This document shows, piece by piece, positions 1 to 64,000 of a stretch of DNA of 64,000 nucleotides. The DNA lies in contig JAKQDD010000176.1 of the NCBI GenBank assembly GCA_029556615.1, positions 124,001 through 188,000 of the forward strand. Reading direction: 5' to 3'. The notes under the pieces were generated by a model, which had not been told where the DNA came from, did not search any database, and saw only the letters and a program-made list of their open reading frames with translations. This DNA is from Verrucomicrobiota bacterium (GTDB taxonomy: Bacteria > Verrucomicrobiota > Verrucomicrobiia > Limisphaerales > J093). The position numbers were made by a program, and so were the translations under genes. How positions within the stretch are numbered: position 1 is the first letter of the stretch; each line of letters opens with the position of its first letter.

Positions 1-674
1 ATCGGATAGGCGGGATGGACGGCCGGGGGCGGCCGCTGACGACTCACCAGATTCTGAGTCTGCTGCTGGAGCACAGGCTTGTGCGGCGCGGGGGTCGGGG
101 GCGGGTGGTGAAGGCCCTGACGACGACGTCGATGGTGGATCGGATTTGTGCGGAGCACAACCTGCCGCTGACGGTGACCGGCGTGGGGTTCAAACACCTG
201 TGCGCGGAGATGGTCAAGGGGGACGTGCTGCTGGGCGTCGAGGAGAGCGGCGGCGTGGGTTTCCCTGAGCATCTTCCCGATCGGGACGGCATTGCGGCCG
301 GCCTGGTGTTTCTCGAGATGCTGGCGATCGAGGGGTTGTCCGTGGGCCGGTTGCTGCGTCGGCTCGAGCGGCGGTATGGACCTCATCATTATGGGCGGCG
401 GGATCTCGCGTTCCCGCGCGAGCGGCTCGAAGACCTCATGGCGTTGTGCCGCGCCCATCCGCCGGACCGGCTCCTGCGGTCGCCGGTGGCGCGGGTCGAC
501 ACGTTTGACGGCGTCAAGTACACCGCGGACGACGGGACATGGCTGATGCTGCGGGGGTCGGGGACGGAGCCGGTGGTGCGCGTCTACGCGGAGGCTCGGA
601 GCGTGGGGAACGCGGACCGCCTATTGGACTGCGGTGAGCGCATGATGAAGCGCGTGCTGACTTCGGGCCGGTGA
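1..674 (+). CDS. Phosphoglucomutase/phosphomannomutase family protein, C-terminal part (5' truncated by window)
   Basis: Frame open to window start (..RIGGMDGRGRPLTTHQILSLLLEH), GVEESGGVG and LRGSGTEPVVRVYAEA motifs of the alpha-D-phosphohexomutase family. Confidence 0.88.
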   Translation, partial: RIGGMDGRGRPLTTHQILSLLLEHRLVRRGGRGRVVKALTTTSMVDRICAEHNLPLTVTGVGFKHLCAEMVKGDVLLGVEESGGVGFPEHLPDRDGIAAGLVFLEMLAIEGLSVGRLLRRLERRYGPHHYGRRDLAFPRERLEDLMALCRAHPPDRLLRSPVARVDTFDGVKYTADDGTWLMLRGSGTEPVVRVYAEARSVGNADRLLDCGERMMKRVLTSGR

Positions 675-844
675 TGGGACCCCTCGCGCTTGGTCCCTCT
701 CCCCACTCCTTCGTCGCGGGGCGAGGAAACACCTGGTGCGCGGACTTGATGGGGCAAGCCAAGTGTGGAGGCCATCGGCTCCCTCCGACCCCTGGAAGGG
801 GTGCAGGCCGTGGGCATGGGGAGCGGAGAGAAACAAGAGAGGAC

Positions 845-2539
845 TCAGCGTCCGGGCGGGAACAGTTGGAGTTCGTTGAGGGTGGGGCCTTCGGTGGCCT
901 CGAGGATGTTGAGGCGGAAGACCCGGGCGGTAACCGGCGGGAAGCTCTTGTTGTAAGCGTTGCCGAGGGTTGTTCCTGTCAGGCAGGCTTTCCAGGTCTC
1001 GCCCTCGAGGTACTGGAGTTCGAATCGGCGGACGCGTCCTGAGAAGGCCTCATCGACCTTGAGGCGTCCGACGGCGGTGGGTTTGCCGAGATCGACTTCG
1101 ATCCAGGCGGCATGGGTGCCGCCGTCGGTGGCCCAACGGGTGGTGTCGTCGTCGTCCATGGCGCGGGAGGCGGCGTATTCGCGTTGACCCTGGTGGACAT
1201 TGGACGCCCGGGCGGGCTTGCCGGCGGCGAGGGAGGCGGAGGCCAGGCTGACGGGAGGGAGCTCGGACGCGGGTCCGTCGAGGTCAAGTGTGACGACCGT
1301 GTCAATCGTTTGCCAGCTGGCGGGGGGCAGATCGAGGGTGAGGCGTTCCGGTGTTTGTTGGACTCCGACGGCGGTGCCATGATGGAGGAGGGTGGCGGCC
1401 TTGACACGGTGTTTTAATGGCGGGAAGTCGAGAGGCCGATCTGATGGCTGGAAGAGGTGGAGGAAGACGGTGTTGCCTCGGCGGGTGCTGGCCCCCCAGG
1501 CTCCTGGTTTGAAGGGGCCGCCGCGGGTGCCGTAGATACTGGAGCCATGGCGGGCGAGCCAGGCGCCCATTTCGCGGAGCCGATCGACCTGGCGCGGCTC
1601 GATCCGTCCATCGGGCATGGGGCCGACATTGAACAGGAGGTTGCCGTCGCCTCCGGCGCATCGGACGAGGGTATGGAGGCATTCCTCGAGGGACTTGAGG
1701 CGGTCGTTGGGTTTCCAGGCCCACTGGTGGCAGATTGTGATGCAGCTTTCCCAGGGGCGGTCGATTTGGAACTTGCCGACCTGTTGTTCCGGCGTGTCGA
1801 AGTCCTCGGGGAGACCGGTGCGATTGTTGACGAGGATGGCTGGTTGGAGGCTGCGGATGATGTGGACGAGGCCCTGGCCGTCGTAGTCGGCCGCCGATTT
1901 GCCGAGGCCATCGAACCAGAAGATGTCGAGCCGTCCGTAATTCGAGCAGAGCTCGCGGACCTGGGCGCGGAGGTAATCCAGATAGCGGTTGTGGCGGTCG
2001 GGGGTGAACGCGTCGGGGTGATGCCAATCGGGCTGGGAATAATAGAGGCCGAACCGGAGGCCGGCCTCATGGCAGGCGTCGGCGAGCTCCTTCACCACGT
2101 CGCGCCGGAAGGGGCTGGACGGGTTGGTGATCTTGTGATCACTGACGGCGGTATCGAACATGCTGAAGCCGTCGTGGTGGCGGCTGGTGAAGACGAGGTA
2201 CTTCATGCCTGCGGCCTGGGCGAGGGCGACCCATTCCCGGGCGTTGAACCCGGTGGGATTGAACTGTTTGAAGAGGTTGTCGTAGACATCGGCGGGCACT
2301 TCCGAGCCTCGGGAGCCGTAGCCGCGCCGGTCGCCGCCTCGGGACCAGCCGATTTCGGTCCCTTTCAAGCTGACCGGTCCCCAATGGATGAAGAGGCCGA
2401 AGCGGGCGTCGCGCCACCAGGCGAGGCGAGCGTCCCGTTCGGCCGGGGACTCGGGCGATGCGGCGGGGAGTGCAGCGGTGTGGAGACATGCCGCGACCGC
2501 GAGGACGGCGACGAGGATTGCGGAAGACGATGGCTTCAT
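845..2539 (-). CDS. Alpha-L-fucosidase (GH29-like) with C-terminal discoidin (F5/8 type C)-like domain, secreted
   Basis: ORF 845..2977; ATG at 2539 precedes a signal peptide (MKPSSSAILVAVLAVAA); WWRDARFGLFIHWGPVS, TSRHHDGFSMFDT, DIFWFDGLG motifs. Confidence 0.88.
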   Translation of the reverse strand: MKPSSSAILVAVLAVAACLHTAALPAASPESPAERDARLAWWRDARFGLFIHWGPVSLKGTEIGWSRGGDRRGYGSRGSEVPADVYDNLFKQFNPTGFNAREWVALAQAAGMKYLVFTSRHHDGFSMFDTAVSDHKITNPSSPFRRDVVKELADACHEAGLRFGLYYSQPDWHHPDAFTPDRHNRYLDYLRAQVRELCSNYGRLDIFWFDGLGKSAADYDGQGLVHIIRSLQPAILVNNRTGLPEDFDTPEQQVGKFQIDRPWESCITICHQWAWKPNDRLKSLEECLHTLVRCAGGDGNLLFNVGPMPDGRIEPRQVDRLREMGAWLARHGSSIYGTRGGPFKPGAWGASTRRGNTVFLHLFQPSDRPLDFPPLKHRVKAATLLHHGTAVGVQQTPERLTLDLPPASWQTIDTVVTLDLDGPASELPPVSLASASLAAGKPARASNVHQGQREYAASRAMDDDDTTRWATDGGTHAAWIEVDLGKPTAVGRLKVDEAFSGRVRRFELQYLEGETWKACLTGTTLGNAYNKSFPPVTARVFRLNILEATEGPTLNELQLFPPGR

Positions 2540-2774
2540 ACATGCAGGGCGCCGGAACCGGTGCCGGCTGACTGGGGTGATGGGTGAGATGATGGGCTTT
2601 TCGGTGTTTGTCTTGATACTGCCTCGTGCGCGGACCTGCGGCAAGCAGAGTCGGCGGTCCCGGGGTTGGCGCGCGCAGGACCATGGCCGCCACCTTGGTG
2701 AGGAAAACGGCGCGCTCCGAACGCGGGCTGCATTCGGAGCGCGGATCAAGCCGCCGATCGCCGGCGGGGGTGTG

Positions 2775-3962
2775 TCAGTTCTCGCAGCGATAGTACTTCG
2801 CGGCATCCTTGGCGGGGATCGTGAGGGGACTCGCGCTCGGCAGTGCCACGTCCACGAACGGGCCTTCCGGCGCATCCGCCGCCTGGAGCCAGCCCGTGAA
2901 CGTGATTTTGACCTGATCTGGCTCCACCGGGTCGATGCGGAGCGTGGGGGTGGGAATTCCGTCCGGGCCCCAGACACGGATGTTCGAGACCAGGACGTAG
3001 CGGCCGAACTGGTTGCCGTTCATCCAGCACATGATGCAGTTGATGCCGCTCGTGGGATCGACCTCGCCCGGACACCGTCGCATGCCGAACTCGGGCATGG
3101 GCTTGTACCCGAGTTGGTCTTCGTAGTCGGGGTTGCCGTCGTACTTCGCGGTTTGCCAGATGTCTTCGCCGTCTCGCTGGGCGAAGTTGTCGTACGAATT
3201 GGCGTATCCCAGGTCCCCATTGAAGCCGTCGGCGACGTACATGACCGTTTTCATGTGCAGCACCTTGCCGTCCTTGAACTCGGGTCCGCGATCGAACCAG
3301 CTTCCACCGCCTCCGCAGGCACCCAACCCGTTGTAGCGGCAATCCTGACGCGAGCTCAGGCGGACGCCGGTGCTCAGCTCGCTGTATTTCCAGTTCGGAT
3401 TGCCGATCTCACCGTCTGCGGTCCGGTTCGCGTAATCCGCCAGGCCGAACCCGTGGTCGTACCCTGGCAACACTGCGTTGTAGTTGTTGTTGGTCGGATC
3501 GTAATCCGCCGGAATCTCGTTGGTGCAATGGAACTGCCAATCCCAGGTAACGGTGATGGGCCCGGTCATCTGCTTCGGGAAATCGATTTTCCAGAAATAC
3601 GTCATGGCATTGGTCCCGAAGTTGCCGTCAGACGCCACCATCATTTGTCCTCCGCCTGCCGCGGTGGTGTTGGTTGCGGTGACGATATACCAAGGCTCAG
3701 TCGCACCCTCGGGAAACCAGCTCTTGCCATTGTTCATCGGGCTGTAGGCCTCCGGTGAATACTCATTCGCCCAGACCCAGTCCCAGTCCGCATTCGCGTT
3801 CTCCCACTTTGCCCCGATGGACGGCTGGCCGATCATCCAGCCGTTCGTGTAGCCTTCCATGGCGGAGAATTTCGTCTTGTAGAGCAACTGGGCCTGGACA
3901 TCCACAGTGCTTAGGGCGAGCAAACCACACCCCAATAGCTTCAGGAACGTAGGTGTCTTCAT
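2775..3962 (-). CDS. Secreted protein of unknown function with verrucomicrobial-type C-terminal module
   Basis: Signal peptide MKTPTFLKLLGCGLLALSTVDVQA; C-term VKITFTGWLQAADAPEGPFVDVALPSASPLTIPAKDAAKYYR. Confidence 0.75.
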   Translation of the reverse strand: MKTPTFLKLLGCGLLALSTVDVQAQLLYKTKFSAMEGYTNGWMIGQPSIGAKWENANADWDWVWANEYSPEAYSPMNNGKSWFPEGATEPWYIVTATNTTAAGGGQMMVASDGNFGTNAMTYFWKIDFPKQMTGPITVTWDWQFHCTNEIPADYDPTNNNYNAVLPGYDHGFGLADYANRTADGEIGNPNWKYSELSTGVRLSSRQDCRYNGLGACGGGGSWFDRGPEFKDGKVLHMKTVMYVADGFNGDLGYANSYDNFAQRDGEDIWQTAKYDGNPDYEDQLGYKPMPEFGMRRCPGEVDPTSGINCIMCWMNGNQFGRYVLVSNIRVWGPDGIPTPTLRIDPVEPDQVKITFTGWLQAADAPEGPFVDVALPSASPLTIPAKDAAKYYRCEN

Positions 3963-4177
3963 ACTCTCTCAACCGGTGACCGCAGGTGATCGCATCCCCA
4001 TGAGGGATGCTCTTGTTGGATGTGTCGGAGCCTCTGGGGCGCACGGTCCTTCAGGGCGTGATACCACGAATCTGGCAGTGTGAATGACAGAGAAGAGTGG
4101 ACCCTGCTTCCCGGGGGTTCATTTGGTTGCGGGGGCAGTGTGCCGATTCCGGACCCGAACCACAAGGCAAAACTGGG

Positions 4178-4359
4178 CTAGAGTCCTCGACTTGTGAAAG
4201 GCGATGCGATTAGGTCAAGTTCGAGCCTCTGATGTTCCAAACCTCCCCGCCTTCCGTCGAGGGCTCTAGATGAGCGAGGCGCGGAAGAGGGGTGGGCAAG
4301 CACAGCAGGGTCTTCATGTGCCTGGGGACTCGACTGGGTCTGAGGCGGCGCCTCGCTAG
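4178..4359 (+). repeat. Bipartite repeat element copy A (inner arm type i)
   Basis: ctagagtcctcgac...cgtcgagggctctagatgagcgaggcgcgg...ggcggcgcctcgctag. Confidence 0.93.
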
Positions 4360-4405
4360 CGATTCTGCTGGCGATGGCTTTGGGGTTCTGGTTGTTTGGG
4401 GGGCG

Positions 4406-4966
4406 ATGAGGATCGAGAGTCGATGGCGATGGGCGCCGGGGTTGGTGCTGGCCTGGCTGGCGGCGGTTGGGGCGGCGGCTGGGCAGATGATTCCCATGGA
4501 CGTGCCGGGTCTGACTGCGCGCGCGGACGTGATCGTGCATGCCCAGGCGGTCAGTGCGACCTGTCTTCGGGATGAGCGCGGGCGGTTGGTAACGCGCGTC
4601 GAGGTCGAGGTTCGGGACGTGTGGAAGGGCCGGGTGCCGGGGGAGCGTTTCACGATCGTGCTGGCGGGGGGTACGCTGGGCAACCGGCGTGTGACGGTGC
4701 CCGGCCAGGCGCAGTATGTCCCGGGGGAGGAGTTTGTCGGCTTTCTCCGATGGAACGAGCGTGGGGAAGGGGTGACGGTGGGATTGAGCCAGGGCAAGTT
4801 TGCGGTGTCGCGCGATTTGGCGGATGGCGACGTGCGGGTGTGGAATCCGTTTCTGGGGGTGCCGGCGGGGTTGGGGGGTGAGGCGGGCGGGTCGCTGACG
4901 GCGAAGCGATCGGGCCAACTGACGCTGGGGGATCTGCATCGCCAGGTGGAGGCAAGCCGGCCATGA
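4406..4966 (+). CDS. Hypothetical secreted protein, upstream of and overlapping the matrixin gene
   Basis: ATG at 4406 with signal-like N-terminus (MRIESRWRWAPGLVLAWLAAVGAAAGQ); the longer ORF start at 4292 lies inside a repeat element. Confidence 0.7.
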   Translation: MRIESRWRWAPGLVLAWLAAVGAAAGQMIPMDVPGLTARADVIVHAQAVSATCLRDERGRLVTRVEVEVRDVWKGRVPGERFTIVLAGGTLGNRRVTVPGQAQYVPGEEFVGFLRWNERGEGVTVGLSQGKFAVSRDLADGDVRVWNPFLGVPAGLGGEAGGSLTAKRSGQLTLGDLHRQVEASRP

Positions 4967-6762
4967 AGCTCCGTGGCGTGGTTTGGTGGGCTGGGGTTGG
5001 CCTGGCGGCGATGGCGGCGCAGGGGGTGAACGCGGCTGTCTTCGACGTGAATGCGAAGGGGGTGATGCGGCGTTGGGACCTGGTGAATCCGGCGTCGCAT
5101 GTGCCGGTGAACGCGCCGATTCACGTCAGCACGAATGCGGTGAATCCGGCGACGAAGGCGATCCGGTATTGCCTGGCATCGGACGCGTTTTCGGCGACGA
5201 ACCGGCTGGCGGAGTTGGATGCGGTGCGGGCGTCGTTTGCGATCTGGCAGTCGGTGCCGGACACGATCCTGAAGTTCGAGGAAGGGGGTCTGGTGGCGTC
5301 TCCGGGGGGGCAATTTGACGAAACGGACGGGACGAACGTTGTATTCTGGATCCGTGACACCTCGCTGTTGGGGGACACGGTGGATCCGACGAGCATGTTG
5401 GGGCTGACGTATTTGGCGACGGCGGACAACGTGATGGTGGGGGCGGACATTGTACTGAACGGCGAGGCGTTTTACGGTCCGCGGTGGTTCACGCGGTACG
5501 ATCAGCCGCCGGCGGACACGCGGTATCACTTTGTCGAGGCGATCGTGACGCACGAGATTGGCCATGTGATCGGGCTCGAGCACTCGCCGGCGGGGGGGAG
5601 CACGTTGTTTCATCGGGACTTTGCGGGGTTGGGCACGTATCTCGGTTTATCGGCGGACGACCGGTTGGGGGTGCAGGTGTTGTATCCGCGTGACGGGTGG
5701 GCGGCGATGCGGGGGCGGATCACGGGGACGGTGAAGATGGGAGGCGCAGGCGTGCTGGGGGCGATTGTGTGTGCTGAGGATGCTGCGGGGAATCTGGCGG
5801 GGGTGACCTTATCGAGGGCGAGCGGGGCGTATGAGCTGCCGGGGTTGCTGCCGGGCACGTACCAGGTGCGGGTCAGCCCGTTGGATCCGTCGTCGGACAC
5901 GAGCGTGTTTCTGGTCCGCGGGGTGGATCTCTATGACGCGGTCTACGCGGATGCGGAGGCGTTTTTCGAGCCGGTGGCGGGGACGGTGACGGTGACGGCG
6001 GGTGGGACGCGAACGGCGGACTGGGTGGTCACCGCCAGTGGGTCGCCGCTGCGGGTGGTGGGGATTCGCCGGGCGACGGCGTCGTTGACGCACGGGTACG
6101 TGGCGAACCAGACGGCGAGGATTGTGGTGGGGCAGAGCAACTACTACGCGGGGGTTTTTGCCGATTGGATCCCGGCGGATGCGACTCTCGAAGTCACGGG
6201 GGATGGCATCACGTATCAGGCCCTGGGGATCGCGACGGCCAGCGGATATCCGCTGATATACGGTCAGATCAGTGTCAGTTCGAACGCAACGCCGGGGCTG
6301 CGGACCTTTGTGTTACGTGGGGCTGGACACGTTGCGTATGCCAACGGCTTTCTCGAGGTCCTGCCCGCGGTGGTGGACATCAACGGGGACGGGCTCGAGG
6401 ACGCTTTCCAGCGACGGTACTTTTCGCCATGGACGAGAATCGAAGCCGGGCCGGGGATGGATCCGGACGGGGACGGCTTCAGCAACGGCTACGAGCATCT
6501 GGCGGAATCGGATCCGAGCCTTGCGACGTCGTTGCCGGTCGTCGAGATTGAGAGTGCGACGGTGACGGTGGAGGGGACGACGATCCGGTGGCGCAGTGTG
6601 CCGGGGGGCGAGTACCAGGTGTATGCACGGGACGCCTTTCATCCGTCGACGCCCTGGCAGCCGATTGGCGGTCGGGTGACGAGCAGCGGGGCGACGGCCG
6701 AGCATCGGGACACGGCGGCTACGCAGCACCTTCGGTTTTACCGGGTGTTGGCGTACCCGTGA
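4963..6762 (+). CDS. Matrixin-like zinc metalloprotease, secreted
   Basis: HEIGHVIGLEHS zinc-binding motif; D-rich segment DINGDGLEDAFQRRYF...DPDGDGFSNGYEHL and FYRV C-terminal module. Confidence 0.85.
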   Translation: MKLRGVVWWAGVGLAAMAAQGVNAAVFDVNAKGVMRRWDLVNPASHVPVNAPIHVSTNAVNPATKAIRYCLASDAFSATNRLAELDAVRASFAIWQSVPDTILKFEEGGLVASPGGQFDETDGTNVVFWIRDTSLLGDTVDPTSMLGLTYLATADNVMVGADIVLNGEAFYGPRWFTRYDQPPADTRYHFVEAIVTHEIGHVIGLEHSPAGGSTLFHRDFAGLGTYLGLSADDRLGVQVLYPRDGWAAMRGRITGTVKMGGAGVLGAIVCAEDAAGNLAGVTLSRASGAYELPGLLPGTYQVRVSPLDPSSDTSVFLVRGVDLYDAVYADAEAFFEPVAGTVTVTAGGTRTADWVVTASGSPLRVVGIRRATASLTHGYVANQTARIVVGQSNYYAGVFADWIPADATLEVTGDGITYQALGIATASGYPLIYGQISVSSNATPGLRTFVLRGAGHVAYANGFLEVLPAVVDINGDGLEDAFQRRYFSPWTRIEAGPGMDPDGDGFSNGYEHLAESDPSLATSLPVVEIESATVTVEGTTIRWRSVPGGEYQVYARDAFHPSTPWQPIGGRVTSSGATAEHRDTAATQHLRFYRVLAYP

Positions 6763-7984
6763 AGCGGGCACGGGCGGCGAGAGCCAATCCGGCGAGCATG
6801 AACAGGGCGCCGAGGAAGAAGGCGGCGCCGGGGACGTGGCAGGGGGCGTGGGGACCGATGAAGAACCCGAAGACGTGACTGGCGGCCGGGGGTCCGGCGA
6901 TTCCGGCCAGGCTGGCGAGGCTGGCGAGGGTTCCCTGGACCGAGCCCTGTTCATCCGGGTCGACCTGGCGTGTGATGAGCGATTGGACGGCGGGGCCGGT
7001 GATGCCGCCGAGGGAGCCGAAGACGAGGATGACGTAGATCATCCAACCGCGGTTGGCGAGGCCGTAGGCGGCGAGGGTGGCGGTGCTGATGGCGAGGCCG
7101 GTGAAGATGGCCCGGCGTTCGCCGAGCGCGGGCACGATTTGCCGGACGAGGACGCCTTGGACGAGGGCAGCCATGATGCCGACGATGGCGAGGGAGAGTC
7201 CGATTTGGGCGGTCGACCAGGCGAAGCGGTAGCCGGTGTAGAGCACCCAGGTGCTGTGGATGGCGGCGTGTCCCAGGTGCACCAGGAAGAGCGTGCCGGA
7301 CAAGCCGAGGACGACGGGGTGGCGTCGGAGGGCCAGGACCGAGCCGATGGGGTTGGCGCGGTTCCAGCGGATGGGGCGTCGCCGTTCGGGGGGGAGCGAT
7401 TCAGGCAGAATATACCAGCCATAGAGGGCGTTGACCATCGTCAGCCCTGCCGCGACGAAGAACGGCACGCGCAGTCCCAGGTGTCCCAGAACGCCGCCCA
7501 GGGCCGGTCCAAGGATGAAGCCCAGGCCGAAGGCGGCGCCGATGAGTCCGAAGTTCTGCGCCCGTTTTTCGGGGGGACTGACATCGGCGATGTAGGCGCT
7601 GGCGGCGCTGATGCTGGCGCCGGTGATACCGGCGATGAGACGTCCGATGAAGAACCAGAGGAGGGAAGGCGCGAACGCGAGCAGGAGGTAATCGGCGGCG
7701 GATCCGAGCAACGAGCCGAGAATGACGGGTCGCCGGCCGAACCGGTCCGAGAGGACGCCGAGGAACGGGGCGAACAGGAACTGCATGAGGGAGTAAAGGG
7801 CCGCGAGCCAGCCGTAGACACCGGTGGCGGCCGAGACATCACCGCCGAGGAACGTCTCGATCAGGCGGGGGAGGATGGGGATGATGAGGCCGAAGCCGAG
7901 GATGTCGAGAGCCAGGGTGACGAGGACGAACAGGATGGCGGGGGCGTGGCGCCGGTGGAGGTGGGAGTCTGACCCGGCGGTCAT
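6719..7984 (-). CDS. MFS transporter, TetA/TCR-like
   Basis: [25 protein letters not shown], multi-TM architecture. Confidence 0.87.
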
Positions 7985-7987
7985 AGG

Positions 7988-8168
7988 CTAGCGAGGCGCC
8001 GCCTCAGACCTGACGAAGTCGGCGATCCCGTGAAGCCTTCCTGCCTTTCCGGACCTTCTCTCCCGCGCCTCGCTAATGTAGAGTCCTCGACGGAAGGAGG
8101 CGAGGTCTGGAACCGCATCGGACGGAACTTGACCTGATGACAGCGAATTCCACATGTCGAGGGGCTAG
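7988..8168 (-). repeat. Bipartite repeat element copy B (inner arm type ii)
   Basis: ctagcgaggcgccgcctcagacc...gcgcctcgctaatgtagagtcctcgacgg...ccacatgtcgaggggctag. Confidence 0.94.
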
Positions 8169-8659
8169 CGTGGCGCGCCTTCGCGGGGGTCGTGCGGGTG
8201 GGGATGGGGATCGTCGTGGGTGTTCAGGGGTTGGCTGAGGAGGGAGACGACGGCGTCGACAGCGGCGAGGGCTGCCTGTTCGGCATCGCGGGATGGGGCG
8301 AGGCCCAGATCGAAGGTGGTGCCGAAGATGCGGACGATCCAGGCGGGTGGGGCGTGGCCGAAAACGGCCTGGGCGAGGGCGAGGAGGCTTGGGGGTTGGG
8401 CGAGGTGGCCCAACGGGGTTCGGAGGTCGAGAGGTTCGAGGGGGCGGACATCGATGGACCCCGCGGGTCCTCCGAGAGCGGCGTCCACGAAGACGGCGCG
8501 ACTGGCGCGGGCGAGCGGTTCGGCGAGTTCCGGGGTCAACTGGAACACGACCCGAGTGGAGACGTTGGGCAGGTTGAGGGCCTCGACGGCGCGGGCGACC
8601 CGGGGGCCGATCGCGTCGTCGCCCCGCATTTCATTGCCGTAGCCGATGACCAGCTGCAT
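8165..8659 (-). CDS. hoxW: Hydrogenase maturation endopeptidase
   Basis: MQLVIGYGNEMRGDDAIGPRVA start; directly follows hoxH; TAG stop lies in the CTAG end of a repeat element. Confidence 0.85.
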   Translation of the reverse strand: MQLVIGYGNEMRGDDAIGPRVARAVEALNLPNVSTRVVFQLTPELAEPLARASRAVFVDAALGGPAGSIDVRPLEPLDLRTPLGHLAQPPSLLALAQAVFGHAPPAWIVRIFGTTFDLGLAPSRDAEQAALAAVDAVVSLLSQPLNTHDDPHPHPHDPREGAPR

Positions 8660-8742
8660 TGCGGGGGCGATGCAACCTGAATGCGGGCGGCTTGGCAAGT
8701 GGCGCGTGGTTCGCTTAGGGCCGCCGCGGGCGTCGTCCGCGG

Positions 8743-10164
8743 CTACCGGACGGCTTCGTCCAGGACGCGGCCGTCGGGGCCGAGGAGGCGGACCACGAGG
8801 GCGAGGCGGCCATCGGCGTGGGTCGAACAACTGAGGCAGGGATCGAAGGCGCGGATGCCGGCCTCGACGCGATTGAGCATGGGCTCGGGGATGCTGGGGC
8901 CCTGGATGAAGTGGCGGGCGATTTGGGCGACGGTGCGGTTCATTGCCAGGTTATTCTGGCCGGTGGCGATGATGAGGTTCATGCGGCGGACGAGGCCATT
9001 TTCGTCGACCTCGTAGTGATGGAAGAGGGTGCCGCGGGGGGCTTCACTGACGCCGACGGCCTCGAGGCGATTGATGCCGGCGTCGGCGCGCAGGCGGGTC
9101 GACTGGAGCTCGGGATCATCGATCATCTTCTCGATATGCTCGACGGACGCGAGGATCTCGATGAGTCGGGCGTAGTGGTAGAGGAAGGAGGAAGTGACGG
9201 CGCCCCAGCCGAGGGTTTTGAAGAGACCGAGTTCCTCGTCGGCGAGGGGGGTGCCCATTTGTTTGGCGAGGTTGAGTCGGGCGAGGGGTCCGACGCGGTA
9301 GATGCCGCCGGGGTAACCGAGCGGTTTGTAATAGGGCGACTTGAGGTAGGAATGGGTCTCGACGTACTCGCCGATGAAGTGCGGGTAGCGGTTGGGATCG
9401 AGCTGATCGGCGATGACGTTGCCGCCGCCGTCGACGAACCGGAGTCGGCCGTCGTAGTGTTCCCAGGTGCCGTCTGCGGCGACGAGGCCGAGGAACAAGG
9501 ACGGGAAATTGCCGAAGACCTGGAGTTCGCGTTCGTGGGTTTTGAGGAGCTTCTTGAACGTGGCCAGGGCGAGGAGGGCGGTGGCTTTGGCCTCGGGGAT
9601 GCGGGATTTGATCTGGTCGCGGCCGGCGTTATCGAGGGCGGTGCGGACGCCGCCGGGGACGGCCCAGGCGGGGTGGATTTTTCGGCCTCCGAGTCGTTCG
9701 ATGACCTCCTGGCCGAACTGGCGGAGCCGGATGCCGGCGCGGGCGAGGTTGGGGTCGGCGGCGACGAGGCCGAACACGTTACGTTTTTCGGGCGGGGTAT
9801 CCCAGCCCAGGATGAAGTCGGGCGCGCTCAAATGGAAGAAGCTGAGCGCATGGGACTGGATGATCTGGCCGAGGTTCATCATCCGGCGGAGCTTCTCGGC
9901 GGCCGGGGGGATATCGACGGCCAGGAGGGCGTCGCAGGTCTTGGCGGAGGCGAGGAGGTGGCTGACGGGGCAGATCCCGCAGATGCGGGGCGTCAGTCCG
10001 GGCATTTCCGAGAACGGGCGTTGTTCGCAGAATCGTTCAAAGCCGCGGAACTCGGTGACGTGGAACCGGGCATCGACGACATTGCCGGCGTCATCGAGGT
10101 GGATGGTGATTTTGGCGTGGCCCTCGATGCGGGTCACGGGGTCGATTCGAATCTGGCGGGCCAT
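8743..10164 (-). CDS. hoxH: [NiFe]-hydrogenase large subunit (bidirectional, group 3d-like)
   Basis: [13 protein letters not shown] (L1) and DPCLSCSTH (L2) Cys motifs; ATG at 10164. Confidence 0.93.
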
Positions 10165-10177
10165 AGCGAGCGTGCGA

Positions 10178-10720
10178 TCAGCCGAAGCGGAGGTTATCGC
10201 CGGTGAGCTGGGGGGCCTGTCCGGCGAGCAGGGGTTCGAGGAACGCCCTGATCCGGGGGGCCGGAGGGGGGCATCCGGGGAGGTGGAAATCGACGGGCAC
10301 GACCTTGTGCACGGGGTAGACCTGTTCGAGCAGTGGGGGGACGATCCCGTGTTCGTTGGGGATTCTGGGTCGGAGATTGGCGGGGTCGAGGTAGGAACGT
10401 TCCAGGATGACGTTGGCGTCGCCGATGGGGTTACGGAGGGCGGTGACATTGCCGGTCACGGCGCAGTCTCCGAACGAGACGAGGAGGCGGGTCCGGCGCC
10501 GGACGAGGAGGATCTGTTCGAGGTTATCCTCGTTGGCGACGGCTCCTTCGACGAGGCAGACGTCGACGTTTTCCGGGTAGTCCTTACGATCCATGATGGG
10601 GCTATAGACGACGTCGGCGATCTGGTTGAGCTCGATCAACCATTCATCGAGATCGAGGAACGACATGTGACAGCCGGAGCATCCGGCGAGCCAGACGGTG
10701 GCGAGTCTCACACGATCCAT
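10178..10720 (-). CDS. hoxY: [NiFe]-hydrogenase small subunit
   Basis: [19 protein letters not shown], operon context. Confidence 0.92.
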
Positions 10721-11424
10721 TGTTTCTTCTCCCTTGCGGTGACGATGTATTCGAGGCGGGTGCGGTCGCGGGTCATTTCCGCGACGGTGGAGCCCTTATG
10801 GAAGAGGGCGCCGGTGGGGCAGGCCTGGACGCACTTGCCGCACGAGGTGCAGGTTTCGGCCTGGCCCCAGGGCAGGTTGAGGTCGGTAATGATCCGCGAG
10901 GGGGCGCCCCGGCCGGCGACGCTCTTGGTGCCGGCGGCTTCGATGTACCAGCAAACGCGGACGCAGCGGGTGCAGAGGATGCACCGGTTGTGGTCCATGC
11001 CGAACATGCGGTGGGTGATATCGACCTCGTACTTGGGGAAGAGGTATTCGAACCGGACGTGGTCCATGCCCTGGGTTTGGGCGAGGGCCTGGAGTTCGCA
11101 ATGGCCGTTCGAGACGCAGACTGCGCAGACGTGGTTGCGCTCGGCGAAGAGCAGTTCGAGGATCATCCGGCGGTAGTGTCGGAGCCGGGGTGTATCGGTG
11201 CGGACCTCCATGCCTTCGACCACCTTGGTGACGCAGGCGGGCATGAGCTTGGGGGAGCCGACGACCTCGACCAGGCAGAGCCGGCAGGCGCCGACGTCGG
11301 ACACGCCATCCAGATGGCAAAGAGTCGGGATGCGAATGCCGGCGTCGGTGGCGGCATCCAGCACCGTCTGTTCCTCGGCGGCGCTGACCAACATGCCGTC
11401 GATTGTGAGGGTTTTGACCGCCAT
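10708..11424 (-). CDS. hoxU: Diaphorase Fe-S subunit (NuoG N-terminal-like)
   Basis: 2Fe-2[16 protein letters not shown], 4Fe-4[12 protein letters not shown] and [12 protein letters not shown] motifs. Confidence 0.92.
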
Positions 11425-11445
11425 GGCAGGGTTCCTTTCGGGGAT

Positions 11446-13104
11446 TTAGGCCGCGGGGGTGGACGGCGCCGCGGGGGTGGGGGCGGGGGCTTCGGGACGG
11501 CGTGCGGTGGGAGGTTCGGGTTGGAGGAGGTCCTCGTATTCGCGGCGGAAGAACCGCAGGGTACTCAGGACCGGGTTGGGAGACGTCTGGCCGAGGCCGC
11601 AGAGGCTTGTACTCTTGACGAGGTCACACAGCTCCTCGAGCTGGGCCAAGTCGCGGGCGGTGGCCTTTCGGCCGAGGAGCTTGGTCAGCAGGCGGTACAT
11701 CTGCACGGTACCGGCCCGGCAGGGGACGCACTTTCCGCACGATTCATCCATGCAGAACTCCATGAAGAACCGGGCGACGTCGACCATGTTAGTACTTTGG
11801 TCCATGACGATCATGCCGCCGGAGCCCATGATCGAGCCGAGCCGAAGGAGGGATTCGTAGTCGACGGGCGTATCGAGTTCGGAGGCGGGGATGCAGCCGC
11901 CGGAGGGGCCGCCGGTCTGGACGGCTTTGACCTGATTTCCCTCGGGGGCGCCCCCGCCCATTTCCTCGACGATGGCGCGGAGCGTGGTGCCCATGGGGAC
12001 CTCGATGAGGCCGGTGCGGTTAATTTTGCCGGCGAGGGCGAAGACCTTGGTGCCTTTGCTTTTTTCGGTGCCGATGGCGGCGAACCACTCGGCGCCTTTG
12101 CGGGCGATGGCGGGGACGTTGGCGTAGGTCTCGACGTTGTTGATGAGGGTGGGGCAGCCCCACAGGCCGCTCTCGGCCGGGAAGGGGGGGCGCGGCCGCG
12201 GGGAGCCGCGCTTGCCCTCGACGGAGGCCATGAGGGCGGTCTCTTCGCCGCAGACGAACGCGCCGGCGCCTATCCGGATATCGACACTGAAACTGAAGGA
12301 GGACTCGAAGACGCCGCTGCCGAGGATGCCGAGGTGTTTGGCTTGGCGGATGGCGGCCTGGAGGCGGCTGATGGCGAGCGGGTACTCGGCGCGGACGTAG
12401 ATGTAGCCTTGATCGGCGCCGACGGCGTACGCGGCGATGGCCATGCCTTCGAGGACGCGGTGGGGATCGCTTTCGAGGACGCTGCGATCCATGAACGCGC
12501 CCGGGTCGCCCTCGTCGGCATTGCAGACGACGTATTTCTTGGCGGCCTGGGTTTTGGCGACGGTGGCCCACTTCAAGCCGGTTGGGTAGCCGGCGCCGCC
12601 GCGGCCGCGCAGGCCGCTTTGGACCATCAGATCGACGACCTGCTTGGCTTCGAGCTCCATGAGAACCTCATGCAAGCCCAGGTAGCCGTCCGCGGCGATG
12701 TAGGATTCGATCCGTTCGGGATCGATGAGGCCGCTGTTTTCGAGAACGATCGAGAGTTGCCGGGTGAAGAACGGATGGTTGAGGTCGCCGCGGGCGATCG
12801 GGGCGACGCCGTCGGGGAGGGCGGCGACGATGGCCGGGGCGCTTTCCGGGCTGACCTTCTGGTAGAGGATCCCGGGCGGGTCCACCGCAACGAGTGGTCC
12901 CTCGCAGCAGAGGCGCATGCAGCCGACGCCGCGGACTTCGACCTGGCTTTCGAGGCCGGCGGCTTTGACGGCCTGATCGAGGGCGTCTTTGACCGCCTGG
13001 CCGTTGGACGAGAGGCAGCCGGCCGCCATGCAGCAGCGGATGCAGGTGGGCTTTCGGGCCGCGAGTTCCTTCTCCTTGACTTCGAGCAGATCAGCGAGGT
13101 CCAT
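11446..13104 (-). CDS. hoxF: NAD-reducing hydrogenase diaphorase subunit (NuoF-like)
   Basis: [51 protein letters not shown] motifs. Confidence 0.93.
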
Positions 13105-13624
13105 GGGTCCATCCTTTCACGTGCTCGAGGGCGGTCTCCGGCGTTTGGTGGGCGGTGACGGTGCCGTCGTAGACGACGGCGGGGGCGATGCCGCACGTCC
13201 CGATGCAACGCGCTGTGATCAGGGACATGCGGCCGTCCGGGGTGGTTTCGCCCGGTTTGATTCCGGCGTGTTGCTCGATGGCGGCCAGGACGCGATCGGC
13301 GCCCTTCACGTAGCAGGCGGTGCCCATGCAGACGACGCACGTATGCTCGCCTTTGGGTTTGAGCGTGAACAGGTGGTAGAACGTGGCGACGCCGTAGACC
13401 CGGCTGGGGGGGAGCCGCAGCTGTTGGGCGATATACACGAGCAGGGGATTGTCGAGGTACCCGAACAACTCCTGGGCCTTATGCAGCACCTCGATCAGGG
13501 TGTCCTGCTTGTGCTGATGTCGCTTGATGAAGACATCAAGGATCTTCAGCCGCTTGTCCCCAGCCGGCGGTGCCGGCGATGGGGTCGGAGTTGCTTCCTT
13601 CGGTGGGGCTACAGTGGGCTCCAT
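13091..13624 (-). CDS. hoxE: Thioredoxin-like 2Fe-2S subunit (NuoE-like)
   Basis: [45 protein letters not shown] at 13624. Confidence 0.9.
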
Positions 13625-13827
13625 AGTCACGCGCTCCAGATCGTGAAGCGCGCCGGGTCTGGCTCGCCGGACCTGCCGCACTCACGACGGCCGGCACTCT
13701 AGGAATCCGGGGGGTGTGGTACTCCACGGATATTGGCATTCACTGGTCGTCTTTTGACGGGGCGGGAGGGTCGTGCCTGTGCGCGGTGGTTTGCGTTTCG
13801 CGGTGCTTTTCGTAAGCTGGGGTTGCG

Positions 13828-14742
13828 TTGCGCATGAACGAGTCGGCCATCATGGATCGGCATCCCATGGTTTGCCTCCGGGTTCGGAGTGAGCGGCAGG
13901 CGATGGATTGGAGTCTGGCATTGGCGAGCCAGGGGATTGAAGTGATACTGGACCGGGGACCGGGCTCATCGGGCTGGGTGCTGTGGCTGGAGCCCGAGGA
14001 TCACGGGCGGGCGCTGGGGGTGATTCGGCAGTATTGTCGGGAGAACCGGGGTTGGCCGTGGCAGCGGGAGCTCTTCTGGCCGGGGGCGCTGTTTCACTGG
14101 GGGGCGTTGCTTTGGTGTTGGTTGTTGGTGGTGGTGCATTGGCTGGCCGAGGCGGGGTCGGGTCGGGTCGAGGCGTTGGGGACGATGGCGAGCGCGGCTT
14201 TTGCCGGGGGGGAATGGTGGCGATTGATCACGGCTGTGGGGTTGCACGCGGATGTGGCGCATTTAGCGGCGAACGCGGCGACGGGGATGGTGGTCTTCGG
14301 GCTGGCGATGGCGCGGTTTGGGGCTGGCTGGGCGATGCTGGCGGGTTTGGTGGCGGGGGCGGTGGGGAATTGGGCGCGGTGGGGGGTGCATTCGGGGCCG
14401 TACGTGGGGCTGGGGGCATCGGGGATGGTGATGGGTGGCTTGGGGTTGTTGGCGGCGCAGATGGTGTTTTTGCTATGGGAGGAGCGGCGTGCGTTTCGCC
14501 AGGTTGCATCCGGGGTGTTAGGCGGGGTGTTGTTATTTGTGCTGGTGGGGTTGAATCCTGCGAGCGACGTGGTGGCGCACACTGCGGGGTTTGGGGTGGG
14601 TTTGGTCGAGGGGGTGCTCTTGGGGCGGTTGCAGGCGGGGGGCAGGTTGGGTGGGCGGTGGGATCGGATTGCCGGGGTGACGGCGATCGGCTTATATGCC
14701 GGGGCGTGGGTGTTGGCGGTAGCGGTTGGGGGAGCGAGATGA
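13828..14742 (+). CDS. Rhomboid-family intramembrane serine protease
   Basis: GLGASGMVMG (GxSG) and AHTAGFGVG catalytic His; HADVAHLAANA; multi-TM. Confidence 0.83.
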   Translation: MRMNESAIMDRHPMVCLRVRSERQAMDWSLALASQGIEVILDRGPGSSGWVLWLEPEDHGRALGVIRQYCRENRGWPWQRELFWPGALFHWGALLWCWLLVVVHWLAEAGSGRVEALGTMASAAFAGGEWWRLITAVGLHADVAHLAANAATGMVVFGLAMARFGAGWAMLAGLVAGAVGNWARWGVHSGPYVGLGASGMVMGGLGLLAAQMVFLLWEERRAFRQVASGVLGGVLLFVLVGLNPASDVVAHTAGFGVGLVEGVLLGRLQAGGRLGGRWDRIAGVTAIGLYAGAWVLAVAVGGAR

Positions 14743-14748
14743 GGTGAC

Positions 14749-15846
14749 ATGCGACATCGAGATTGGATTTGGCTTGCGGCGTGTTTCTGGGGGTGCACCG
14801 AGGCCGGGGTTTGGCCGGTGGACCACGACGGGCGTCAGTTTCTGGGGTGGACAGACTTGAGCGACTGGCATCGGAGCGGGGGCGTGACGGAAGCGAAGCA
14901 AGTGCTCGAGTCACCGGTGATTCCGACGGCTGTGCGGTGGGACGAGTTGGTGGCCTCGTGGAATGCGGATGCGCCGCCGGGGACGGCGGTACGGATCGAG
15001 GTGCAACCGGTTCATTATCCGGGGACGGACGCGCGGTATTACTGCCTGGGGCAATGGTCGGTGGACAACCGGCGGGTGGCGCGGGAGAGCGTGGCGGGGC
15101 AGAAGGACGTGGACGGCGAGGTGGCGACGGACACGCTGGTTTTGAAGCGGCCGGCGAAGGCTTTTCGGGTGCGGTTGACGTTGACGGGGCATCCGGAGGT
15201 GCGACAGCCGCGGCTCGAGTTCTTTGGGGTTTCGGTTGTGGAACGTGGGAAGGGGCCGGGGAATTACGCGCCGGAGCGTGCGGCGTGGGGGCGGGTTCTG
15301 CGGGTGCCGATCCGATCGCAAGTGGACTATCCGGAGGGGGTGAATGCGTGGTGCAGTCCGACGAGTGTGTCGATGGTTCTGGCGTACTGGGCGGCGGAGG
15401 AGAAGCGGCCGGACTGGGACTGGCCGGTGCCGGCGGTGGCGGCTGGGGTCTATGATCGGACGTGGGTGGGGACGGGCAACTGGTCATTCAACGTGGCTTT
15501 TGCGGGATCGATCCCTGGGATTCGGGCGTATGCAGTCCGGTGGGCGGACGTGGCTGAGATCGAGGCCTGGGTAGCGCGGGGAGTACCGGTGGTGGCCTCG
15601 GTCTGTTACGACCTGCTGCGGGGGCGTCCGAGTACCGGGGAGAGCGGGCACTTGGTGGTTTGCGTTGGGTTTACGGACTGCGGGGATGTGATCCTGAACG
15701 ATCCCGGGACGCGGCAGGTTCCGAGGCGGACGGTCTCGAGGGCGGATTTCATCCGGGCCTGGGCGACGTCACGAAACACGGTGTACGTGATCCATCCCGA
15801 AACGTGGAAGACACCGGCGAATCGGCGCCGGCATTGGCATGGGTGA
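14749..15846 (+). CDS. C39-like peptidase domain protein
   Basis: NAWCSPTSVSMVLAYW, GESGHLVVCVGF, DVILNDPGT. Confidence 0.75.
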   Translation: MRHRDWIWLAACFWGCTEAGVWPVDHDGRQFLGWTDLSDWHRSGGVTEAKQVLESPVIPTAVRWDELVASWNADAPPGTAVRIEVQPVHYPGTDARYYCLGQWSVDNRRVARESVAGQKDVDGEVATDTLVLKRPAKAFRVRLTLTGHPEVRQPRLEFFGVSVVERGKGPGNYAPERAAWGRVLRVPIRSQVDYPEGVNAWCSPTSVSMVLAYWAAEEKRPDWDWPVPAVAAGVYDRTWVGTGNWSFNVAFAGSIPGIRAYAVRWADVAEIEAWVARGVPVVASVCYDLLRGRPSTGESGHLVVCVGFTDCGDVILNDPGTRQVPRRTVSRADFIRAWATSRNTVYVIHPETWKTPANRRRHWHG

Positions 15847-16267
15847 CGAAAGGGAAAGAGGGAAGATGGAGTTGGGTCCTGTCGGAGACGAGGCGGGGGA
15901 CGAGGGGTTGGTGCGGGGGTTGCCGGAGGACGTCTGGCGGAATGTGCGTCGGCTGTTTGTGGCGGTGGCGGGTGGGACGGTGTTATTGATTGGGGTGGCA
16001 ATGCTGGTGTTGCCGGGGCCGGCGGTGCTGGTGATTCCGGCGGGGCTGGCGATTCTGGCGACGGAGTTTCTTTGGGCCCGGCGGTGGTTGCGTCGCGCGA
16101 AAGCGATGTTTGACAAGGCGCGGCAGAGCGCGAAGGCTGCCGGCGACGACGGGGTGGCAGGCTTCGAGGGCGCGGCGCAGCAAACCGGCCCCTCCTGGTG
16201 GAGGCGGTTTCGGAGGCGGCGCCCGCGGAAGACGACTGCCGCCGCGGGGGCTGACCGCGGCGGGTGA
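15839..16267 (+). CDS. PGPGW-like transmembrane protein
   Basis: MLVLPGPAVLVIPAGLAILATEFLWARRWLRR. Confidence 0.7.
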   Translation: MGDERERGKMELGPVGDEAGDEGLVRGLPEDVWRNVRRLFVAVAGGTVLLIGVAMLVLPGPAVLVIPAGLAILATEFLWARRWLRRAKAMFDKARQSAKAAGDDGVAGFEGAAQQTGPSWWRRFRRRRPRKTTAAAGADRGG

Positions 16268-16333
16268 ATGCCGCCCTCACCGAGGGGGGCTACGGCATGT
16301 CATCGCCGATCAGGCGGAGATGCGGGAGCGGGG

Positions 16334-17194
16334 TCAGCACTTGCCCCAGCGGCGCATGACCTCGAGGGTTTTCTCGACGCTGATGAGGGGCGGGTAGGCG
16401 TCGCTTTCGTACTCGACGATATACCACTCGGTATTGCCGATGGTTTCGCAGAGCCTGAAGATGTCGGGCCAGGGCAACTCGTCATCGCCGAGGAGCGCGT
16501 TGGGTTTGCTCTTCGAGAAGGGCTTGATATGGACGGTGGCGGCGCGGCCCGGGTAGCGCTTGAGGTAGACCGTGGCGTCGCCGCCGCCGTGCATGGCGTT
16601 GCCGGTGTCGAATTGCATGACGACGTCTTTCCTCGTATTGCCGAAGAAGGTGTCCCAGGGCAATTCGCCATCGAGCGGGTGGAACTCGGTGGTATGGTTG
16701 TGGTAACCGACGCGCATGCCGTGGGGTTTCACCTTCTCGGCGATCTCGTTGAAGAGGCGTGCGGTATTGAGCCAGGCTTGGCGGCTCGAGGTGTGTTTCG
16801 CGTCGAGACCCGGCACGATGAGGAACCGGTTGCCGAGCGTCTGGTTGAACTCGATTGTTTGGGGGAGGTTGTCGCCGAGGAGCGTGTCGAGGCCGATGTG
16901 GGTGCCGCAGCAGACGACGCCCACATCATCCAGGAGTCTGCGGAGCGTTTTGGCGTCGCGGCCGTGGTAGCCTGCGAATTCGACGCCGCGGTAGCCCATG
17001 CGGGCCACGGCGGTGACGGTCTTGACGAGGTCTTTGGCGCAGTCCTCGCGAACCGAGTAGAGCTGGAGGCCGACCGGGATTTTCTTGTCCTTGCCGGCTG
17101 AGGCGCAACTGGCCGGCAATCCGGCGGCGCAGGCGAGGAGGGTTCCGGTGCTGAGTCGGAGGAAGTCGCGTTTCGACAGAGATGCCCTATGCAT
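16334..17194 (-). CDS. Sugar phosphate isomerase/epimerase (xylose isomerase-like TIM barrel)
   Basis: Signal region plus VGLQLYSVRE, MGYRGVEFAGY, VGYHNHTTEF, MQFDTGNAMHGG. Confidence 0.85.
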   Translation of the reverse strand: MHRASLSKRDFLRLSTGTLLACAAGLPASCASAGKDKKIPVGLQLYSVREDCAKDLVKTVTAVARMGYRGVEFAGYHGRDAKTLRRLLDDVGVVCCGTHIGLDTLLGDNLPQTIEFNQTLGNRFLIVPGLDAKHTSSRQAWLNTARLFNEIAEKVKPHGMRVGYHNHTTEFHPLDGELPWDTFFGNTRKDVVMQFDTGNAMHGGGDATVYLKRYPGRAATVHIKPFSKSKPNALLGDDELPWPDIFRLCETIGNTEWYIVEYESDAYPPLISVEKTLEVMRRWGKC

Positions 17195-17457
17195 GGCTTT
17201 CCCTTATCGTTTGGTGGCGGGTTCGTCAAATGGGAAGTGGGCCCCCGGTCCTCGCCTAACGCCTGGGGCTCGAATGTGCGCCATCGGCTCCTGGTGGGTT
17301 TTGGCCTTGATCGGCCCGTGCGGTGTCGGCTCCGGGGGGCTGGTAACTGCCTTGTATCGGGAGGCCAAAGGAATTGAGGACCAGGGAGTGGGGAAGAATT
17401 CCATTGAAAAGCGGGGCGGTTTTCCCAAGACTCCAACAAATTGACGACAGGACCAAC

Positions 17458-18408
17458 ATGAGATCGATTCAGTATGCGCTGGCGGTGGTGGTGGGTTTAG
17501 CAGGCTGGGCGGCCCTCGGGGCGGACGGCGGGGAGTTGACAGAGCCGAAGCAGAAATTCGCCTATGGGATTGGAATGAGTCTGGGGAACAACCTGAAGCG
17601 CTCGGGGATCGCGGCCGACCAGGTGGACGTCGATTCATTCGTCCGGGGGTTGAGAGACGTGCTGGCGGGGAATCCGCCGGCGCTGAGCGAGGCGGACGCC
17701 CGGACGGCCATCACAGAATTCCAGGCCCAGGCGCGAACCCAGTTGGGGGAGAAGAACAAGACGGCGGGCCAGGCGTTTTTGGCGGAGAACAAGACCAAGG
17801 AAGGGGTCAAGGTGTTGCCGGTGACGCTGCCCACGGGCCAGACGGCTGAGCTGCAATACAAAGTGCTCACCGAAGGCAAGGGGGACTCGCCCAAGGCCAA
17901 CGACACGGTCACGGTGAACTACCGCGGCACGTTGATTGACGGCACCGAGTTTGACAGCAGCTACAAGCGGGGGCAACCGGCGACGTTCGGGGTGAGCGCG
18001 GTGATTCGGGGGTGGACGGAGGCGTTGCAGAAGATGGCGCCGGGTGCGAAGTGGCAGTTGTTCATTCCGCCGGAGCTGGCCTATGGCGAGCGCGGTTCGG
18101 GTGCCGGTGTGATCGGGCCGGGGGCGACTCTGCTGTTCGACGTCGAGCTGATCTCGGTGAAGCCGGCGCCCGCTGCGACCGCCTCTCCGGCGGGCGCGCA
18201 GCCGGTGACCAGCGACATCATCAAGGTGCCCTCGAAGGAGGAACTCGAGAAGGGGGCCAAGATCGAGGTGATCAAGGCGTCCGACGTCGAGAAGATCCGG
18301 CAGCAGGAAAAGGAGAAGGCCGAAAAGGCCAAGGCCAGAACGACTTCGGCTGCGCCGCCTCCGATGCCTCCGTCGCCGCCGCCGCCACCGGCGCCGAAGG
18401 AGAAGTGA
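17458..18408 (+). CDS. FKBP-type peptidyl-prolyl cis-trans isomerase, secreted
   Basis: Signal peptide; VTVNYRGTLIDGTEFDSSYKRGQPATFGVSAVIRGWTEALQKM; Pro-rich tail. Confidence 0.92.
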   Translation: MRSIQYALAVVVGLAGWAALGADGGELTEPKQKFAYGIGMSLGNNLKRSGIAADQVDVDSFVRGLRDVLAGNPPALSEADARTAITEFQAQARTQLGEKNKTAGQAFLAENKTKEGVKVLPVTLPTGQTAELQYKVLTEGKGDSPKANDTVTVNYRGTLIDGTEFDSSYKRGQPATFGVSAVIRGWTEALQKMAPGAKWQLFIPPELAYGERGSGAGVIGPGATLLFDVELISVKPAPAATASPAGAQPVTSDIIKVPSKEELEKGAKIEVIKASDVEKIRQQEKEKAEKAKARTTSAAPPPMPPSPPPPPAPKEK

Positions 18409-18412
18409 TCCG

Positions 18413-18590
18413 AGAGTCCTCGACTTGTGGAACGCGCAGGCAACAAACCAAGTGGGTCCCTCCGGTTCCGGGCCTTTCCTTCTTCCGTCGAGGACTCTTC
18501 ATTAGCGAGGCGTGGAAGAAAGGTCCCGAAGAGGCAGGGAGGCTTCACCGGATCGCGGACTTCGGTAGGTCTGAGGCGGCGCCTCGCTAA
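18413..18590 (+). repeat. Bipartite repeat element copy C (inner arm type ii)
   Basis: agagtcctcgacttgtggaa...cgtcgaggactcttcattagcgaggcgtgg...ggcgcctcgcta. Confidence 0.94.
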
Positions 18591-18642
18591 AAAACGGTTG
18601 CAATCGGGGAGCGACACGGGCATTTTCCTCAACGCTTTGGTT

Positions 18643-18720
18643 CGGGGCGTAGCGTAGCCTGGCTAGCGCGCTTGTTTCGGGTACAAGAGGTCGTGAGTTC
18701 GAATCTCACCGCCCCGACCA
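18643..18720 (+). tRNA. tRNA-Pro (CGG anticodon)
   Basis: Cloverleaf readable: CGGGGCG acceptor / CGCCCCG, anticodon arm CTTGT-TTCGGGT-ACAAG, TPsiC arm GTGAG-TTCGAAT-CTCAC, encoded CCA. Confidence 0.93.
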
Positions 18721-18782
18721 GCCTTCGCTCGCCGCTGGCGCGACGAGCTACGGCTCGGCACGCCAGCGGCGAGCGAAGGCTG
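18719..18782. repeat. Perfect palindrome, 22-nt arms, 20-nt loop, overlapping tRNA-Pro CCA
   Basis: cagccttcgctcgccgctggcg (18719..18740) / cgccagcggcgagcgaaggctg (18761..18782). Confidence 0.95.
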
Positions 18783-18826
18783 CCGCGCCGTAGTGGCGAA
18801 GCCACGGAGGCGGGCCCTGCAGAGAC
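18747..18826 (+). repeat. 80-bp direct repeat copy 1 (upstream of GIY-YIG gene)
   Basis: gctacggctcggcacgccagcggcgagcgaaggctgccgcgccgtagtgg...gggccctgcagagac; 79/80 identical to 19116..19195. Confidence 0.95.
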
Positions 18827-18827
18827 C

Positions 18828-19079
18828 ATGAAGACCGGCTTCTTCTACGTCTACATCCTGCGGACCGAGGCCGCACCACCGCATTTCTACACCGGGTTCA
18901 CCGAGAACTTGAAAGTGCGGCTTACGCACCACAACTCCGGCGGCGATCCGCACACGGCCAAGTACCGCCCGTGGCGCATCAAGACGGCCATCGCCTTCAC
19001 GGATCGCGAGCAAGCGCTTGCTTTCGAGCGGTATCTGAAATCACCCTCCGGCCGGGCATTCGCCAGGAAGCGGCTGTGA
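18828..19079 (+). CDS. Single-domain GIY-YIG nuclease
   Basis: MKTGFFYVYILRTEAAPPHFYTGFTENLKVRLTHHNSG; ends ..SPSGRAFARKRL, typical of the UvrC-type short GIY-YIG family. Confidence 0.85.
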   Translation: MKTGFFYVYILRTEAAPPHFYTGFTENLKVRLTHHNSGGDPHTAKYRPWRIKTAIAFTDREQALAFERYLKSPSGRAFARKRL

Positions 19080-19115
19080 TTGACGCGATGGGGCGCTGGA
19101 TGGCGGTCACGAACG

Positions 19116-19195
19116 GCTACGGCTCGGCACGCCAGCGGCGAGCGAAGGCTGCCGCGCCGTAGTGGCCAAGCCACGGAGGCGGGCCCTGCAGAGAC
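19116..19195 (+). repeat. 80-bp direct repeat copy 2 (downstream of GIY-YIG gene)
   Basis: 79/80 match to 18747..18826. Confidence 0.95.
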
Positions 19196-19387
19196 TTCTC
19201 GTGCCGCCCTCATCGCGGGCGGCTACAGCACATGATCGCGGACCCGTGCTTCCGTCTTCGGCAATGCTTCCGCCTTCGTTGAAGCTACGGCGCGACAAGT
19301 CGTCGGTCCTCGGTCGTCGGTCCTCGGTCCTCTGGATTATCGGCTCGCGGGGACGTTCGACCCTCACGCAGGCAGTCAGTGCACGCG

Positions 19388-20365
19388 TCATTCTGGCGGC
19401 TTTGGGCGTCGCCAGACGGTGCGCGGCGGCTCGGGGAGGCCCTGCGCGCGCAAGGCGGTGCGGAAGTGCATTTTCGCGACTTCGGGCAGCCGGTCGGCTC
19501 CGTGGTGTTTGAGGAACTCGCGGGCGGCAGCGTCCACGGCGGCGGCGGCGCCCTTGGGGAACTGGAGGCCGAACTGACGTTCCAGCTCGCGGAGGCGCCG
19601 GACGAACTCGTCGCGGGCCAGGATCGAGGCGGCGGCGACGGCGAGGTCGGCCTCAGCCCGATGCCGCTGGACCAATTCGAGGTCGCGGCCGAGGCTCATG
19701 AGGGCGCGGGCGACGGTATCGGTCCGCGCGGCGAACTGGTCGCTGATGGCGCGGACGGGGGGCGGGTTCATGCGATGCCGCTGGAGGAGGAGGTTCTCGA
19801 TGGCGCGGGCGTGGCCCCAGGCGAGGATTTTATTGACGCTGCCCAGTTTGGCATGGAGGCGGTTATAGGCGGCGTTGCCGATTGGGACGACGGTTGCGAT
19901 GCAGCCGGGCGTCTCGCGGATCTTGCGGGCGAGCTCAGCGATCTGGCGGTCGCTGCCGATGGTCTTCGAGTCCCGGACACCGGTGTCGGACCAGGCGCGG
20001 ACGACGGACTCATTGATATAGGCGCCGGCGACGACCAGGGGGCCGAAGAAATCGCCCTTGCCGCTTTCGTCGATGCCCAGGCGCGGGGCGAGCCGGGACG
20101 GGTCGAGGAGATCCTCGTAGCCGAGGCGCGCCTCGTGGAGGATCTGGGGTTCGAGGACGAACTCGACGAACTCCCGGGTATTGCGGCCTTGGACGACGAG
20201 CTTACGGCTGGTGTAGAACGTGACGTTGACGCGGTCGCCGTCGGCGGCGAAGCGGGCGTAGGGGACGTCGCGGAACCGCCATTGATGCTCGCGGAGCCAG
20301 GCTTCGAGGGCGTCGGCTTGGGGGGGCGTGAGGACGCAGGTATGGGTGGTGAGGGGGGCGGCCAT
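19388..20365 (-). CDS. rnhC: Ribonuclease HIII
   Basis: LGIDESGKGDFFGPLVVAGAYI, RDSKTIGSDRQI, N-terminal DUF3378-like region. Confidence 0.87.
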   Translation of the reverse strand: MAAPLTTHTCVLTPPQADALEAWLREHQWRFRDVPYARFAADGDRVNVTFYTSRKLVVQGRNTREFVEFVLEPQILHEARLGYEDLLDPSRLAPRLGIDESGKGDFFGPLVVAGAYINESVVRAWSDTGVRDSKTIGSDRQIAELARKIRETPGCIATVVPIGNAAYNRLHAKLGSVNKILAWGHARAIENLLLQRHRMNPPPVRAISDQFAARTDTVARALMSLGRDLELVQRHRAEADLAVAAASILARDEFVRRLRELERQFGLQFPKGAAAAVDAAAREFLKHHGADRLPEVAKMHFRTALRAQGLPEPPRTVWRRPKPPE

Positions 20366-20389
20366 CCGGGAGTCTGCTGCGTGGGTGAA

Positions 20390-21853
20390 TTACTTCGGCT
20401 TCAGCTGGGGGAAGAGGATGACATCGCGGATGCTCTCCTGGCCGAGGAGGAGCATGCAGAGCCGGTCGATGCCGAGTCCCATGCCGCCGGCCGGGGGCAT
20501 GCCGTGTTCGAGCGCGACGAGGAAATCCTCGTCGAGTTTTTGGCGTTCGCCGCCCGCCTGGTGGAGGAGGCGTTCCCGTTGTTCGATGGGGTCGTTTTGC
20601 TCGGTGTAGGCGGGGGCGATCTCCTGGCCGTTGATGCAGCACTCGAACACCTCGACGGTTTCGGGATCGCCGGGGGTGAGTTTGGCGAGGGGGATGAGCT
20701 CCTTGGGGGCGTGGGTGACGAAGGTGGGGTCGATGAGGGTGGGCTCGATGCGTTTTTCGAACACGGCCTGGGTGACCTCGAAGTCGGCGAAGGCGTCCCC
20801 GATTTCGGCGCCGAGGGCGAGAGCGCGTTCGCGGCGTTGGGCGGGGGAGACGTCGAACCAGTCGGCTCCGGCGCGTTCGCGCAGGAGCTCGCGATAGGAG
20901 ATCCGGCGCCAGGGGGGTGTGAGGTTGATGGTGCGTGTGACCTGGCCTTCGGGGTTGCGATGGTCGATGATGAGGGTGCCGAGGACGGTGCGGGCCACGT
21001 GGCAGACGAGGGACTCGACCAATTCGATCATGGTCTCGTAGTCGCCGAAGGCCTGGTAGGCCTCGAGCATGGTGAACTCGGGGTTATGGCGGCGGGAGAG
21101 GCCTTCGTTGCGGAAGTTCCGGCCGATCTCGAACACGCGGTCGAAGCCGCCCACCAGCAGGCGTTTCAGGTAGAGCTCGAGGGCGATGCGGAGGTAGAAG
21201 GGGCAGCCCAGCGCGTTGTGATGGGTGACGAAGGGCTGGGCGGCGGCTCCGCCGGGGACGGCCTGCATCATGGGGGTCTCGACCTCGACGTAATCCCGGG
21301 CGTGGAGGAACTCGCGGATCTCGCGGAGGATCCGGCTGCGGAGGAGGAAGAGGCGGCGGACCTCGTCGTTGGCCAGGAGATCGAGGTAGCGCTGGCGGTA
21401 TCGGATTTCGGTGTCTTCGAGGCCGTACCAGGCGCCCGGGGGCGGGCGGAGGGCTTTGGCGAGGATGACGAACGACTCGACCCGGACGGTGGGTTCTCCG
21501 CTCCGGGTTCGGAAGAGGGATCCGCGGATCCCGATGAAATCGGCGAGGTCAAGGTGGCGGAAGACGTCGTAGAGATCGTCGCCGAGCACCTGTTTTTGGG
21601 CGTAGATTTGGATGCGGCCGGTCTGGTCGCGGAGGTCGAGGAACTGGCTTTTGCCCATGTCGCGATGGGCGGTGATGCGGCCGGCGAGGGCGACGGTGGC
21701 GTCCTCGGGGAGGGCGCCGGCATCGAAGGCGGCACGGGTTGGGCCGCAGCGGTGGGTGGGGCTGAACTTGTTTTTGAAGGGGTCGATGCCCCGGGCCCGC
21801 AGGGCCGCCAGCTTGGCGCGCCGCTGTTCGATCAGTGCATTGGTGTCGTCCAT
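20390..21853 (-). CDS. lysS: Lysyl-tRNA synthetase (class II)
   Basis: [69 protein letters not shown]. Confidence 0.95.
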
Positions 21854-21884
21854 GTTCGTGCCGATGAAACACCGGGAGGCCCGG

Positions 21885-23054
21885 CTAGTCCAGCGGGAGG
21901 AATTGGACGCAGACCGGCGAGCCGACGTTGAGGCTCTCGCCGGTGGGGAGGAGCCGGCCGCGGTTGGGGTCGATGCGGAAGAGGACGAGGGTGTCGCTGT
22001 TCTGGTTGGCGGCCCAGAGCCACTCGCCGGTGGGGTCGATGCCGAAGCTGCGCGGCGTTTGGCCCTGAGTCGAGACGTGCTGCAGGGGTTTGAGCGTCCC
22101 TTTGGCGCGGTCGACGGCGAACACGGCGAGGCTGTCGTAGCCCCGGTTCGAGCCGTAAAGGAATCGGCCCGAGGGATGGACGAGGATCTCGGCGGTGGTG
22201 CTTTTGCCGCCGAAGCCCTCGGGCAGGGTGGTGACGGTTTGTTGTTCGGTGAGCGTCGCCTGGCGCGGGTCGTAGGCGAAGGCGGTGATGGTCGAGTCGA
22301 GCTCGTTGATCACGTAGGCGTGGCGGTAGTCGGGGGCGAAGGCGAAGTGACGGGGGCCGGCGCCGGGCTTGACGGCGGCGGAGGGCGGGGCGTGCGGGGT
22401 CAAGGCTCCGGTGGCGGCGTCGAAGCGGTAAACGAGGATCTTATCGAGCCCGAGGTCGGGGACGAACAGGAACTGACCGGACTGGTCGAGGGTGACGCCA
22501 TGGGCGTGGGGGCCTTCCTGGCGCTGGCGATTGACGCTGGAGCCCTGGTGTTGGATGACGGTGGCGGGTTCGCCGAGGGCGCCATCCTGGCGGAGGGGCA
22601 GGACGGCGACGCTGCCGCCGCCGTAGTTGGCCACGAAGACCCATTTGCCGTCGGGGTGGACGATGAGGTGACATGGGCCGGCTCCTCCGGAGCTGGCGCG
22701 GTTCTGCAGGGACAGCGCGCCGGTCGCGCGGTTGATGGTAAACGCGCTCACGGCGCCGGCCGTCTTGCCCTGGCCGGTTTCGCCGACGGCGTAGAGGTGA
22801 TTCCCGTTCGGGTGCAGGGCGAGAAAGGAGGGCTGGGTGGTCTCTGCGGCGAGCGTTGGGCTTCCGGCCTTCCCCTGGCGGGTGTCGAAGGGGAAGACGT
22901 AGATTCCCTGGCTGCGCTGGCCCGTGTAGGTGCCAAGGTACACGAGGCACGACCGGGCGGCGGCCTGCGGGACGAGGACGGCGCAGGCGAGGCCGAGGGT
23001 GACGATCGAGCTCGAGACACTCGAGACGAGGGGGAAGTGACGGTGGTGTTTCAT
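21885..23054 (-). CDS. Lactonase-family beta-propeller protein (6-phosphogluconolactonase-like), secreted
   Basis: YLGTYTGQRSQGIYVF, GPCHLIVHPDGKWVFVANYGGGSVAVLPL. Confidence 0.87.
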   Translation of the reverse strand: MKHHRHFPLVSSVSSSIVTLGLACAVLVPQAAARSCLVYLGTYTGQRSQGIYVFPFDTRQGKAGSPTLAAETTQPSFLALHPNGNHLYAVGETGQGKTAGAVSAFTINRATGALSLQNRASSGGAGPCHLIVHPDGKWVFVANYGGGSVAVLPLRQDGALGEPATVIQHQGSSVNRQRQEGPHAHGVTLDQSGQFLFVPDLGLDKILVYRFDAATGALTPHAPPSAAVKPGAGPRHFAFAPDYRHAYVINELDSTITAFAYDPRQATLTEQQTVTTLPEGFGGKSTTAEILVHPSGRFLYGSNRGYDSLAVFAVDRAKGTLKPLQHVSTQGQTPRSFGIDPTGEWLWAANQNSDTLVLFRIDPNRGRLLPTGESLNVGSPVCVQFLPLD

Positions 23055-23080
23055 GCCCGGGTGCGTGTCAGGGTTTGGAG

Positions 23081-24327
<1,247 letters not shown>

Positions 24328-24331
<4 letters not shown>

Positions 24332-26355
24332 GGATGGGATGATCGTGACGCACTCCCCGCAGCCGGGCTCTGCGGTGCCGGATCGCGGGGACGGCCGGCA
24401 CGGGCGGTGTTGTCGCCGCCAATAGAAGATCGGCCACGTCGCGGAAGCAATCCGAAAGCGAGCGCGAGGGCGGTAAGACTGACGCAGCTCCAGCCGAAGA
24501 CATCGCCGTGGCGGCGGTAGAACGTGGGATGGCGGGAGGTGCCATCAGCGGGCAGGGTTAACCGGAAGCTGCGAAATCCGGCGCGGTAGGCATCCGCTGG
24601 CGTCCTGGAGTCGAGTCCGTGCCTCCGGCCCCGGCGGTCGATCCAGCAGGTGATTCCGTTGTTGGTGCAGCGGACGAGGGGGCGGCCGTTCTCGACGGCG
24701 CGGAAGACCGCGTTGGCGGCGTGCTGCCATTGGGCGGCGCTCTCACCGAACCATCCGTTATTGGTCAGGTTCAGGAGGAAATCGGTGTCGGGCTCGACCG
24801 CGTGTCGGACCCCGTGGGGGAAGACGTCCTCGAAACAGATCAGCACGGAGACTCTAGCGAGGCGCGCCTCAGACCCAGTCGAGGCCTCAGATTCATGAAG
24901 ACCCTGCGGTGCCAGCCCACCCTCTCTTCCGCGCCTCGCTAATGTAGAGTCCTCGAAGGCGGGAGGGTGGGTTTGGAACGGCAGGGAACGAACTTGACCT
25001 GTTGACCACTCATTCCACAGGTCGAGGACTCTGGCGGTGGGCTGATCGAGGATGAACGGCACGGGCCCGTCGCCGGCGGTGAAGCTCGCGCCGATGGGGG
25101 TCAGGTGTTTCATGAACGGCAGGAACCGCTCGAACGGGATGTACTCGCCGAAGATGACCAGCCTTTGCTTGCGGTACGTCTCCCTGAAGCGACCGTCGGG
25201 TCCGAACAGGAAGGCGCTGTTGTAGTAGCGAGGGGTGCCTTCGGGTTGGTCTGGCGGCGGCGGCTCCACATCGTCCGCACCGAAGATCATCCAGACCTGG
25301 TGGGTGGCGATGAGGTTGGTGAGCACGCGGAAGTGGTCCTCGGACAGCCCGGGTAGGGAAGCCTCCGGCCAGACGAGCAGATCCGGGTTGGCGGCCAGGG
25401 CGAGCTGGGAGAGCTCGATGAGGGCGTTGAAGCGATTGGTGGTCTCGCGGGGATCGAAGATCAGTCTCTGGGGGATGCTGGGCTGGACGAGGGCGATGTT
25501 CAGTTCCCGGCCTGCGGGGGGCGGGGTTATCAGGCGCACCGCGCCCTGGAACGAGACGCAGAGCAGGACGACGAGTGGTAGTGCCAGATCCGAGAACGAA
25601 AGCAGCGGGATGCGGAACGGGAGGAAGAGGGGGCGCGGGGGCCCGTGACAGGTCGGGAGCGGCGAGCTGGCCGGAGAGGCAGGGGGCGGCGGACGGAAAG
25701 GGCGGGTGACGGCTTCGAGGGCGGCGCAGAGCAGGGCGAGGGAGGCCCAGACCACGAGAAACGAGATACCATAGACGCCGGTGACGTCCGCGATTTGGAT
25801 CAGCGGGAGCTGTCGGTATTGCGAGACCCCCATGAGGTTCCAGGGGAAGCCGGAGAAGAGCCGGGCGAGGATCATCTCGAGAGCCACCCAAGCGGCGGCG
25901 CAGAGCAGATTCCAGCGGATTCGCTGGAGGGCGGTCAGGCCCGCGAGCGGGCTGCGCCAGCGCTGGGAACCCGTGCCGGCCCCGGCCGGCGCTTCAGGGG
26001 ATGGGCTCGCGGCTGGCGTCGGAAGACACCGGATGCTGAACCAGAGCCAGACGGCGGGGTAGAGGGCGCAGTAGGCGCTGAGGGCGATCCAGCCGGCTAC
26101 CGCTCCGGCCGGAAACGGGATGTGGAGGAGCCAGCGGAGGGAGATCAGGAAATGAACGAGACCGGCCAGATAACCGAGTCGGAGACCGGTTCGGGCGGGA
26201 GAGCCCAGGGCGGAGAAGGCGAGCAAGCCAGGCGCGAGCCAGGCGAGCCCGGCGATGTTTGGTGTCGGGAATGACAGCGCCCACGTCAGCCCGGCCAGGC
26301 AGGCCAACCCGGTGCGGCGGTTCAAGACTCGGCTCGAGCGGTGTCGATCCACCAC
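24328..26355 (-). CDS. lnt: Apolipoprotein N-acyltransferase carrying an in-frame 59-codon repeat insertion
   Basis: LVWPEAS, FGEYIPFERFLPF, VLICFEDVFP, LTNNGWFGES catalytic-domain motifs; GTG start proposed at 26355; repeat insertion at 24851..25032. Confidence 0.85.
24851..25032 (-). repeat. Bipartite repeat element copy D (inner arm type i), inside lnt, in-frame
   Basis: actctagcgaggcgcgcctcag...gcgcctcgctaatgtagagtcctcgaag...ccacaggtcgaggactct; 5-bp actct at both ends. Confidence 0.95.
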
Positions 26356-26433
26356 AGCCAGCTTGCGCGATCCCGCGGGGAAGGCAAGCGTGTAGGGGTC
26401 TGTGTCAGTAGACGAGGCCGGTACCCCTCTCCC

Positions 26434-26494
26434 TCGATCCCTCCCCCCGCTCCGTAGTCGCAGGGGGAGGGAAGAACCGGCGCGCGGACTCGAT
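26434..26494 (+). repeat. Second repeat family, 61-bp hairpin-containing copy
   Basis: tcgatccctccccccgctccg...gcagggggagggaagaaccggcgcgcggactcgat; 58/61 identical to 58427..58487. Confidence 0.93.
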
Positions 26495-26721
26495 CTGTTG
26501 ACGTTGTCGGCCTGTGAAACTGCAGTGGTCGAGGACCAGCGCGGGACCGGACGGGAGGTGGACGGTCTGGCGATGCTTGCCCAGACCAAGGGTGCCAACG
26601 CGCCGGAGAGCTGGGGCCATCCGTTCTACTGGGCGCCGTTCATTCTCCTCGGCAACTGGCTTTGAGCGCCCTTGGGCGAACGCCATGGCAACGCCGTGGG
26701 GGGGGGAACTCGGGCCGATCT

Positions 26722-28260
26722 TCAAGGCGCGGCGCGCGTTCGCTCCCGCCACTCGACCGGGGGTTTGGCCTCGGGATGCCGGCTGAGGATGGCTTTCAAC
26801 TGGGCCAGCACCTCGGGGTGTTTCCCGGCGCGATTCTCCGTCTCTTGCGGATCGTCGAGGTAATCGTACAGCTCGTAGTCGGCGGACCCGGCCGGCGCTC
26901 CGATTTCCTTCCACTCGACCATTCGATAGCGCTCCGTGCGGATCGCGCGTCCAAAGAGCTCCTTGCCTTGAACGCTGCGAGGGAAGACATGATACGCGTG
27001 ATCCCTGACGGTGTGGGCGGGGTCTTTGAGCAGCGGGACCAGGCTCTTGCCATCGATGGGTTGCGGCCCGATCGGACTCGGCAAGCCGGCCAACTCCGCC
27101 AGGGTCGGGTAAAGGTCCACAGTCTCGACGAGCGCCTGGGTCACGGTTCCTGGCTGGGCAACGCCCGGCGCCACGACGACAAGCGGAATGCGGTTGGCTT
27201 CTTCGTAGTTCGTGTGTTTGGTCCACATGCCGTGATCACCGAGGTGATATCCGTGATCGCCCCACAACACGACGATGGTGTTCGAGCTGAGGTTGAGACG
27301 GTCCAGTTCGTCGAGCACCAATCCCACCTGGGCATCCATGTAACTGAGCGCGGCGTAGTACCCGTGAACCAGCGTTCGCACGTGGTCGCCGCTCACGGGA
27401 GGATTCTGCGGTATGGGCTTGTATTGATTCAACTCGCCCAGCGTCTTGCCCGCGTAAGCGGGTGCTCCGGCGGGAGGCGTGAGCACCTTGGGCATGGGGA
27501 GCTTGGCGGGGTCGTACAAGTCCCAATACCGGGTCGGCGCACAAAACGGCAGGTGGGGCTTCGTGAAGCCCAAGGCCAGAAGGAACGGTTCGCTTCGTCG
27601 CTTGGCTTGTTGCAGGCGTTTGATGCCTTCCCGCGCAATGCGCCCGTCGGCATAAGCGTCATCCCGAACATCAGCCTTTTCCCAGGCAACGCCGCGCGGC
27701 AACGCGTGATTCCGGCCGAGCTGCTGATTGCTGAAATACGCCTCCTCGCGGGTCAATTGGCCCCTGGTGCTCTCCGGCAACACGTAGTCAATCACCTTGT
27801 CCGGAAGGAACGGCACACTCCAGGAGGCGGGATCATTGGTGTTGCCATGGCCGACATGAAACACTTTCCCGATCCCCTCGGCGCGCCAGCCGTGCTTCAT
27901 GAAATGCTGCATCACGGTGACGGCTTCCGGTTCCGCGCGGCGGAAGTTCGCGCCCAGGGAATAGAGGCCCAGCGATGTCGAGCGTGAGCCGAGCAGGAGG
28001 TTGTTTCGCGATGGCGCGCAGACCGCCTGGTTGCAGTAGGCGCGGTCGAACCGCAGTCCGCGGGCAGCCAGGCGGTCCAGGTTGGGCGAATGCACCCAGG
28101 ACGCGCCATAAGCCCTGAACGACGGTTTAAGGTCGTCAACGAGCAGCAACAGCACATTGGGCCGCGGCGCTGCGGAATGCCCGCCGGCGGTCTCCGCGGC
28201 GCACGCCATCGACGTCGCCGCGATCACCGACCCGACGATCCGGGTGATTGTCCTGTTCAT
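26722..28260 (-). CDS. Sulfatase (iduronate-2-sulfatase-like), secreted
   Basis: RPNVLLLLVDDLKPSFRAYG, NQAVCAPSRNNLLLGSR, LWGDHGYHLGDHGMWTKHTNYEEA. Confidence 0.9.
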   Translation of the reverse strand: MNRTITRIVGSVIAATSMACAAETAGGHSAAPRPNVLLLLVDDLKPSFRAYGASWVHSPNLDRLAARGLRFDRAYCNQAVCAPSRNNLLLGSRSTSLGLYSLGANFRRAEPEAVTVMQHFMKHGWRAEGIGKVFHVGHGNTNDPASWSVPFLPDKVIDYVLPESTRGQLTREEAYFSNQQLGRNHALPRGVAWEKADVRDDAYADGRIAREGIKRLQQAKRRSEPFLLALGFTKPHLPFCAPTRYWDLYDPAKLPMPKVLTPPAGAPAYAGKTLGELNQYKPIPQNPPVSGDHVRTLVHGYYAALSYMDAQVGLVLDELDRLNLSSNTIVVLWGDHGYHLGDHGMWTKHTNYEEANRIPLVVVAPGVAQPGTVTQALVETVDLYPTLAELAGLPSPIGPQPIDGKSLVPLLKDPAHTVRDHAYHVFPRSVQGKELFGRAIRTERYRMVEWKEIGAPAGSADYELYDYLDDPQETENRAGKHPEVLAQLKAILSRHPEAKPPVEWRERTRAAP

Positions 28261-28317
28261 CAGCGCCCGCGGCTGCAGACCATGAGATGCTGCAGCCGCC
28301 CGCGGTTCAGCGCGGTC

Positions 28318-31047
28318 TCATTGGGACCAGCGGTAGAACCTGGTGCCCGCGGCGGTCACCGTGAGGGGCGAGGTCGGCGAACCCGGCACGGTCTTGTACG
28401 GGCCAGTGACGGCGGTGGCCTCCTCGAGCGTTGTGCCTGTCGGCCAGGTGATCGTCACCATGTTGCCGGCAGCGGTGATGGTGAAGGCCGTCGTCCCGCC
28501 TTTGGCGGCCTGGTAGTGGCTCGCAATCTGCGCGGCGCTGAGGGCGGTGCTGTAGATGGCGACCTCATCGATCCCGCCGGCGAAGGCGTCAGCCCAGCCA
28601 TTGCCGGTGGAGCCGATCGCCCAATCCGCATTGTCGACGGGCAGAGCGCCGACCGGGGCCGCCTCACTCGCGACTTCAGCGCCGTTGCGATAGAGCCGCC
28701 AGGTGGTGCCGTCGTAAGTCCCGGCCAGATGGATCCAATCGGCTCCGCCCAAGTCGCCCGCCGGCACGGGGAAGCTGGCACGATAGGTGTTGCTGCTGAC
28801 CTCATCGGCGTTGGTGAAGACCACCAATGTCGAGCCCACGACGTAGTTCGCCCCGGTGCCATCGATGCCCAGGAACACCTGGGCGCTGTTAGTGATCGCG
28901 TTGTCAGGCGGCGCCACGAGGTAACTGCTGGGGGTCGGTGGCCCGTGCGAAATGATGCGGGCCATCTCGCCCTGGGTGGCGGCGGGTTTCACCCATGCTT
29001 CGAGCGTGGCGTGGCCGGAGATATTCAGTTCAGCGGGGTTGTTGAAACTGGCCCAGCTTTTCAGTCCATCAAAAGGCACGGCGGTATTGGCAGCCTCGAA
29101 TCCGCCGTAGGCGGGAGGTTGCGGTCCCGCCTCGGTATTGCTCGTGAGAACCAGGTTGCCATCGGCGGCCGGGCCTGCGCTTCCTTGGTTGGCGATTGGG
29201 AAGTCGGCCGGTTCGTTGAACCGGAGATAGGTCTTGGGGCCGAGTCGCTGATTGCCGGCGCCGTCGTAGGAGGCGGTCAGGACGAGCGCCTCATAGCTGG
29301 TGGCGGGGTGGGCATTGGTGCCGGCTTCGTAGTGGGCCAGGATCTGCTCCGGGGTGAGGACGTAGTTATTGTAGAACGCGACCTCATCGACATCGCCTTC
29401 GAAGGGGTTGTTGCCGAGCGTCGACGCGGCGTTGTAGGCGCCGATGGCGAAGTCCGCGGGGTCACCGCCGTCCTCGGGGGGGTTGACGTTGGCGGCATAG
29501 AGCGCGTCCGGGTTGGTGGCGACGAGGACGCCGTCGACGTAGGCGTTGAGGATGCCGCTCCACTGGTCGTTGCCGGTGCCGGCGACATCGCCATTCTGGT
29601 ACAGGGGCTCCCACGTCACGACCAAGTGCTGCCATTGGCCGATCGAGTAGTCGGTGGCGGTCACGACGTCATGGCCGCTGCCGGTGGCGCCGTCGAACAT
29701 CCGGAAGCACCAGCCGTGGCCTTCGTTGTTGATCCCGGGCACATTGGCGTAGGAGGCGTTGGGGAAACGCTGGAAGATGACCCAACCGGTCCGGTGCCCC
29801 AACTTGGGCCAGCGATTGTTCACGGGGCATTGCCCGCCCTGCTCGTCGAGCATCGGCCTCAGCCAGGCTTCGAACGTGAACGGGATGCCGGCGTTTGGGT
29901 TGTTCTCCGCGAGCCATGGCATGGTGGTGGTCGAATTCCCGTTCCGCTTGTGATAGGCGACCGCGCTGTCGTCGGCACGGCCGGCCAAAGCGCTGTTGGC
30001 CGCTTGGCGCACTTCGCTGGTGTGGGTGGCCCGACCGGCGGCGCGCACGTCACCCCAATTCACCGCGGTCCTGGTTCCAGGCGCGGGTTCATCGAGACGC
30101 AGGTAGACAACCGGGGCATCCGACCGGATGAGCGTGTCATAGGAAACGGCGCGATGGGCGTTGGTGGCGTTTTGGTAGTGGGCCAGGATCTGGGCATCGG
30201 ACAGTTTGGTTGCGTAGAAGGCGAACTCGTCCACGCCACCGAAGTAGGCATTGCCGCCTGCGCCGCTGGTGTTGTTGTAGGCGCCCAGCGACAGGGCCGC
30301 GCCGGTTTCCGACGGATTGGCGGCGTACCCCGGATCAGTGCCGCTGTCGCCGCCGGTCCAGAGGTTCGTGCTCGCGGGCACGCCGTTGATGTACATGGTC
30401 AAGGTGGCGTTCGAGACTGGATCAACCGGGTTGTAGACGACGACGACATGGGTCCATTGGCCGACCTCGTAGGCGACGTCGCTGGTGACATCCAACCCGC
30501 TGCTGCCGCCGCTGCCGCGGTACATACGGCAGTTCCAGCCCACGCCTTCGTAGCCGCCCTTGCCTTCATAGTACAGGTTCGGAGCGCGTTGAAAAAACAC
30601 CCAGCCGGTTCGATCGGTGACCCCGGAGGAGACGCGGTTGTTCATGGGGCACTGTCCGCTGCTGATCTGGTCGGAAGCCGGGTAGAACCAGGCCTCGATG
30701 GTGAACGGCTTGGTATTATCGGGATTCAGCGCCGGGGCAAACGGGATCATGCCGTAGGTGCTGCCGGTGTCGAAGAACTGGGCTCGGTTCGGATCCCCGA
30801 CGATCGCGCCCGGAATGGGGACAAGATTGAAGGTATTCGTGAGGTTGCCCGAGGCGCCAAGGCTGCCTTGGTTCTCGTTCACGTTCGACCGCACGGTGCT
30901 GTCGTTGAGACGGTAGTAGGCCTTGGGTCCGTCGGCCAGGACTGTGGACGCGTAATCGGCTCGCAGTGGCGCGGCCGCCATGGCGCAGAGCACGGCCACA
31001 AGCGCACATCGGGCAGCCAGGGGATTTCGAGAACGGATGGTTTGCAC
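28318..31047 (-). CDS. Secreted protein with three LamG/concanavalin A-like domains and C-terminal FYR module
   Basis: Three repeats of (AYYRLN/VYLRLDE/TYLRFNE)...FTIEAWFYP/FEAWLRP/LEAWVKP...DEFAFYATKL/DEVAFYNN/DEVAIYSTAL; C-term ITAAGNMVTITWPTGTTLEEATAVTGPYKTV..FYRW. Confidence 0.85.
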   Translation of the reverse strand: MQTIRSRNPLAARCALVAVLCAMAAAPLRADYASTVLADGPKAYYRLNDSTVRSNVNENQGSLGASGNLTNTFNLVPIPGAIVGDPNRAQFFDTGSTYGMIPFAPALNPDNTKPFTIEAWFYPASDQISSGQCPMNNRVSSGVTDRTGWVFFQRAPNLYYEGKGGYEGVGWNCRMYRGSGGSSGLDVTSDVAYEVGQWTHVVVVYNPVDPVSNATLTMYINGVPASTNLWTGGDSGTDPGYAANPSETGAALSLGAYNNTSGAGGNAYFGGVDEFAFYATKLSDAQILAHYQNATNAHRAVSYDTLIRSDAPVVYLRLDEPAPGTRTAVNWGDVRAAGRATHTSEVRQAANSALAGRADDSAVAYHKRNGNSTTTMPWLAENNPNAGIPFTFEAWLRPMLDEQGGQCPVNNRWPKLGHRTGWVIFQRFPNASYANVPGINNEGHGWCFRMFDGATGSGHDVVTATDYSIGQWQHLVVTWEPLYQNGDVAGTGNDQWSGILNAYVDGVLVATNPDALYAANVNPPEDGGDPADFAIGAYNAASTLGNNPFEGDVDEVAFYNNYVLTPEQILAHYEAGTNAHPATSYEALVLTASYDGAGNQRLGPKTYLRFNEPADFPIANQGSAGPAADGNLVLTSNTEAGPQPPAYGGFEAANTAVPFDGLKSWASFNNPAELNISGHATLEAWVKPAATQGEMARIISHGPPTPSSYLVAPPDNAITNSAQVFLGIDGTGANYVVGSTLVVFTNADEVSSNTYRASFPVPAGDLGGADWIHLAGTYDGTTWRLYRNGAEVASEAAPVGALPVDNADWAIGSTGNGWADAFAGGIDEVAIYSTALSAAQIASHYQAAKGGTTAFTITAAGNMVTITWPTGTTLEEATAVTGPYKTVPGSPTSPLTVTAAGTRFYRWSQ

Positions 31048-31285
31048 CGGATTCCTTCCTGATAGGGGTTCGGGTCTTGAGGTAACGACGCGACACTAGG
31101 CCGTTCCGACAGGGATGACAATCCAAAACTGGTTTGCGCCCCCCCCAGGGGCGCACGACTCAATTCTTCAGGATGAACAGGATCGGAGAAGCCAGGGTCG
31201 GGGGGACAGGTTCAAAGTGGGCTCCTCGTGGCGCGGTGACGTCGAGCTTTCTTCCGTCTCGCGGCTTCGGTAGGCTTTGGGATTG

Positions 31286-32725
31286 ATGAACCCTCTGACG
31301 TTGATCGGGGTGTTGTGGTTGGGCGGTGTTGGCGCGGTGCTGGCGGTCGAGCCGTGCGCGATCGAGGTGGTCGAGCGAGGCAGCGGCTGGCCGGTGCCGC
31401 TGGTCGAACTCCGGACGACGCATCAGCAGCGGTTCGTGACGGATAACGCGGGCCGGATCGCCTTCGATCTTCCGGAGCTGATGGGCCGGCAGGTTTGGTT
31501 TGAGGTGATCGGCCACGGGTACGAGGTGGCGGCAGACGGTTTTGGTTATCGGGGCGTGCCGCTCCGGCCGGAACCGGGCGGCACGCTGCGGGTGACCGTG
31601 CAACGGAAGTGCATTGCGCGCCGGCTGGGGCGGCTGACGGGGGCAGGGTTACTGGCGGAGAGCGCCCAGCTGGGTCTCGAAGACGGCGGTGTCGAGACGG
31701 GGGTTCTGGGGTGCGACAGTGTCCAGGTGGCGGCGCATCGGGGCCGGCTGTTCTGGCTGTGGGGGGACACGACGCTGGCGCGGCATCCGCTGGGGATCTT
31801 TCACAGCACGGCGGCGACGACGGGGGAGCGGGCGCTGGGATCGTTCGAGCCGCCGGTCCGGCTGCGGTACGAGTATTTCACGGACGACCGCGGGTTGCCG
31901 CGGGCGGTGGGAAGGATGCCGGGGGACGGGCCGACGTGGATCAGCGCGTGTGTGAGCCTTCCGGATGGCAAGGGGCAGGCGCGTCTTGTGGCGAGCTATA
32001 TGAAGATCCGCCCGCCGCTCGAAGCTTACGAGTGGGGTTTGTGCGTGTGGAACGAGGAGAAGCGCGAGTTCGATCGGCACCGGGTGTTGTGGACGAAGTC
32101 CGCGGAAGCGCCGTCGCCGCCGCCGCATCCGGAGGGTCATGCCGTGGTTTGGACGGATGGAGCGGGTCGGGCGTGGGTGTTGTTCGGGAATCCGTTTCCG
32201 GCGTTGCGGTGTCCGGCGACGTTCGAGGCGTGGCAGGATCCGGCGTCGTGGGAGGTGTTGGAATCGCCGGGGGCTTTAAAGAGTGCGGGTGAGGGTCGGG
32301 CGGTGAAGCCGCATCGCGGTGCGCACAGCGGGTCGATCGCGTGGCACGGATGGCGTCGGCGCTGGGTGACGGTGTTTCTCGAGGCGCTGGGGAAGCCGTC
32401 GGCGTTTGGGGAGCTGTGGTATGCGGAGGCGGCGTCGCCGACGGGGCCGTGGGGGCCGGCGGTGAAAGTGCTCAGCCACGACAACTACACGTTTTACAAT
32501 CCGCGGTTGCATGTCGAGCTGAGTCCGCCGGACGCGCCGATTCTGTTGTTCGAGGGGACGTACACGATGGCGTTTGCGGATCACGCGCAACCGACGCCGC
32601 GATATGACTACAACCAGATCCTTTACCGGTTGGACCTGGACGATCCGGCGTTGGCGCCGGCCGGTCGGCGAAGGGAATCGCCGCAAGGAGCGCAGGAGAG
32701 AGTGGGGTCGGGAGAAGGTCAATGA
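31286..32725 (+). CDS. Secreted protein, DUF4185-like (beta-propeller-like) protein
   Basis: Signal N-term MNPLTLIGVLWLGGVGAVLA; GRLFWLWGDTTLARHPLGIFHSTAATT; SYMKIRPPLEAYEWGLCVWN. Confidence 0.6.
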   Translation: MNPLTLIGVLWLGGVGAVLAVEPCAIEVVERGSGWPVPLVELRTTHQQRFVTDNAGRIAFDLPELMGRQVWFEVIGHGYEVAADGFGYRGVPLRPEPGGTLRVTVQRKCIARRLGRLTGAGLLAESAQLGLEDGGVETGVLGCDSVQVAAHRGRLFWLWGDTTLARHPLGIFHSTAATTGERALGSFEPPVRLRYEYFTDDRGLPRAVGRMPGDGPTWISACVSLPDGKGQARLVASYMKIRPPLEAYEWGLCVWNEEKREFDRHRVLWTKSAEAPSPPPHPEGHAVVWTDGAGRAWVLFGNPFPALRCPATFEAWQDPASWEVLESPGALKSAGEGRAVKPHRGAHSGSIAWHGWRRRWVTVFLEALGKPSAFGELWYAEAASPTGPWGPAVKVLSHDNYTFYNPRLHVELSPPDAPILLFEGTYTMAFADHAQPTPRYDYNQILYRLDLDDPALAPAGRRRESPQGAQERVGSGEGQ

Positions 32726-32884
32726 GGGGAGCCGCCGCCAAGAGGGCAGGGGAAGGGGAATCGCCGCCAAGAGGCGCACAAGGCGCAAGAGATGGGGCGA
32801 TGCCGGGAAGCGGTCGGGGTGGGGAGCCGCCGCCGAGAGGGCAGGGGAAGGGGAATCGCCGCCAAGAGGCGCACAAGGCGCAAG
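32726..32884 (+). repeat. Two 64-bp direct repeat copies (32726..32789, 32821..32884; 63/64 identical)
   Basis: ggggagccgccgccaagagggcaggggaaggggaatcgccgccaagaggcgcacaaggcgcaag. Confidence 0.93.
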
Positions 32885-32921
32885 CGCCCGGGGTTGCTGA
32901 TGCGTTCGGGATTGCAGGGTG

Positions 32922-33887
32922 CTACGCGAAGGCGCGGCGGAGCATGGCGATGCTTTTGGCGACCGCGGAGTCGGGGGCTTCCTTACCTTCCATTTCGAGG
33001 GCGACGTAGCCGGTGTAGTTGACATCGGCGAGGATTTCGGCGATCCGACGGTAGTCGAGGTCGAGGGTGTACCATTCGCCGCCGCCGTAATAGGTCTTGG
33101 CCTGGACGTAGACGGTTTTCGGGGCGATCTGGCGGAGTTTGTCGTAGGGATCTTCGAGGAAGTTGCCGGTGTCCATGAGCACGCCGAGCCAGGGCGAGGA
33201 GATGGCGTTGGCGATGCGGAGGAGGCCGGCCGGGGTGCCGGTGAGGCCCCAGTGGTTTTCGAGGGCGAGGACGACGCCGCACTGTTCGGCCTTGGGCAGG
33301 CATTTCTCGATGCAATCGATGCACCAGCGAAAGCCGTCGTCCTCGGTCACGCCCGGGAGGATCGGCTCGATGCCGCGTGCCTTCATGAGGTCGTCGAAGT
33401 CGGCGATGGTATTCCAACGGCCCGAGTTGAGGCGGATGCAGGGGACGCCGAGCTCGTAGGCGATTTCGATGCACTTGTGGGTGTGCTCGATCTGCCGGGC
33501 GAGGACGGCGGGGTCGGGATCGACGAAGTCCTGGTGAATGGAGAGGCAGATGAGATCGACGCCGTGGCGGAAGGCGTGGCGCTTGAGTTTCTGGAGAATG
33601 GACCGGTGTTCGGCGGTGAGCGGTTCTTTTTCGGGGATATCCATTTGGCGGTGTAGGATATCGACGCCTTCCACGCCGAGGGCGGCGGTCTTTTCGATGA
33701 CCGTCTCGATGGGGACCTTGGTGGTTCTGAAATGCCAGTAGGAATAGCTGGCAATGCCGAGCTTGATCCGGGGCCGGCGCGGTGCGGCGGCGGCTTGGAG
33801 GGTCAGGGGGGTAATTGTGGCGGCGGCAGCAGCGGCGGCGAGGCCGCCTGCGGTTCCGCTCAGGAAGGAACGTCGGTTCAGGCGCAT
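32922..33887 (-). CDS. Sugar phosphate isomerase/epimerase, TIM-barrel, Tat-like signal
   Basis: MRLNRRSFLSGTAGG; ALENHWGLTGTPAGLLRIANAI, GVLMDTGNFLEDPYDKL. Confidence 0.85.
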   Translation of the reverse strand: MRLNRRSFLSGTAGGLAAAAAAATITPLTLQAAAAPRRPRIKLGIASYSYWHFRTTKVPIETVIEKTAALGVEGVDILHRQMDIPEKEPLTAEHRSILQKLKRHAFRHGVDLICLSIHQDFVDPDPAVLARQIEHTHKCIEIAYELGVPCIRLNSGRWNTIADFDDLMKARGIEPILPGVTEDDGFRWCIDCIEKCLPKAEQCGVVLALENHWGLTGTPAGLLRIANAISSPWLGVLMDTGNFLEDPYDKLRQIAPKTVYVQAKTYYGGGEWYTLDLDYRRIAEILADVNYTGYVALEMEGKEAPDSAVAKSIAMLRRAFA

Positions 33888-33892
33888 AGGAG

Positions 33893-34132
33893 TCAAGGGA
33901 GGCTGCGGTGGGTGCCGTCGCAGAACGGCGGGGTCTTGGTCTGTTTGCAGGCGCACCAGGCGACCTGGCGCTCCTGGGGAATCTCGATGAGCATCGGGGC
34001 GAAGCCGGAGTCGCCGTGGGCGCCATCGCAGAAGGGCTGGGAGGCGGATCGGCCGCAGGCGCACCAGGCGTAGGTGCCGGGGGCGGTCTTTTGGACGATG
34101 GGGCTTTTCCGGGGGATCAGGGGGGACTTCAT
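33893..34132 (-). CDS. CDGSH iron-sulfur domain protein (two CDGSH-type motifs)
   Basis: CACGRSASQPFCDGAH and CACKQTKTPPFCDGTH. Confidence 0.92.
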   Translation of the reverse strand: MKSPLIPRKSPIVQKTAPGTYAWCACGRSASQPFCDGAHGDSGFAPMLIEIPQERQVAWCACKQTKTPPFCDGTHRSLP

Positions 34133-34194
34133 GGGTTCAGGGGTTGGTGCCGCGGGTCGCGTTCATGGGGAGCGCGGGGCGGGCGGAATGCTGT

Positions 34195-35484
34195 CTATGG
34201 GTTGCCGGGTCTTCCGTTGCGGGTCTTTGGCCGCGGTGCCGGGCGGTGGGACTTCCGATTGAGAGGGGAGCCATGGACGCGGGCGTGGACTTTGAGGCGG
34301 AGGGCGTTGAGACGGATGAAGCCGGTGGCATCGCTTTGGTCGTAGGCGCGGGTGGGGTCGGCCTCCATGGTGGCGATTTGGGGGTTATAGAGGCTGACGG
34401 GGGATCGGCGGCCGGCGACCATGAGGTTGCCCTTGTAGAGCCGGACGCGGACGGTGCCGGTGACCTGTTTCTGGCTTTCGGTGACGAGGGCCTGGAGGGC
34501 GAGGCGTTCCGGGGAGAACCAGAAGCCGTAGTAGACGAGCTCGGCGTAGCGTGGGATGAGGGAATCGCGGAGGTGCATGACCTCGCGGTCGACGGTGAGC
34601 GTTTCGATTTGCCGGTGGGCGAAGTGGAGGATGGCGCCGCCTGGGGTTTCGTAGACGCCGCGCGACTTCATGCCGACGAACCGGTTCTCGACGAGGTCGA
34701 CGCGGCCGATGCCGTGTTTGCCGCCGAGGCGGTTCAAGGTGCGCATGACGCCGAGGGGGCCGAGGGGGCGGCCATTGACCGCGGTGCAGTTGCCGCGTTG
34801 GAACTCGAGCGTGACGATCTCGGCTTTGTCGGGGGCGTCCTCGGGAGCGACGCTCAATTTGAACATGTCGCGATTGGCGGTCGCGAAAGCGTCCATCCAC
34901 GGGTCTTCGAGGATGCCGGCCTCGAAGGAAATGTGGAGGAGATTGCGGTCCATGGAGTACGGCTTTTTAGCGCTGGCCTGGACGGGGATCCTGCGTTGTT
35001 CGCAGTAATCGATCATGGCGGCGCGTCCCGGGAACTGCTCGCGGAAGGCGGGATCGCGCCAGGGGGCGATGACGTCGAGTTGGGGGGCGAGGGCGGCGGC
35101 GGTGAGCTCGAATCGGACCTGGTCATTGCCTTTGCCGGTGGCGCCGTGGGCGATGGCCTGGGCGCCTTCGAGCCGGGCGATTTCGACCATCCGTTTGGCG
35201 ATGAGGGGGCGGGCGATGCTGGTGCCGAGGAAGTACTGGGCCTCGTAGATGGCGCCGGCCTGCATCATGGGGAAGATGAAATCGCGGGCGAATTCCTCCT
35301 GGAGATCGTCGATGTAGATCTTCGAGGCCCCGGTGCGGAGCGCTTTGCGCTCGAGACCGTCGAGCTCCTCTTCCTGGCCGATGTCGGCGCAGAAGGCGAT
35401 GAGCTCGGCGTCGTAGGTCTCTTTGAGCCAGGAGAGGATGACGGATGTGTCGAGGCCTCCCGAGTAAGCGAGCACGATCTTCAT
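34195..35484 (-). CDS. argG: Argininosuccinate synthase
   Basis: [58 protein letters not shown]. Confidence 0.96.
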
Positions 35485-35557
35485 GGGGCCTGATTAACGG
35501 CAAAGGCGCAGGTTGCGCCAAGCGGAAAATGCGTGGGGGACGCGCTTCCAGCCCACA

Positions 35558-35597
35558 CTAGAGTCCTCGACTTGTGGAATGTGTGGTCAACAGATTT
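35558..35597 (+). repeat. Bipartite repeat element, 5' fragment (copy E)
   Basis: ctagagtcctcgacttgtggaatgtgtggtcaacag. Confidence 0.85.
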
Positions 35598-35606
35598 CAG
35601 AATGGG

Positions 35607-37319
35607 TTAGGGTCCGGTCTCGAGCCAGGTTTTGACGCGATAGAAGTGTTTGGGGGCATCGGCGGGGAGGGCGACGGAGATATGTTCGCCTGTGGCTCGG
35701 AGGGCAACGCCGTTGGGGATGGGGGACCAGGTGCCGCTGGCGATGCGCGGGGTGCTCTCGACCGCATAAAGCCGTTGGAGGCCGGTGTAGCCGAGGCCGA
35801 GGGCCCGGATGGATTGGAATCGGATGACGGTCTGCTCGGCCTCGATGGTGATCTCGGTTTCGAGGGAATCGCCTGGGGTTTGGGGGTCGGTGCCGGCCAG
35901 GTATTCGTGGTAATTGTCCACGCCGCCGTCGTCGGTGTCGTCGTCGCCGCGGTGTTGGAGGGTGCCGAAGACGGCCATTTCCCAGGGGTCAGGGAGCTGG
36001 TCGTCATCGAGATCGGGGTGGAGATCGGCGGGTTCCCAGGCGATGGCGCCGGGGTTGAAGCCGGTGGCATCGACGCCGTGCCAGGGGGCGTTGACGGGGA
36101 GTCCGGGTGCGGACTGGAGAGCGACGAGGAACTGGCCATTGCCGAAGACGACGACGCCATCCGAGGCGACGGGGTTGGCGCAGGAGGCGGGGCCGCCGGC
36201 GTCTCCGGACCAGACCAACTCACCCGTGTGACGATCCTGGACGATGAGGTAATTGGCGCCGTGAGTATTGCGGTAGAGGTAGCGGCTATCGACGGCGGTG
36301 GCGCTCCAGCCGTTCTCGTTGAAGAACCCCTCCTGGATCCAGCGGATGTCGCCGGTATCGGCATCGAGCGCGGCGTAAAGGCCGGGCCCGGGGTATTTGA
36401 AGAGCGGGACGTAGACGGTGCCTTCGTAGCAGGTGAGGGTGGAGCGGACCTCGGCGGCGGGGGCTGGCGCCGAGGACCAGAGCAGGTGGCCGTCGGAGCG
36501 GCGGATGGCGAACACGACGCCATGGATTGAGGAGGCGTAGAAGCGGTCGCGGCCGCGGTCGTAGACGAGGTTATTGAACTCGGTGCGTCGGCCCGGGGTG
36601 AGGTCGGTGACGGCGCGAACGGCACCGCTGAGTTTGTCGATGCGATACAGGTGATTGAGGCTGTCGGCGTTCTGGATATAGACCGAGTCGTCGCCGGTGA
36701 GGAGAGCGCTTGTGAAATTGTCGGAGACGTCCCCGAGGCCGAGGGGCCGGCGCCAGCGGACGAGGCCGGTTGGGAGATGGAGGGCGGTGAGCAGGGTCTT
36801 GTACGATGCGGAGCATTCCCGGAGGAAGACGCATTCGGTGTCGGGGTCGTAGGGGATGTTCTCGACGTAGTACTGCGTGGCGGTCCGGATTTGGCGGAGC
36901 ACAGCGAAGCTCTGCAGGTCGAGTTCGGTGAGGTAGCTGACGTTGTAGCTCCAGATCCGGTTTCCGACGATGCAGGGTGCGGTGGCGTAGGCGACGTTGG
37001 TGGCGGTTCGGAGGACGGTGCCGGTGTGAAGGTCGATGGCGGAGAGCACGCCGTTTTCCCAGGGGGCATAGACAACGCCCTGGTGGATGATGGGCATCTG
37101 GGCGACGCCGCCGAGCTCGACCTTCCAGAGGACGCGGAAGGGCAGGGACGACTCGGGGTCGGACCGTGTCAGAGCGGGGTCAGCGGCGCGCGAGGGGGCG
37201 GGGGTGGCGAGGCTGAGCAACAGCAGGGCCAGGATGCGGGGTACGGAGCGGGCGGTTTGCGGGGGCGATGACGGGGTGGCCCGGTGGCACCGGGGTTCTC
37301 GCGGGTCAGACCTGAGCAT
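35607..37319 (-). CDS. PQQ-like beta-propeller secreted protein with D-rich and FYRV C-terminal segments
   Basis: ATG at 37319 before signal-like segment; repeated VYVPLF/GDIRW/GELVWSGD blades; DLDDDQLPDPWEMAVFGTL; KHFYRVK. Confidence 0.75.
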   Translation of the reverse strand: MLRSDPREPRCHRATPSSPPQTARSVPRILALLLLSLATPAPSRAADPALTRSDPESSLPFRVLWKVELGGVAQMPIIHQGVVYAPWENGVLSAIDLHTGTVLRTATNVAYATAPCIVGNRIWSYNVSYLTELDLQSFAVLRQIRTATQYYVENIPYDPDTECVFLRECSASYKTLLTALHLPTGLVRWRRPLGLGDVSDNFTSALLTGDDSVYIQNADSLNHLYRIDKLSGAVRAVTDLTPGRRTEFNNLVYDRGRDRFYASSIHGVVFAIRRSDGHLLWSSAPAPAAEVRSTLTCYEGTVYVPLFKYPGPGLYAALDADTGDIRWIQEGFFNENGWSATAVDSRYLYRNTHGANYLIVQDRHTGELVWSGDAGGPASCANPVASDGVVVFGNGQFLVALQSAPGLPVNAPWHGVDATGFNPGAIAWEPADLHPDLDDDQLPDPWEMAVFGTLQHRGDDDTDDGGVDNYHEYLAGTDPQTPGDSLETEITIEAEQTVIRFQSIRALGLGYTGLQRLYAVESTPRIASGTWSPIPNGVALRATGEHISVALPADAPKHFYRVKTWLETGP

Positions 37320-37371
37320 TCCTTTCACGCGCTGGTATTGTCGCGGGGGATGGGGTGCTTGGCCAGCCTGG

Positions 37372-37420
37372 AATGCCCGGAAATCCCACAAAGGAACCGG
37401 TGCACGGATTTCCGGGCATT
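37372..37420. repeat. Perfect 15-bp inverted repeat (aatgcccggaaatcc / ggatttccgggcatt), 19-nt spacer
   Basis: Direct reading of both arms. Confidence 0.92.
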
Positions 37421-37442
37421 GGCAAAACCGCGCCCAGATGGA

Positions 37443-37482
37443 GCCCCTTGTCAGAGAATATCGACCAACATGTTGTCTCCCT
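37443..37482 (+). repeat. Third repeat family, 40-bp copy
   Basis: gccccttgtcagagaatatcgaccaacatgttgtctccct; 38/40 identical to 58355..58394. Confidence 0.93.
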
Positions 37483-37489
37483 TGCCTCC

Positions 37490-37643
37490 TGGAATATGAG
37501 GTCAAGTTCGGCCCCTGCCGTTCCGGGCCTCCTTACCTTCCGTCGAGGACTCCACATTAGCGAGGCGCGGAGGCGGGTGCCCCCGGTGCCCGCCCACGGT
37601 TCCTCTGGACTGCAGGATTCACGGGTCTGGGGCGCGCCTCGCT
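37490..37643 (+). repeat. Bipartite repeat element copy F (inner arm type iii), 5' end replaced
   Basis: tggaatatgaggtcaagttcgg...cgtcgaggactccacattagcgaggcgcgg...ggcgcgcctcgct. Confidence 0.9.
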
Positions 37644-37685
37644 GGGGTCTTGCACTTTTCTTCTGGGCAAGGAGACTGGGCGGTG

Positions 37686-38414
37686 ATGAAGGCAGGAGAC
37701 CATGGGCCACGACGTGGCGCGGCTGCAACCGACGGCACTCGCTGGGGAGCGGCGGTGGCGTTCACGTTGATCGAGTTGCTGGTGGTGATCGCGATCATCG
37801 CGATTCTGGCGGGTCTCTTGTTGCCGACCCTGGCGCGGGCGCGGGACAAGGGGAAGACGATCGCGTGTGCGGGGAACCAGCGGCAGTTGATCCTGGCGAC
37901 GCTGATGTACGATGAGGACCACAAGGTCTTGCCGCTGGGGTGGGTGCCGGAGCGGTTGCCGGCGATTTGGTATCGGCAATTGCAGGCGTACCTGGGCCGG
38001 AAGACCAACGTGTCGGGCGGGGGCGTGTTCATCTGTCCTTCGAGCGTGCAACCGGACGAGCGCGGTCTGCTTCGGCCGGGTGGGTTCTGGGGTTTTTTGT
38101 CGTATGCGCAGAACAAGGAGGTGAACGTGGGCCGGGAAGACATTGGGATGAAGCACGTCGAGGATCCGGCGGGGACGGTGATGTTTGCGGACACGGACGG
38201 TTGGGATGCCTGTTTGTACGCGGACACGGACGCGACGGCGAACGTGCTGTACCGGCACAGTGGGGGGACGGAGTGGAGCACGAAGACCGTGCGGGTGACG
38301 CGGCGCGGGAACCGGAAGGCGCTGTTTGGGCGGGCGAACGGTGTCTTTCTGGATGGGCACGCCGAGCTGATGCGGAGCGCGTCGAACCGGATTTTCACGC
38401 TCAAGCTGGACTGA
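37686..38414 (+). CDS. Type II secretion-like pseudopilin (prepilin-type N-terminal methylation motif)
   Basis: AFTLIELLVVIAIIAILAGLLLPTLARARDKGKTIACAGNQRQLILATLMYDEDHK. Confidence 0.87.
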   Translation: MKAGDHGPRRGAAATDGTRWGAAVAFTLIELLVVIAIIAILAGLLLPTLARARDKGKTIACAGNQRQLILATLMYDEDHKVLPLGWVPERLPAIWYRQLQAYLGRKTNVSGGGVFICPSSVQPDERGLLRPGGFWGFLSYAQNKEVNVGREDIGMKHVEDPAGTVMFADTDGWDACLYADTDATANVLYRHSGGTEWSTKTVRVTRRGNRKALFGRANGVFLDGHAELMRSASNRIFTLKLD

Positions 38415-38447
38415 ACGCCGGGCGGACAGCGCAAGCATTCACGAGGG

Positions 38448-39182
38448 ATGTCCTATTTTCTCTGGTTATTGCTGTTGGGGTTGGTTGGGGGCATGGGCAT
38501 TGGGTTGCGCCGGCGCGCGCCGGCGGCGGGGGTGGTGTTGATGGGGTTGGCGGGGGCTGGGGCGTTGGTATTGCTGGGGTTGCAGGTTCGGAGATTCACG
38601 TCCGGGGGTGCGGGCAGGGCGGTGGACCGTGATGCGGCGGCGGCGGCCTACTTTCTGGGCTTCGAGGTATTGGGCGACTTGCAGAGGGGGGAGGGGACGA
38701 TCGCGCTGTTGCTGCCTCCGGAGACCCGGGGCAACAGTCGATTGTTGGACTCATGGTTTGACACATTTGCGCGGGTCGTGACGCCGCTCGAGGGGGTGGC
38801 GGTGAAGGAGGTGACCGTGCGGTGCAGCGGGCGTTTGGCGGCGGAGGGTCGAGTGCCGGTGGAGGCGGTCGAGGGGGCTTTGGCGGAGGTGCCGGGGGCT
38901 TTGGCGTGGGTTTCATTTGTCGGGGTGCCGGTGGGGGGATCCGGGGCGGCGGCATGGCCTGGGGCGGGGGCGCCGCCGGTGTACGTGTATGATCCGGGTG
39001 GCGGGACGGGTTGGGTTGCGGCGTTGAAACAGGGGCGGATCCGGCGCGTGGTGGTTCCCCGGCCGCGATTGGAGGGGAGGGCTGAGGGCCCGGCTGCGGG
39101 TCCACCGGACCAGCTTTTCCGGGAGAACTTTCTCATGGCGACGCCGTCGAACGCGGACACCGTGGCCGCGGAGCTCGAATGA
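38448..39182 (+). CDS. Hypothetical membrane protein, 4-nt overlap with ABC permease
   Basis: N-terminal TM segments, ATGA overlap with downstream gene. Confidence 0.6.
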   Translation: MSYFLWLLLLGLVGGMGIGLRRRAPAAGVVLMGLAGAGALVLLGLQVRRFTSGGAGRAVDRDAAAAAYFLGFEVLGDLQRGEGTIALLLPPETRGNSRLLDSWFDTFARVVTPLEGVAVKEVTVRCSGRLAAEGRVPVEAVEGALAEVPGALAWVSFVGVPVGGSGAAAWPGAGAPPVYVYDPGGGTGWVAALKQGRIRRVVVPRPRLEGRAEGPAAGPPDQLFRENFLMATPSNADTVAAELE

Positions 39183-40825
39183 CGCTGCTGTCCATTGTGG
39201 ACCGCGAGCTGCGGGTGGCGTCGCGTCGGGCGAAGACCTACGGGCTTCGGTCGGCGGCGGCGTTGGCGGCGCTGGTGGTGTGCGGTTGGCTTTCGTTGTG
39301 GACGGCGCAGACGCAGCCGCCGGTGACGGTGGGGCGGACGCTGTTTTCGTACCTGACGGTCCTGGCGTTCGCGTATTGTCTGCTGGTGGGGCCATTCATC
39401 ACGGCGGACTCGATCAGCGAGGAACGTCGGGAGGGGACGCTGGGTTTGTTATTTCTGACGGAGCTCAGCAGTCTGGACGTTGTATTGGGGAAGTGGCTGG
39501 CGAGCTCCCTGGCCGGTTTCTACGGGTTGCTGGCGATTCTGCCGACGATGGGGATACCGTTGCTGTTGGGGGGGGTGACGCCGGGCGAGTACGGTCGGAC
39601 GGCGCTGGCGGTGGTGAGTGCGGTGTGGTTGTCGCTGACGGCGGGGATGATGGTCTCGACGCTCTGTCGGGACCAGGGGAAGGCGACGTTGGGGGCGGTG
39701 GGGTTGATCCTGGGGCTGACGGGGTTGTTACCGGGGCTGGCGACGGTGGTGGCGACGGGTTTTCTGGCTCGTCCCCTGCAGGAGCCGGGGTGGGTGGCGC
39801 TGGTGAGTCCGGCCTACACGGGGTACCTGGCGGCGGACGCGCACTATCGGGGGGCGCCGCACTTGTACTGGGCGTCGTTGAGTCTGGTGACGGCGCTGGG
39901 TTTAGGGTTCATGGTGTTGACGGCTCTTCTGGTGCCGAGGGTATGGCGGGAGGCGCCGGAGGAGAAGCCGGTGGTTGCGCGCTGGTTATTGCGGCTGGGG
40001 TACACCCGGGGGTGGCGACGGACCTTTTGGCGGCGGCTCGATCGGAATCCGGTGTACGCGGTGGCGGCGCGGGCGCGGTGGCCGCACGGGGTTTTCTGGC
40101 TCCTGGTGGCGCTGGTGGCGGTGAATGTGTATTGGCTGGCGCACGGGTTCCGGACGAACGCGACGACCTACCAGTTCCACGTCTACTTCATGTACGCGCT
40201 GGTGTTCACGAATCGGGTCTGGCTGAGTGTGATGGCCTGCCGGTTCTTTCTCGAGGCGCGCCGGACGGGGGCGTTGGAGTTGATCCTCACGACGCCGCTG
40301 CCGGAGCGGACGCTGTTGCGCGGGCATGGGCGATCGTTATGGCGGTATTTTGGCTGGCCGGTGCTGGCGATTGCGTTGTTGCACGTGATGTATGTGGAGG
40401 AGAGCTGGCGTTTGGCGGCGCAGCGTTTTGCCGGGGGCAGCCTGTCATGGGGGCCGTACGCGACGAGTGCGGCGAGCAGCCTGGTGAACTTTGGGACGGA
40501 CGTGCTGGCGATTGCGTATGTGGGGGCGTGGCTGAGTCTGGCGTCGAGGCGTCCGGCGCTGGTGATTCTGCAAACATTCGGTTTGGTGGTCCTGATTCCG
40601 TGGACGGTGGGTTACATCCTGCCGAGTGTCTGGTCGGTGTTGCCGCAAAAGGCCGTGGCCTATCTCTCGGCGAAGCCGATGTTGCGGGCGTTATTGACCG
40701 GCGGGCTTGCCGGGTTTCCGGTCTTGCGAACGGCGGCGTGGGTGGGGAAGAACCTGGTGTTGGTGGTTTGGGCGCGACGCCGGTTGCGCCGGGGGCTCCG
40801 GGCGGCAGCGGTCCACAGGGTATGA
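39179..40825 (+). CDS. ABC-2-type transporter permease
   Basis: RELRVASRRAKTYGLR, FITADSISEERREGTLGLLFLTELSSLDVVLGKWL; multi-TM. Confidence 0.8.
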   Translation: MTLLSIVDRELRVASRRAKTYGLRSAAALAALVVCGWLSLWTAQTQPPVTVGRTLFSYLTVLAFAYCLLVGPFITADSISEERREGTLGLLFLTELSSLDVVLGKWLASSLAGFYGLLAILPTMGIPLLLGGVTPGEYGRTALAVVSAVWLSLTAGMMVSTLCRDQGKATLGAVGLILGLTGLLPGLATVVATGFLARPLQEPGWVALVSPAYTGYLAADAHYRGAPHLYWASLSLVTALGLGFMVLTALLVPRVWREAPEEKPVVARWLLRLGYTRGWRRTFWRRLDRNPVYAVAARARWPHGVFWLLVALVAVNVYWLAHGFRTNATTYQFHVYFMYALVFTNRVWLSVMACRFFLEARRTGALELILTTPLPERTLLRGHGRSLWRYFGWPVLAIALLHVMYVEESWRLAAQRFAGGSLSWGPYATSAASSLVNFGTDVLAIAYVGAWLSLASRRPALVILQTFGLVVLIPWTVGYILPSVWSVLPQKAVAYLSAKPMLRALLTGGLAGFPVLRTAAWVGKNLVLVVWARRRLRRGLRAAAVHRV

Positions 40826-42426
40826 TATTCCTGCCGGTAGTGGAACGGGAGTTGCGGGTGGCGGCGAGGCGGCCCGGGCCCTTTTGGGCGCGGCTGGCGG
40901 CGGCGTTGGTGGCGGTGGTGATTGGCGGCCTTGGGCTTTGGTGGGAGGGGGATGTCAAGGCGAATCTGGTATTGGGGGCGGGTTTGTTTGGGGCTTTGGG
41001 GCGGGCCTGTTTTGTGTTTGCGCTGTTGGCGGGTCCGGTGTTTACCGCGGACGTGTTGAGCGAGGAGCGCCGGGAGGGGACGTTGGGGTTGCTGTTTCTG
41101 ACGGACCTCCGGGGGTACGACGTGGTGTTGGGCAAGCTGGCAGCGGCGTCGGTGACGTCCGTGTTCAGTCTGCTGGCGACCCTGCCGGTGCTGGCGATTC
41201 CGATTCTGTTGGGGGGCGTTTCGTTGGCGGAGTTCGGGCGGACGGCGTTGGCTTTGGGGACGGCGTTATTCTTCTCGCTGGCGGTGGGGATGATGGTTTC
41301 AGCGTTGTGTGATCAGGCGCGGAGCGCGTTTGCGTTGGCGGGGTTGATTTTGTTTATCGCGGGCGTGGTGTTGCCGTTTCTGGAGGAGACGATCGAGCGA
41401 TCCAGCGGGGGGGCGACGTTGCTGGGGTTGTTCCTGAGCATCAATCCGACGTCGGCGATGGTGGCGGCGGGGATGGCGAGGCCGGCGGCGGTGGGGGATT
41501 TCTGGCTTTCGGTGGTGGGGGTGAACCTGGTCGGCGGGCTGATGTTGATGGTGGCGGGGCACTGGACAGCGGGCGGTTGGCGGGAGGCGGGGGTGTCGCA
41601 GCGGTTTGGCCGATGGCGGGCGCGGTGGGAGCAATGGGCGTTGGGGACGGGGACGCAGCGGCGGGTGTTGCGCACACGGTTGTTGGACCAGAATCCGATG
41701 GCATGGCTGGCGGGGCGTCATCGGTGGAAGCGGCAGGTTTTGTGGGGGGCGGTTGGGGTGGGGTTGGTGGCCTGGGTGTTGGGGGCGTTTGCGTCGGGAC
41801 CTTTGGGGACGGATTGGGGGATGACGCTGACCCTCGCGATGTTTTTCCAGGGGCCGATCAAGTGGCTGATGGCGTCGGAGGCGAGCCAGCGGTGGGTGAT
41901 CGAGCGGCAGACGGGGGCCTTGGAGCTGATTCTGACCACGCCCTTGACGGTTGGGGAGATCCTGCGCGGGCATTGGCTGGGGCTTTGGCGGCTATTTGGC
42001 GTGCCGGTGGTGGTGTTGCTGGGGATGGAGTCGGGGCTGCTATTGTGGAAGCTGCCGGATGGGGAGGGGCAGGATCTGGCGGCGATGACGGTGGTGATGA
42101 TGGGTGTTTTTGTCTGGGACATGTACACGCTGGGGTGGGTGGGCTTATGGCAGGGATTGCGGCGCCGCCGGGCGAACGCGGCATTTCTGGCGACGGCGTT
42201 TCGGGTGTTGGTGATTCCGTGGCTGTTGATGTTGGGGGGTGTTTTTCTGGTGGGGACGGCCGGGTGGGGGACGCTGCCGGTGCTTTGGTTTCTGGCGTGC
42301 GGCGCGTGCAACGTCTGGTTTTTGCAGGTCGCGCAGCAGCATTTGCGGGAGGGATTGCGGTGGCTGGCGTCGGAAGGCGGAAACCCAACAGGGAACGATG
42401 GCGAGCGTTCGAGCCATGGGCGTTAG
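40822..42426 (+). CDS. ABC-2-type transporter permease (paralogue of preceding gene)
   Basis: ERELRVAARRPGPFWARL, VFTADVLSEERREGTLGLLFLTDLRGYDVVLGKLA; ATG at 40822 overlaps previous stop. Confidence 0.8.
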   Translation: MIFLPVVERELRVAARRPGPFWARLAAALVAVVIGGLGLWWEGDVKANLVLGAGLFGALGRACFVFALLAGPVFTADVLSEERREGTLGLLFLTDLRGYDVVLGKLAAASVTSVFSLLATLPVLAIPILLGGVSLAEFGRTALALGTALFFSLAVGMMVSALCDQARSAFALAGLILFIAGVVLPFLEETIERSSGGATLLGLFLSINPTSAMVAAGMARPAAVGDFWLSVVGVNLVGGLMLMVAGHWTAGGWREAGVSQRFGRWRARWEQWALGTGTQRRVLRTRLLDQNPMAWLAGRHRWKRQVLWGAVGVGLVAWVLGAFASGPLGTDWGMTLTLAMFFQGPIKWLMASEASQRWVIERQTGALELILTTPLTVGEILRGHWLGLWRLFGVPVVVLLGMESGLLLWKLPDGEGQDLAAMTVVMMGVFVWDMYTLGWVGLWQGLRRRRANAAFLATAFRVLVIPWLLMLGGVFLVGTAGWGTLPVLWFLACGACNVWFLQVAQQHLREGLRWLASEGGNPTGNDGERSSHGR

Positions 42427-42480
42427 GCGAGGATCCGGGTTCCCCGTTGCTTTTGGTGTGGCAACGACTAGGTTGGGCGC

Positions 42481-43704
42481 ATGCGGATCCTCTCGACTCC
42501 GACCAGTGCGACGGGGCACTGGGACGGGGAATACGACGAACGTGCGTTGCACCGCTGGGCGGTGCAACTGCGGTCGCGTTTGCGGGCGGAAGCGGTCTCG
42601 TTGGGACTGGTGTTCATGGGGCCGCGGCTGATGGATCAGGCGGCTCAGGTGATGGAGATTCTCAGGGTTCATGCGCGGGTGCCGTTGTTGGCTGGCTGTT
42701 CGGGGAAGGGCTTGATTCTTGGCAACGAGGAACTCGAGGGAGGCGGGGGTGTGGTGGTGGGCTTGTACGCGCTGCCGGGGGCGAAGCTAAGGGCGGTTCA
42801 CGTTGTTCAGCGCGAGGTCGAGGAGTACTCGGGTCCGGGGTACTGGGCGGAGGCGACGGGGGTCAAGCTGGGGGCAACGAACGGGTGGCTGGCGTTTGGG
42901 GATCCGTACACGTTTGACGGCGAGCGATGGCTTGCGGGCTGGTCAGCGGAGTACGGATCGTTGCCGACGGTGGGCGGCCTGGCGAGCGGGGAGGGGCAGG
43001 AGCAGCGGACGCAGGTGTATTTGAACGGCGAGGTGCACAACGAGGGTGCGGTGGTGGTGTCCGTGGGCGGGGCGGTGGAGGTCGAGGCGGTGGTATCGCA
43101 GGCGTGCACCCCGATTGGCGAGCCGTGGACGATCACGAAGGTCGAGGGGAATCTGATTCATCAGATCGGGAATCGGCCGGCGTACCAGGTGCTTGCCGAC
43201 ACGTTCGGGCGGCTGCCGAAGGATCAGCAGGAGCGGGCGCGGGGGAACTTGTTTGTGGGTTTGGTGACGAACGAGTACAAGGAGGAATTCCACCGGGGCG
43301 ACTTCCTGATTCGGAGCCTGCTGGGGGGCGACCCGAAAACCGGCGTGCTGGCGGTCGGCGCGCGGCCGCGGGCGGGCCAGTCGGTGCAGTTTCAGTGTCG
43401 GGACGCGGCTTCGGCGACGGAGGATCTGACGGGGCTTCTGGAGGGGGCGCGGCGGAAGGGCGGCGGTGGCCGGATCCTGGGGGCGTGTTTGTGCAGCTGT
43501 CTGGGCCGGGGGGAGCGTTTGTTCGGGGTTCCCCATCATGACGCGGTGTTGATCCAGCGATTGCTGGGGCCCGTGGGGTTGACGGGTTTCTTCTGCAATG
43601 GGGAGATCGGGCCGGTGGGCGGTCGGAGTTACCTGCATGGGTACACGGCCGCGCTGGGGTTGTTCGTGGCAAAACCGCGCCCGGACTTAGGCAACAAGGG
43701 ATGA
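42481..43704 (+). CDS. FIST N/C domain protein
   Basis: LLAGCSGKGLILGNEELEGGGGVVVGL, YQVLADTFGRL, GFFCNGEIGPVGGRSYLHGYTAALGLF. Confidence 0.83.
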   Translation: MRILSTPTSATGHWDGEYDERALHRWAVQLRSRLRAEAVSLGLVFMGPRLMDQAAQVMEILRVHARVPLLAGCSGKGLILGNEELEGGGGVVVGLYALPGAKLRAVHVVQREVEEYSGPGYWAEATGVKLGATNGWLAFGDPYTFDGERWLAGWSAEYGSLPTVGGLASGEGQEQRTQVYLNGEVHNEGAVVVSVGGAVEVEAVVSQACTPIGEPWTITKVEGNLIHQIGNRPAYQVLADTFGRLPKDQQERARGNLFVGLVTNEYKEEFHRGDFLIRSLLGGDPKTGVLAVGARPRAGQSVQFQCRDAASATEDLTGLLEGARRKGGGGRILGACLCSCLGRGERLFGVPHHDAVLIQRLLGPVGLTGFFCNGEIGPVGGRSYLHGYTAALGLFVAKPRPDLGNKG

Positions 43705-43780
43705 CGCGCGCCCGGGGCGCGCACGCTGGCTTGAACACGGTGCAACCTTTCCTCTGTGTCACACTGGAGCGCGGTGGTGC

Positions 43781-44377
43781 ATGACTCGTGTGGTGTCCGG
43801 ATTCATCGTGCGTGTCCGCTCGATTGCGGAGCGATGCGCGTGGGCGGATTTCTTTCCGGTGGCGCAATTGGTCGAGGTGGAGTTGGGGAGCGGCGACGGC
43901 TCGTTCCTGGTCGAGTGGGCGCGGCGGCATCCGGATCGGAACTTCCTGGGCATCGAGCGATTGCTGGGTCGCTTGCGGAAGCTGGACCGGAAGGGGCGTC
44001 GTGCGGGGCTGCGCAATTTGCGGGGGCTGCGGCTGGAGGCGGGGTATTGTCTCGAGTACATACTGCCGCTGGGGGGTATCGCGGCGCTGCATGTCTACTT
44101 TCCGGATCCATGGCCCAAGCGGAAGCACTGGCGCCGTCGTCTGGTTAACGATCGGTTTCCGGGTTTGGCGGCGAGGGTCCTGGCGCCTGGGGGCACGGTC
44201 TATCTGCGGACGGACCATGAGGGCTACGCGGAGGAGATGCGGCGTGTGTTTGGCGGCAGTGCGATGTTCGAGGCGGTGCCGACGCCGCCGGATCTGGCGG
44301 GGGTTGTGACGGATTTCGAGCGGGGTTTTGCGGCGCGCGGGATTGGGGCGCACCGGCTGGCGTATCGGCTGCGGTAG
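43781..44377 (+). CDS. trmB: tRNA (guanine-N7)-methyltransferase
   Basis: VELGSGDGSFLVEWARRHPDRNFLGIE, HVYFPDPWPKRKHWRRRLV. Confidence 0.9.
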   Translation: MTRVVSGFIVRVRSIAERCAWADFFPVAQLVEVELGSGDGSFLVEWARRHPDRNFLGIERLLGRLRKLDRKGRRAGLRNLRGLRLEAGYCLEYILPLGGIAALHVYFPDPWPKRKHWRRRLVNDRFPGLAARVLAPGGTVYLRTDHEGYAEEMRRVFGGSAMFEAVPTPPDLAGVVTDFERGFAARGIGAHRLAYRLR

Positions 44378-44502
44378 TCGGATGGGGGAGGGGAGGGCCG
44401 CGAAGAAGCGCAAGAGGGAAGGAGATCAGCTATGCGGAACGTGCGCTTTGTTGCGGCGATCCCCCTCAGGCTTGGCTTCTGGTGGCGACCCGCCTTGCCG
44501 CC

Positions 44503-45579
44503 TCATGAGATCTCGATCCACTGCCGGGTTTGGGCACTCAGGACGGCGGCGTCCATGACGGCCTGGACGCGGGCGCCTTCGTGGAAGCCTGGGACGCAGG
44601 GTCGCTGACTGCGGATGGCGTCGATGAACTCCCAGGCTTGGTCGTAGCGGAAGGCGACGAGGGGATCGCCGGACTGCGGATCGCGGGGGCTGCCGGGCCA
44701 GCGCCAGTAGGATTCGGGCACGTCGATCCGCTCGAAGCCGGGTCCGCCGCGGCGTCCGGTTTGGAGGTGGTTCCAGTCGCCGGTGACGAAAAGGAAGGAC
44801 CGTTCGCTGCCGTTGAGCTCGACGGAGTCGAGGCTGCGCCAGCTTTCATTGCGGCCGCTGGCGAGTTTGCTGCTTTCGAGGACGCCGGTGGCGCCGTTGG
44901 CGAACTCGGCGATGAGGGCAACCCAATCGTCGAGGTCACTGGGGTTACCTTGGCGCAGGGGATGGATGTTGACGAGGTGGGCGACGAGCCGCCGGATGGG
45001 GCCGACGAGGTTAAGGGCGAAATCGATGCGGTGGCTGAGCATGTCGCCGAGCTCGCCGGTGCCGGCGAGGCATTGGATCTGGCGCCATCCGAGGGCTCTT
45101 GTGCCCCAGTCCTGGAGGCGGCAGGAGCGGTAATGATAGGGCTGGCCCAAGTCGCCGCGGGCCACGAGGTCGCGGAGGTAGCGCATGGCGGGGACGAACC
45201 GGTAGGTGAAGGCGGTCATGTGCCGGACCTTGGCGCGGTCGGCGGCGTCGGCCATGGCGCGGGCGTCGGCGGCGTTGAGCGCCAGGGGCTTTTCGCAGAG
45301 GACATGTTTGCCGCGGGCGATGGCGGCGTGGGCGATGGCGGCGTGGGTATGGTTGGGGGTGGCGATGACGACGGCGTGGATGTCGTCCCGAGCGATGATG
45401 TCGCGGTAATCCGCGGAGACCCATGGCGCAGGGCACTGCTGCCGCGCTCGGTCGAGGACCGCGGGGTCGGTGTCGCAGAGTGCCGTCACCCGGGTATCCG
45501 GGCATAGGGCGAATCCGGGCAGGTGATTTTGCAGCGTGATGCCGCCGCAGCCGATGATGGCGAGGTTGAGAGGAGGCAT
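44503..45579 (-). CDS. Gfo/Idh/MocA-family oxidoreductase
   Basis: NLAIIGCGGITLQNHLPGF, VVIATPNHTHAAIAHAAIARGKHVLCEKPLALN. Confidence 0.9.
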   Translation of the reverse strand: MPPLNLAIIGCGGITLQNHLPGFALCPDTRVTALCDTDPAVLDRARQQCPAPWVSADYRDIIARDDIHAVVIATPNHTHAAIAHAAIARGKHVLCEKPLALNAADARAMADAADRAKVRHMTAFTYRFVPAMRYLRDLVARGDLGQPYHYRSCRLQDWGTRALGWRQIQCLAGTGELGDMLSHRIDFALNLVGPIRRLVAHLVNIHPLRQGNPSDLDDWVALIAEFANGATGVLESSKLASGRNESWRSLDSVELNGSERSFLFVTGDWNHLQTGRRGGPGFERIDVPESYWRWPGSPRDPQSGDPLVAFRYDQAWEFIDAIRSQRPCVPGFHEGARVQAVMDAAVLSAQTRQWIEIS

Positions 45580-45606
45580 GACCGTGTTGAGCTTGGGGAC
45601 TTCGTT

Positions 45607-45630
45607 TGGTTTGAGGCGGCGCCTCGCTAG
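45607..45630 (+). repeat. Bipartite repeat element, 3' fragment (copy I)
   Basis: gtttgaggcggcgcctcgctag. Confidence 0.75.
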
Positions 45631-45688
45631 CGATTGCAGAATTGGGACGGCAAGAAGTCAAGGGGGAAGGGGAGGGATGGGGAGGATT

Positions 45689-47821
45689 CAGGGCTTTTTC
45701 AGCTGGAGGAGGTAGCGACTGAGGGGCATTGATTTTTCAAGAAATGACTAGATTTTTTCGGGCGGCTTTGGCAGAACCTGGGCATGAGAAAGCCACCCAC
45801 GGTGTCGGAATCCGAATGGCTCACCCAAGTGAGCGTGCGTCTGATGCGCGAGGAGGAACGGGAGCGGTTCGACGAGCTGCTGGAAACCCAGCACTATATC
45901 CACAGCGCCCGGCTCGGCGGCCCCAGCCTGCGTTATGTGGCCGAGGCCAACGGTCAGTGGGTGGCGCTGATCAGTTTCAGCGGGGCGGCGCCGCACACCA
46001 AGGCGCGGGAACTGAAGATCGGTTGGACCCCCCGTCAGCGCGCCCGGCGGTTGTGCTGGGTCGTTAACAACAGCCGTTTTCTGCTGCTGCCCGAACGCGC
46101 CCGTTATCCCAACTTGGCGTCGCGGGTCCTGGGACTGTCTCTCAAACGGCTCAGCGCTGACTGGCAAGCCCAGTGGGGGCATCCGGTGCTCTTGGTCGAG
46201 AGCTACGTGGACGAAAGCCAATACCGTGGGACCTGTTATCGAGCGTGCGGGTTCCAAGCCGTGGGGTTGACCGCCGGCTATGGCCGCAGCAGCCGGGACT
46301 ATTACCTGGAGCACGGCCATCCCAAACAGCTGTACCTGCGCGAGTTGCGTCCCCGAGCCCTGAGCCTGCTGCGCCAGGCTCGCCTGCCGGGGGATTTAGC
46401 CGGGCAGGAAGAGAAGATCGGTGGGCCTTGTCCCCTGCGGGCGCGGGAACTGGGCTCGCTCCTGGAGCTCTTTAAGCGGTGCAACGACCCGCGTCGGGGC
46501 CATGGATTGAGGCATCCGCAACCCTACGTCCTGGCGTGCGCGGCGGTGGCGCTGCTCATGGGAGCGGGCGGTTATGAGGGCTTCGAGGAGGAGTGTGGCC
46601 AACTCACGCAGCGGCAATTGCGGGCGCTGGGCGCTCGCCAAGATCCCAAGACGGGCCGTTACCGGGCGCCCAGCGACACCACGTTCTTTCGCGTGATCAA
46701 CGGTCTGGATGCGGCCCAATTTGATCTGTGCATCGGGCAGTGGATGATGGCTCAGGAAATCTCCATTCTCCAGGCCTTGGCGATCGACGGCAAATGTCTG
46801 CGGGGCAGTGGCCGCGGCGACGGCAAGCCGCTGCAATTACTCTCGGCCGTCAGCCATCGCCTCCGTTTGACCGTGGCCCAGGAACCGATCCAGGAGAAGA
46901 GCAATGAGATTCCGGCCCTCCAGCCCCTGCTGCGCAAACTGCCCCCAGCCGCGCTGGAGGGGGCGATGATCACCGCCGATGCCCTGCACTGCCAGCAGGC
47001 GTCCAGCGCGTTCGTGACCCAGGAACTGGGCGCCGATTATCTCTGGGGTCTTAAAGGCAACCAAACCGGCATTCTGGAGCGAGCGCAAGTCCGCCTGCCC
47101 CAAGAGTTTTTTTCCCCCGGAATACGACACGGGCTGGAGCAAGGAGCACGGCCGGCTGGTCCGGTGGCGCCTCCAACGCGTGGGGCTTAGCCCCGAAGAA
47201 GCGGGGCTCTGCGGCTGCTGGCAGTTCATCGCCCTGTGGCGGGAGCAGAAAAGGCTCCGCCAGGGCAAGGTCATCGAGGAGTTCGAGGAATACAGCTTTT
47301 ACTGCACCAGTGCCGCGCCCCAGCAATACAGCGCCCCCCAGCTGCTGGGCTTCATCCGTGACCATTGGGCAGCCATTGAGAACGGAGCCCATCACCGCCG
47401 CGACGTCAGCTTGGGCGAGGACGCCTCCAAAATCAGCGGCCGCACCGGCGCTTATGTGATGGCCACCTTGCGCAATCTGGTGTTGGGGCTCTTCGAGCTC
47501 CAGAAGCATCGCGGCCGAACGCCGGCGCGGACGTTTCCCAGTTGGCGACGCCAACTGACCCATCCCCACAAGATTGCACTCATCACTCGAAACAAGTAGT
47601 CCGCGGCTCCTCGGTTTTCGGCGCTCGTCGGGAAGGCCAGCCCCCTGGCCCCTGGGGGCGCGTGCCTCAGGCCGGGTGCCAACCGGCCGGGCCACCGCCT
47701 CGGGCTGAGCCTCCGGCGCCGGAAAGGGTCCCTTCCCGGCGCGCCGGCGCTTTCCCGAGGCTCTGGGTCAAAGCGTCCGCGCTGCTGGACCACCACGGCC
47801 ATGCCAGACGAAATGCCCCTG
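45689..47821 (+). mobile_element. Complete ISAs1-like insertion sequence, 2133 bp, with N-terminal DUF4338/DruA-like transposase extension
   Basis: Ends CAGGGCTTTTTCAGCTGG / rc CAGGGGCATTTCGTCTGG (13/18), flanked by perfect 9-bp direct repeat gggaggatt at 45680..45688 and 47822..47830. Confidence 0.9.
45784..47599 (+). pseudogene. DUF4338 (DruA-like) + ISAs1-family DDE transposase, split by a 1-nt frame change at T7C5 (47107..47118)
   Basis: ORF1 45784..47190 (N-term WVVNNSRFLLLPERARYPNLASRVL...YRGTCYRACGF; then AIDGKCLRGSGRGDGKPLQLLSAVSH); ORF2 frame continues PPEYDTGWSKEHGRLVRWRL...SEDASKISGR-type ISAs1 C-terminus to 47599. Confidence 0.87.
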
Positions 47822-47885
47822 GGGAGGATTGGAGATTGGCGATTTGAGATTGGAATGGGTTGATGGCGGGGGGTAGGGTGGGGCT

Positions 47886-48665
47886 GTGAGTCTGCCAGTG
47901 GGCGGCAATCAGCGGGAGAGAATCACGGCGGAAGCCATCCGGGCCTGGAAAGGGCATCGGAAGATAGCGGCGCTGACCGCGTACGACTATCCGATGGCGC
48001 GGTTATTGGACGAGGCGGGGGTGCCGGTGCTGCTGGTTGGGGACTCGGTGGGGATGGTGGTGTTGGGGTATCCGGACACGACCTGGGTGACGATGGAGGA
48101 CATGGTGCACCATGTCGGTGCGGTGGCGCGGGCGCGGCCGTCGGGGCTGTTGGTGGCGGATCTGCCGTATGCGAGCTATCGGACTCCGGAGGAAGCGCTG
48201 GCGAATGCGCGGCGGCTGCTCGAGGCGGGGGCGGGGGCGGTCAAGGCGGAGGGGGGGCGAGCGATCGGGGTGGTCGTGGAGGCCCTTGTCGGAGCGGGCA
48301 TACCGTTTCTGGGGCATTTGGGGATGTTGCCGCAGCACATTCGTGAGGAGGGGCGGTACCGGATCAAGGGGCGGACGGAGGAAGAGCATCAGGGGCTGAT
48401 CGAGGATGCGCGGTATCTGGCTGGGGCGGGGGCGTTTGGGGTGGTGCTCGAGCTGGTTGTGCCGGCGGTGGCGGCGGAGATCACGAGGGCGGTGTCGATT
48501 CCGACGATTGGGATTGGGTCGGGTCCGGACTGCGACGGTCAGATCCTGGTGACGCATGATCTGGTGGGAACGTACCCGTGGTTCACTCCGCGTTTTGTCA
48601 AGCCGAGGGTGAACGCGGCGGAGCAGATGCGGGCGGCGGTGATCGAGTGGCAGCGGTCGCTGTAG
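47886..48665 (+). CDS. panB: 3-methyl-2-oxobutanoate hydroxymethyltransferase
   Basis: ALTAYDYPMARLLDEAGVPVLLVGDSVGMVVLGYPDT, GIPFLGHLGMLPQ, IGIGSGPDCDGQILVTHDLVG. Confidence 0.95.
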   Translation: MSLPVGGNQRERITAEAIRAWKGHRKIAALTAYDYPMARLLDEAGVPVLLVGDSVGMVVLGYPDTTWVTMEDMVHHVGAVARARPSGLLVADLPYASYRTPEEALANARRLLEAGAGAVKAEGGRAIGVVVEALVGAGIPFLGHLGMLPQHIREEGRYRIKGRTEEEHQGLIEDARYLAGAGAFGVVLELVVPAVAAEITRAVSIPTIGIGSGPDCDGQILVTHDLVGTYPWFTPRFVKPRVNAAEQMRAAVIEWQRSL

Positions 48666-48681
48666 CCTGGAAGCCTGAAAG

Positions 48682-49722
48682 TCAGGCGTTCCCCTGTGTC
48701 CAGAGCTGGATTTGGCGCTGGGGGGGGCCTGTACTGCTGCGGACGACGAGTTCGGCGGGGAGCCGGCGGGTTTCGGCGGGTTCGGTGCGGAGGAGGCGGA
48801 GCATCACCTCGATGGCGGCGGTGCCGAGTCGGTATTTGGGCTGGCTGACGGTCGTGAGGGGGACTCGGTGGTGTTCGGTGCCCGGGAGATTGCCGTAGCC
48901 GACGAGTGAGATGTCGGTGGGGATTCGGAGGCCGTGGGCGAGGAGGGCGGCGGCGGCGCCGGTGGCGACGGCGTCGCTGCAGGCCTGGACGGCGGTGGCG
49001 CCGGCGTTCTCGGCGAGCATCTGGCTGGCGGCGCGTGCGCCGTCCTCGAAGGTCACGCCGGCTTTGAACACGAGCCGGTCGTCGGGTTCGAGGTTCTGTT
49101 CACGGAGGGCCCGGCGGTAGCCTTCGAGTTGGGCCTGGGCGACGGGCGACTGGGGGGGGCCGGCGAGGCAGGCGATCCGGCGGTGGCCGAGCTCGAGGAG
49201 GTGGCGTGTGGCGAAGCTGCTGCCGGCCACATCATCGCCTTCGACGCCGACGAAGTCCTCGCAGAATGGGGGGCGGGGACCGAGCACGACCACGCGCGTG
49301 CCGCGTCGGCGCAGATCGGCGTAGACGGGGGCGAAGGGGGTGAGCCGGTAGACAGGGGCGATGAAGAGCCCTTCCACGCGTCGGGCGAGGAAGCGCCGGA
49401 GGCAAAGCTCTTCGCGATCGGCCTGGTGGAGGGACTGGGCGAGGAGGAGATCGAAGCCGAGCTCGTGGGTGCGTTCTTCGAGGGCGAGGAGGAGCCGGCT
49501 GGCCGCGGGGTCCGTGACATTGGGGAGGAGGACGCCGAGGAGTCGGCTGGCTCGGGTGCGGAGGCCCTGGGCCATGACATCGGGCACGTAGCCCATTTGC
49601 TGGGCGATGGTGCGGACGCGGAGCTTGGTGGCGGCGGAGATATCGGGTGCGTCACGGAGGACGCGGGACACGGTCATGACCGAGACTCCGGCCTGGCGGG
49701 CGATGTCGACGAGACGAACCAT
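48682..49722 (-). CDS. LacI-family transcriptional regulator
   Basis: MVRLVDIARQAGVSVMTVSRVLRDAPDISAATKLRVRTIAQQMGYVPD; periplasmic-binding-like effector domain. Confidence 0.94.
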   Translation of the reverse strand: MVRLVDIARQAGVSVMTVSRVLRDAPDISAATKLRVRTIAQQMGYVPDVMAQGLRTRASRLLGVLLPNVTDPAASRLLLALEERTHELGFDLLLAQSLHQADREELCLRRFLARRVEGLFIAPVYRLTPFAPVYADLRRRGTRVVVLGPRPPFCEDFVGVEGDDVAGSSFATRHLLELGHRRIACLAGPPQSPVAQAQLEGYRRALREQNLEPDDRLVFKAGVTFEDGARAASQMLAENAGATAVQACSDAVATGAAAALLAHGLRIPTDISLVGYGNLPGTEHHRVPLTTVSQPKYRLGTAAIEVMLRLLRTEPAETRRLPAELVVRSSTGPPQRQIQLWTQGNA

Positions 49723-50606
49723 CAGACGCTGGATCCGCTCCAGTTGAGTTTGTTTCGCAAGGTATCGAAGAAAGAGCTGTCGGGCGGTCGGACGAGCGGT
49801 ACCGCATGGGGGCTGCGTTGGAATTCGAGGGTATCACCGCACTGGAGCTGGGCGCGTGTCTGGCCGTCGGCGGCGAGGTACGTTTCGATCCGCCGGCTGA
49901 GGAGGCGGACTTCGATGGTGGAGGCGAGGTTGACGATGACGGAGCGGTTCGAGAGGGTGTGGGGGCAGATGGGGGTGAGGGCGAAGACTTCGGCCTGGGG
50001 GCTGACGACGGCGCCGCCGGCGGCGAGGGAATAGGCGGTGGATCCGGTGGGGGAGCTGACGATGAGGCCATCGCCGCGATAGCTGGTGAGCTGTTCACCG
50101 TCGACGCGGACTTCGAGTTCGATGAGGCGGGGGACCATGCCGTGGCTGATGACGAAGTCGTTGAGGGCGACCTCGTCGACGGGCTGACTGGCGTTGCGGT
50201 CTCTGGCGCGGATGAGGGGTCGCCGGTCGACGCTGCAACGTCCGGACCAGAGGAGGTCGAGGGTGGTCTGGAGATCGCGGGCGGAGCAGGCGGTGAGGAA
50301 GCCGAGCCGGCCGAGGTTGACGCCGAGGATGGGAGTCGAGGTGCCTGCCGACTCGCGGGCGACGCGGAGGATGGTGCCGTCGCCGCCAAAGACCAAGAGA
50401 AGATCCGAATTCCGGGCCAGGGCAGCCGCGTCCGGGCATTCGGGGCTTCCGAGTCCGGCGAGGGAGGCGGTGGCGGGTTCGGTGAGCCCCTCGCGTCCGC
50501 TGGCGCGGACGAGGCTCAAGGCGCGTCGGACGACGCCGCGGCTGCTTCGCTTTTCCGGATTGGCGACGAGTCCGACTCGGCGGATGGGTTCACTCAGTCT
50601 TTTCAA
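49722..50606 (-). CDS. nadK: NAD kinase
   Basis: LLLVFGGDGTILRVARE, GVNLGRLGFLT, GDGLIVSSPTGSTAYSLAAGG. Confidence 0.94.
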   Translation of the reverse strand: MKRLSEPIRRVGLVANPEKRSSRGVVRRALSLVRASGREGLTEPATASLAGLGSPECPDAAALARNSDLLLVFGGDGTILRVARESAGTSTPILGVNLGRLGFLTACSARDLQTTLDLLWSGRCSVDRRPLIRARDRNASQPVDEVALNDFVISHGMVPRLIELEVRVDGEQLTSYRGDGLIVSSPTGSTAYSLAAGGAVVSPQAEVFALTPICPHTLSNRSVIVNLASTIEVRLLSRRIETYLAADGQTRAQLQCGDTLEFQRSPHAVPLVRPPDSSFFDTLRNKLNWSGSSV

Positions 50607-51336
50607 GCAGGGCCAGGAATTCTTGGTTGCCGGCCGGGCCGAGGATGGGGGATTTGGTCACGGCGTGCCAGTGCAAACCGGGGATGGTGGCGGTGGCGAG
50701 TTGGTCGAGGACGCGCTGATGGATCATGGGGTCGCGGATGACGCCGTGGCCGCGATCGGCCTCGGCCTTGCCGGCCTCGAACTGGGGTTTGACGAGGGCG
50801 ACGAGGCGGCCTCGGGCGGCGAGGAGGGTGGCGACGGGGGGAAGGATGAGTCGCAAGGAGATGAACGAGCAATCGACGCAGGCGAACTGCGGCGGGGCGA
50901 AAGGCATTGGGAAGTGGGCGGGGGTGAGGTGACGGGCGTTGATGCCTTCCAGGACGGTGACGCGGGGGTTGGTGCGGAGTTTCCAGGCGAGTTGGCCGCG
51001 GCCGACGTCGACGGCGTAGACATGGGCGGCTCCGTGTTGGAGCAGGCAATCAGTGAAGCCGCCGGTCGAGGCGCCGACATCGAGGGCGATGAGGCCGGAG
51101 ACGTCGAGGGCGAAGTGGTGGAGCGCGTGTTCCAGTTTGTGGCCGCCGCGGCTCACGTAGCGATCCGGGGTGAGTCGTTCGATGGCATCGCCGGCTCTGA
51201 CGTTCTGGCCGGGCTTGTTGGCTTGCCTGCCGTTGACACGGATCTGGCCGGCGAGGACGGCGCGCCGGGCTTTTTCGCGACTTTCGCAGAGGCCGCGGTC
51301 AACGAGGGCTTGGTCGAGGCGCAGGGGGGGGGGCAT
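50590..51336 (-). CDS. tlyA: TlyA-family rRNA 2'-O-methyltransferase / S4-domain protein
   Basis: LDQALVDRGLCESREKARRAVLAGQIRVNG, YVSRGGHKLEHAL, LDVGASTGGFTDCLLQHGA. Confidence 0.92.
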   Translation of the reverse strand: MPPPLRLDQALVDRGLCESREKARRAVLAGQIRVNGRQANKPGQNVRAGDAIERLTPDRYVSRGGHKLEHALHHFALDVSGLIALDVGASTGGFTDCLLQHGAAHVYAVDVGRGQLAWKLRTNPRVTVLEGINARHLTPAHFPMPFAPPQFACVDCSFISLRLILPPVATLLAARGRLVALVKPQFEAGKAEADRGHGVIRDPMIHQRVLDQLATATIPGLHWHAVTKSPILGPAGNQEFLALLEKTE

Positions 51337-51346
51337 GGGAGGGGGA

Positions 51347-52027
51347 TCAGAAGGCGCAGTCGAGATCGATCGCGTGCGAGAGGCGGCGCAGGTAGTCGTG
51401 CCGGGGGATTTCGGATGCGCCGAGGCGGCGTGTCACTGGAGTCAGCATTTGGATATCGAACAAGGCGAAGCCGCGTTGCCGGAGGTGGTCGACGAGGTGG
51501 CAGAGGGCGACCTTTGAGGCGTCGGTGGCCCGGTGGAACATGGACTCGCCGGCGAACAAGCCGCCGGCGGCGACGCCGTAGATGCCGCCGACGAGGCTGT
51601 TGCCGGCCCAGCACTCGACGCTATGGGCGAATCCGGCGCGGTGGAGGGCCCCATAGGCTTGGATGAACTCGGGGCTGATCCAGGTCGAGCGGCGGCCTGG
51701 AGCAGAACGGGCACAGCCGCGGATGACGGCGTCGAAGGCGGTGTCTCGCGTCACGGTGAAGGGCTGGAGGCGGAGGGTTCGATGGAGGCTTTTGGGGATA
51801 TGGAACCGATCCAGCTCGAACAGGGCGCGGGGGTCTGGGGACCACCAGGTCAGGGGGTTGACGGACCAGGGGAAGATCCCGGTCCGGTAGGCAAGGAGGA
51901 GGCGGTCGACGCTGAGGTCCCCGCCCATGGCGACCAAGCCGGCGAGGGGGCCCCGGCTGGGTGCAGCGGAGGGGTCGGGGAACCAGAGGCTGTCATCGAG
52001 AATCACCACGGGCGGGGGAGGGGCCAT
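51347..52027 (-). CDS. aat: Leucyl/phenylalanyl-tRNA--protein transferase
   Basis: LVAMGGDLSVDRLLLAYRTGIFPW, WWSPDPRALFELDRFHI, GGIYGVAAGGLFAGESMFHRATDASKVAL. Confidence 0.95.
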   Translation of the reverse strand: MAPPPPVVILDDSLWFPDPSAAPSRGPLAGLVAMGGDLSVDRLLLAYRTGIFPWSVNPLTWWSPDPRALFELDRFHIPKSLHRTLRLQPFTVTRDTAFDAVIRGCARSAPGRRSTWISPEFIQAYGALHRAGFAHSVECWAGNSLVGGIYGVAAGGLFAGESMFHRATDASKVALCHLVDHLRQRGFALFDIQMLTPVTRRLGASEIPRHDYLRRLSHAIDLDCAF

Positions 52028-52487
52028 GCAATGCCTCGAGCAGGACGCACTCGTAATAGGCAGCGAGTTCCATGGTCAGAAAGAAGGGTGCGGTGGCCTG
52101 GGTCGGTCTGGGTTCCCGGCCCTGATCCGGGTCGGGGCAGCCGGCGCGGATCCAGGAGCCGACGCGGACGTCGTTAAGGACCTGGAGGAACCACTCGATG
52201 TCGTTGCGATCGAGGGTCAACTGGGCGCCGGTGCCTCGGGGTGCGAGCCGTTGGCGGTCCTGGAGCAGGGCGTCGAGCCGGCGGCGTCCTTCGGCTTTTC
52301 CGGCGGCGAGGGCTTCATCGAGGAGGGTTTGGCTCGAAGTGTTTTCTGCGGCTGGTGTCCGGCGGGATCGAGGATCGGCCTCATGGGATGCCATGGGGTA
52401 ATGGCGGAGCACTTCGCCGAGCAGGACGCGGTCACGCGCGGTGAGGCGGAAGACGAAGTGCCCGCTCTGGATATGGAGCAGCCTCAT
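51993..52487 (-). CDS. DUF2017-like protein between clpS and aat
   Basis: MRLLHIQSGHFVFRLTARDRVLLGEVL...FLQVLNDVRVGSWIRAG...AAYYECVLLEAL; overlaps both neighbours. Confidence 0.6.
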   Translation of the reverse strand: MRLLHIQSGHFVFRLTARDRVLLGEVLRHYPMASHEADPRSRRTPAAENTSSQTLLDEALAAGKAEGRRRLDALLQDRQRLAPRGTGAQLTLDRNDIEWFLQVLNDVRVGSWIRAGCPDPDQGREPRPTQATAPFFLTMELAAYYECVLLEALHGPSPARGDSR

Positions 52488-52795
52488 TCGCGGTCGCGTT
52501 CGAGGGTGGCGTGGAGGCCGTACTGCTGGAGTTGATGCACGTAGTGCTCGGCGCGTTCGAGGCTTTCGCGGACCAGGACGCTTTTTCCCTGGCGATGGAC
52601 CTGGAGCATATGGACCTCGGCTTTTTGTCGGTTCCAGCCGAAGACCACCTGGAAGACGTGGGTGACATAGACCATCAGGTTCACCGGGTCGTTCCAGCAA
52701 ATCACGAGATAGCCCGGTTCGAGGGCGTCCTTGCCTTGGCTGTCGGTTGTCGGGTCGAGATCCGGCAGGATCACGGGCTGGATAGTGTCAGCCAT
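52484..52795 (-). CDS. clpS: ATP-dependent Clp protease adaptor ClpS
   Basis: YLVICWNDPVNLMVYVTHVFQVVFGWNRQKAEVHMLQVHRQGKSVL. Confidence 0.9.
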   Translation of the reverse strand: MADTIQPVILPDLDPTTDSQGKDALEPGYLVICWNDPVNLMVYVTHVFQVVFGWNRQKAEVHMLQVHRQGKSVLVRESLERAEHYVHQLQQYGLHATLERDRE

Positions 52796-52893
52796 GGCGT
52801 CAAGGTACCCGGAAACCGCGGTGTGTTCAACGTCCTGGATTTTCGGGAAATGGCGGCTACTCTGACTTCGATGCGACGCGAGGGCATGTGACC

Positions 52894-53886
52894 ATGAAAG
52901 CTGCATACATCACCCAGACCGGTCCACCGGAAGTCATTCAGTATGGGGACGTGCCGGTGCCGGAAGCCACCGGGAGCCGTGTGTTGGTGCGGGTGAAGGC
53001 CGTGGCGGTGAATCCGATCGACACCTACATTCGGAGCGGGATGGTGCCGATGGATCTGCCGAAGCCATTCATTGTGGGCTGCGACTTGGCAGGCGTGGTC
53101 GAGGCGGTGGGACCGGACGTGATCCGGTACGAGCCTGGCGACCGGGTGTGGGGGACGAACCAGGGGCTGATGGGCAGGCAGGGGACCTTTGCCGAGCTGG
53201 CGTGTGTGGACGAGTGCTGGCTGTATCCCACGCCGCCCCGGGTGAAGGACGAGGAGGCGGCGGCGGTTGCGATGGTGGGGATCACGGCTCACCTGGGGCT
53301 GGTGCGGGACGCGAAGCTCCAGCCGGGGGAGCTCCTGCTGGTGAACGGTGCCAGCGGGGGGGTTGGGTCCACGGTGGTGCAGCTGGGACGGGTATTGGGT
53401 GCACGAGTGATTGCGACCGTGCGCGGGCGCGACCGGGTCGATGCGATCTTGAAGCTGGGGGCGGATCATGCGATCGACTCGACGGCGGTGCCGGTCGAGT
53501 CGGCCTTGCGGAAGATCGCGCCGGCCGGGGTGAACGTCTGGTGGGAGACGAGCCGCGAGCCGGACTTCGATCGCGTCGTGGCGGCGCTGGCGCCGCGCGG
53601 GCGGATGGTGCTGATGGCGGGGCGTGAGGCGCGTCCGCCGTTTCCGGTCGGGCCGTTCTACGTGAAGGGTTGTGCGTTGCATGGATTCGTGATGTTCATG
53701 GCGCATCCGGACGAGCAGCGGGACAGCGCTGACGATCTCAACGCTTGGCTTTCGGCGGGGCGTCTTCGGCCGCGGATCGATCGCATTCTGAGTCTTTCGG
53801 AGACGGCAGTTGCCCACCGGTTGCAGGAGGAGAACACGATTGGCAAGTCCGGTGTCCTGGCGGGCAAGATTGTGTTGCGGGCATGA
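52894..53886 (+). CDS. Zinc-type alcohol dehydrogenase/quinone oxidoreductase family protein
   Basis: MKAAYITQTGPPEVIQYGDVPVPE, AVAVNPIDTYIRSGM, VNGASGGVGSTVVQLGRVLGARVIATVR. Confidence 0.9.
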   Translation: MKAAYITQTGPPEVIQYGDVPVPEATGSRVLVRVKAVAVNPIDTYIRSGMVPMDLPKPFIVGCDLAGVVEAVGPDVIRYEPGDRVWGTNQGLMGRQGTFAELACVDECWLYPTPPRVKDEEAAAVAMVGITAHLGLVRDAKLQPGELLLVNGASGGVGSTVVQLGRVLGARVIATVRGRDRVDAILKLGADHAIDSTAVPVESALRKIAPAGVNVWWETSREPDFDRVVAALAPRGRMVLMAGREARPPFPVGPFYVKGCALHGFVMFMAHPDEQRDSADDLNAWLSAGRLRPRIDRILSLSETAVAHRLQEENTIGKSGVLAGKIVLRA

Positions 53887-53892
53887 CGCGGC

Positions 53893-56800
53893 ATGAAACG
53901 CGCGATCATGGCGGGGGTGCTGGGGGGGGGAGTGGTCCTTTGGATGGTCTGGCCCACGGAAGAGGTCCCGATGGGTTCGGCGATGGGGCGCGGAGGGGGG
54001 GGCGTTGAGCGGCCGGCATTGCTCGGGGAGATGGCTGCGGGGGGCGCTTCCGTGGCGGCATGGGCTGCCGAGGCGCCGTCGGTCGGGTCCGGCGGTGAGG
54101 ATGCGGCAGGTCCGGCCGAAGACTTGGTGCAGGGCGACGCGGGAGCGGCGGGCGAATCCGTCCTGCGGGGACATCCCTGGGATGAGAGGTGGCTGCAGTC
54201 GTGGGCCGGGCGACCGGCGCCATTTCCCGTGGCGTTCGAGTTGGGGGGCGGGGTAAGGGCGGTTGGGAGCGTGCATCGGGTCGAGGCGGCGGGGGGCAAG
54301 GCCATTTACGTTGCCGGCCGCTTGAGCGAGCCTGAGGAGGGGACTTTTTTCTTTCGACGGCAAAGTCTGCCGGGGGTTGCGGGCAGCCACGTGGGATTGG
54401 TTCAACTGCCGGGAAGCGGCCGGGCATACCGGCTGGAGCCCGCCGGGCCAGGGGGCGAACCGGAGTTGGTCGCGAGGCCGTTGGCGGCGGTGGTGTGTCT
54501 GCGCTACGGGGTCGCGTCGCGTTCCGGGGGTGGTGGGTCACCGGTGGGGGATGCCGAGGAGGCGCCGGTGGTGGATCTCAGCCAGCATCCGGTGGTACCC
54601 ATTCCGGACTACCAGAATGGAGTTCCGGTGCTCGAGAGTCTGCCGGGGGCCGAGGGGGTTCTCTATCTGGATTTCGATGGCGAGAGGACGACGCAATGGG
54701 ACGGCCAGTTGATTGTGGCGAAGAAGCCCAATCTCAGCGCGGCTCAGATTCGCAGCATTTGGGGCGCTGTGGCGGAGGACTATTTGCCGTTCACGATCAA
54801 CGTGACGACGGATCTTGCAGTGTTCGAGCGGGCAGCCGAGAACAGCCGGATCCGGTGCATCATCACGCCGACGGCGGATGCGGCGCCTGGGGCTGGGGGT
54901 GTGGCGTATGTGGGTTCGTGGAACTGGACTGGGGACACTCCGTGTTGGGCGTTTGGCAGCGGGATCAAGGAGGTGGCGGAGCAGATTGCGCACGAGGTGG
55001 GTCACACGCTGGGTCTGGTGCATGACGGACTGGGGTCGGAGGAGTACTACGCCGGGCACGGGAGCGGCGAGACGGGTTGGGCGCCGATCATGGGGGTGGC
55101 GTACGATCGGGCGGTGAGCCAGTGGTCGAAGGGGGAGTACGACGGCGCGTCGAACAGGGAAGACGACCTTCGCAAGATCACGAGCAACAACACCCGGGTG
55201 CGCTATCGGACGGATGATCATCCGGCGCCGATTCGGACCGCATCGCATCTCGAGGTGTACGAGGGTGGATCTGCGACCAACCGGGGGATTATCGAGCGCG
55301 GGACGGACGTTGACACGTTTCGGTTCACGACCCGAGGCGGCGCGGTCGAGGTGACGGCGAAGCCGGCGGGGAACAGCCCGAACCTCGCGCTTCGGCTCGA
55401 TCTGGTTGGGAGTGCGGACGAACTGTTGCTGACCGCGGCTCCGGCGGGGACGTTGCTGGCCACGCTGCGGACGAACCTGCTGGCAGGCGAGTATGCCATC
55501 AAGGTGCGCGGGGCGGGGCGTGGGGCGGATGCGACGGCGGGGTTCAGCGCCTACGGGAGTCTGGGGTATTATCAACTCACAGGAGTCGTGGCGGGTGCGA
55601 TGGTTCCTTTGAGGTTGGAGGTGGCCGAGAATGCGGAGCCGGGCACCCTGGTGGGGGACCTTCACGCCTGTGCCACGGGGCCCAAGGAACGGGTCTTCAC
55701 CGCGGCGGGGGGCACCGGGCAAGGGCTCTTCGAAGTGACGGCCGAGGGCGAACTTCGCGTGGCGGCATCCGCGGTTCTCGATTTCGAGACCTGCGAGCAA
55801 TTCGATCTTCTCGTTGACATCCGGTATCCGGAGGATCCGGCGTCCGACGAGACGAACCGTCGGGTTGTGGTGCGGGTGGTGGATGTGAACGAGTTGCCGG
55901 CATTGGCGTCGGCGACGTTTCGCGTCTTCGAGGCGAGCCGGGGCGGGACGATCCTGGGTGACATGAGGGCGTTGGATCCCGATCTTTACACCCGTCTGCA
56001 GTATGGGATTGAGGAAGGTGACGAGGCTGGACGCTTTGGCGTGAACGGGTCCGGGTTGCTCTATCTCCGGCGGACCTTGGACGCCAGCCCGGGGACCATC
56101 CGATTGAGGGTTGCAGCGTGGGATGCGGGCCGGCCGCAGCTGACGAACGCGGTCGAGGTGACGGTTGAAGTGCTGCCGGTTCCGGCGGGTCTCGAGCCGG
56201 GGGCCATCGCCTACGCCCGGTACGACGGGATTCCCGGCACGAGCCTGGCGAATCTGACGAACCATCCCTCGTTTCCGCGGTCACCGACTCGCCTCGAGAC
56301 CTTGCCCGACGCGGAGATACCGAGGAAGACCGCGGACCTGTTTGGCGGGGTGTTGCGGGGTTATTTTCTGGCGCCGGCGACGGGCGCGTTTGTTTTTGGC
56401 GTGGCGGGGGATCGGGCGTTCGATCTGTGGCTGAGCACGTCGGAGCAACCGGGGGACGCTCGGCGGATCGCGTATGCGAACGGGTCCACGGCCCCGCGGG
56501 ACTGGAGCGAGTATGGAACCCAGCTCTCGGAAGCGATTCCGCTGGTGGGGGGCAGCGCCTGCTACCTGGAAGCGCGCGTGAAAGACGGGGAGGGCGACGA
56601 GCATCTTGCGGTGGGCTGGATGTGTGCGGAAGCGGGCGTGGCGACGATGGAGGTGATTCCGGGGCGTTATCTGGCGCCGTACGACATCGAGGTGGCGCCG
56701 GTGGTGACGAACCAGACCTTTCGCGTGCATCGCGACGCCTTCGCGGGGGCGCGTTTTGGCAGGGTGCAGGCCACGGACGCGTGGGGGACGACGGCATTCG

Positions 56801-58248
56801 AGTACTCGCTGGCGGCATCGACGGTGCCGGGTCTTGTGGCGGTCGATGGGGCGACCGGGTGGCTGAGGATCGCGGATTCGGGCCTGCTGCTGGCGACGGG
56901 GGCGACGTCCCTGGTTTTTCAGACTCGCGTGACGGGTGCCGGCGGGGTGAGCAGCACCGGGGTGATGGCCTGCGCCCTGCTTCAGCCGGACGCGGTGGCG
57001 GGGACGCAGCCGCTGGTTGAGATGTTCAAGTACCTCGGGACGGGCACGACGGTGGCCTCACTCACCAACCACCCCAAGTTCCCCCGCCGGCCGGACGATG
57101 TGCTGCCACTCTCCCAGTTCCGGATCGAGCCCAACTCGGGTGAGACGTATGGGAGCCGGATCCGGGCGATTTTTTCGCCTCCGGTGTCGGGGGTTTACCG
57201 GTTGTGCATTGCCTCCGACGATAGCAGCGAGCTTTGGTTCAGCCCGAGCATGAAGCCGGCGCTGGCGACTCCGGTGGCGAGCGTGAAGAAAGCCGTCGGT
57301 CCTCTGGAATGGGGTCGCGAGGCCGGGCAGAAGTCCGGCGCGCTGGCGTTGGAGGCGGGTTCCCGATACTACCTCGAGACGCGGCACAAGGAGGGGACGG
57401 GCGACGATCATCTGGCGGTGGGCTGGATCATGCCAGGGTCGACCGAGCCAGTGGTGATTCCGGGCAGTGTGTTGTCGCCCTACGATTCGAGCGCGGCGCC
57501 GCTCTTTTCGGCCCCGGCGGGTTTCGTGTCGGCGAGCGCCACGAACGGGGCGGTGGTGATGCAACTGAGCGCGACGGACAGTGTGTTGGACCTGCTAAGC
57601 TGGCGGATCACGGCGGGGAATGAGGAGGGGGTGTTTGCGGTGGATCCGGATGCGGGCACGGTGAGGGTGGCGGATGCGGGGGTCTTGGGGACGTCGAACC
57701 GGGAGGGGTGGGCTTTGACGGTCGAGGTTCAGGACTCGGGCACGGGCGACTGGGTACCCCGGAGGGTGGCGTCGGCGGTGGTGAACATCACTCGGGTGCC
57801 GGCGCCGACGCCTTACGAGCTGTGGGCGCAGAGTGAGGGGATATCGCCGTTGGACCTGGGGGGCGATCCGGAGGGCGATGGTGTCAGCAATCTTCTCGAG
57901 TTTGCCTTCGGCGGCGATCCGCTGCGGGCGGACGGCGAGTTAACAGCTCCGATGATTCTGCTGGCGGGTGAGGGGAGCTCAACCCATGTGCGGCTTCGCT
58001 TTCGTCGCCGGGTTGATCCCGCCGCTTCCGGCCTCGAGTATACGATCCAGACTGCCGATCATCTCGAGTCGGGTTTTTGGGAACTCGAGCCGGCGGCGCT
58101 CGATGGCGTCCCCCGGAGTCTGGCTCCGGAGGCGCCTGCCTATGAAGAGGCCACGTACCGTGTGCTGGCACCAGTCCCGCTCGACGTTGGGCCCCGGTTC
58201 TTCCGCGTCCGGGTGGATTGGGATCATCCTGCAGCGGATGGGCCGTAG
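53893..58248 (+). CDS. Large secreted multidomain metalloprotease-like protein (metzincin domain, cadherin-like and two PA14-like segments, D-rich C-terminal segment)
   Basis: HEVGHTLGLVHDG zinc motif; YLDFDGERTTQW; two GYFLAPATGAFVFGVAGDRAFDLWLS / FSPPVSGVYRLCIASDDSSELWFS PA14-like blocks; DPEGDGVSNLLEFAFGGDP. Confidence 0.85.
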   Translation: MKRAIMAGVLGGGVVLWMVWPTEEVPMGSAMGRGGGGVERPALLGEMAAGGASVAAWAAEAPSVGSGGEDAAGPAEDLVQGDAGAAGESVLRGHPWDERWLQSWAGRPAPFPVAFELGGGVRAVGSVHRVEAAGGKAIYVAGRLSEPEEGTFFFRRQSLPGVAGSHVGLVQLPGSGRAYRLEPAGPGGEPELVARPLAAVVCLRYGVASRSGGGGSPVGDAEEAPVVDLSQHPVVPIPDYQNGVPVLESLPGAEGVLYLDFDGERTTQWDGQLIVAKKPNLSAAQIRSIWGAVAEDYLPFTINVTTDLAVFERAAENSRIRCIITPTADAAPGAGGVAYVGSWNWTGDTPCWAFGSGIKEVAEQIAHEVGHTLGLVHDGLGSEEYYAGHGSGETGWAPIMGVAYDRAVSQWSKGEYDGASNREDDLRKITSNNTRVRYRTDDHPAPIRTASHLEVYEGGSATNRGIIERGTDVDTFRFTTRGGAVEVTAKPAGNSPNLALRLDLVGSADELLLTAAPAGTLLATLRTNLLAGEYAIKVRGAGRGADATAGFSAYGSLGYYQLTGVVAGAMVPLRLEVAENAEPGTLVGDLHACATGPKERVFTAAGGTGQGLFEVTAEGELRVAASAVLDFETCEQFDLLVDIRYPEDPASDETNRRVVVRVVDVNELPALASATFRVFEASRGGTILGDMRALDPDLYTRLQYGIEEGDEAGRFGVNGSGLLYLRRTLDASPGTIRLRVAAWDAGRPQLTNAVEVTVEVLPVPAGLEPGAIAYARYDGIPGTSLANLTNHPSFPRSPTRLETLPDAEIPRKTADLFGGVLRGYFLAPATGAFVFGVAGDRAFDLWLSTSEQPGDARRIAYANGSTAPRDWSEYGTQLSEAIPLVGGSACYLEARVKDGEGDEHLAVGWMCAEAGVATMEVIPGRYLAPYDIEVAPVVTNQTFRVHRDAFAGARFGRVQATDAWGTTAFEYSLAASTVPGLVAVDGATGWLRIADSGLLLATGATSLVFQTRVTGAGGVSSTGVMACALLQPDAVAGTQPLVEMFKYLGTGTTVASLTNHPKFPRRPDDVLPLSQFRIEPNSGETYGSRIRAIFSPPVSGVYRLCIASDDSSELWFSPSMKPALATPVASVKKAVGPLEWGREAGQKSGALALEAGSRYYLETRHKEGTGDDHLAVGWIMPGSTEPVVIPGSVLSPYDSSAAPLFSAPAGFVSASATNGAVVMQLSATDSVLDLLSWRITAGNEEGVFAVDPDAGTVRVADAGVLGTSNREGWALTVEVQDSGTGDWVPRRVASAVVNITRVPAPTPYELWAQSEGISPLDLGGDPEGDGVSNLLEFAFGGDPLRADGELTAPMILLAGEGSSTHVRLRFRRRVDPAASGLEYTIQTADHLESGFWELEPAALDGVPRSLAPEAPAYEEATYRVLAPVPLDVGPRFFRVRVDWDHPAADGP

Positions 58249-58354
58249 CGAGAGATCCCGCGCGGCCCCGTGGGACCACTTGGGCACGCCCGGCCGTCAG
58301 TCCCCAATCCGCATGGAATCGCCCCTGGCGCTCACCGGGCTCGCCAGCGGACTA

Positions 58355-58394
58355 GCCCCTTGTCAGAGAATATCTGCCAACATGTTGTCTCCCT
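58355..58394 (+). repeat. Third repeat family, 40-bp copy
   Basis: gccccttgtcagagaatatctgccaacatgttgtctccct; 38/40 identical to 37443..37482. Confidence 0.93.
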
Positions 58395-58426
58395 CGCCCC
58401 CTCGACTGCGCTCAAGGGAGAGGCCG

Positions 58427-58487
58427 TCGATCCCTCCCCCCGCTCCGGGGTCGCAGGGGGAGGGAAGGACCGGCGCGCGGACTCGAT
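58427..58487 (+). repeat. Second repeat family, 61-bp hairpin-containing copy
   Basis: 58/61 identical to 26434..26494. Confidence 0.93.
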
Positions 58488-58564
58488 GCAGGAGTCGGCG
58501 TTCGCGAACTGCTGTTCGGCGCAGGCGAATCCCATTCTCCCAGCGCAGTCTGGGAAAAGGCGTG

Positions 58565-58743
58565 GAGTCCTCGACTTATGCAACATGGGGTCAACAGGTC
58601 AAGTTTGGTCCCTGCTGTTCCAGGCCTCCCCTCCTTCCGTCGAGGACTCTACATTAGCGAGGCGCGGAGGCAGGGTGCCCCGCTGCCCCCCCACGGTGTC
58701 TTTGGACTGCATGCTTCATCGGTCTGAGGCGGCGCCTCGCTAG
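58565..58743 (+). repeat. Bipartite repeat element copy G (inner arm type iii)
   Basis: gagtcctcgacttatgcaac...cgtcgaggactctacattagcgaggcgcgg...ggcggcgcctcgctag. Confidence 0.94.
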
Positions 58744-58813
58744 CGGGTTTGTTTTTCGATTGCGAGGGGAGGCGCCCCTGATAGATTCCTACACTGCCAA
58801 CCAAATCAAGATC

Positions 58814-61051
58814 ATGACAGACAAACCCAAGAACCACACGTGGCGTTTCTTTCGCGCAGGAGGCTTTGACCAGGTCCGACTCGAGACGGGTGCGGATCTG
58901 ATGAACCTGGATCAACTGGATCAGAAGCTCTGGGTGGCCCTGGCCTGTCCCGTGGCGGGGGTTGAATTCGATACGACGACGCTCGGGATGATCGACACGG
59001 ACAAGGACGGCCGGATTCGACCGCCGGAGCTCATGGCAGCGATACGCTGGGCGGGCGGGCTTTTGAAGTCGGCGGATGAGCTGGTGAGGGGGACGGCCGA
59101 GCTGCCGCTGGCGGCGATCAACGATGCGACGGCGGAAGGGCAGGCGATTCTCGAGTCGGCGCGCAAGATCCTGGCGAACCTCGGCAAGGCGGATGCCGCG
59201 GCGATTGGCCCTGAGGAGACGGCGGACCTGACGAAGTTGTGGGCGACGCCGTTCAATGGCGACGGCGTGATCACAGCCGACTCGACGACGTCCAAGGAGA
59301 CCCGGCAAGTGATTGGAGAGATCATTGCGACGCAGGGGGGGGAGACCGACCGTTCCGGGAAGCCCGGGGTGAGCCAGGCGAAGGTGGATGCGTTGTTTGC
59401 CGAGGCGGCGGCATTTGATGGCTGGCATCGACAGGCGGAGGGGGCTGCGGGGGCGGTGCAGCCGTTGGGGGCGGACACGGCGGCGGCGTTTGCCGCGTGG
59501 CAGGCGGTGCGGGCGAAAGTGGACGACTTCTTCGGGCGCTGTCGGCTGGCGGCCTACGATGCGCGGGCGGTGGCGGCGTTGAACCGGGAGGAGAAGGAGT
59601 ACCTGGCGGTTGCGGCGAAAGACCTGACGATCACGGCGGAGGAAGTGGCCGGGTTCCCTCTCGCCATGGTGGGGGCGGGTCAGGCGCTGCCGCTGACCGG
59701 CGGGCACAATCCGGCGTGGGCGGGCGCTTTGTCGGCGTTTGTCAGCAAGGTGGTCACGCCGATGCTGGGCGCGCGAGCGGCGCTGACCGAATCGGAGTGG
59801 GCGGCGATTGGCGCGCGGTTTGCGCCGTACGAGGCGTGGCTGGGGGCGAAGGCGGGGGCAACGGTCGAGCCGCTGGGCCTCGACCGGGTTCGCGCCATTC
59901 TGGGCGGGAAAGAGAAGGCGACGCTGACCGCGCTGATTGCCAAGGACAAGGCGGAGGAAGGGAACGCCAACGCGATCGCCCTGGTGGACCGGCTGGTGCG
60001 GTATCATCGGGATCTGCACCGGCTGTGCATCAATTTCGTGAATTTCAGGGATTTCTACGACCGCGGCGAGCCGGCGATTTTCCAGGCGGGGGTGCTCTAC
60101 CTGGACCAGCGGAGCTGCAGCTTGTGCCTGCGGGTCGAGGATGTGGGCAAGCATGCGGCGATGGCGGGCATGGCGGGCACGTATCTGGCGTACTGCGACT
60201 GTGTGCGGAAGGGGAGCGGCGAAAAGATGCAGATCGTGGCTGCGTTCACGGATGGGGATTCGGACAACCTGATGGTGGGACGGAACGGGGTTTTTTACGA
60301 TCGCAAGGGCCGGGACTGGGACGCGACGATCACCAAGATCATCGAGAATCCCATCAGCATTCGCCAGGCTTTCTGGGCGCCGTACAAGAAGTTCGTGCGG
60401 ATGATCGAGGAGCAGATTGCGAAGCGCGCGGCGGCGGCGGACACTGCGGCCACGGACAAGCTGGCGAAGGCGGCCACGGAGGTAGCCCCGGCGGGCAAGG
60501 CTGCAACGGCGGCGGCGCCGGCGCCCAAGAAATTTGACGTGGGGGTGATTGCGGCGATGGGCGTGGCGTTGGGGGCCATCGGCACGTTTCTGGCCACGGT
60601 GTTCGCCAAGTTCGTCGAGCTCAAGCCCATCGAGATCGCGCTGGTGCTGGTGGCGGTGGTCCTGTTGATCTCGGGGCCGTCGATGCTGATGGCCTACCTG
60701 AAGTTGCGGAAGCGCAATCTGGGGCCGATACTGGACGCCAACGGGTGGGCGGTGAACGCCAAGGCGCGGATCAACGTGCCGTTTGGCGCCTCGCTCACGG
60801 ACGTTGCCGTGCTGCCGCCAGGATCCCAGCGGGATCTCGTGGATCCGTTTGCGGAGAAGCGCAGCCCCTGGCCGAAGGTCATTGTTGTTCTGATCCTGCT
60901 TTGGATCGCCTACGCCGTTCTGAACCGGAAGGGCTGCATCTATGACTGGACCGGCGGTTGGTGCGGGACCCAGCGGGTGACCCAGGGCGAGAAAGCGAAG
61001 CCGGAAGCGGTCGTCCCGCCGCCCGGCGGCGGCGTGACCGGCGCTCAGTAG
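58814..61051 (+). CDS. Uncharacterised membrane protein with EF-hand-like segment
   Basis: ATG at 58814 (MTDKPKNHTWRFFRAGGFDQVRLETGADL); DTDKDGRIRPPELMAAI; C-terminal TM segments. Confidence 0.75.
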   Translation: MTDKPKNHTWRFFRAGGFDQVRLETGADLMNLDQLDQKLWVALACPVAGVEFDTTTLGMIDTDKDGRIRPPELMAAIRWAGGLLKSADELVRGTAELPLAAINDATAEGQAILESARKILANLGKADAAAIGPEETADLTKLWATPFNGDGVITADSTTSKETRQVIGEIIATQGGETDRSGKPGVSQAKVDALFAEAAAFDGWHRQAEGAAGAVQPLGADTAAAFAAWQAVRAKVDDFFGRCRLAAYDARAVAALNREEKEYLAVAAKDLTITAEEVAGFPLAMVGAGQALPLTGGHNPAWAGALSAFVSKVVTPMLGARAALTESEWAAIGARFAPYEAWLGAKAGATVEPLGLDRVRAILGGKEKATLTALIAKDKAEEGNANAIALVDRLVRYHRDLHRLCINFVNFRDFYDRGEPAIFQAGVLYLDQRSCSLCLRVEDVGKHAAMAGMAGTYLAYCDCVRKGSGEKMQIVAAFTDGDSDNLMVGRNGVFYDRKGRDWDATITKIIENPISIRQAFWAPYKKFVRMIEEQIAKRAAAADTAATDKLAKAATEVAPAGKAATAAAPAPKKFDVGVIAAMGVALGAIGTFLATVFAKFVELKPIEIALVLVAVVLLISGPSMLMAYLKLRKRNLGPILDANGWAVNAKARINVPFGASLTDVAVLPPGSQRDLVDPFAEKRSPWPKVIVVLILLWIAYAVLNRKGCIYDWTGGWCGTQRVTQGEKAKPEAVVPPPGGGVTGAQ

Positions 61052-61059
61052 CATTCCCG

Positions 61060-62685
61060 ATGGCGGACATCCTCCTGGCAACCGTCAACGCGAAGTACAT
61101 TCACTCGGCGTTCGGCTTGCGCTGCCTTTGGGCGAACCTGGGTGGACTCCAGCCGCGCTGCCGGGTTTTCGAGTTCGAGCTCGAGGCCCGGCCGATCGAG
61201 ATTGTCGAGGCCCTGCTTCGGGAGCGGCCGAAGATCATCGGGCTGGGGGTGTACGTCTGGAACGTCGCCCTGCTGGAGGGTGTGGTGGCGATCCTCAAGC
61301 GGGTGGCGCCCGGGGTGCAGGTCGTGCTCGGCGGTCCGGAGGTGAGTCATGAGACGGGCGGCCAGGCCATCGTCGAGGCTGCGGATTGGGTCATCACGGG
61401 GGAAGCAGACCTGGCCTTTGCGGGGCTTTGCGGGCAGTTGCTGAGCGGGCGGCGGCCGGCGGGGAAGGTGATCGCCGTGGATCCGCCGGACCTCTCGAGT
61501 CTTGTGCTGCCCTACGCCGGCTACACGGCCGCGGACATCGCCCACCGTTTGGTGTACGTCGAGGCCTCGCGGGGTTGTGCTCTCGATTGTGAGTTCTGTC
61601 TGTCCGCGCTGGATGGGCGGGTGCGGCGGTTTCCCCACGAGCGATTTCTGGCGGCGATGGACGACCTGCTCGAACGGGGCGTCCGGCATTTCAAGTTCGT
61701 CGATCGCGCGTTCAACCTGCACGAGGCATCGGCCCGGCGGATCCTCGAGTTCTTTCTGGACCGCCTGCGGCCCGGGTTGTTCCTGCATTTCGAGATGCTG
61801 CCGGATCGGTTTCCGGAGGGGCTGCGGGGGTGGATCGAGCGGTTTCCGAGGGGCATATTGCAGTTTGAGGTGGGGATCCAGACGCTGAACCCGGCGGTGG
61901 CGGATCGGATTCGGCGCCGGCAGGATGTGGATCGGGCGGAGGCGGTTCTGCGCTGGCTGCGGGCGGCCACCGGGGTTCACGTGCATGCGGATTTAATCGT
62001 GGGTCTGCCGGGGGAGGACCTGGCGAGCTTTGGCCGGGGCTTCGATCGGTTGCTGGGATGGGGTCCTCAGGAGATCCAGGTGGGGTTGCTGAAGCGGCTC
62101 CGCGGTGCCCCGATCTCGCGCCATGATCGCGAGTTCGACATGCGCTATTCGCCGGTGCCGCCCTACGAGGTGTTATCGACCGGCGTCATGGATTTCGCGA
62201 CGGTGCAGCGGATGAGCCGGTTCGCGAGGTACTGGGATCTGGTGGGGAACAGCGGTAATTTCCTGGAGACAACGCGGCGGCTTTGGGCGGGAGGGGGTTC
62301 GCCGTTCACGGCGTTTATGGCGTTGAGCGACTGGCTTCACGGGCGGGCGGGGCGGCGGCATGGCCTGTCGCTGGAGAGTCTCGTGGGCTGGCTGTTCGAG
62401 TATCTGACGGTCTCGTGCGGGCAGCCGGCCGCCGACGTGGCGGGGGGCCTGATCCGGGACTATCAGCGGAGCGGGCGACGGGATGTGCCGGGATGTCTGC
62501 GCGCGTCGGGAGTGGGGGTTGGGGCGGGGGGCGAAGAAGGGTCCAGGACGGCATCGCGACTGGCGCGTCGCCAGCGACGCCACCGGGTGGGGGGTGAGGA
62601 TGCCGGGGCGACGGGCGGGGGTGGGCATCCCAATCCGCGAGAGTCCGTGGTGAGCTCGGGAGCGAGGTCGGATCCAGGAGGTTGA
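61060..62685 (+). CDS. B12-binding-domain radical SAM protein (DUF4080-like C-terminus)
   Basis: YVEASRGCALDCEFCLSALD (CxxxCxxC variant), IIGLGVYVWN...VVLGGPEVSHE, ILQFEVGIQTLNPAVADRI, HADLIVGLPGED. Confidence 0.88.
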   Translation: MADILLATVNAKYIHSAFGLRCLWANLGGLQPRCRVFEFELEARPIEIVEALLRERPKIIGLGVYVWNVALLEGVVAILKRVAPGVQVVLGGPEVSHETGGQAIVEAADWVITGEADLAFAGLCGQLLSGRRPAGKVIAVDPPDLSSLVLPYAGYTAADIAHRLVYVEASRGCALDCEFCLSALDGRVRRFPHERFLAAMDDLLERGVRHFKFVDRAFNLHEASARRILEFFLDRLRPGLFLHFEMLPDRFPEGLRGWIERFPRGILQFEVGIQTLNPAVADRIRRRQDVDRAEAVLRWLRAATGVHVHADLIVGLPGEDLASFGRGFDRLLGWGPQEIQVGLLKRLRGAPISRHDREFDMRYSPVPPYEVLSTGVMDFATVQRMSRFARYWDLVGNSGNFLETTRRLWAGGGSPFTAFMALSDWLHGRAGRRHGLSLESLVGWLFEYLTVSCGQPAADVAGGLIRDYQRSGRRDVPGCLRASGVGVGAGGEEGSRTASRLARRQRRHRVGGEDAGATGGGGHPNPRESVVSSGARSDPGG

Positions 62686-62687
62686 GC

Positions 62688-62851
62688 TGCAACATGTGGT
62701 CAACAGGTCAAGTTGGGTCCCTGCGGCTCCAGGCCTCCCCTCCTTCCGTCGAGGACTCTACATTAGCGAGGCGCGGAAGAGAGGATGGGCAGGCACAGCA
62801 GGGTCTTCACGAACCTGAGGACTCGACTGGGTCTGAGGCACGCCTCGCTAG
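62688..62851 (+). repeat. Bipartite repeat element copy H (inner arm type i), 5' end truncated
   Basis: tgcaacatgtggtcaacaggtcaag...cgtcgaggactctacattagcgaggcgcgg...cacgcctcgctag. Confidence 0.93.
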
Positions 62852-62881
62852 AAGGTGGCTGGGGATCGGGGACACGACTCG

Positions 62882-63139
62882 ATGAACGTGCTGATACCAC
62901 TGGGGATGGTGTTGACGCTGATCAACGCGACCTTCCTGAACCTCTCGTGCAAGGCGCTGACGGCAGCTTATCCGGCGTCGCTGCTGAAGCTGGGGAGCGG
63001 GTCAGGGATTCTCAAGACGTTCACGGCGCCGGGCGGGGTGTTGATGGGCCGGATTGGAGGGATTGCGGCGCGGACGTTTCTGCGCGAGCACGCGCGGCGC
63101 GGCGCGGGGGTGTCGGGCTCAGCGGGGCCGGGCGAGTGA
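62882..63139 (+). CDS. Small hypothetical protein
   Basis: ORF MNVLIPLGMVLTLINATFLNLSCKALTAAYP..., follows repeat copy H; no family recognised. Confidence 0.4.
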   Translation: MNVLIPLGMVLTLINATFLNLSCKALTAAYPASLLKLGSGSGILKTFTAPGGVLMGRIGGIAARTFLREHARRGAGVSGSAGPGE

Positions 63140-64000
63140 CGCGGCGACGGCGCGTTGGAGGGTGTCGAGGCGCTGTCCGGGCGGGAGGCGCCGGCCGTCG
63201 GGGCCGGCGAGGTAGAAGCTGTCGCAGGCCGCGCCCTTGTCCGTCGAGACCCGGGAGAGGGCGATGCGGACGTCGAGGCCGTCGAGGGTCTTGAGGAGAT
63301 CGTAGAGCAGACCCAGGCGGTCGGGGGCGCGGATTTCGAGCAGGGTGAACTCCGGGTGGGCGTCGGCGCTGACGAGCACCTGGGGGGGGAAGGTCCGATC
63401 CGAAGGCGCAGGGTGCCGGGCATCGCGCCGGGCGTGCTCGAGGAGGGGGTCCAGGTCGAGTGGCGGAACCGCGAGCGCCTTTCGGAGCCAGTCGAGCGCG
63501 GCGGCGGCGGGGGTGGTATCGCGGGGAGTCCTGCCGGCTTGGCTGGTGGCGCGGACCAGGACGAGGGCGAGGTTGTCACTCCTGGGATAGGCGTCGAGGG
63601 TGAGGATATTAAGTCGGGCGGCGGCGAGGGCGCCGGCGATCCGGGTGAGGAACGCGGGCCGGTCCCAACCGCAGAAGGCGATTTCGAGGTGGCCCTGCTC
63701 GGGCCGGATCCGCGCTTGGAGCGCTGGGGCGAGAGCGAGGGAATCCTCCTGGGCGCGGGCGGCGAGGAAACCATGGAAGAGTTGGAGGTGATCGAGGATG
63801 GCGGATTGGGATTGGGTTTGGAAGTAGCGATCCGGCATGCCGGCCCAGTGGGCATCGCATTGATCCTGCCGGTCGGGGGGCACGTGGGGGGCGACGCGGT
63901 CGCGGAGTGCGGCGGCCGGATTGGCGGGAGCGATGGGGGAGCGGGTGCCGGCGAGGCACGCGGTGGTGGACTCGTGCAGTTCCCAGACCAGGACATCCCG
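63119..64000 (-). CDS. glnD: Bifunctional uridylyltransferase GlnD, C-terminal part with two ACT domains (5' end outside window)
   Basis: LEIAFCGWDRPAFLTRIAGALAAARLNILTLDAYPR and FTLLEIRAPDRLGLLYDLLKTLDGLDVRIALSRVSTDKGAACDSFYL; frame open to window edge. Confidence 0.85.
   Translation of the reverse strand, partial: RDVLVWELHESTTACLAGTRSPIAPANPAAALRDRVAPHVPPDRQDQCDAHWAGMPDRYFQTQSQSAILDHLQLFHGFLAARAQEDSLALAPALQARIRPEQGHLEIAFCGWDRPAFLTRIAGALAAARLNILTLDAYPRSDNLALVLVRATSQAGRTPRDTTPAAAALDWLRKALAVPPLDLDPLLEHARRDARHPAPSDRTFPPQVLVSADAHPEFTLLEIRAPDRLGLLYDLLKTLDGLDVRIALSRVSTDKGAACDSFYLAGPDGRRLPPGQRLDTLQRAVAASLARPR

Follow-up and report, generated by a model that had tools for sequence, protein, structure and literature searches.

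A single-domain GIY-YIG nuclease gene with hairpins behind tRNA-Pro(CGG): a probable very small mobile element of tRNA and tmRNA 3' ends

The GIY-YIG homing endonucleases include I-TevI and the free-standing Seg and Mob proteins of T4, and GIY-YIG enzymes are thought to act by hydrolysis. Small single-domain GIY-YIG nucleases are also represented by the Ssn proteins of Neisseria, which are specific for single strands and are linked to the palindromic NTS repeats; NTS, reported as dispersed repeats of one genus, are reportedly cut as single strands. To our knowledge, neither a location at tRNA 3' ends nor a cassette form belongs to the description of Ssn and NTS.

The locus presented here, a GIY-YIG gene and hairpins directly behind a tRNA gene, resembles the REP/REPIN-RAYT systems in that short imperfect palindromes with covarying bases accompany a dedicated single-domain nuclease, and in that a genome has many copies without the nuclease and one or two with it. 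However, the nuclease is of the GIY-YIG type and not the HUH/Y1 transposase of the REP system, and the copies, approximately 10-14 at most, lie at tRNA and tmRNA 3' ends, whereas REPs are scattered by the hundreds over intergenic regions. With the GIY-YIG homing endonucleases the cassette shares the nuclease fold, the position of the gene beside its presumed target and a short tract reminiscent of co-conversion, but it has no intron, its 83-aa protein lacks a DNA-binding tail, the hairpins are part of the unit, and it appears to spread non-allelically to many tRNAs. Going by the general description of Ssn and NTS, the combination of a small single-domain GIY-YIG nuclease with palindromic repeats is common to both, but NTS are reported to be dispersed and the cassettes sit at tRNA 3' ends; the Ssn family offers the closest lead for biochemistry. 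The tropism for tRNA and tmRNA 3' ends is that of the islands integrated by tyrosine or serine integrases, from which the cassette differs in its small size of about 0.35-0.45 kb (about 0.36 kb in the window), in the lack of an integrase and, in most loci, of an att duplication. It also differs from IS200/IS605 in lacking the Y1 transposase TnpA. The cassette is GIY-YIG by family and REP/RAYT- and homing-like in its working, while failing a defining feature of each of these systems. The family is widespread and apparently undescribed, and the open-access full texts, to which the literature search was directed, gave no account of GIY-YIG cassettes at tRNA ends.

The window is the whole analysed stretch of 64,000 nucleotides from a contig of a Verrucomicrobiota bacterium, and its features are listed in Table 1. 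The first-pass annotation of this DNA had described a tRNA-Pro(CGG), a perfect palindrome with 22-nt arms that takes in the CA of the tRNA, a pair of 80-bp repeats, a foldable repeat region and a GIY-YIG reading frame, and each of these was recovered. For the palindrome, 100 shuffles gave an expectation of zero chance matches, and the single-strand DNA fold of positions 18716-18827 has a z-score of -8.0, with none of 200 shuffles equally good. The stem of H1 is completed by the CCA of the tRNA and carries a 3x3 internal loop (TTC/TAC). H1 and H2 share one plan, with a symmetric 3x3 internal loop in each. Among known structured RNAs, Rfam found only the tRNA above its threshold in this segment.

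Table 1. Features of the tRNA-Pro(CGG) locus (positions of the window)
Feature	Position	Strand	Description	Evidence
tRNA-Pro(CGG), target gene	18643..18720	+	CCA encoded at 18718-18720	ARAGORN; Rfam tRNA 61.5 bits
Putative mobile unit	18721..19079	+	First base after CCA to GIY-YIG stop codon	Pairs of homologous elements in unrelated flanks
Hairpin H1	18718..18758	+	CCAGCC-TTC-GCTCG...CGAGC-TAC-GGCTCGG	Sequence; compensatory changes in 96 instances
Long palindrome	18719..18782	+	Arms 18719-18740 and 18761-18782	Alternative fold including tRNA CA
Hairpin H2	18783..18815	+	GCGCC-GTA-GTGGC GAA GCCAC-GGA-GGCG, 3x3 internal loop	Sequence; fold
80-bp repeat copy 1	18747..18826	+	3' part of H1, right palindrome arm and H2	
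Single-domain GIY-YIG nuclease gene, 83 aa	18828..19079	+		PF01541; AlphaFold2; fold; dN/dS
80-bp repeat copy 2	19116..19195	+	3' of the gene, outside the putative unit	

The 80-bp repeat is composite and joins the 3' portion of H1 to the right arm of the long palindrome and to H2. Its two copies align over all 80 positions with 79/80 identical (99%), and the partner arm of the palindrome is found again at 19130-19151, inside copy 2. The framing of the gene by these direct repeats, on which the first-pass annotation had placed weight, is real in the window but varies from locus to locus; what defines the element is the hairpin beginning at the tRNA CCA. Dispersal of the repeat in its own genome was not found either, since beyond the two copies there is a single partial match, on contig C179, where it adjoins a further tRNA-type 3' end and GIY-YIG copy. 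The motif has three exact occurrences and one with one mismatch in this genome. A dispersed REP repeat was considered and rejected, since the motif is confined to tRNA-type ends with a GIY-YIG gene, apart from one isolated match. Upstream of the tRNA, at 18410-18593 of the window, lies a dispersed repeat of approximately 177 bp with the inverted repeat AGAGTCCTCGAC/GTCGAGGACTCT; it has about 20 copies in the genome (82-85% identity), is MITE-like and is unrelated to the cassette.

The 83-aa protein matches PF01541 with 48 bits (cut-off 22.6) and has the conserved catalytic Y/Y/R/E residues of the GIY-YIG superfamily; Y9, Y21, G23, R31, H35 and E67 are invariant among 52 sequences. Its AlphaFold2 model (pLDDT 94.8) belongs to the Slx1/UPF0213 fold class, and the nearest solved structures are 1zg2 (UPF0213 protein BH0048, E 3e-10) in the profile comparison and Slx1 in the fold comparison. 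However, the cassette nuclease differs from the UPF0213 and Slx1 proteins in its C-terminal motif (SGRAFAKKRL) and its genomic setting, and NCBIfam holds no family that covers it. The dN/dS ratio is 0.06-0.10 between the nuclease of the window and its relatives, and 0.03-0.26 between pairs of the nucleases. Together with the invariant residues, these low values indicate that the nuclease is under purifying selection and is kept for its activity.

A protein search of GTDB genomes with this sequence as query resulted in 80 loci from about a dozen phyla, among them Verrucomicrobiota, Kiritimatiellota, Lentisphaerota, Pseudomonadota, Thermodesulfobacteriota, Acidobacteriota, Nitrospirota, Fibrobacterota and Armatimonadota. 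The proposed check for GIY-YIG genes adjoining tRNAs was positive: in 57 of the 66 loci with at least 400 nt of upstream sequence, a tRNA or tmRNA gene lies on the same strand within 700 nt upstream of the nuclease gene. As controls, the opposite strand gave such a gene in one locus and the downstream side in 1 of 77. Among the remaining loci, the start motif follows a tRNA-like 3' end (TTCRA-N15-CCA) in two and a CCA in another four. Nearly all close relatives of the nuclease are found in a tRNA/hairpin setting, and only a few, for instance L075, occur without a clear one. The tRNAs concerned include those for Pro, Ala, Leu, Ser, Gln, Ile, Arg, His, Phe, Val, Met, Tyr, Glu and Lys, and tmRNA is used as well. 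The sequence directly after the CCA is almost always NNCTTCGC or NNCTACGC, and it is here that the conserved hairpin starts.

The nearest relatives of the nuclease in the window come from Lentisphaerota and Kiritimatiellota bins and lie mostly at tRNA-Pro too, in a tree with few columns and weak forks. Transfer between phyla is likely but short of proved, since the tree is limited in this way and much of the data consists of metagenome bins, which can mix organisms. Cargo of phages or plasmids was rejected as an explanation: the phage records held no match to the element, which is also nearly absent from the plasmid records (two weak matches only).

In light of this distribution, one has to ask whether a free-standing homing endonuclease could account for the family by cutting only element-free alleles of its own tRNA locus and spreading through allelic gene conversion, with only rare and incidental spread to other tRNAs. 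GIY-YIG is a classic homing fold, the gene adjoins its presumed target, the 6-12 nt of tRNA carried along resemble co-conversion, and the elements at tRNA-Pro cluster together across the PVC phyla. However, the tRNA isotype changes at least 26 times on the nuclease tree, and insertion is not confined to the allelic site, as up to 10-14 different tRNAs bear an element in one genome. Allelic homing alone is therefore insufficient, and we regard this explanation as quite improbable.

The hairpins evolve under constraint. Among 164 distinct tRNA-type 3' ends followed by NNCTWCGC, 115 passed the hairpin test, whereas the other tRNA-like ends of these loci passed it in 2 of 93 cases. In H1, the opposite arm is the reverse complement of the NN dinucleotide in 85 of 96 instances (5000 shuffles: mean 21.6, maximum 33), and in the long palindromes NN covaries in 49 of 54 (shuffled mean 17.1, maximum 26), although such shuffles overstate the independence of hairpins that are related by descent. 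The covarying pairs include GC/GC, TC/GA, CC/GG, TG/CA, AC/GT, TT/AA and TA/TA. Next to the covarying dinucleotide stand TGG or TCG, which are capable of pairing with CCA, and the CCA does pair with TGG/TCGG in most H1 hairpins. Where CTC takes the place of CCA, as in L054 of Caulobacter (tRNA-Met), in L037/L290 of Marinimicrobia (tmRNA) and in L299 (tRNA-Ala), the facing bases shift to GA(G), which pairs with CTC in three sites. A genome-wide character of the dinucleotide found little support, since agreement within genomes exceeds that between genomes only slightly (81 agreeing pairs vs 59 expected, with a shuffle maximum of 97).

Homologous pairs of elements in unrelated flanks define the ends of the unit. 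In one Kiritimatiellae genome, L063 behind tRNA-Glu and L058, which is preceded by only 12 nt of a tRNA-Glu end, are 96.9% identical over 447 bp; this stretch of homology starts 12 nt before the end of the tRNA, runs as far as the stop codon of the GIY-YIG gene and does not continue beyond. Other left ends lie 10 nt (L022/L023) or 6 nt (L081/L086) inside the tRNA, and the right ends of L080/L087 and of the window compared with L009 and with L010 fall at the stop codon within 1-2 nt. These pairs mark the unit as a tRNA tip, the hairpins and the reading frame. In the window the tip corresponds to 18709-18720, and copies at other sites carry 6-12 nt of it along. The GIY-YIG nuclease is the sole protein of the unit, which contains neither an integrase nor an HUH/Y1 transposase such as RAYT or TnpA. 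The right end is the stop codon and has no hairpin.

This right end bears on the possibility of single-strand transposition as in IS200/IS605 or REP/RAYT, where the hairpins would be the ends, guide bases would choose the target and the GIY-YIG nuclease would replace the tyrosine transposase. Imperfect palindromes with an internal loop close to the boundary, the covariation of NN, the pairing of the tRNA CCA with TGG of the element and the shift to GA(G) at the CTC sites (L054, L037, L299) would all fit such a mechanism. A unit that simply stops at the stop codon does not, and no covalent strand transfer is expected from hydrolysing GIY-YIG enzymes. We therefore consider this explanation unlikely.

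Remnant attachment sites of ordinary integrase islands, whose targets likewise include tRNA 3' ends, appear extremely improbable as an explanation. Fragments of tRNA 3' ends do precede some elements (L132, L021, L014, L031 and C179), as one would expect of such sites. However, what recurs is a unit without integrase, the adjoining tRNA is usually whole, and the tRNA 3' end is repeated beyond the start of the element in only 3 of 61 loci, the downstream copy of L081 aside. A 24-nt tRNA end is duplicated in two loci only.

Among 289 Verrucomicrobiota genomes, 143 contain the pattern TTCRA-N15-CCA-NN-CTWCGC, with about 342 matches, a small share of them in coding sequence, and at up to 10 tRNAs per genome, vs 19 matches for the reversed pattern as control. 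Six genomes analysed in detail hold approximately 36 element-bearing tRNA sites, about seven of which have an intact adjoining GIY-YIG gene; the rest consist mostly of hairpins alone, although some flanks are cut by contig ends. The isolate Rhizomicrobium electricum has about 10 element-bearing tRNAs. Hairpins without a GIY-YIG gene, named beforehand as an observation that would count against the cassette, do occur, but they lie directly behind tRNA genes, where non-autonomous copies would be predicted. With nearly all close nuclease relatives in the tRNA/hairpin setting, the refuting condition set beforehand thus has a divided outcome. The contigs of L009, L010, L012, L006 and L007 end just 5' of the GIY-YIG gene in tandem hairpin units. 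Since many contigs end in this way, short-read assemblies probably under-count the elements.

Empty tRNA-Pro sites, which the first-pass annotation had proposed to look for, were found in the family of the window, where all 13 other genomes have tRNA-Pro(CGG) and none has the element, the sequence diverging right after the CCA. Since the relatives carry tRNA-Pro elsewhere, this comparison is by tRNA gene and not by full synteny, and the orthologous locus with the FKBP and RNase HII/HIII genes was not usable for the same reason. In another genus, tRNA-Phe has the element in one genome and lacks it in four; here as well, the empty tRNA is the same gene with mostly non-syntenic flanks.

This patchiness is hard to reconcile with a host function, in which the hairpins would be trailers or terminators of the tRNA and the nuclease a host enzyme of RNA or DNA processing. 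The element always lies on the same strand close behind the tRNA, so that co-transcription is likely, the H1 stem would mask the CCA in the precursor, and the nuclease is under purifying selection. However, any GIY-YIG match is present in only 30 of 97 order-level relatives and a strong one in about 14, tRNAs are empty in relatives, any isotype and even tmRNA is used, and the relatives of the nuclease are scattered over phyla. A host function is in our view very improbable.

We consider it probable that the locus represents a very small mobile element with tRNA and tmRNA 3' ends as its target and with nuclease-free derivatives. The initial idea of a repeat-associated nuclease or compact selfish cassette, similar in layout to REP/RAYT or homing modules, is favored by the patchy cross-phylum family, its place at tRNA and tmRNA 3' ends, the hairpin copies that lack the nuclease and the relatives in which the tRNA is empty. 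Sequence comparison establishes where the units sit and end, the covariation, the patchiness and the existence of nuclease-free copies, and from these results we infer mobility and the chemistry of copying. Against this reading, we found no target-site duplication. The copies within one genome are few, and part of them could be duplications, or the result of later islands that split tRNA and element (L132, L021, C179).

As to the mechanism, the nuclease would bind and cut the DNA of the hairpin and tRNA end, probably while this is single-stranded or extruded. After the break, host repair might copy the unit onto another tRNA 3' end via the short shared tRNA end, and pairing of TGG/TCGG of the element with the CCA of the target would account for landing at the CCA. 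Hairpin-only copies may have been moved in trans or may be remnants. Such a mechanism could be either non-allelic homing or single-strand transposition with pairing guides. The further-reaching proposal is a new class of transposable element, in which a lone GIY-YIG nuclease and hairpin ends drive insertion exactly at tRNA and tmRNA 3' ends, the CCA is chosen via pairing with hairpin bases, and hairpin copies are mobilised in trans. We put this forward tentatively, as a serious possibility with somewhat less than an even chance of being right.

Some further loci deserve mention. L118 (G000:C179:1-16821) carries 12 tRNA genes in an array, together with RtcB-like and Ro60/TROVE-like reading frames, and is possibly an island or a foreign contig. 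At its end stand a 3' fragment of tRNA-Cys type, the hairpin element described above and a further GIY-YIG gene. Relatives of this C179 hairpin element and GIY-YIG gene are present on C203. A position of the C179 and C203 copies behind tmRNA was rejected, as their 3' end matches tRNA-Cys of relatives, and no whole tRNA was called there. In L031 (2478-2900), 14 nt separate tRNA-Ile from the start of a different GIY-YIG gene. Downstream of this gene lies the 3' half of a tRNA-Ile with the hairpin TCCCGATGAAGTGAATCGGGA instead of its anticodon arm, and L014 (2733-2890) has a similar hairpin and tRNA half. Both look like a second kind of tRNA-invading GIY-YIG element. Two genomes of the order have divergent GIY-YIG reading frames (31-36% identity) that begin 13-15 nt after tRNA-Asn (L144:1413-1731 and L145:1411-1731). 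L149 (G026:C8; query positions 391-527 of L123:600-2600) is a repeat of approximately 136 bp that occurs more than 30 times in genome G026.

If the reading as a mobile element is true, the cassette would be among the smallest autonomous mobile elements known, with about 0.36 kb and one 83-aa protein, and it would have colonised the ends of universal RNA genes in many phyla with neither a transposase nor an integrase. It would link homing nucleases, palindromes of the REP type and tRNA-end tropism, and would represent a natural source of hairpin- or single-strand-specific nucleases whose target specificity can be read from the covarying dinucleotide. The reading also makes a prediction that is testable in cultured strains, for instance in R. 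electricum. It would also explain a hitherto unnoticed sequence behind many tRNA and tmRNA genes, the maturation of which could be affected by these elements.
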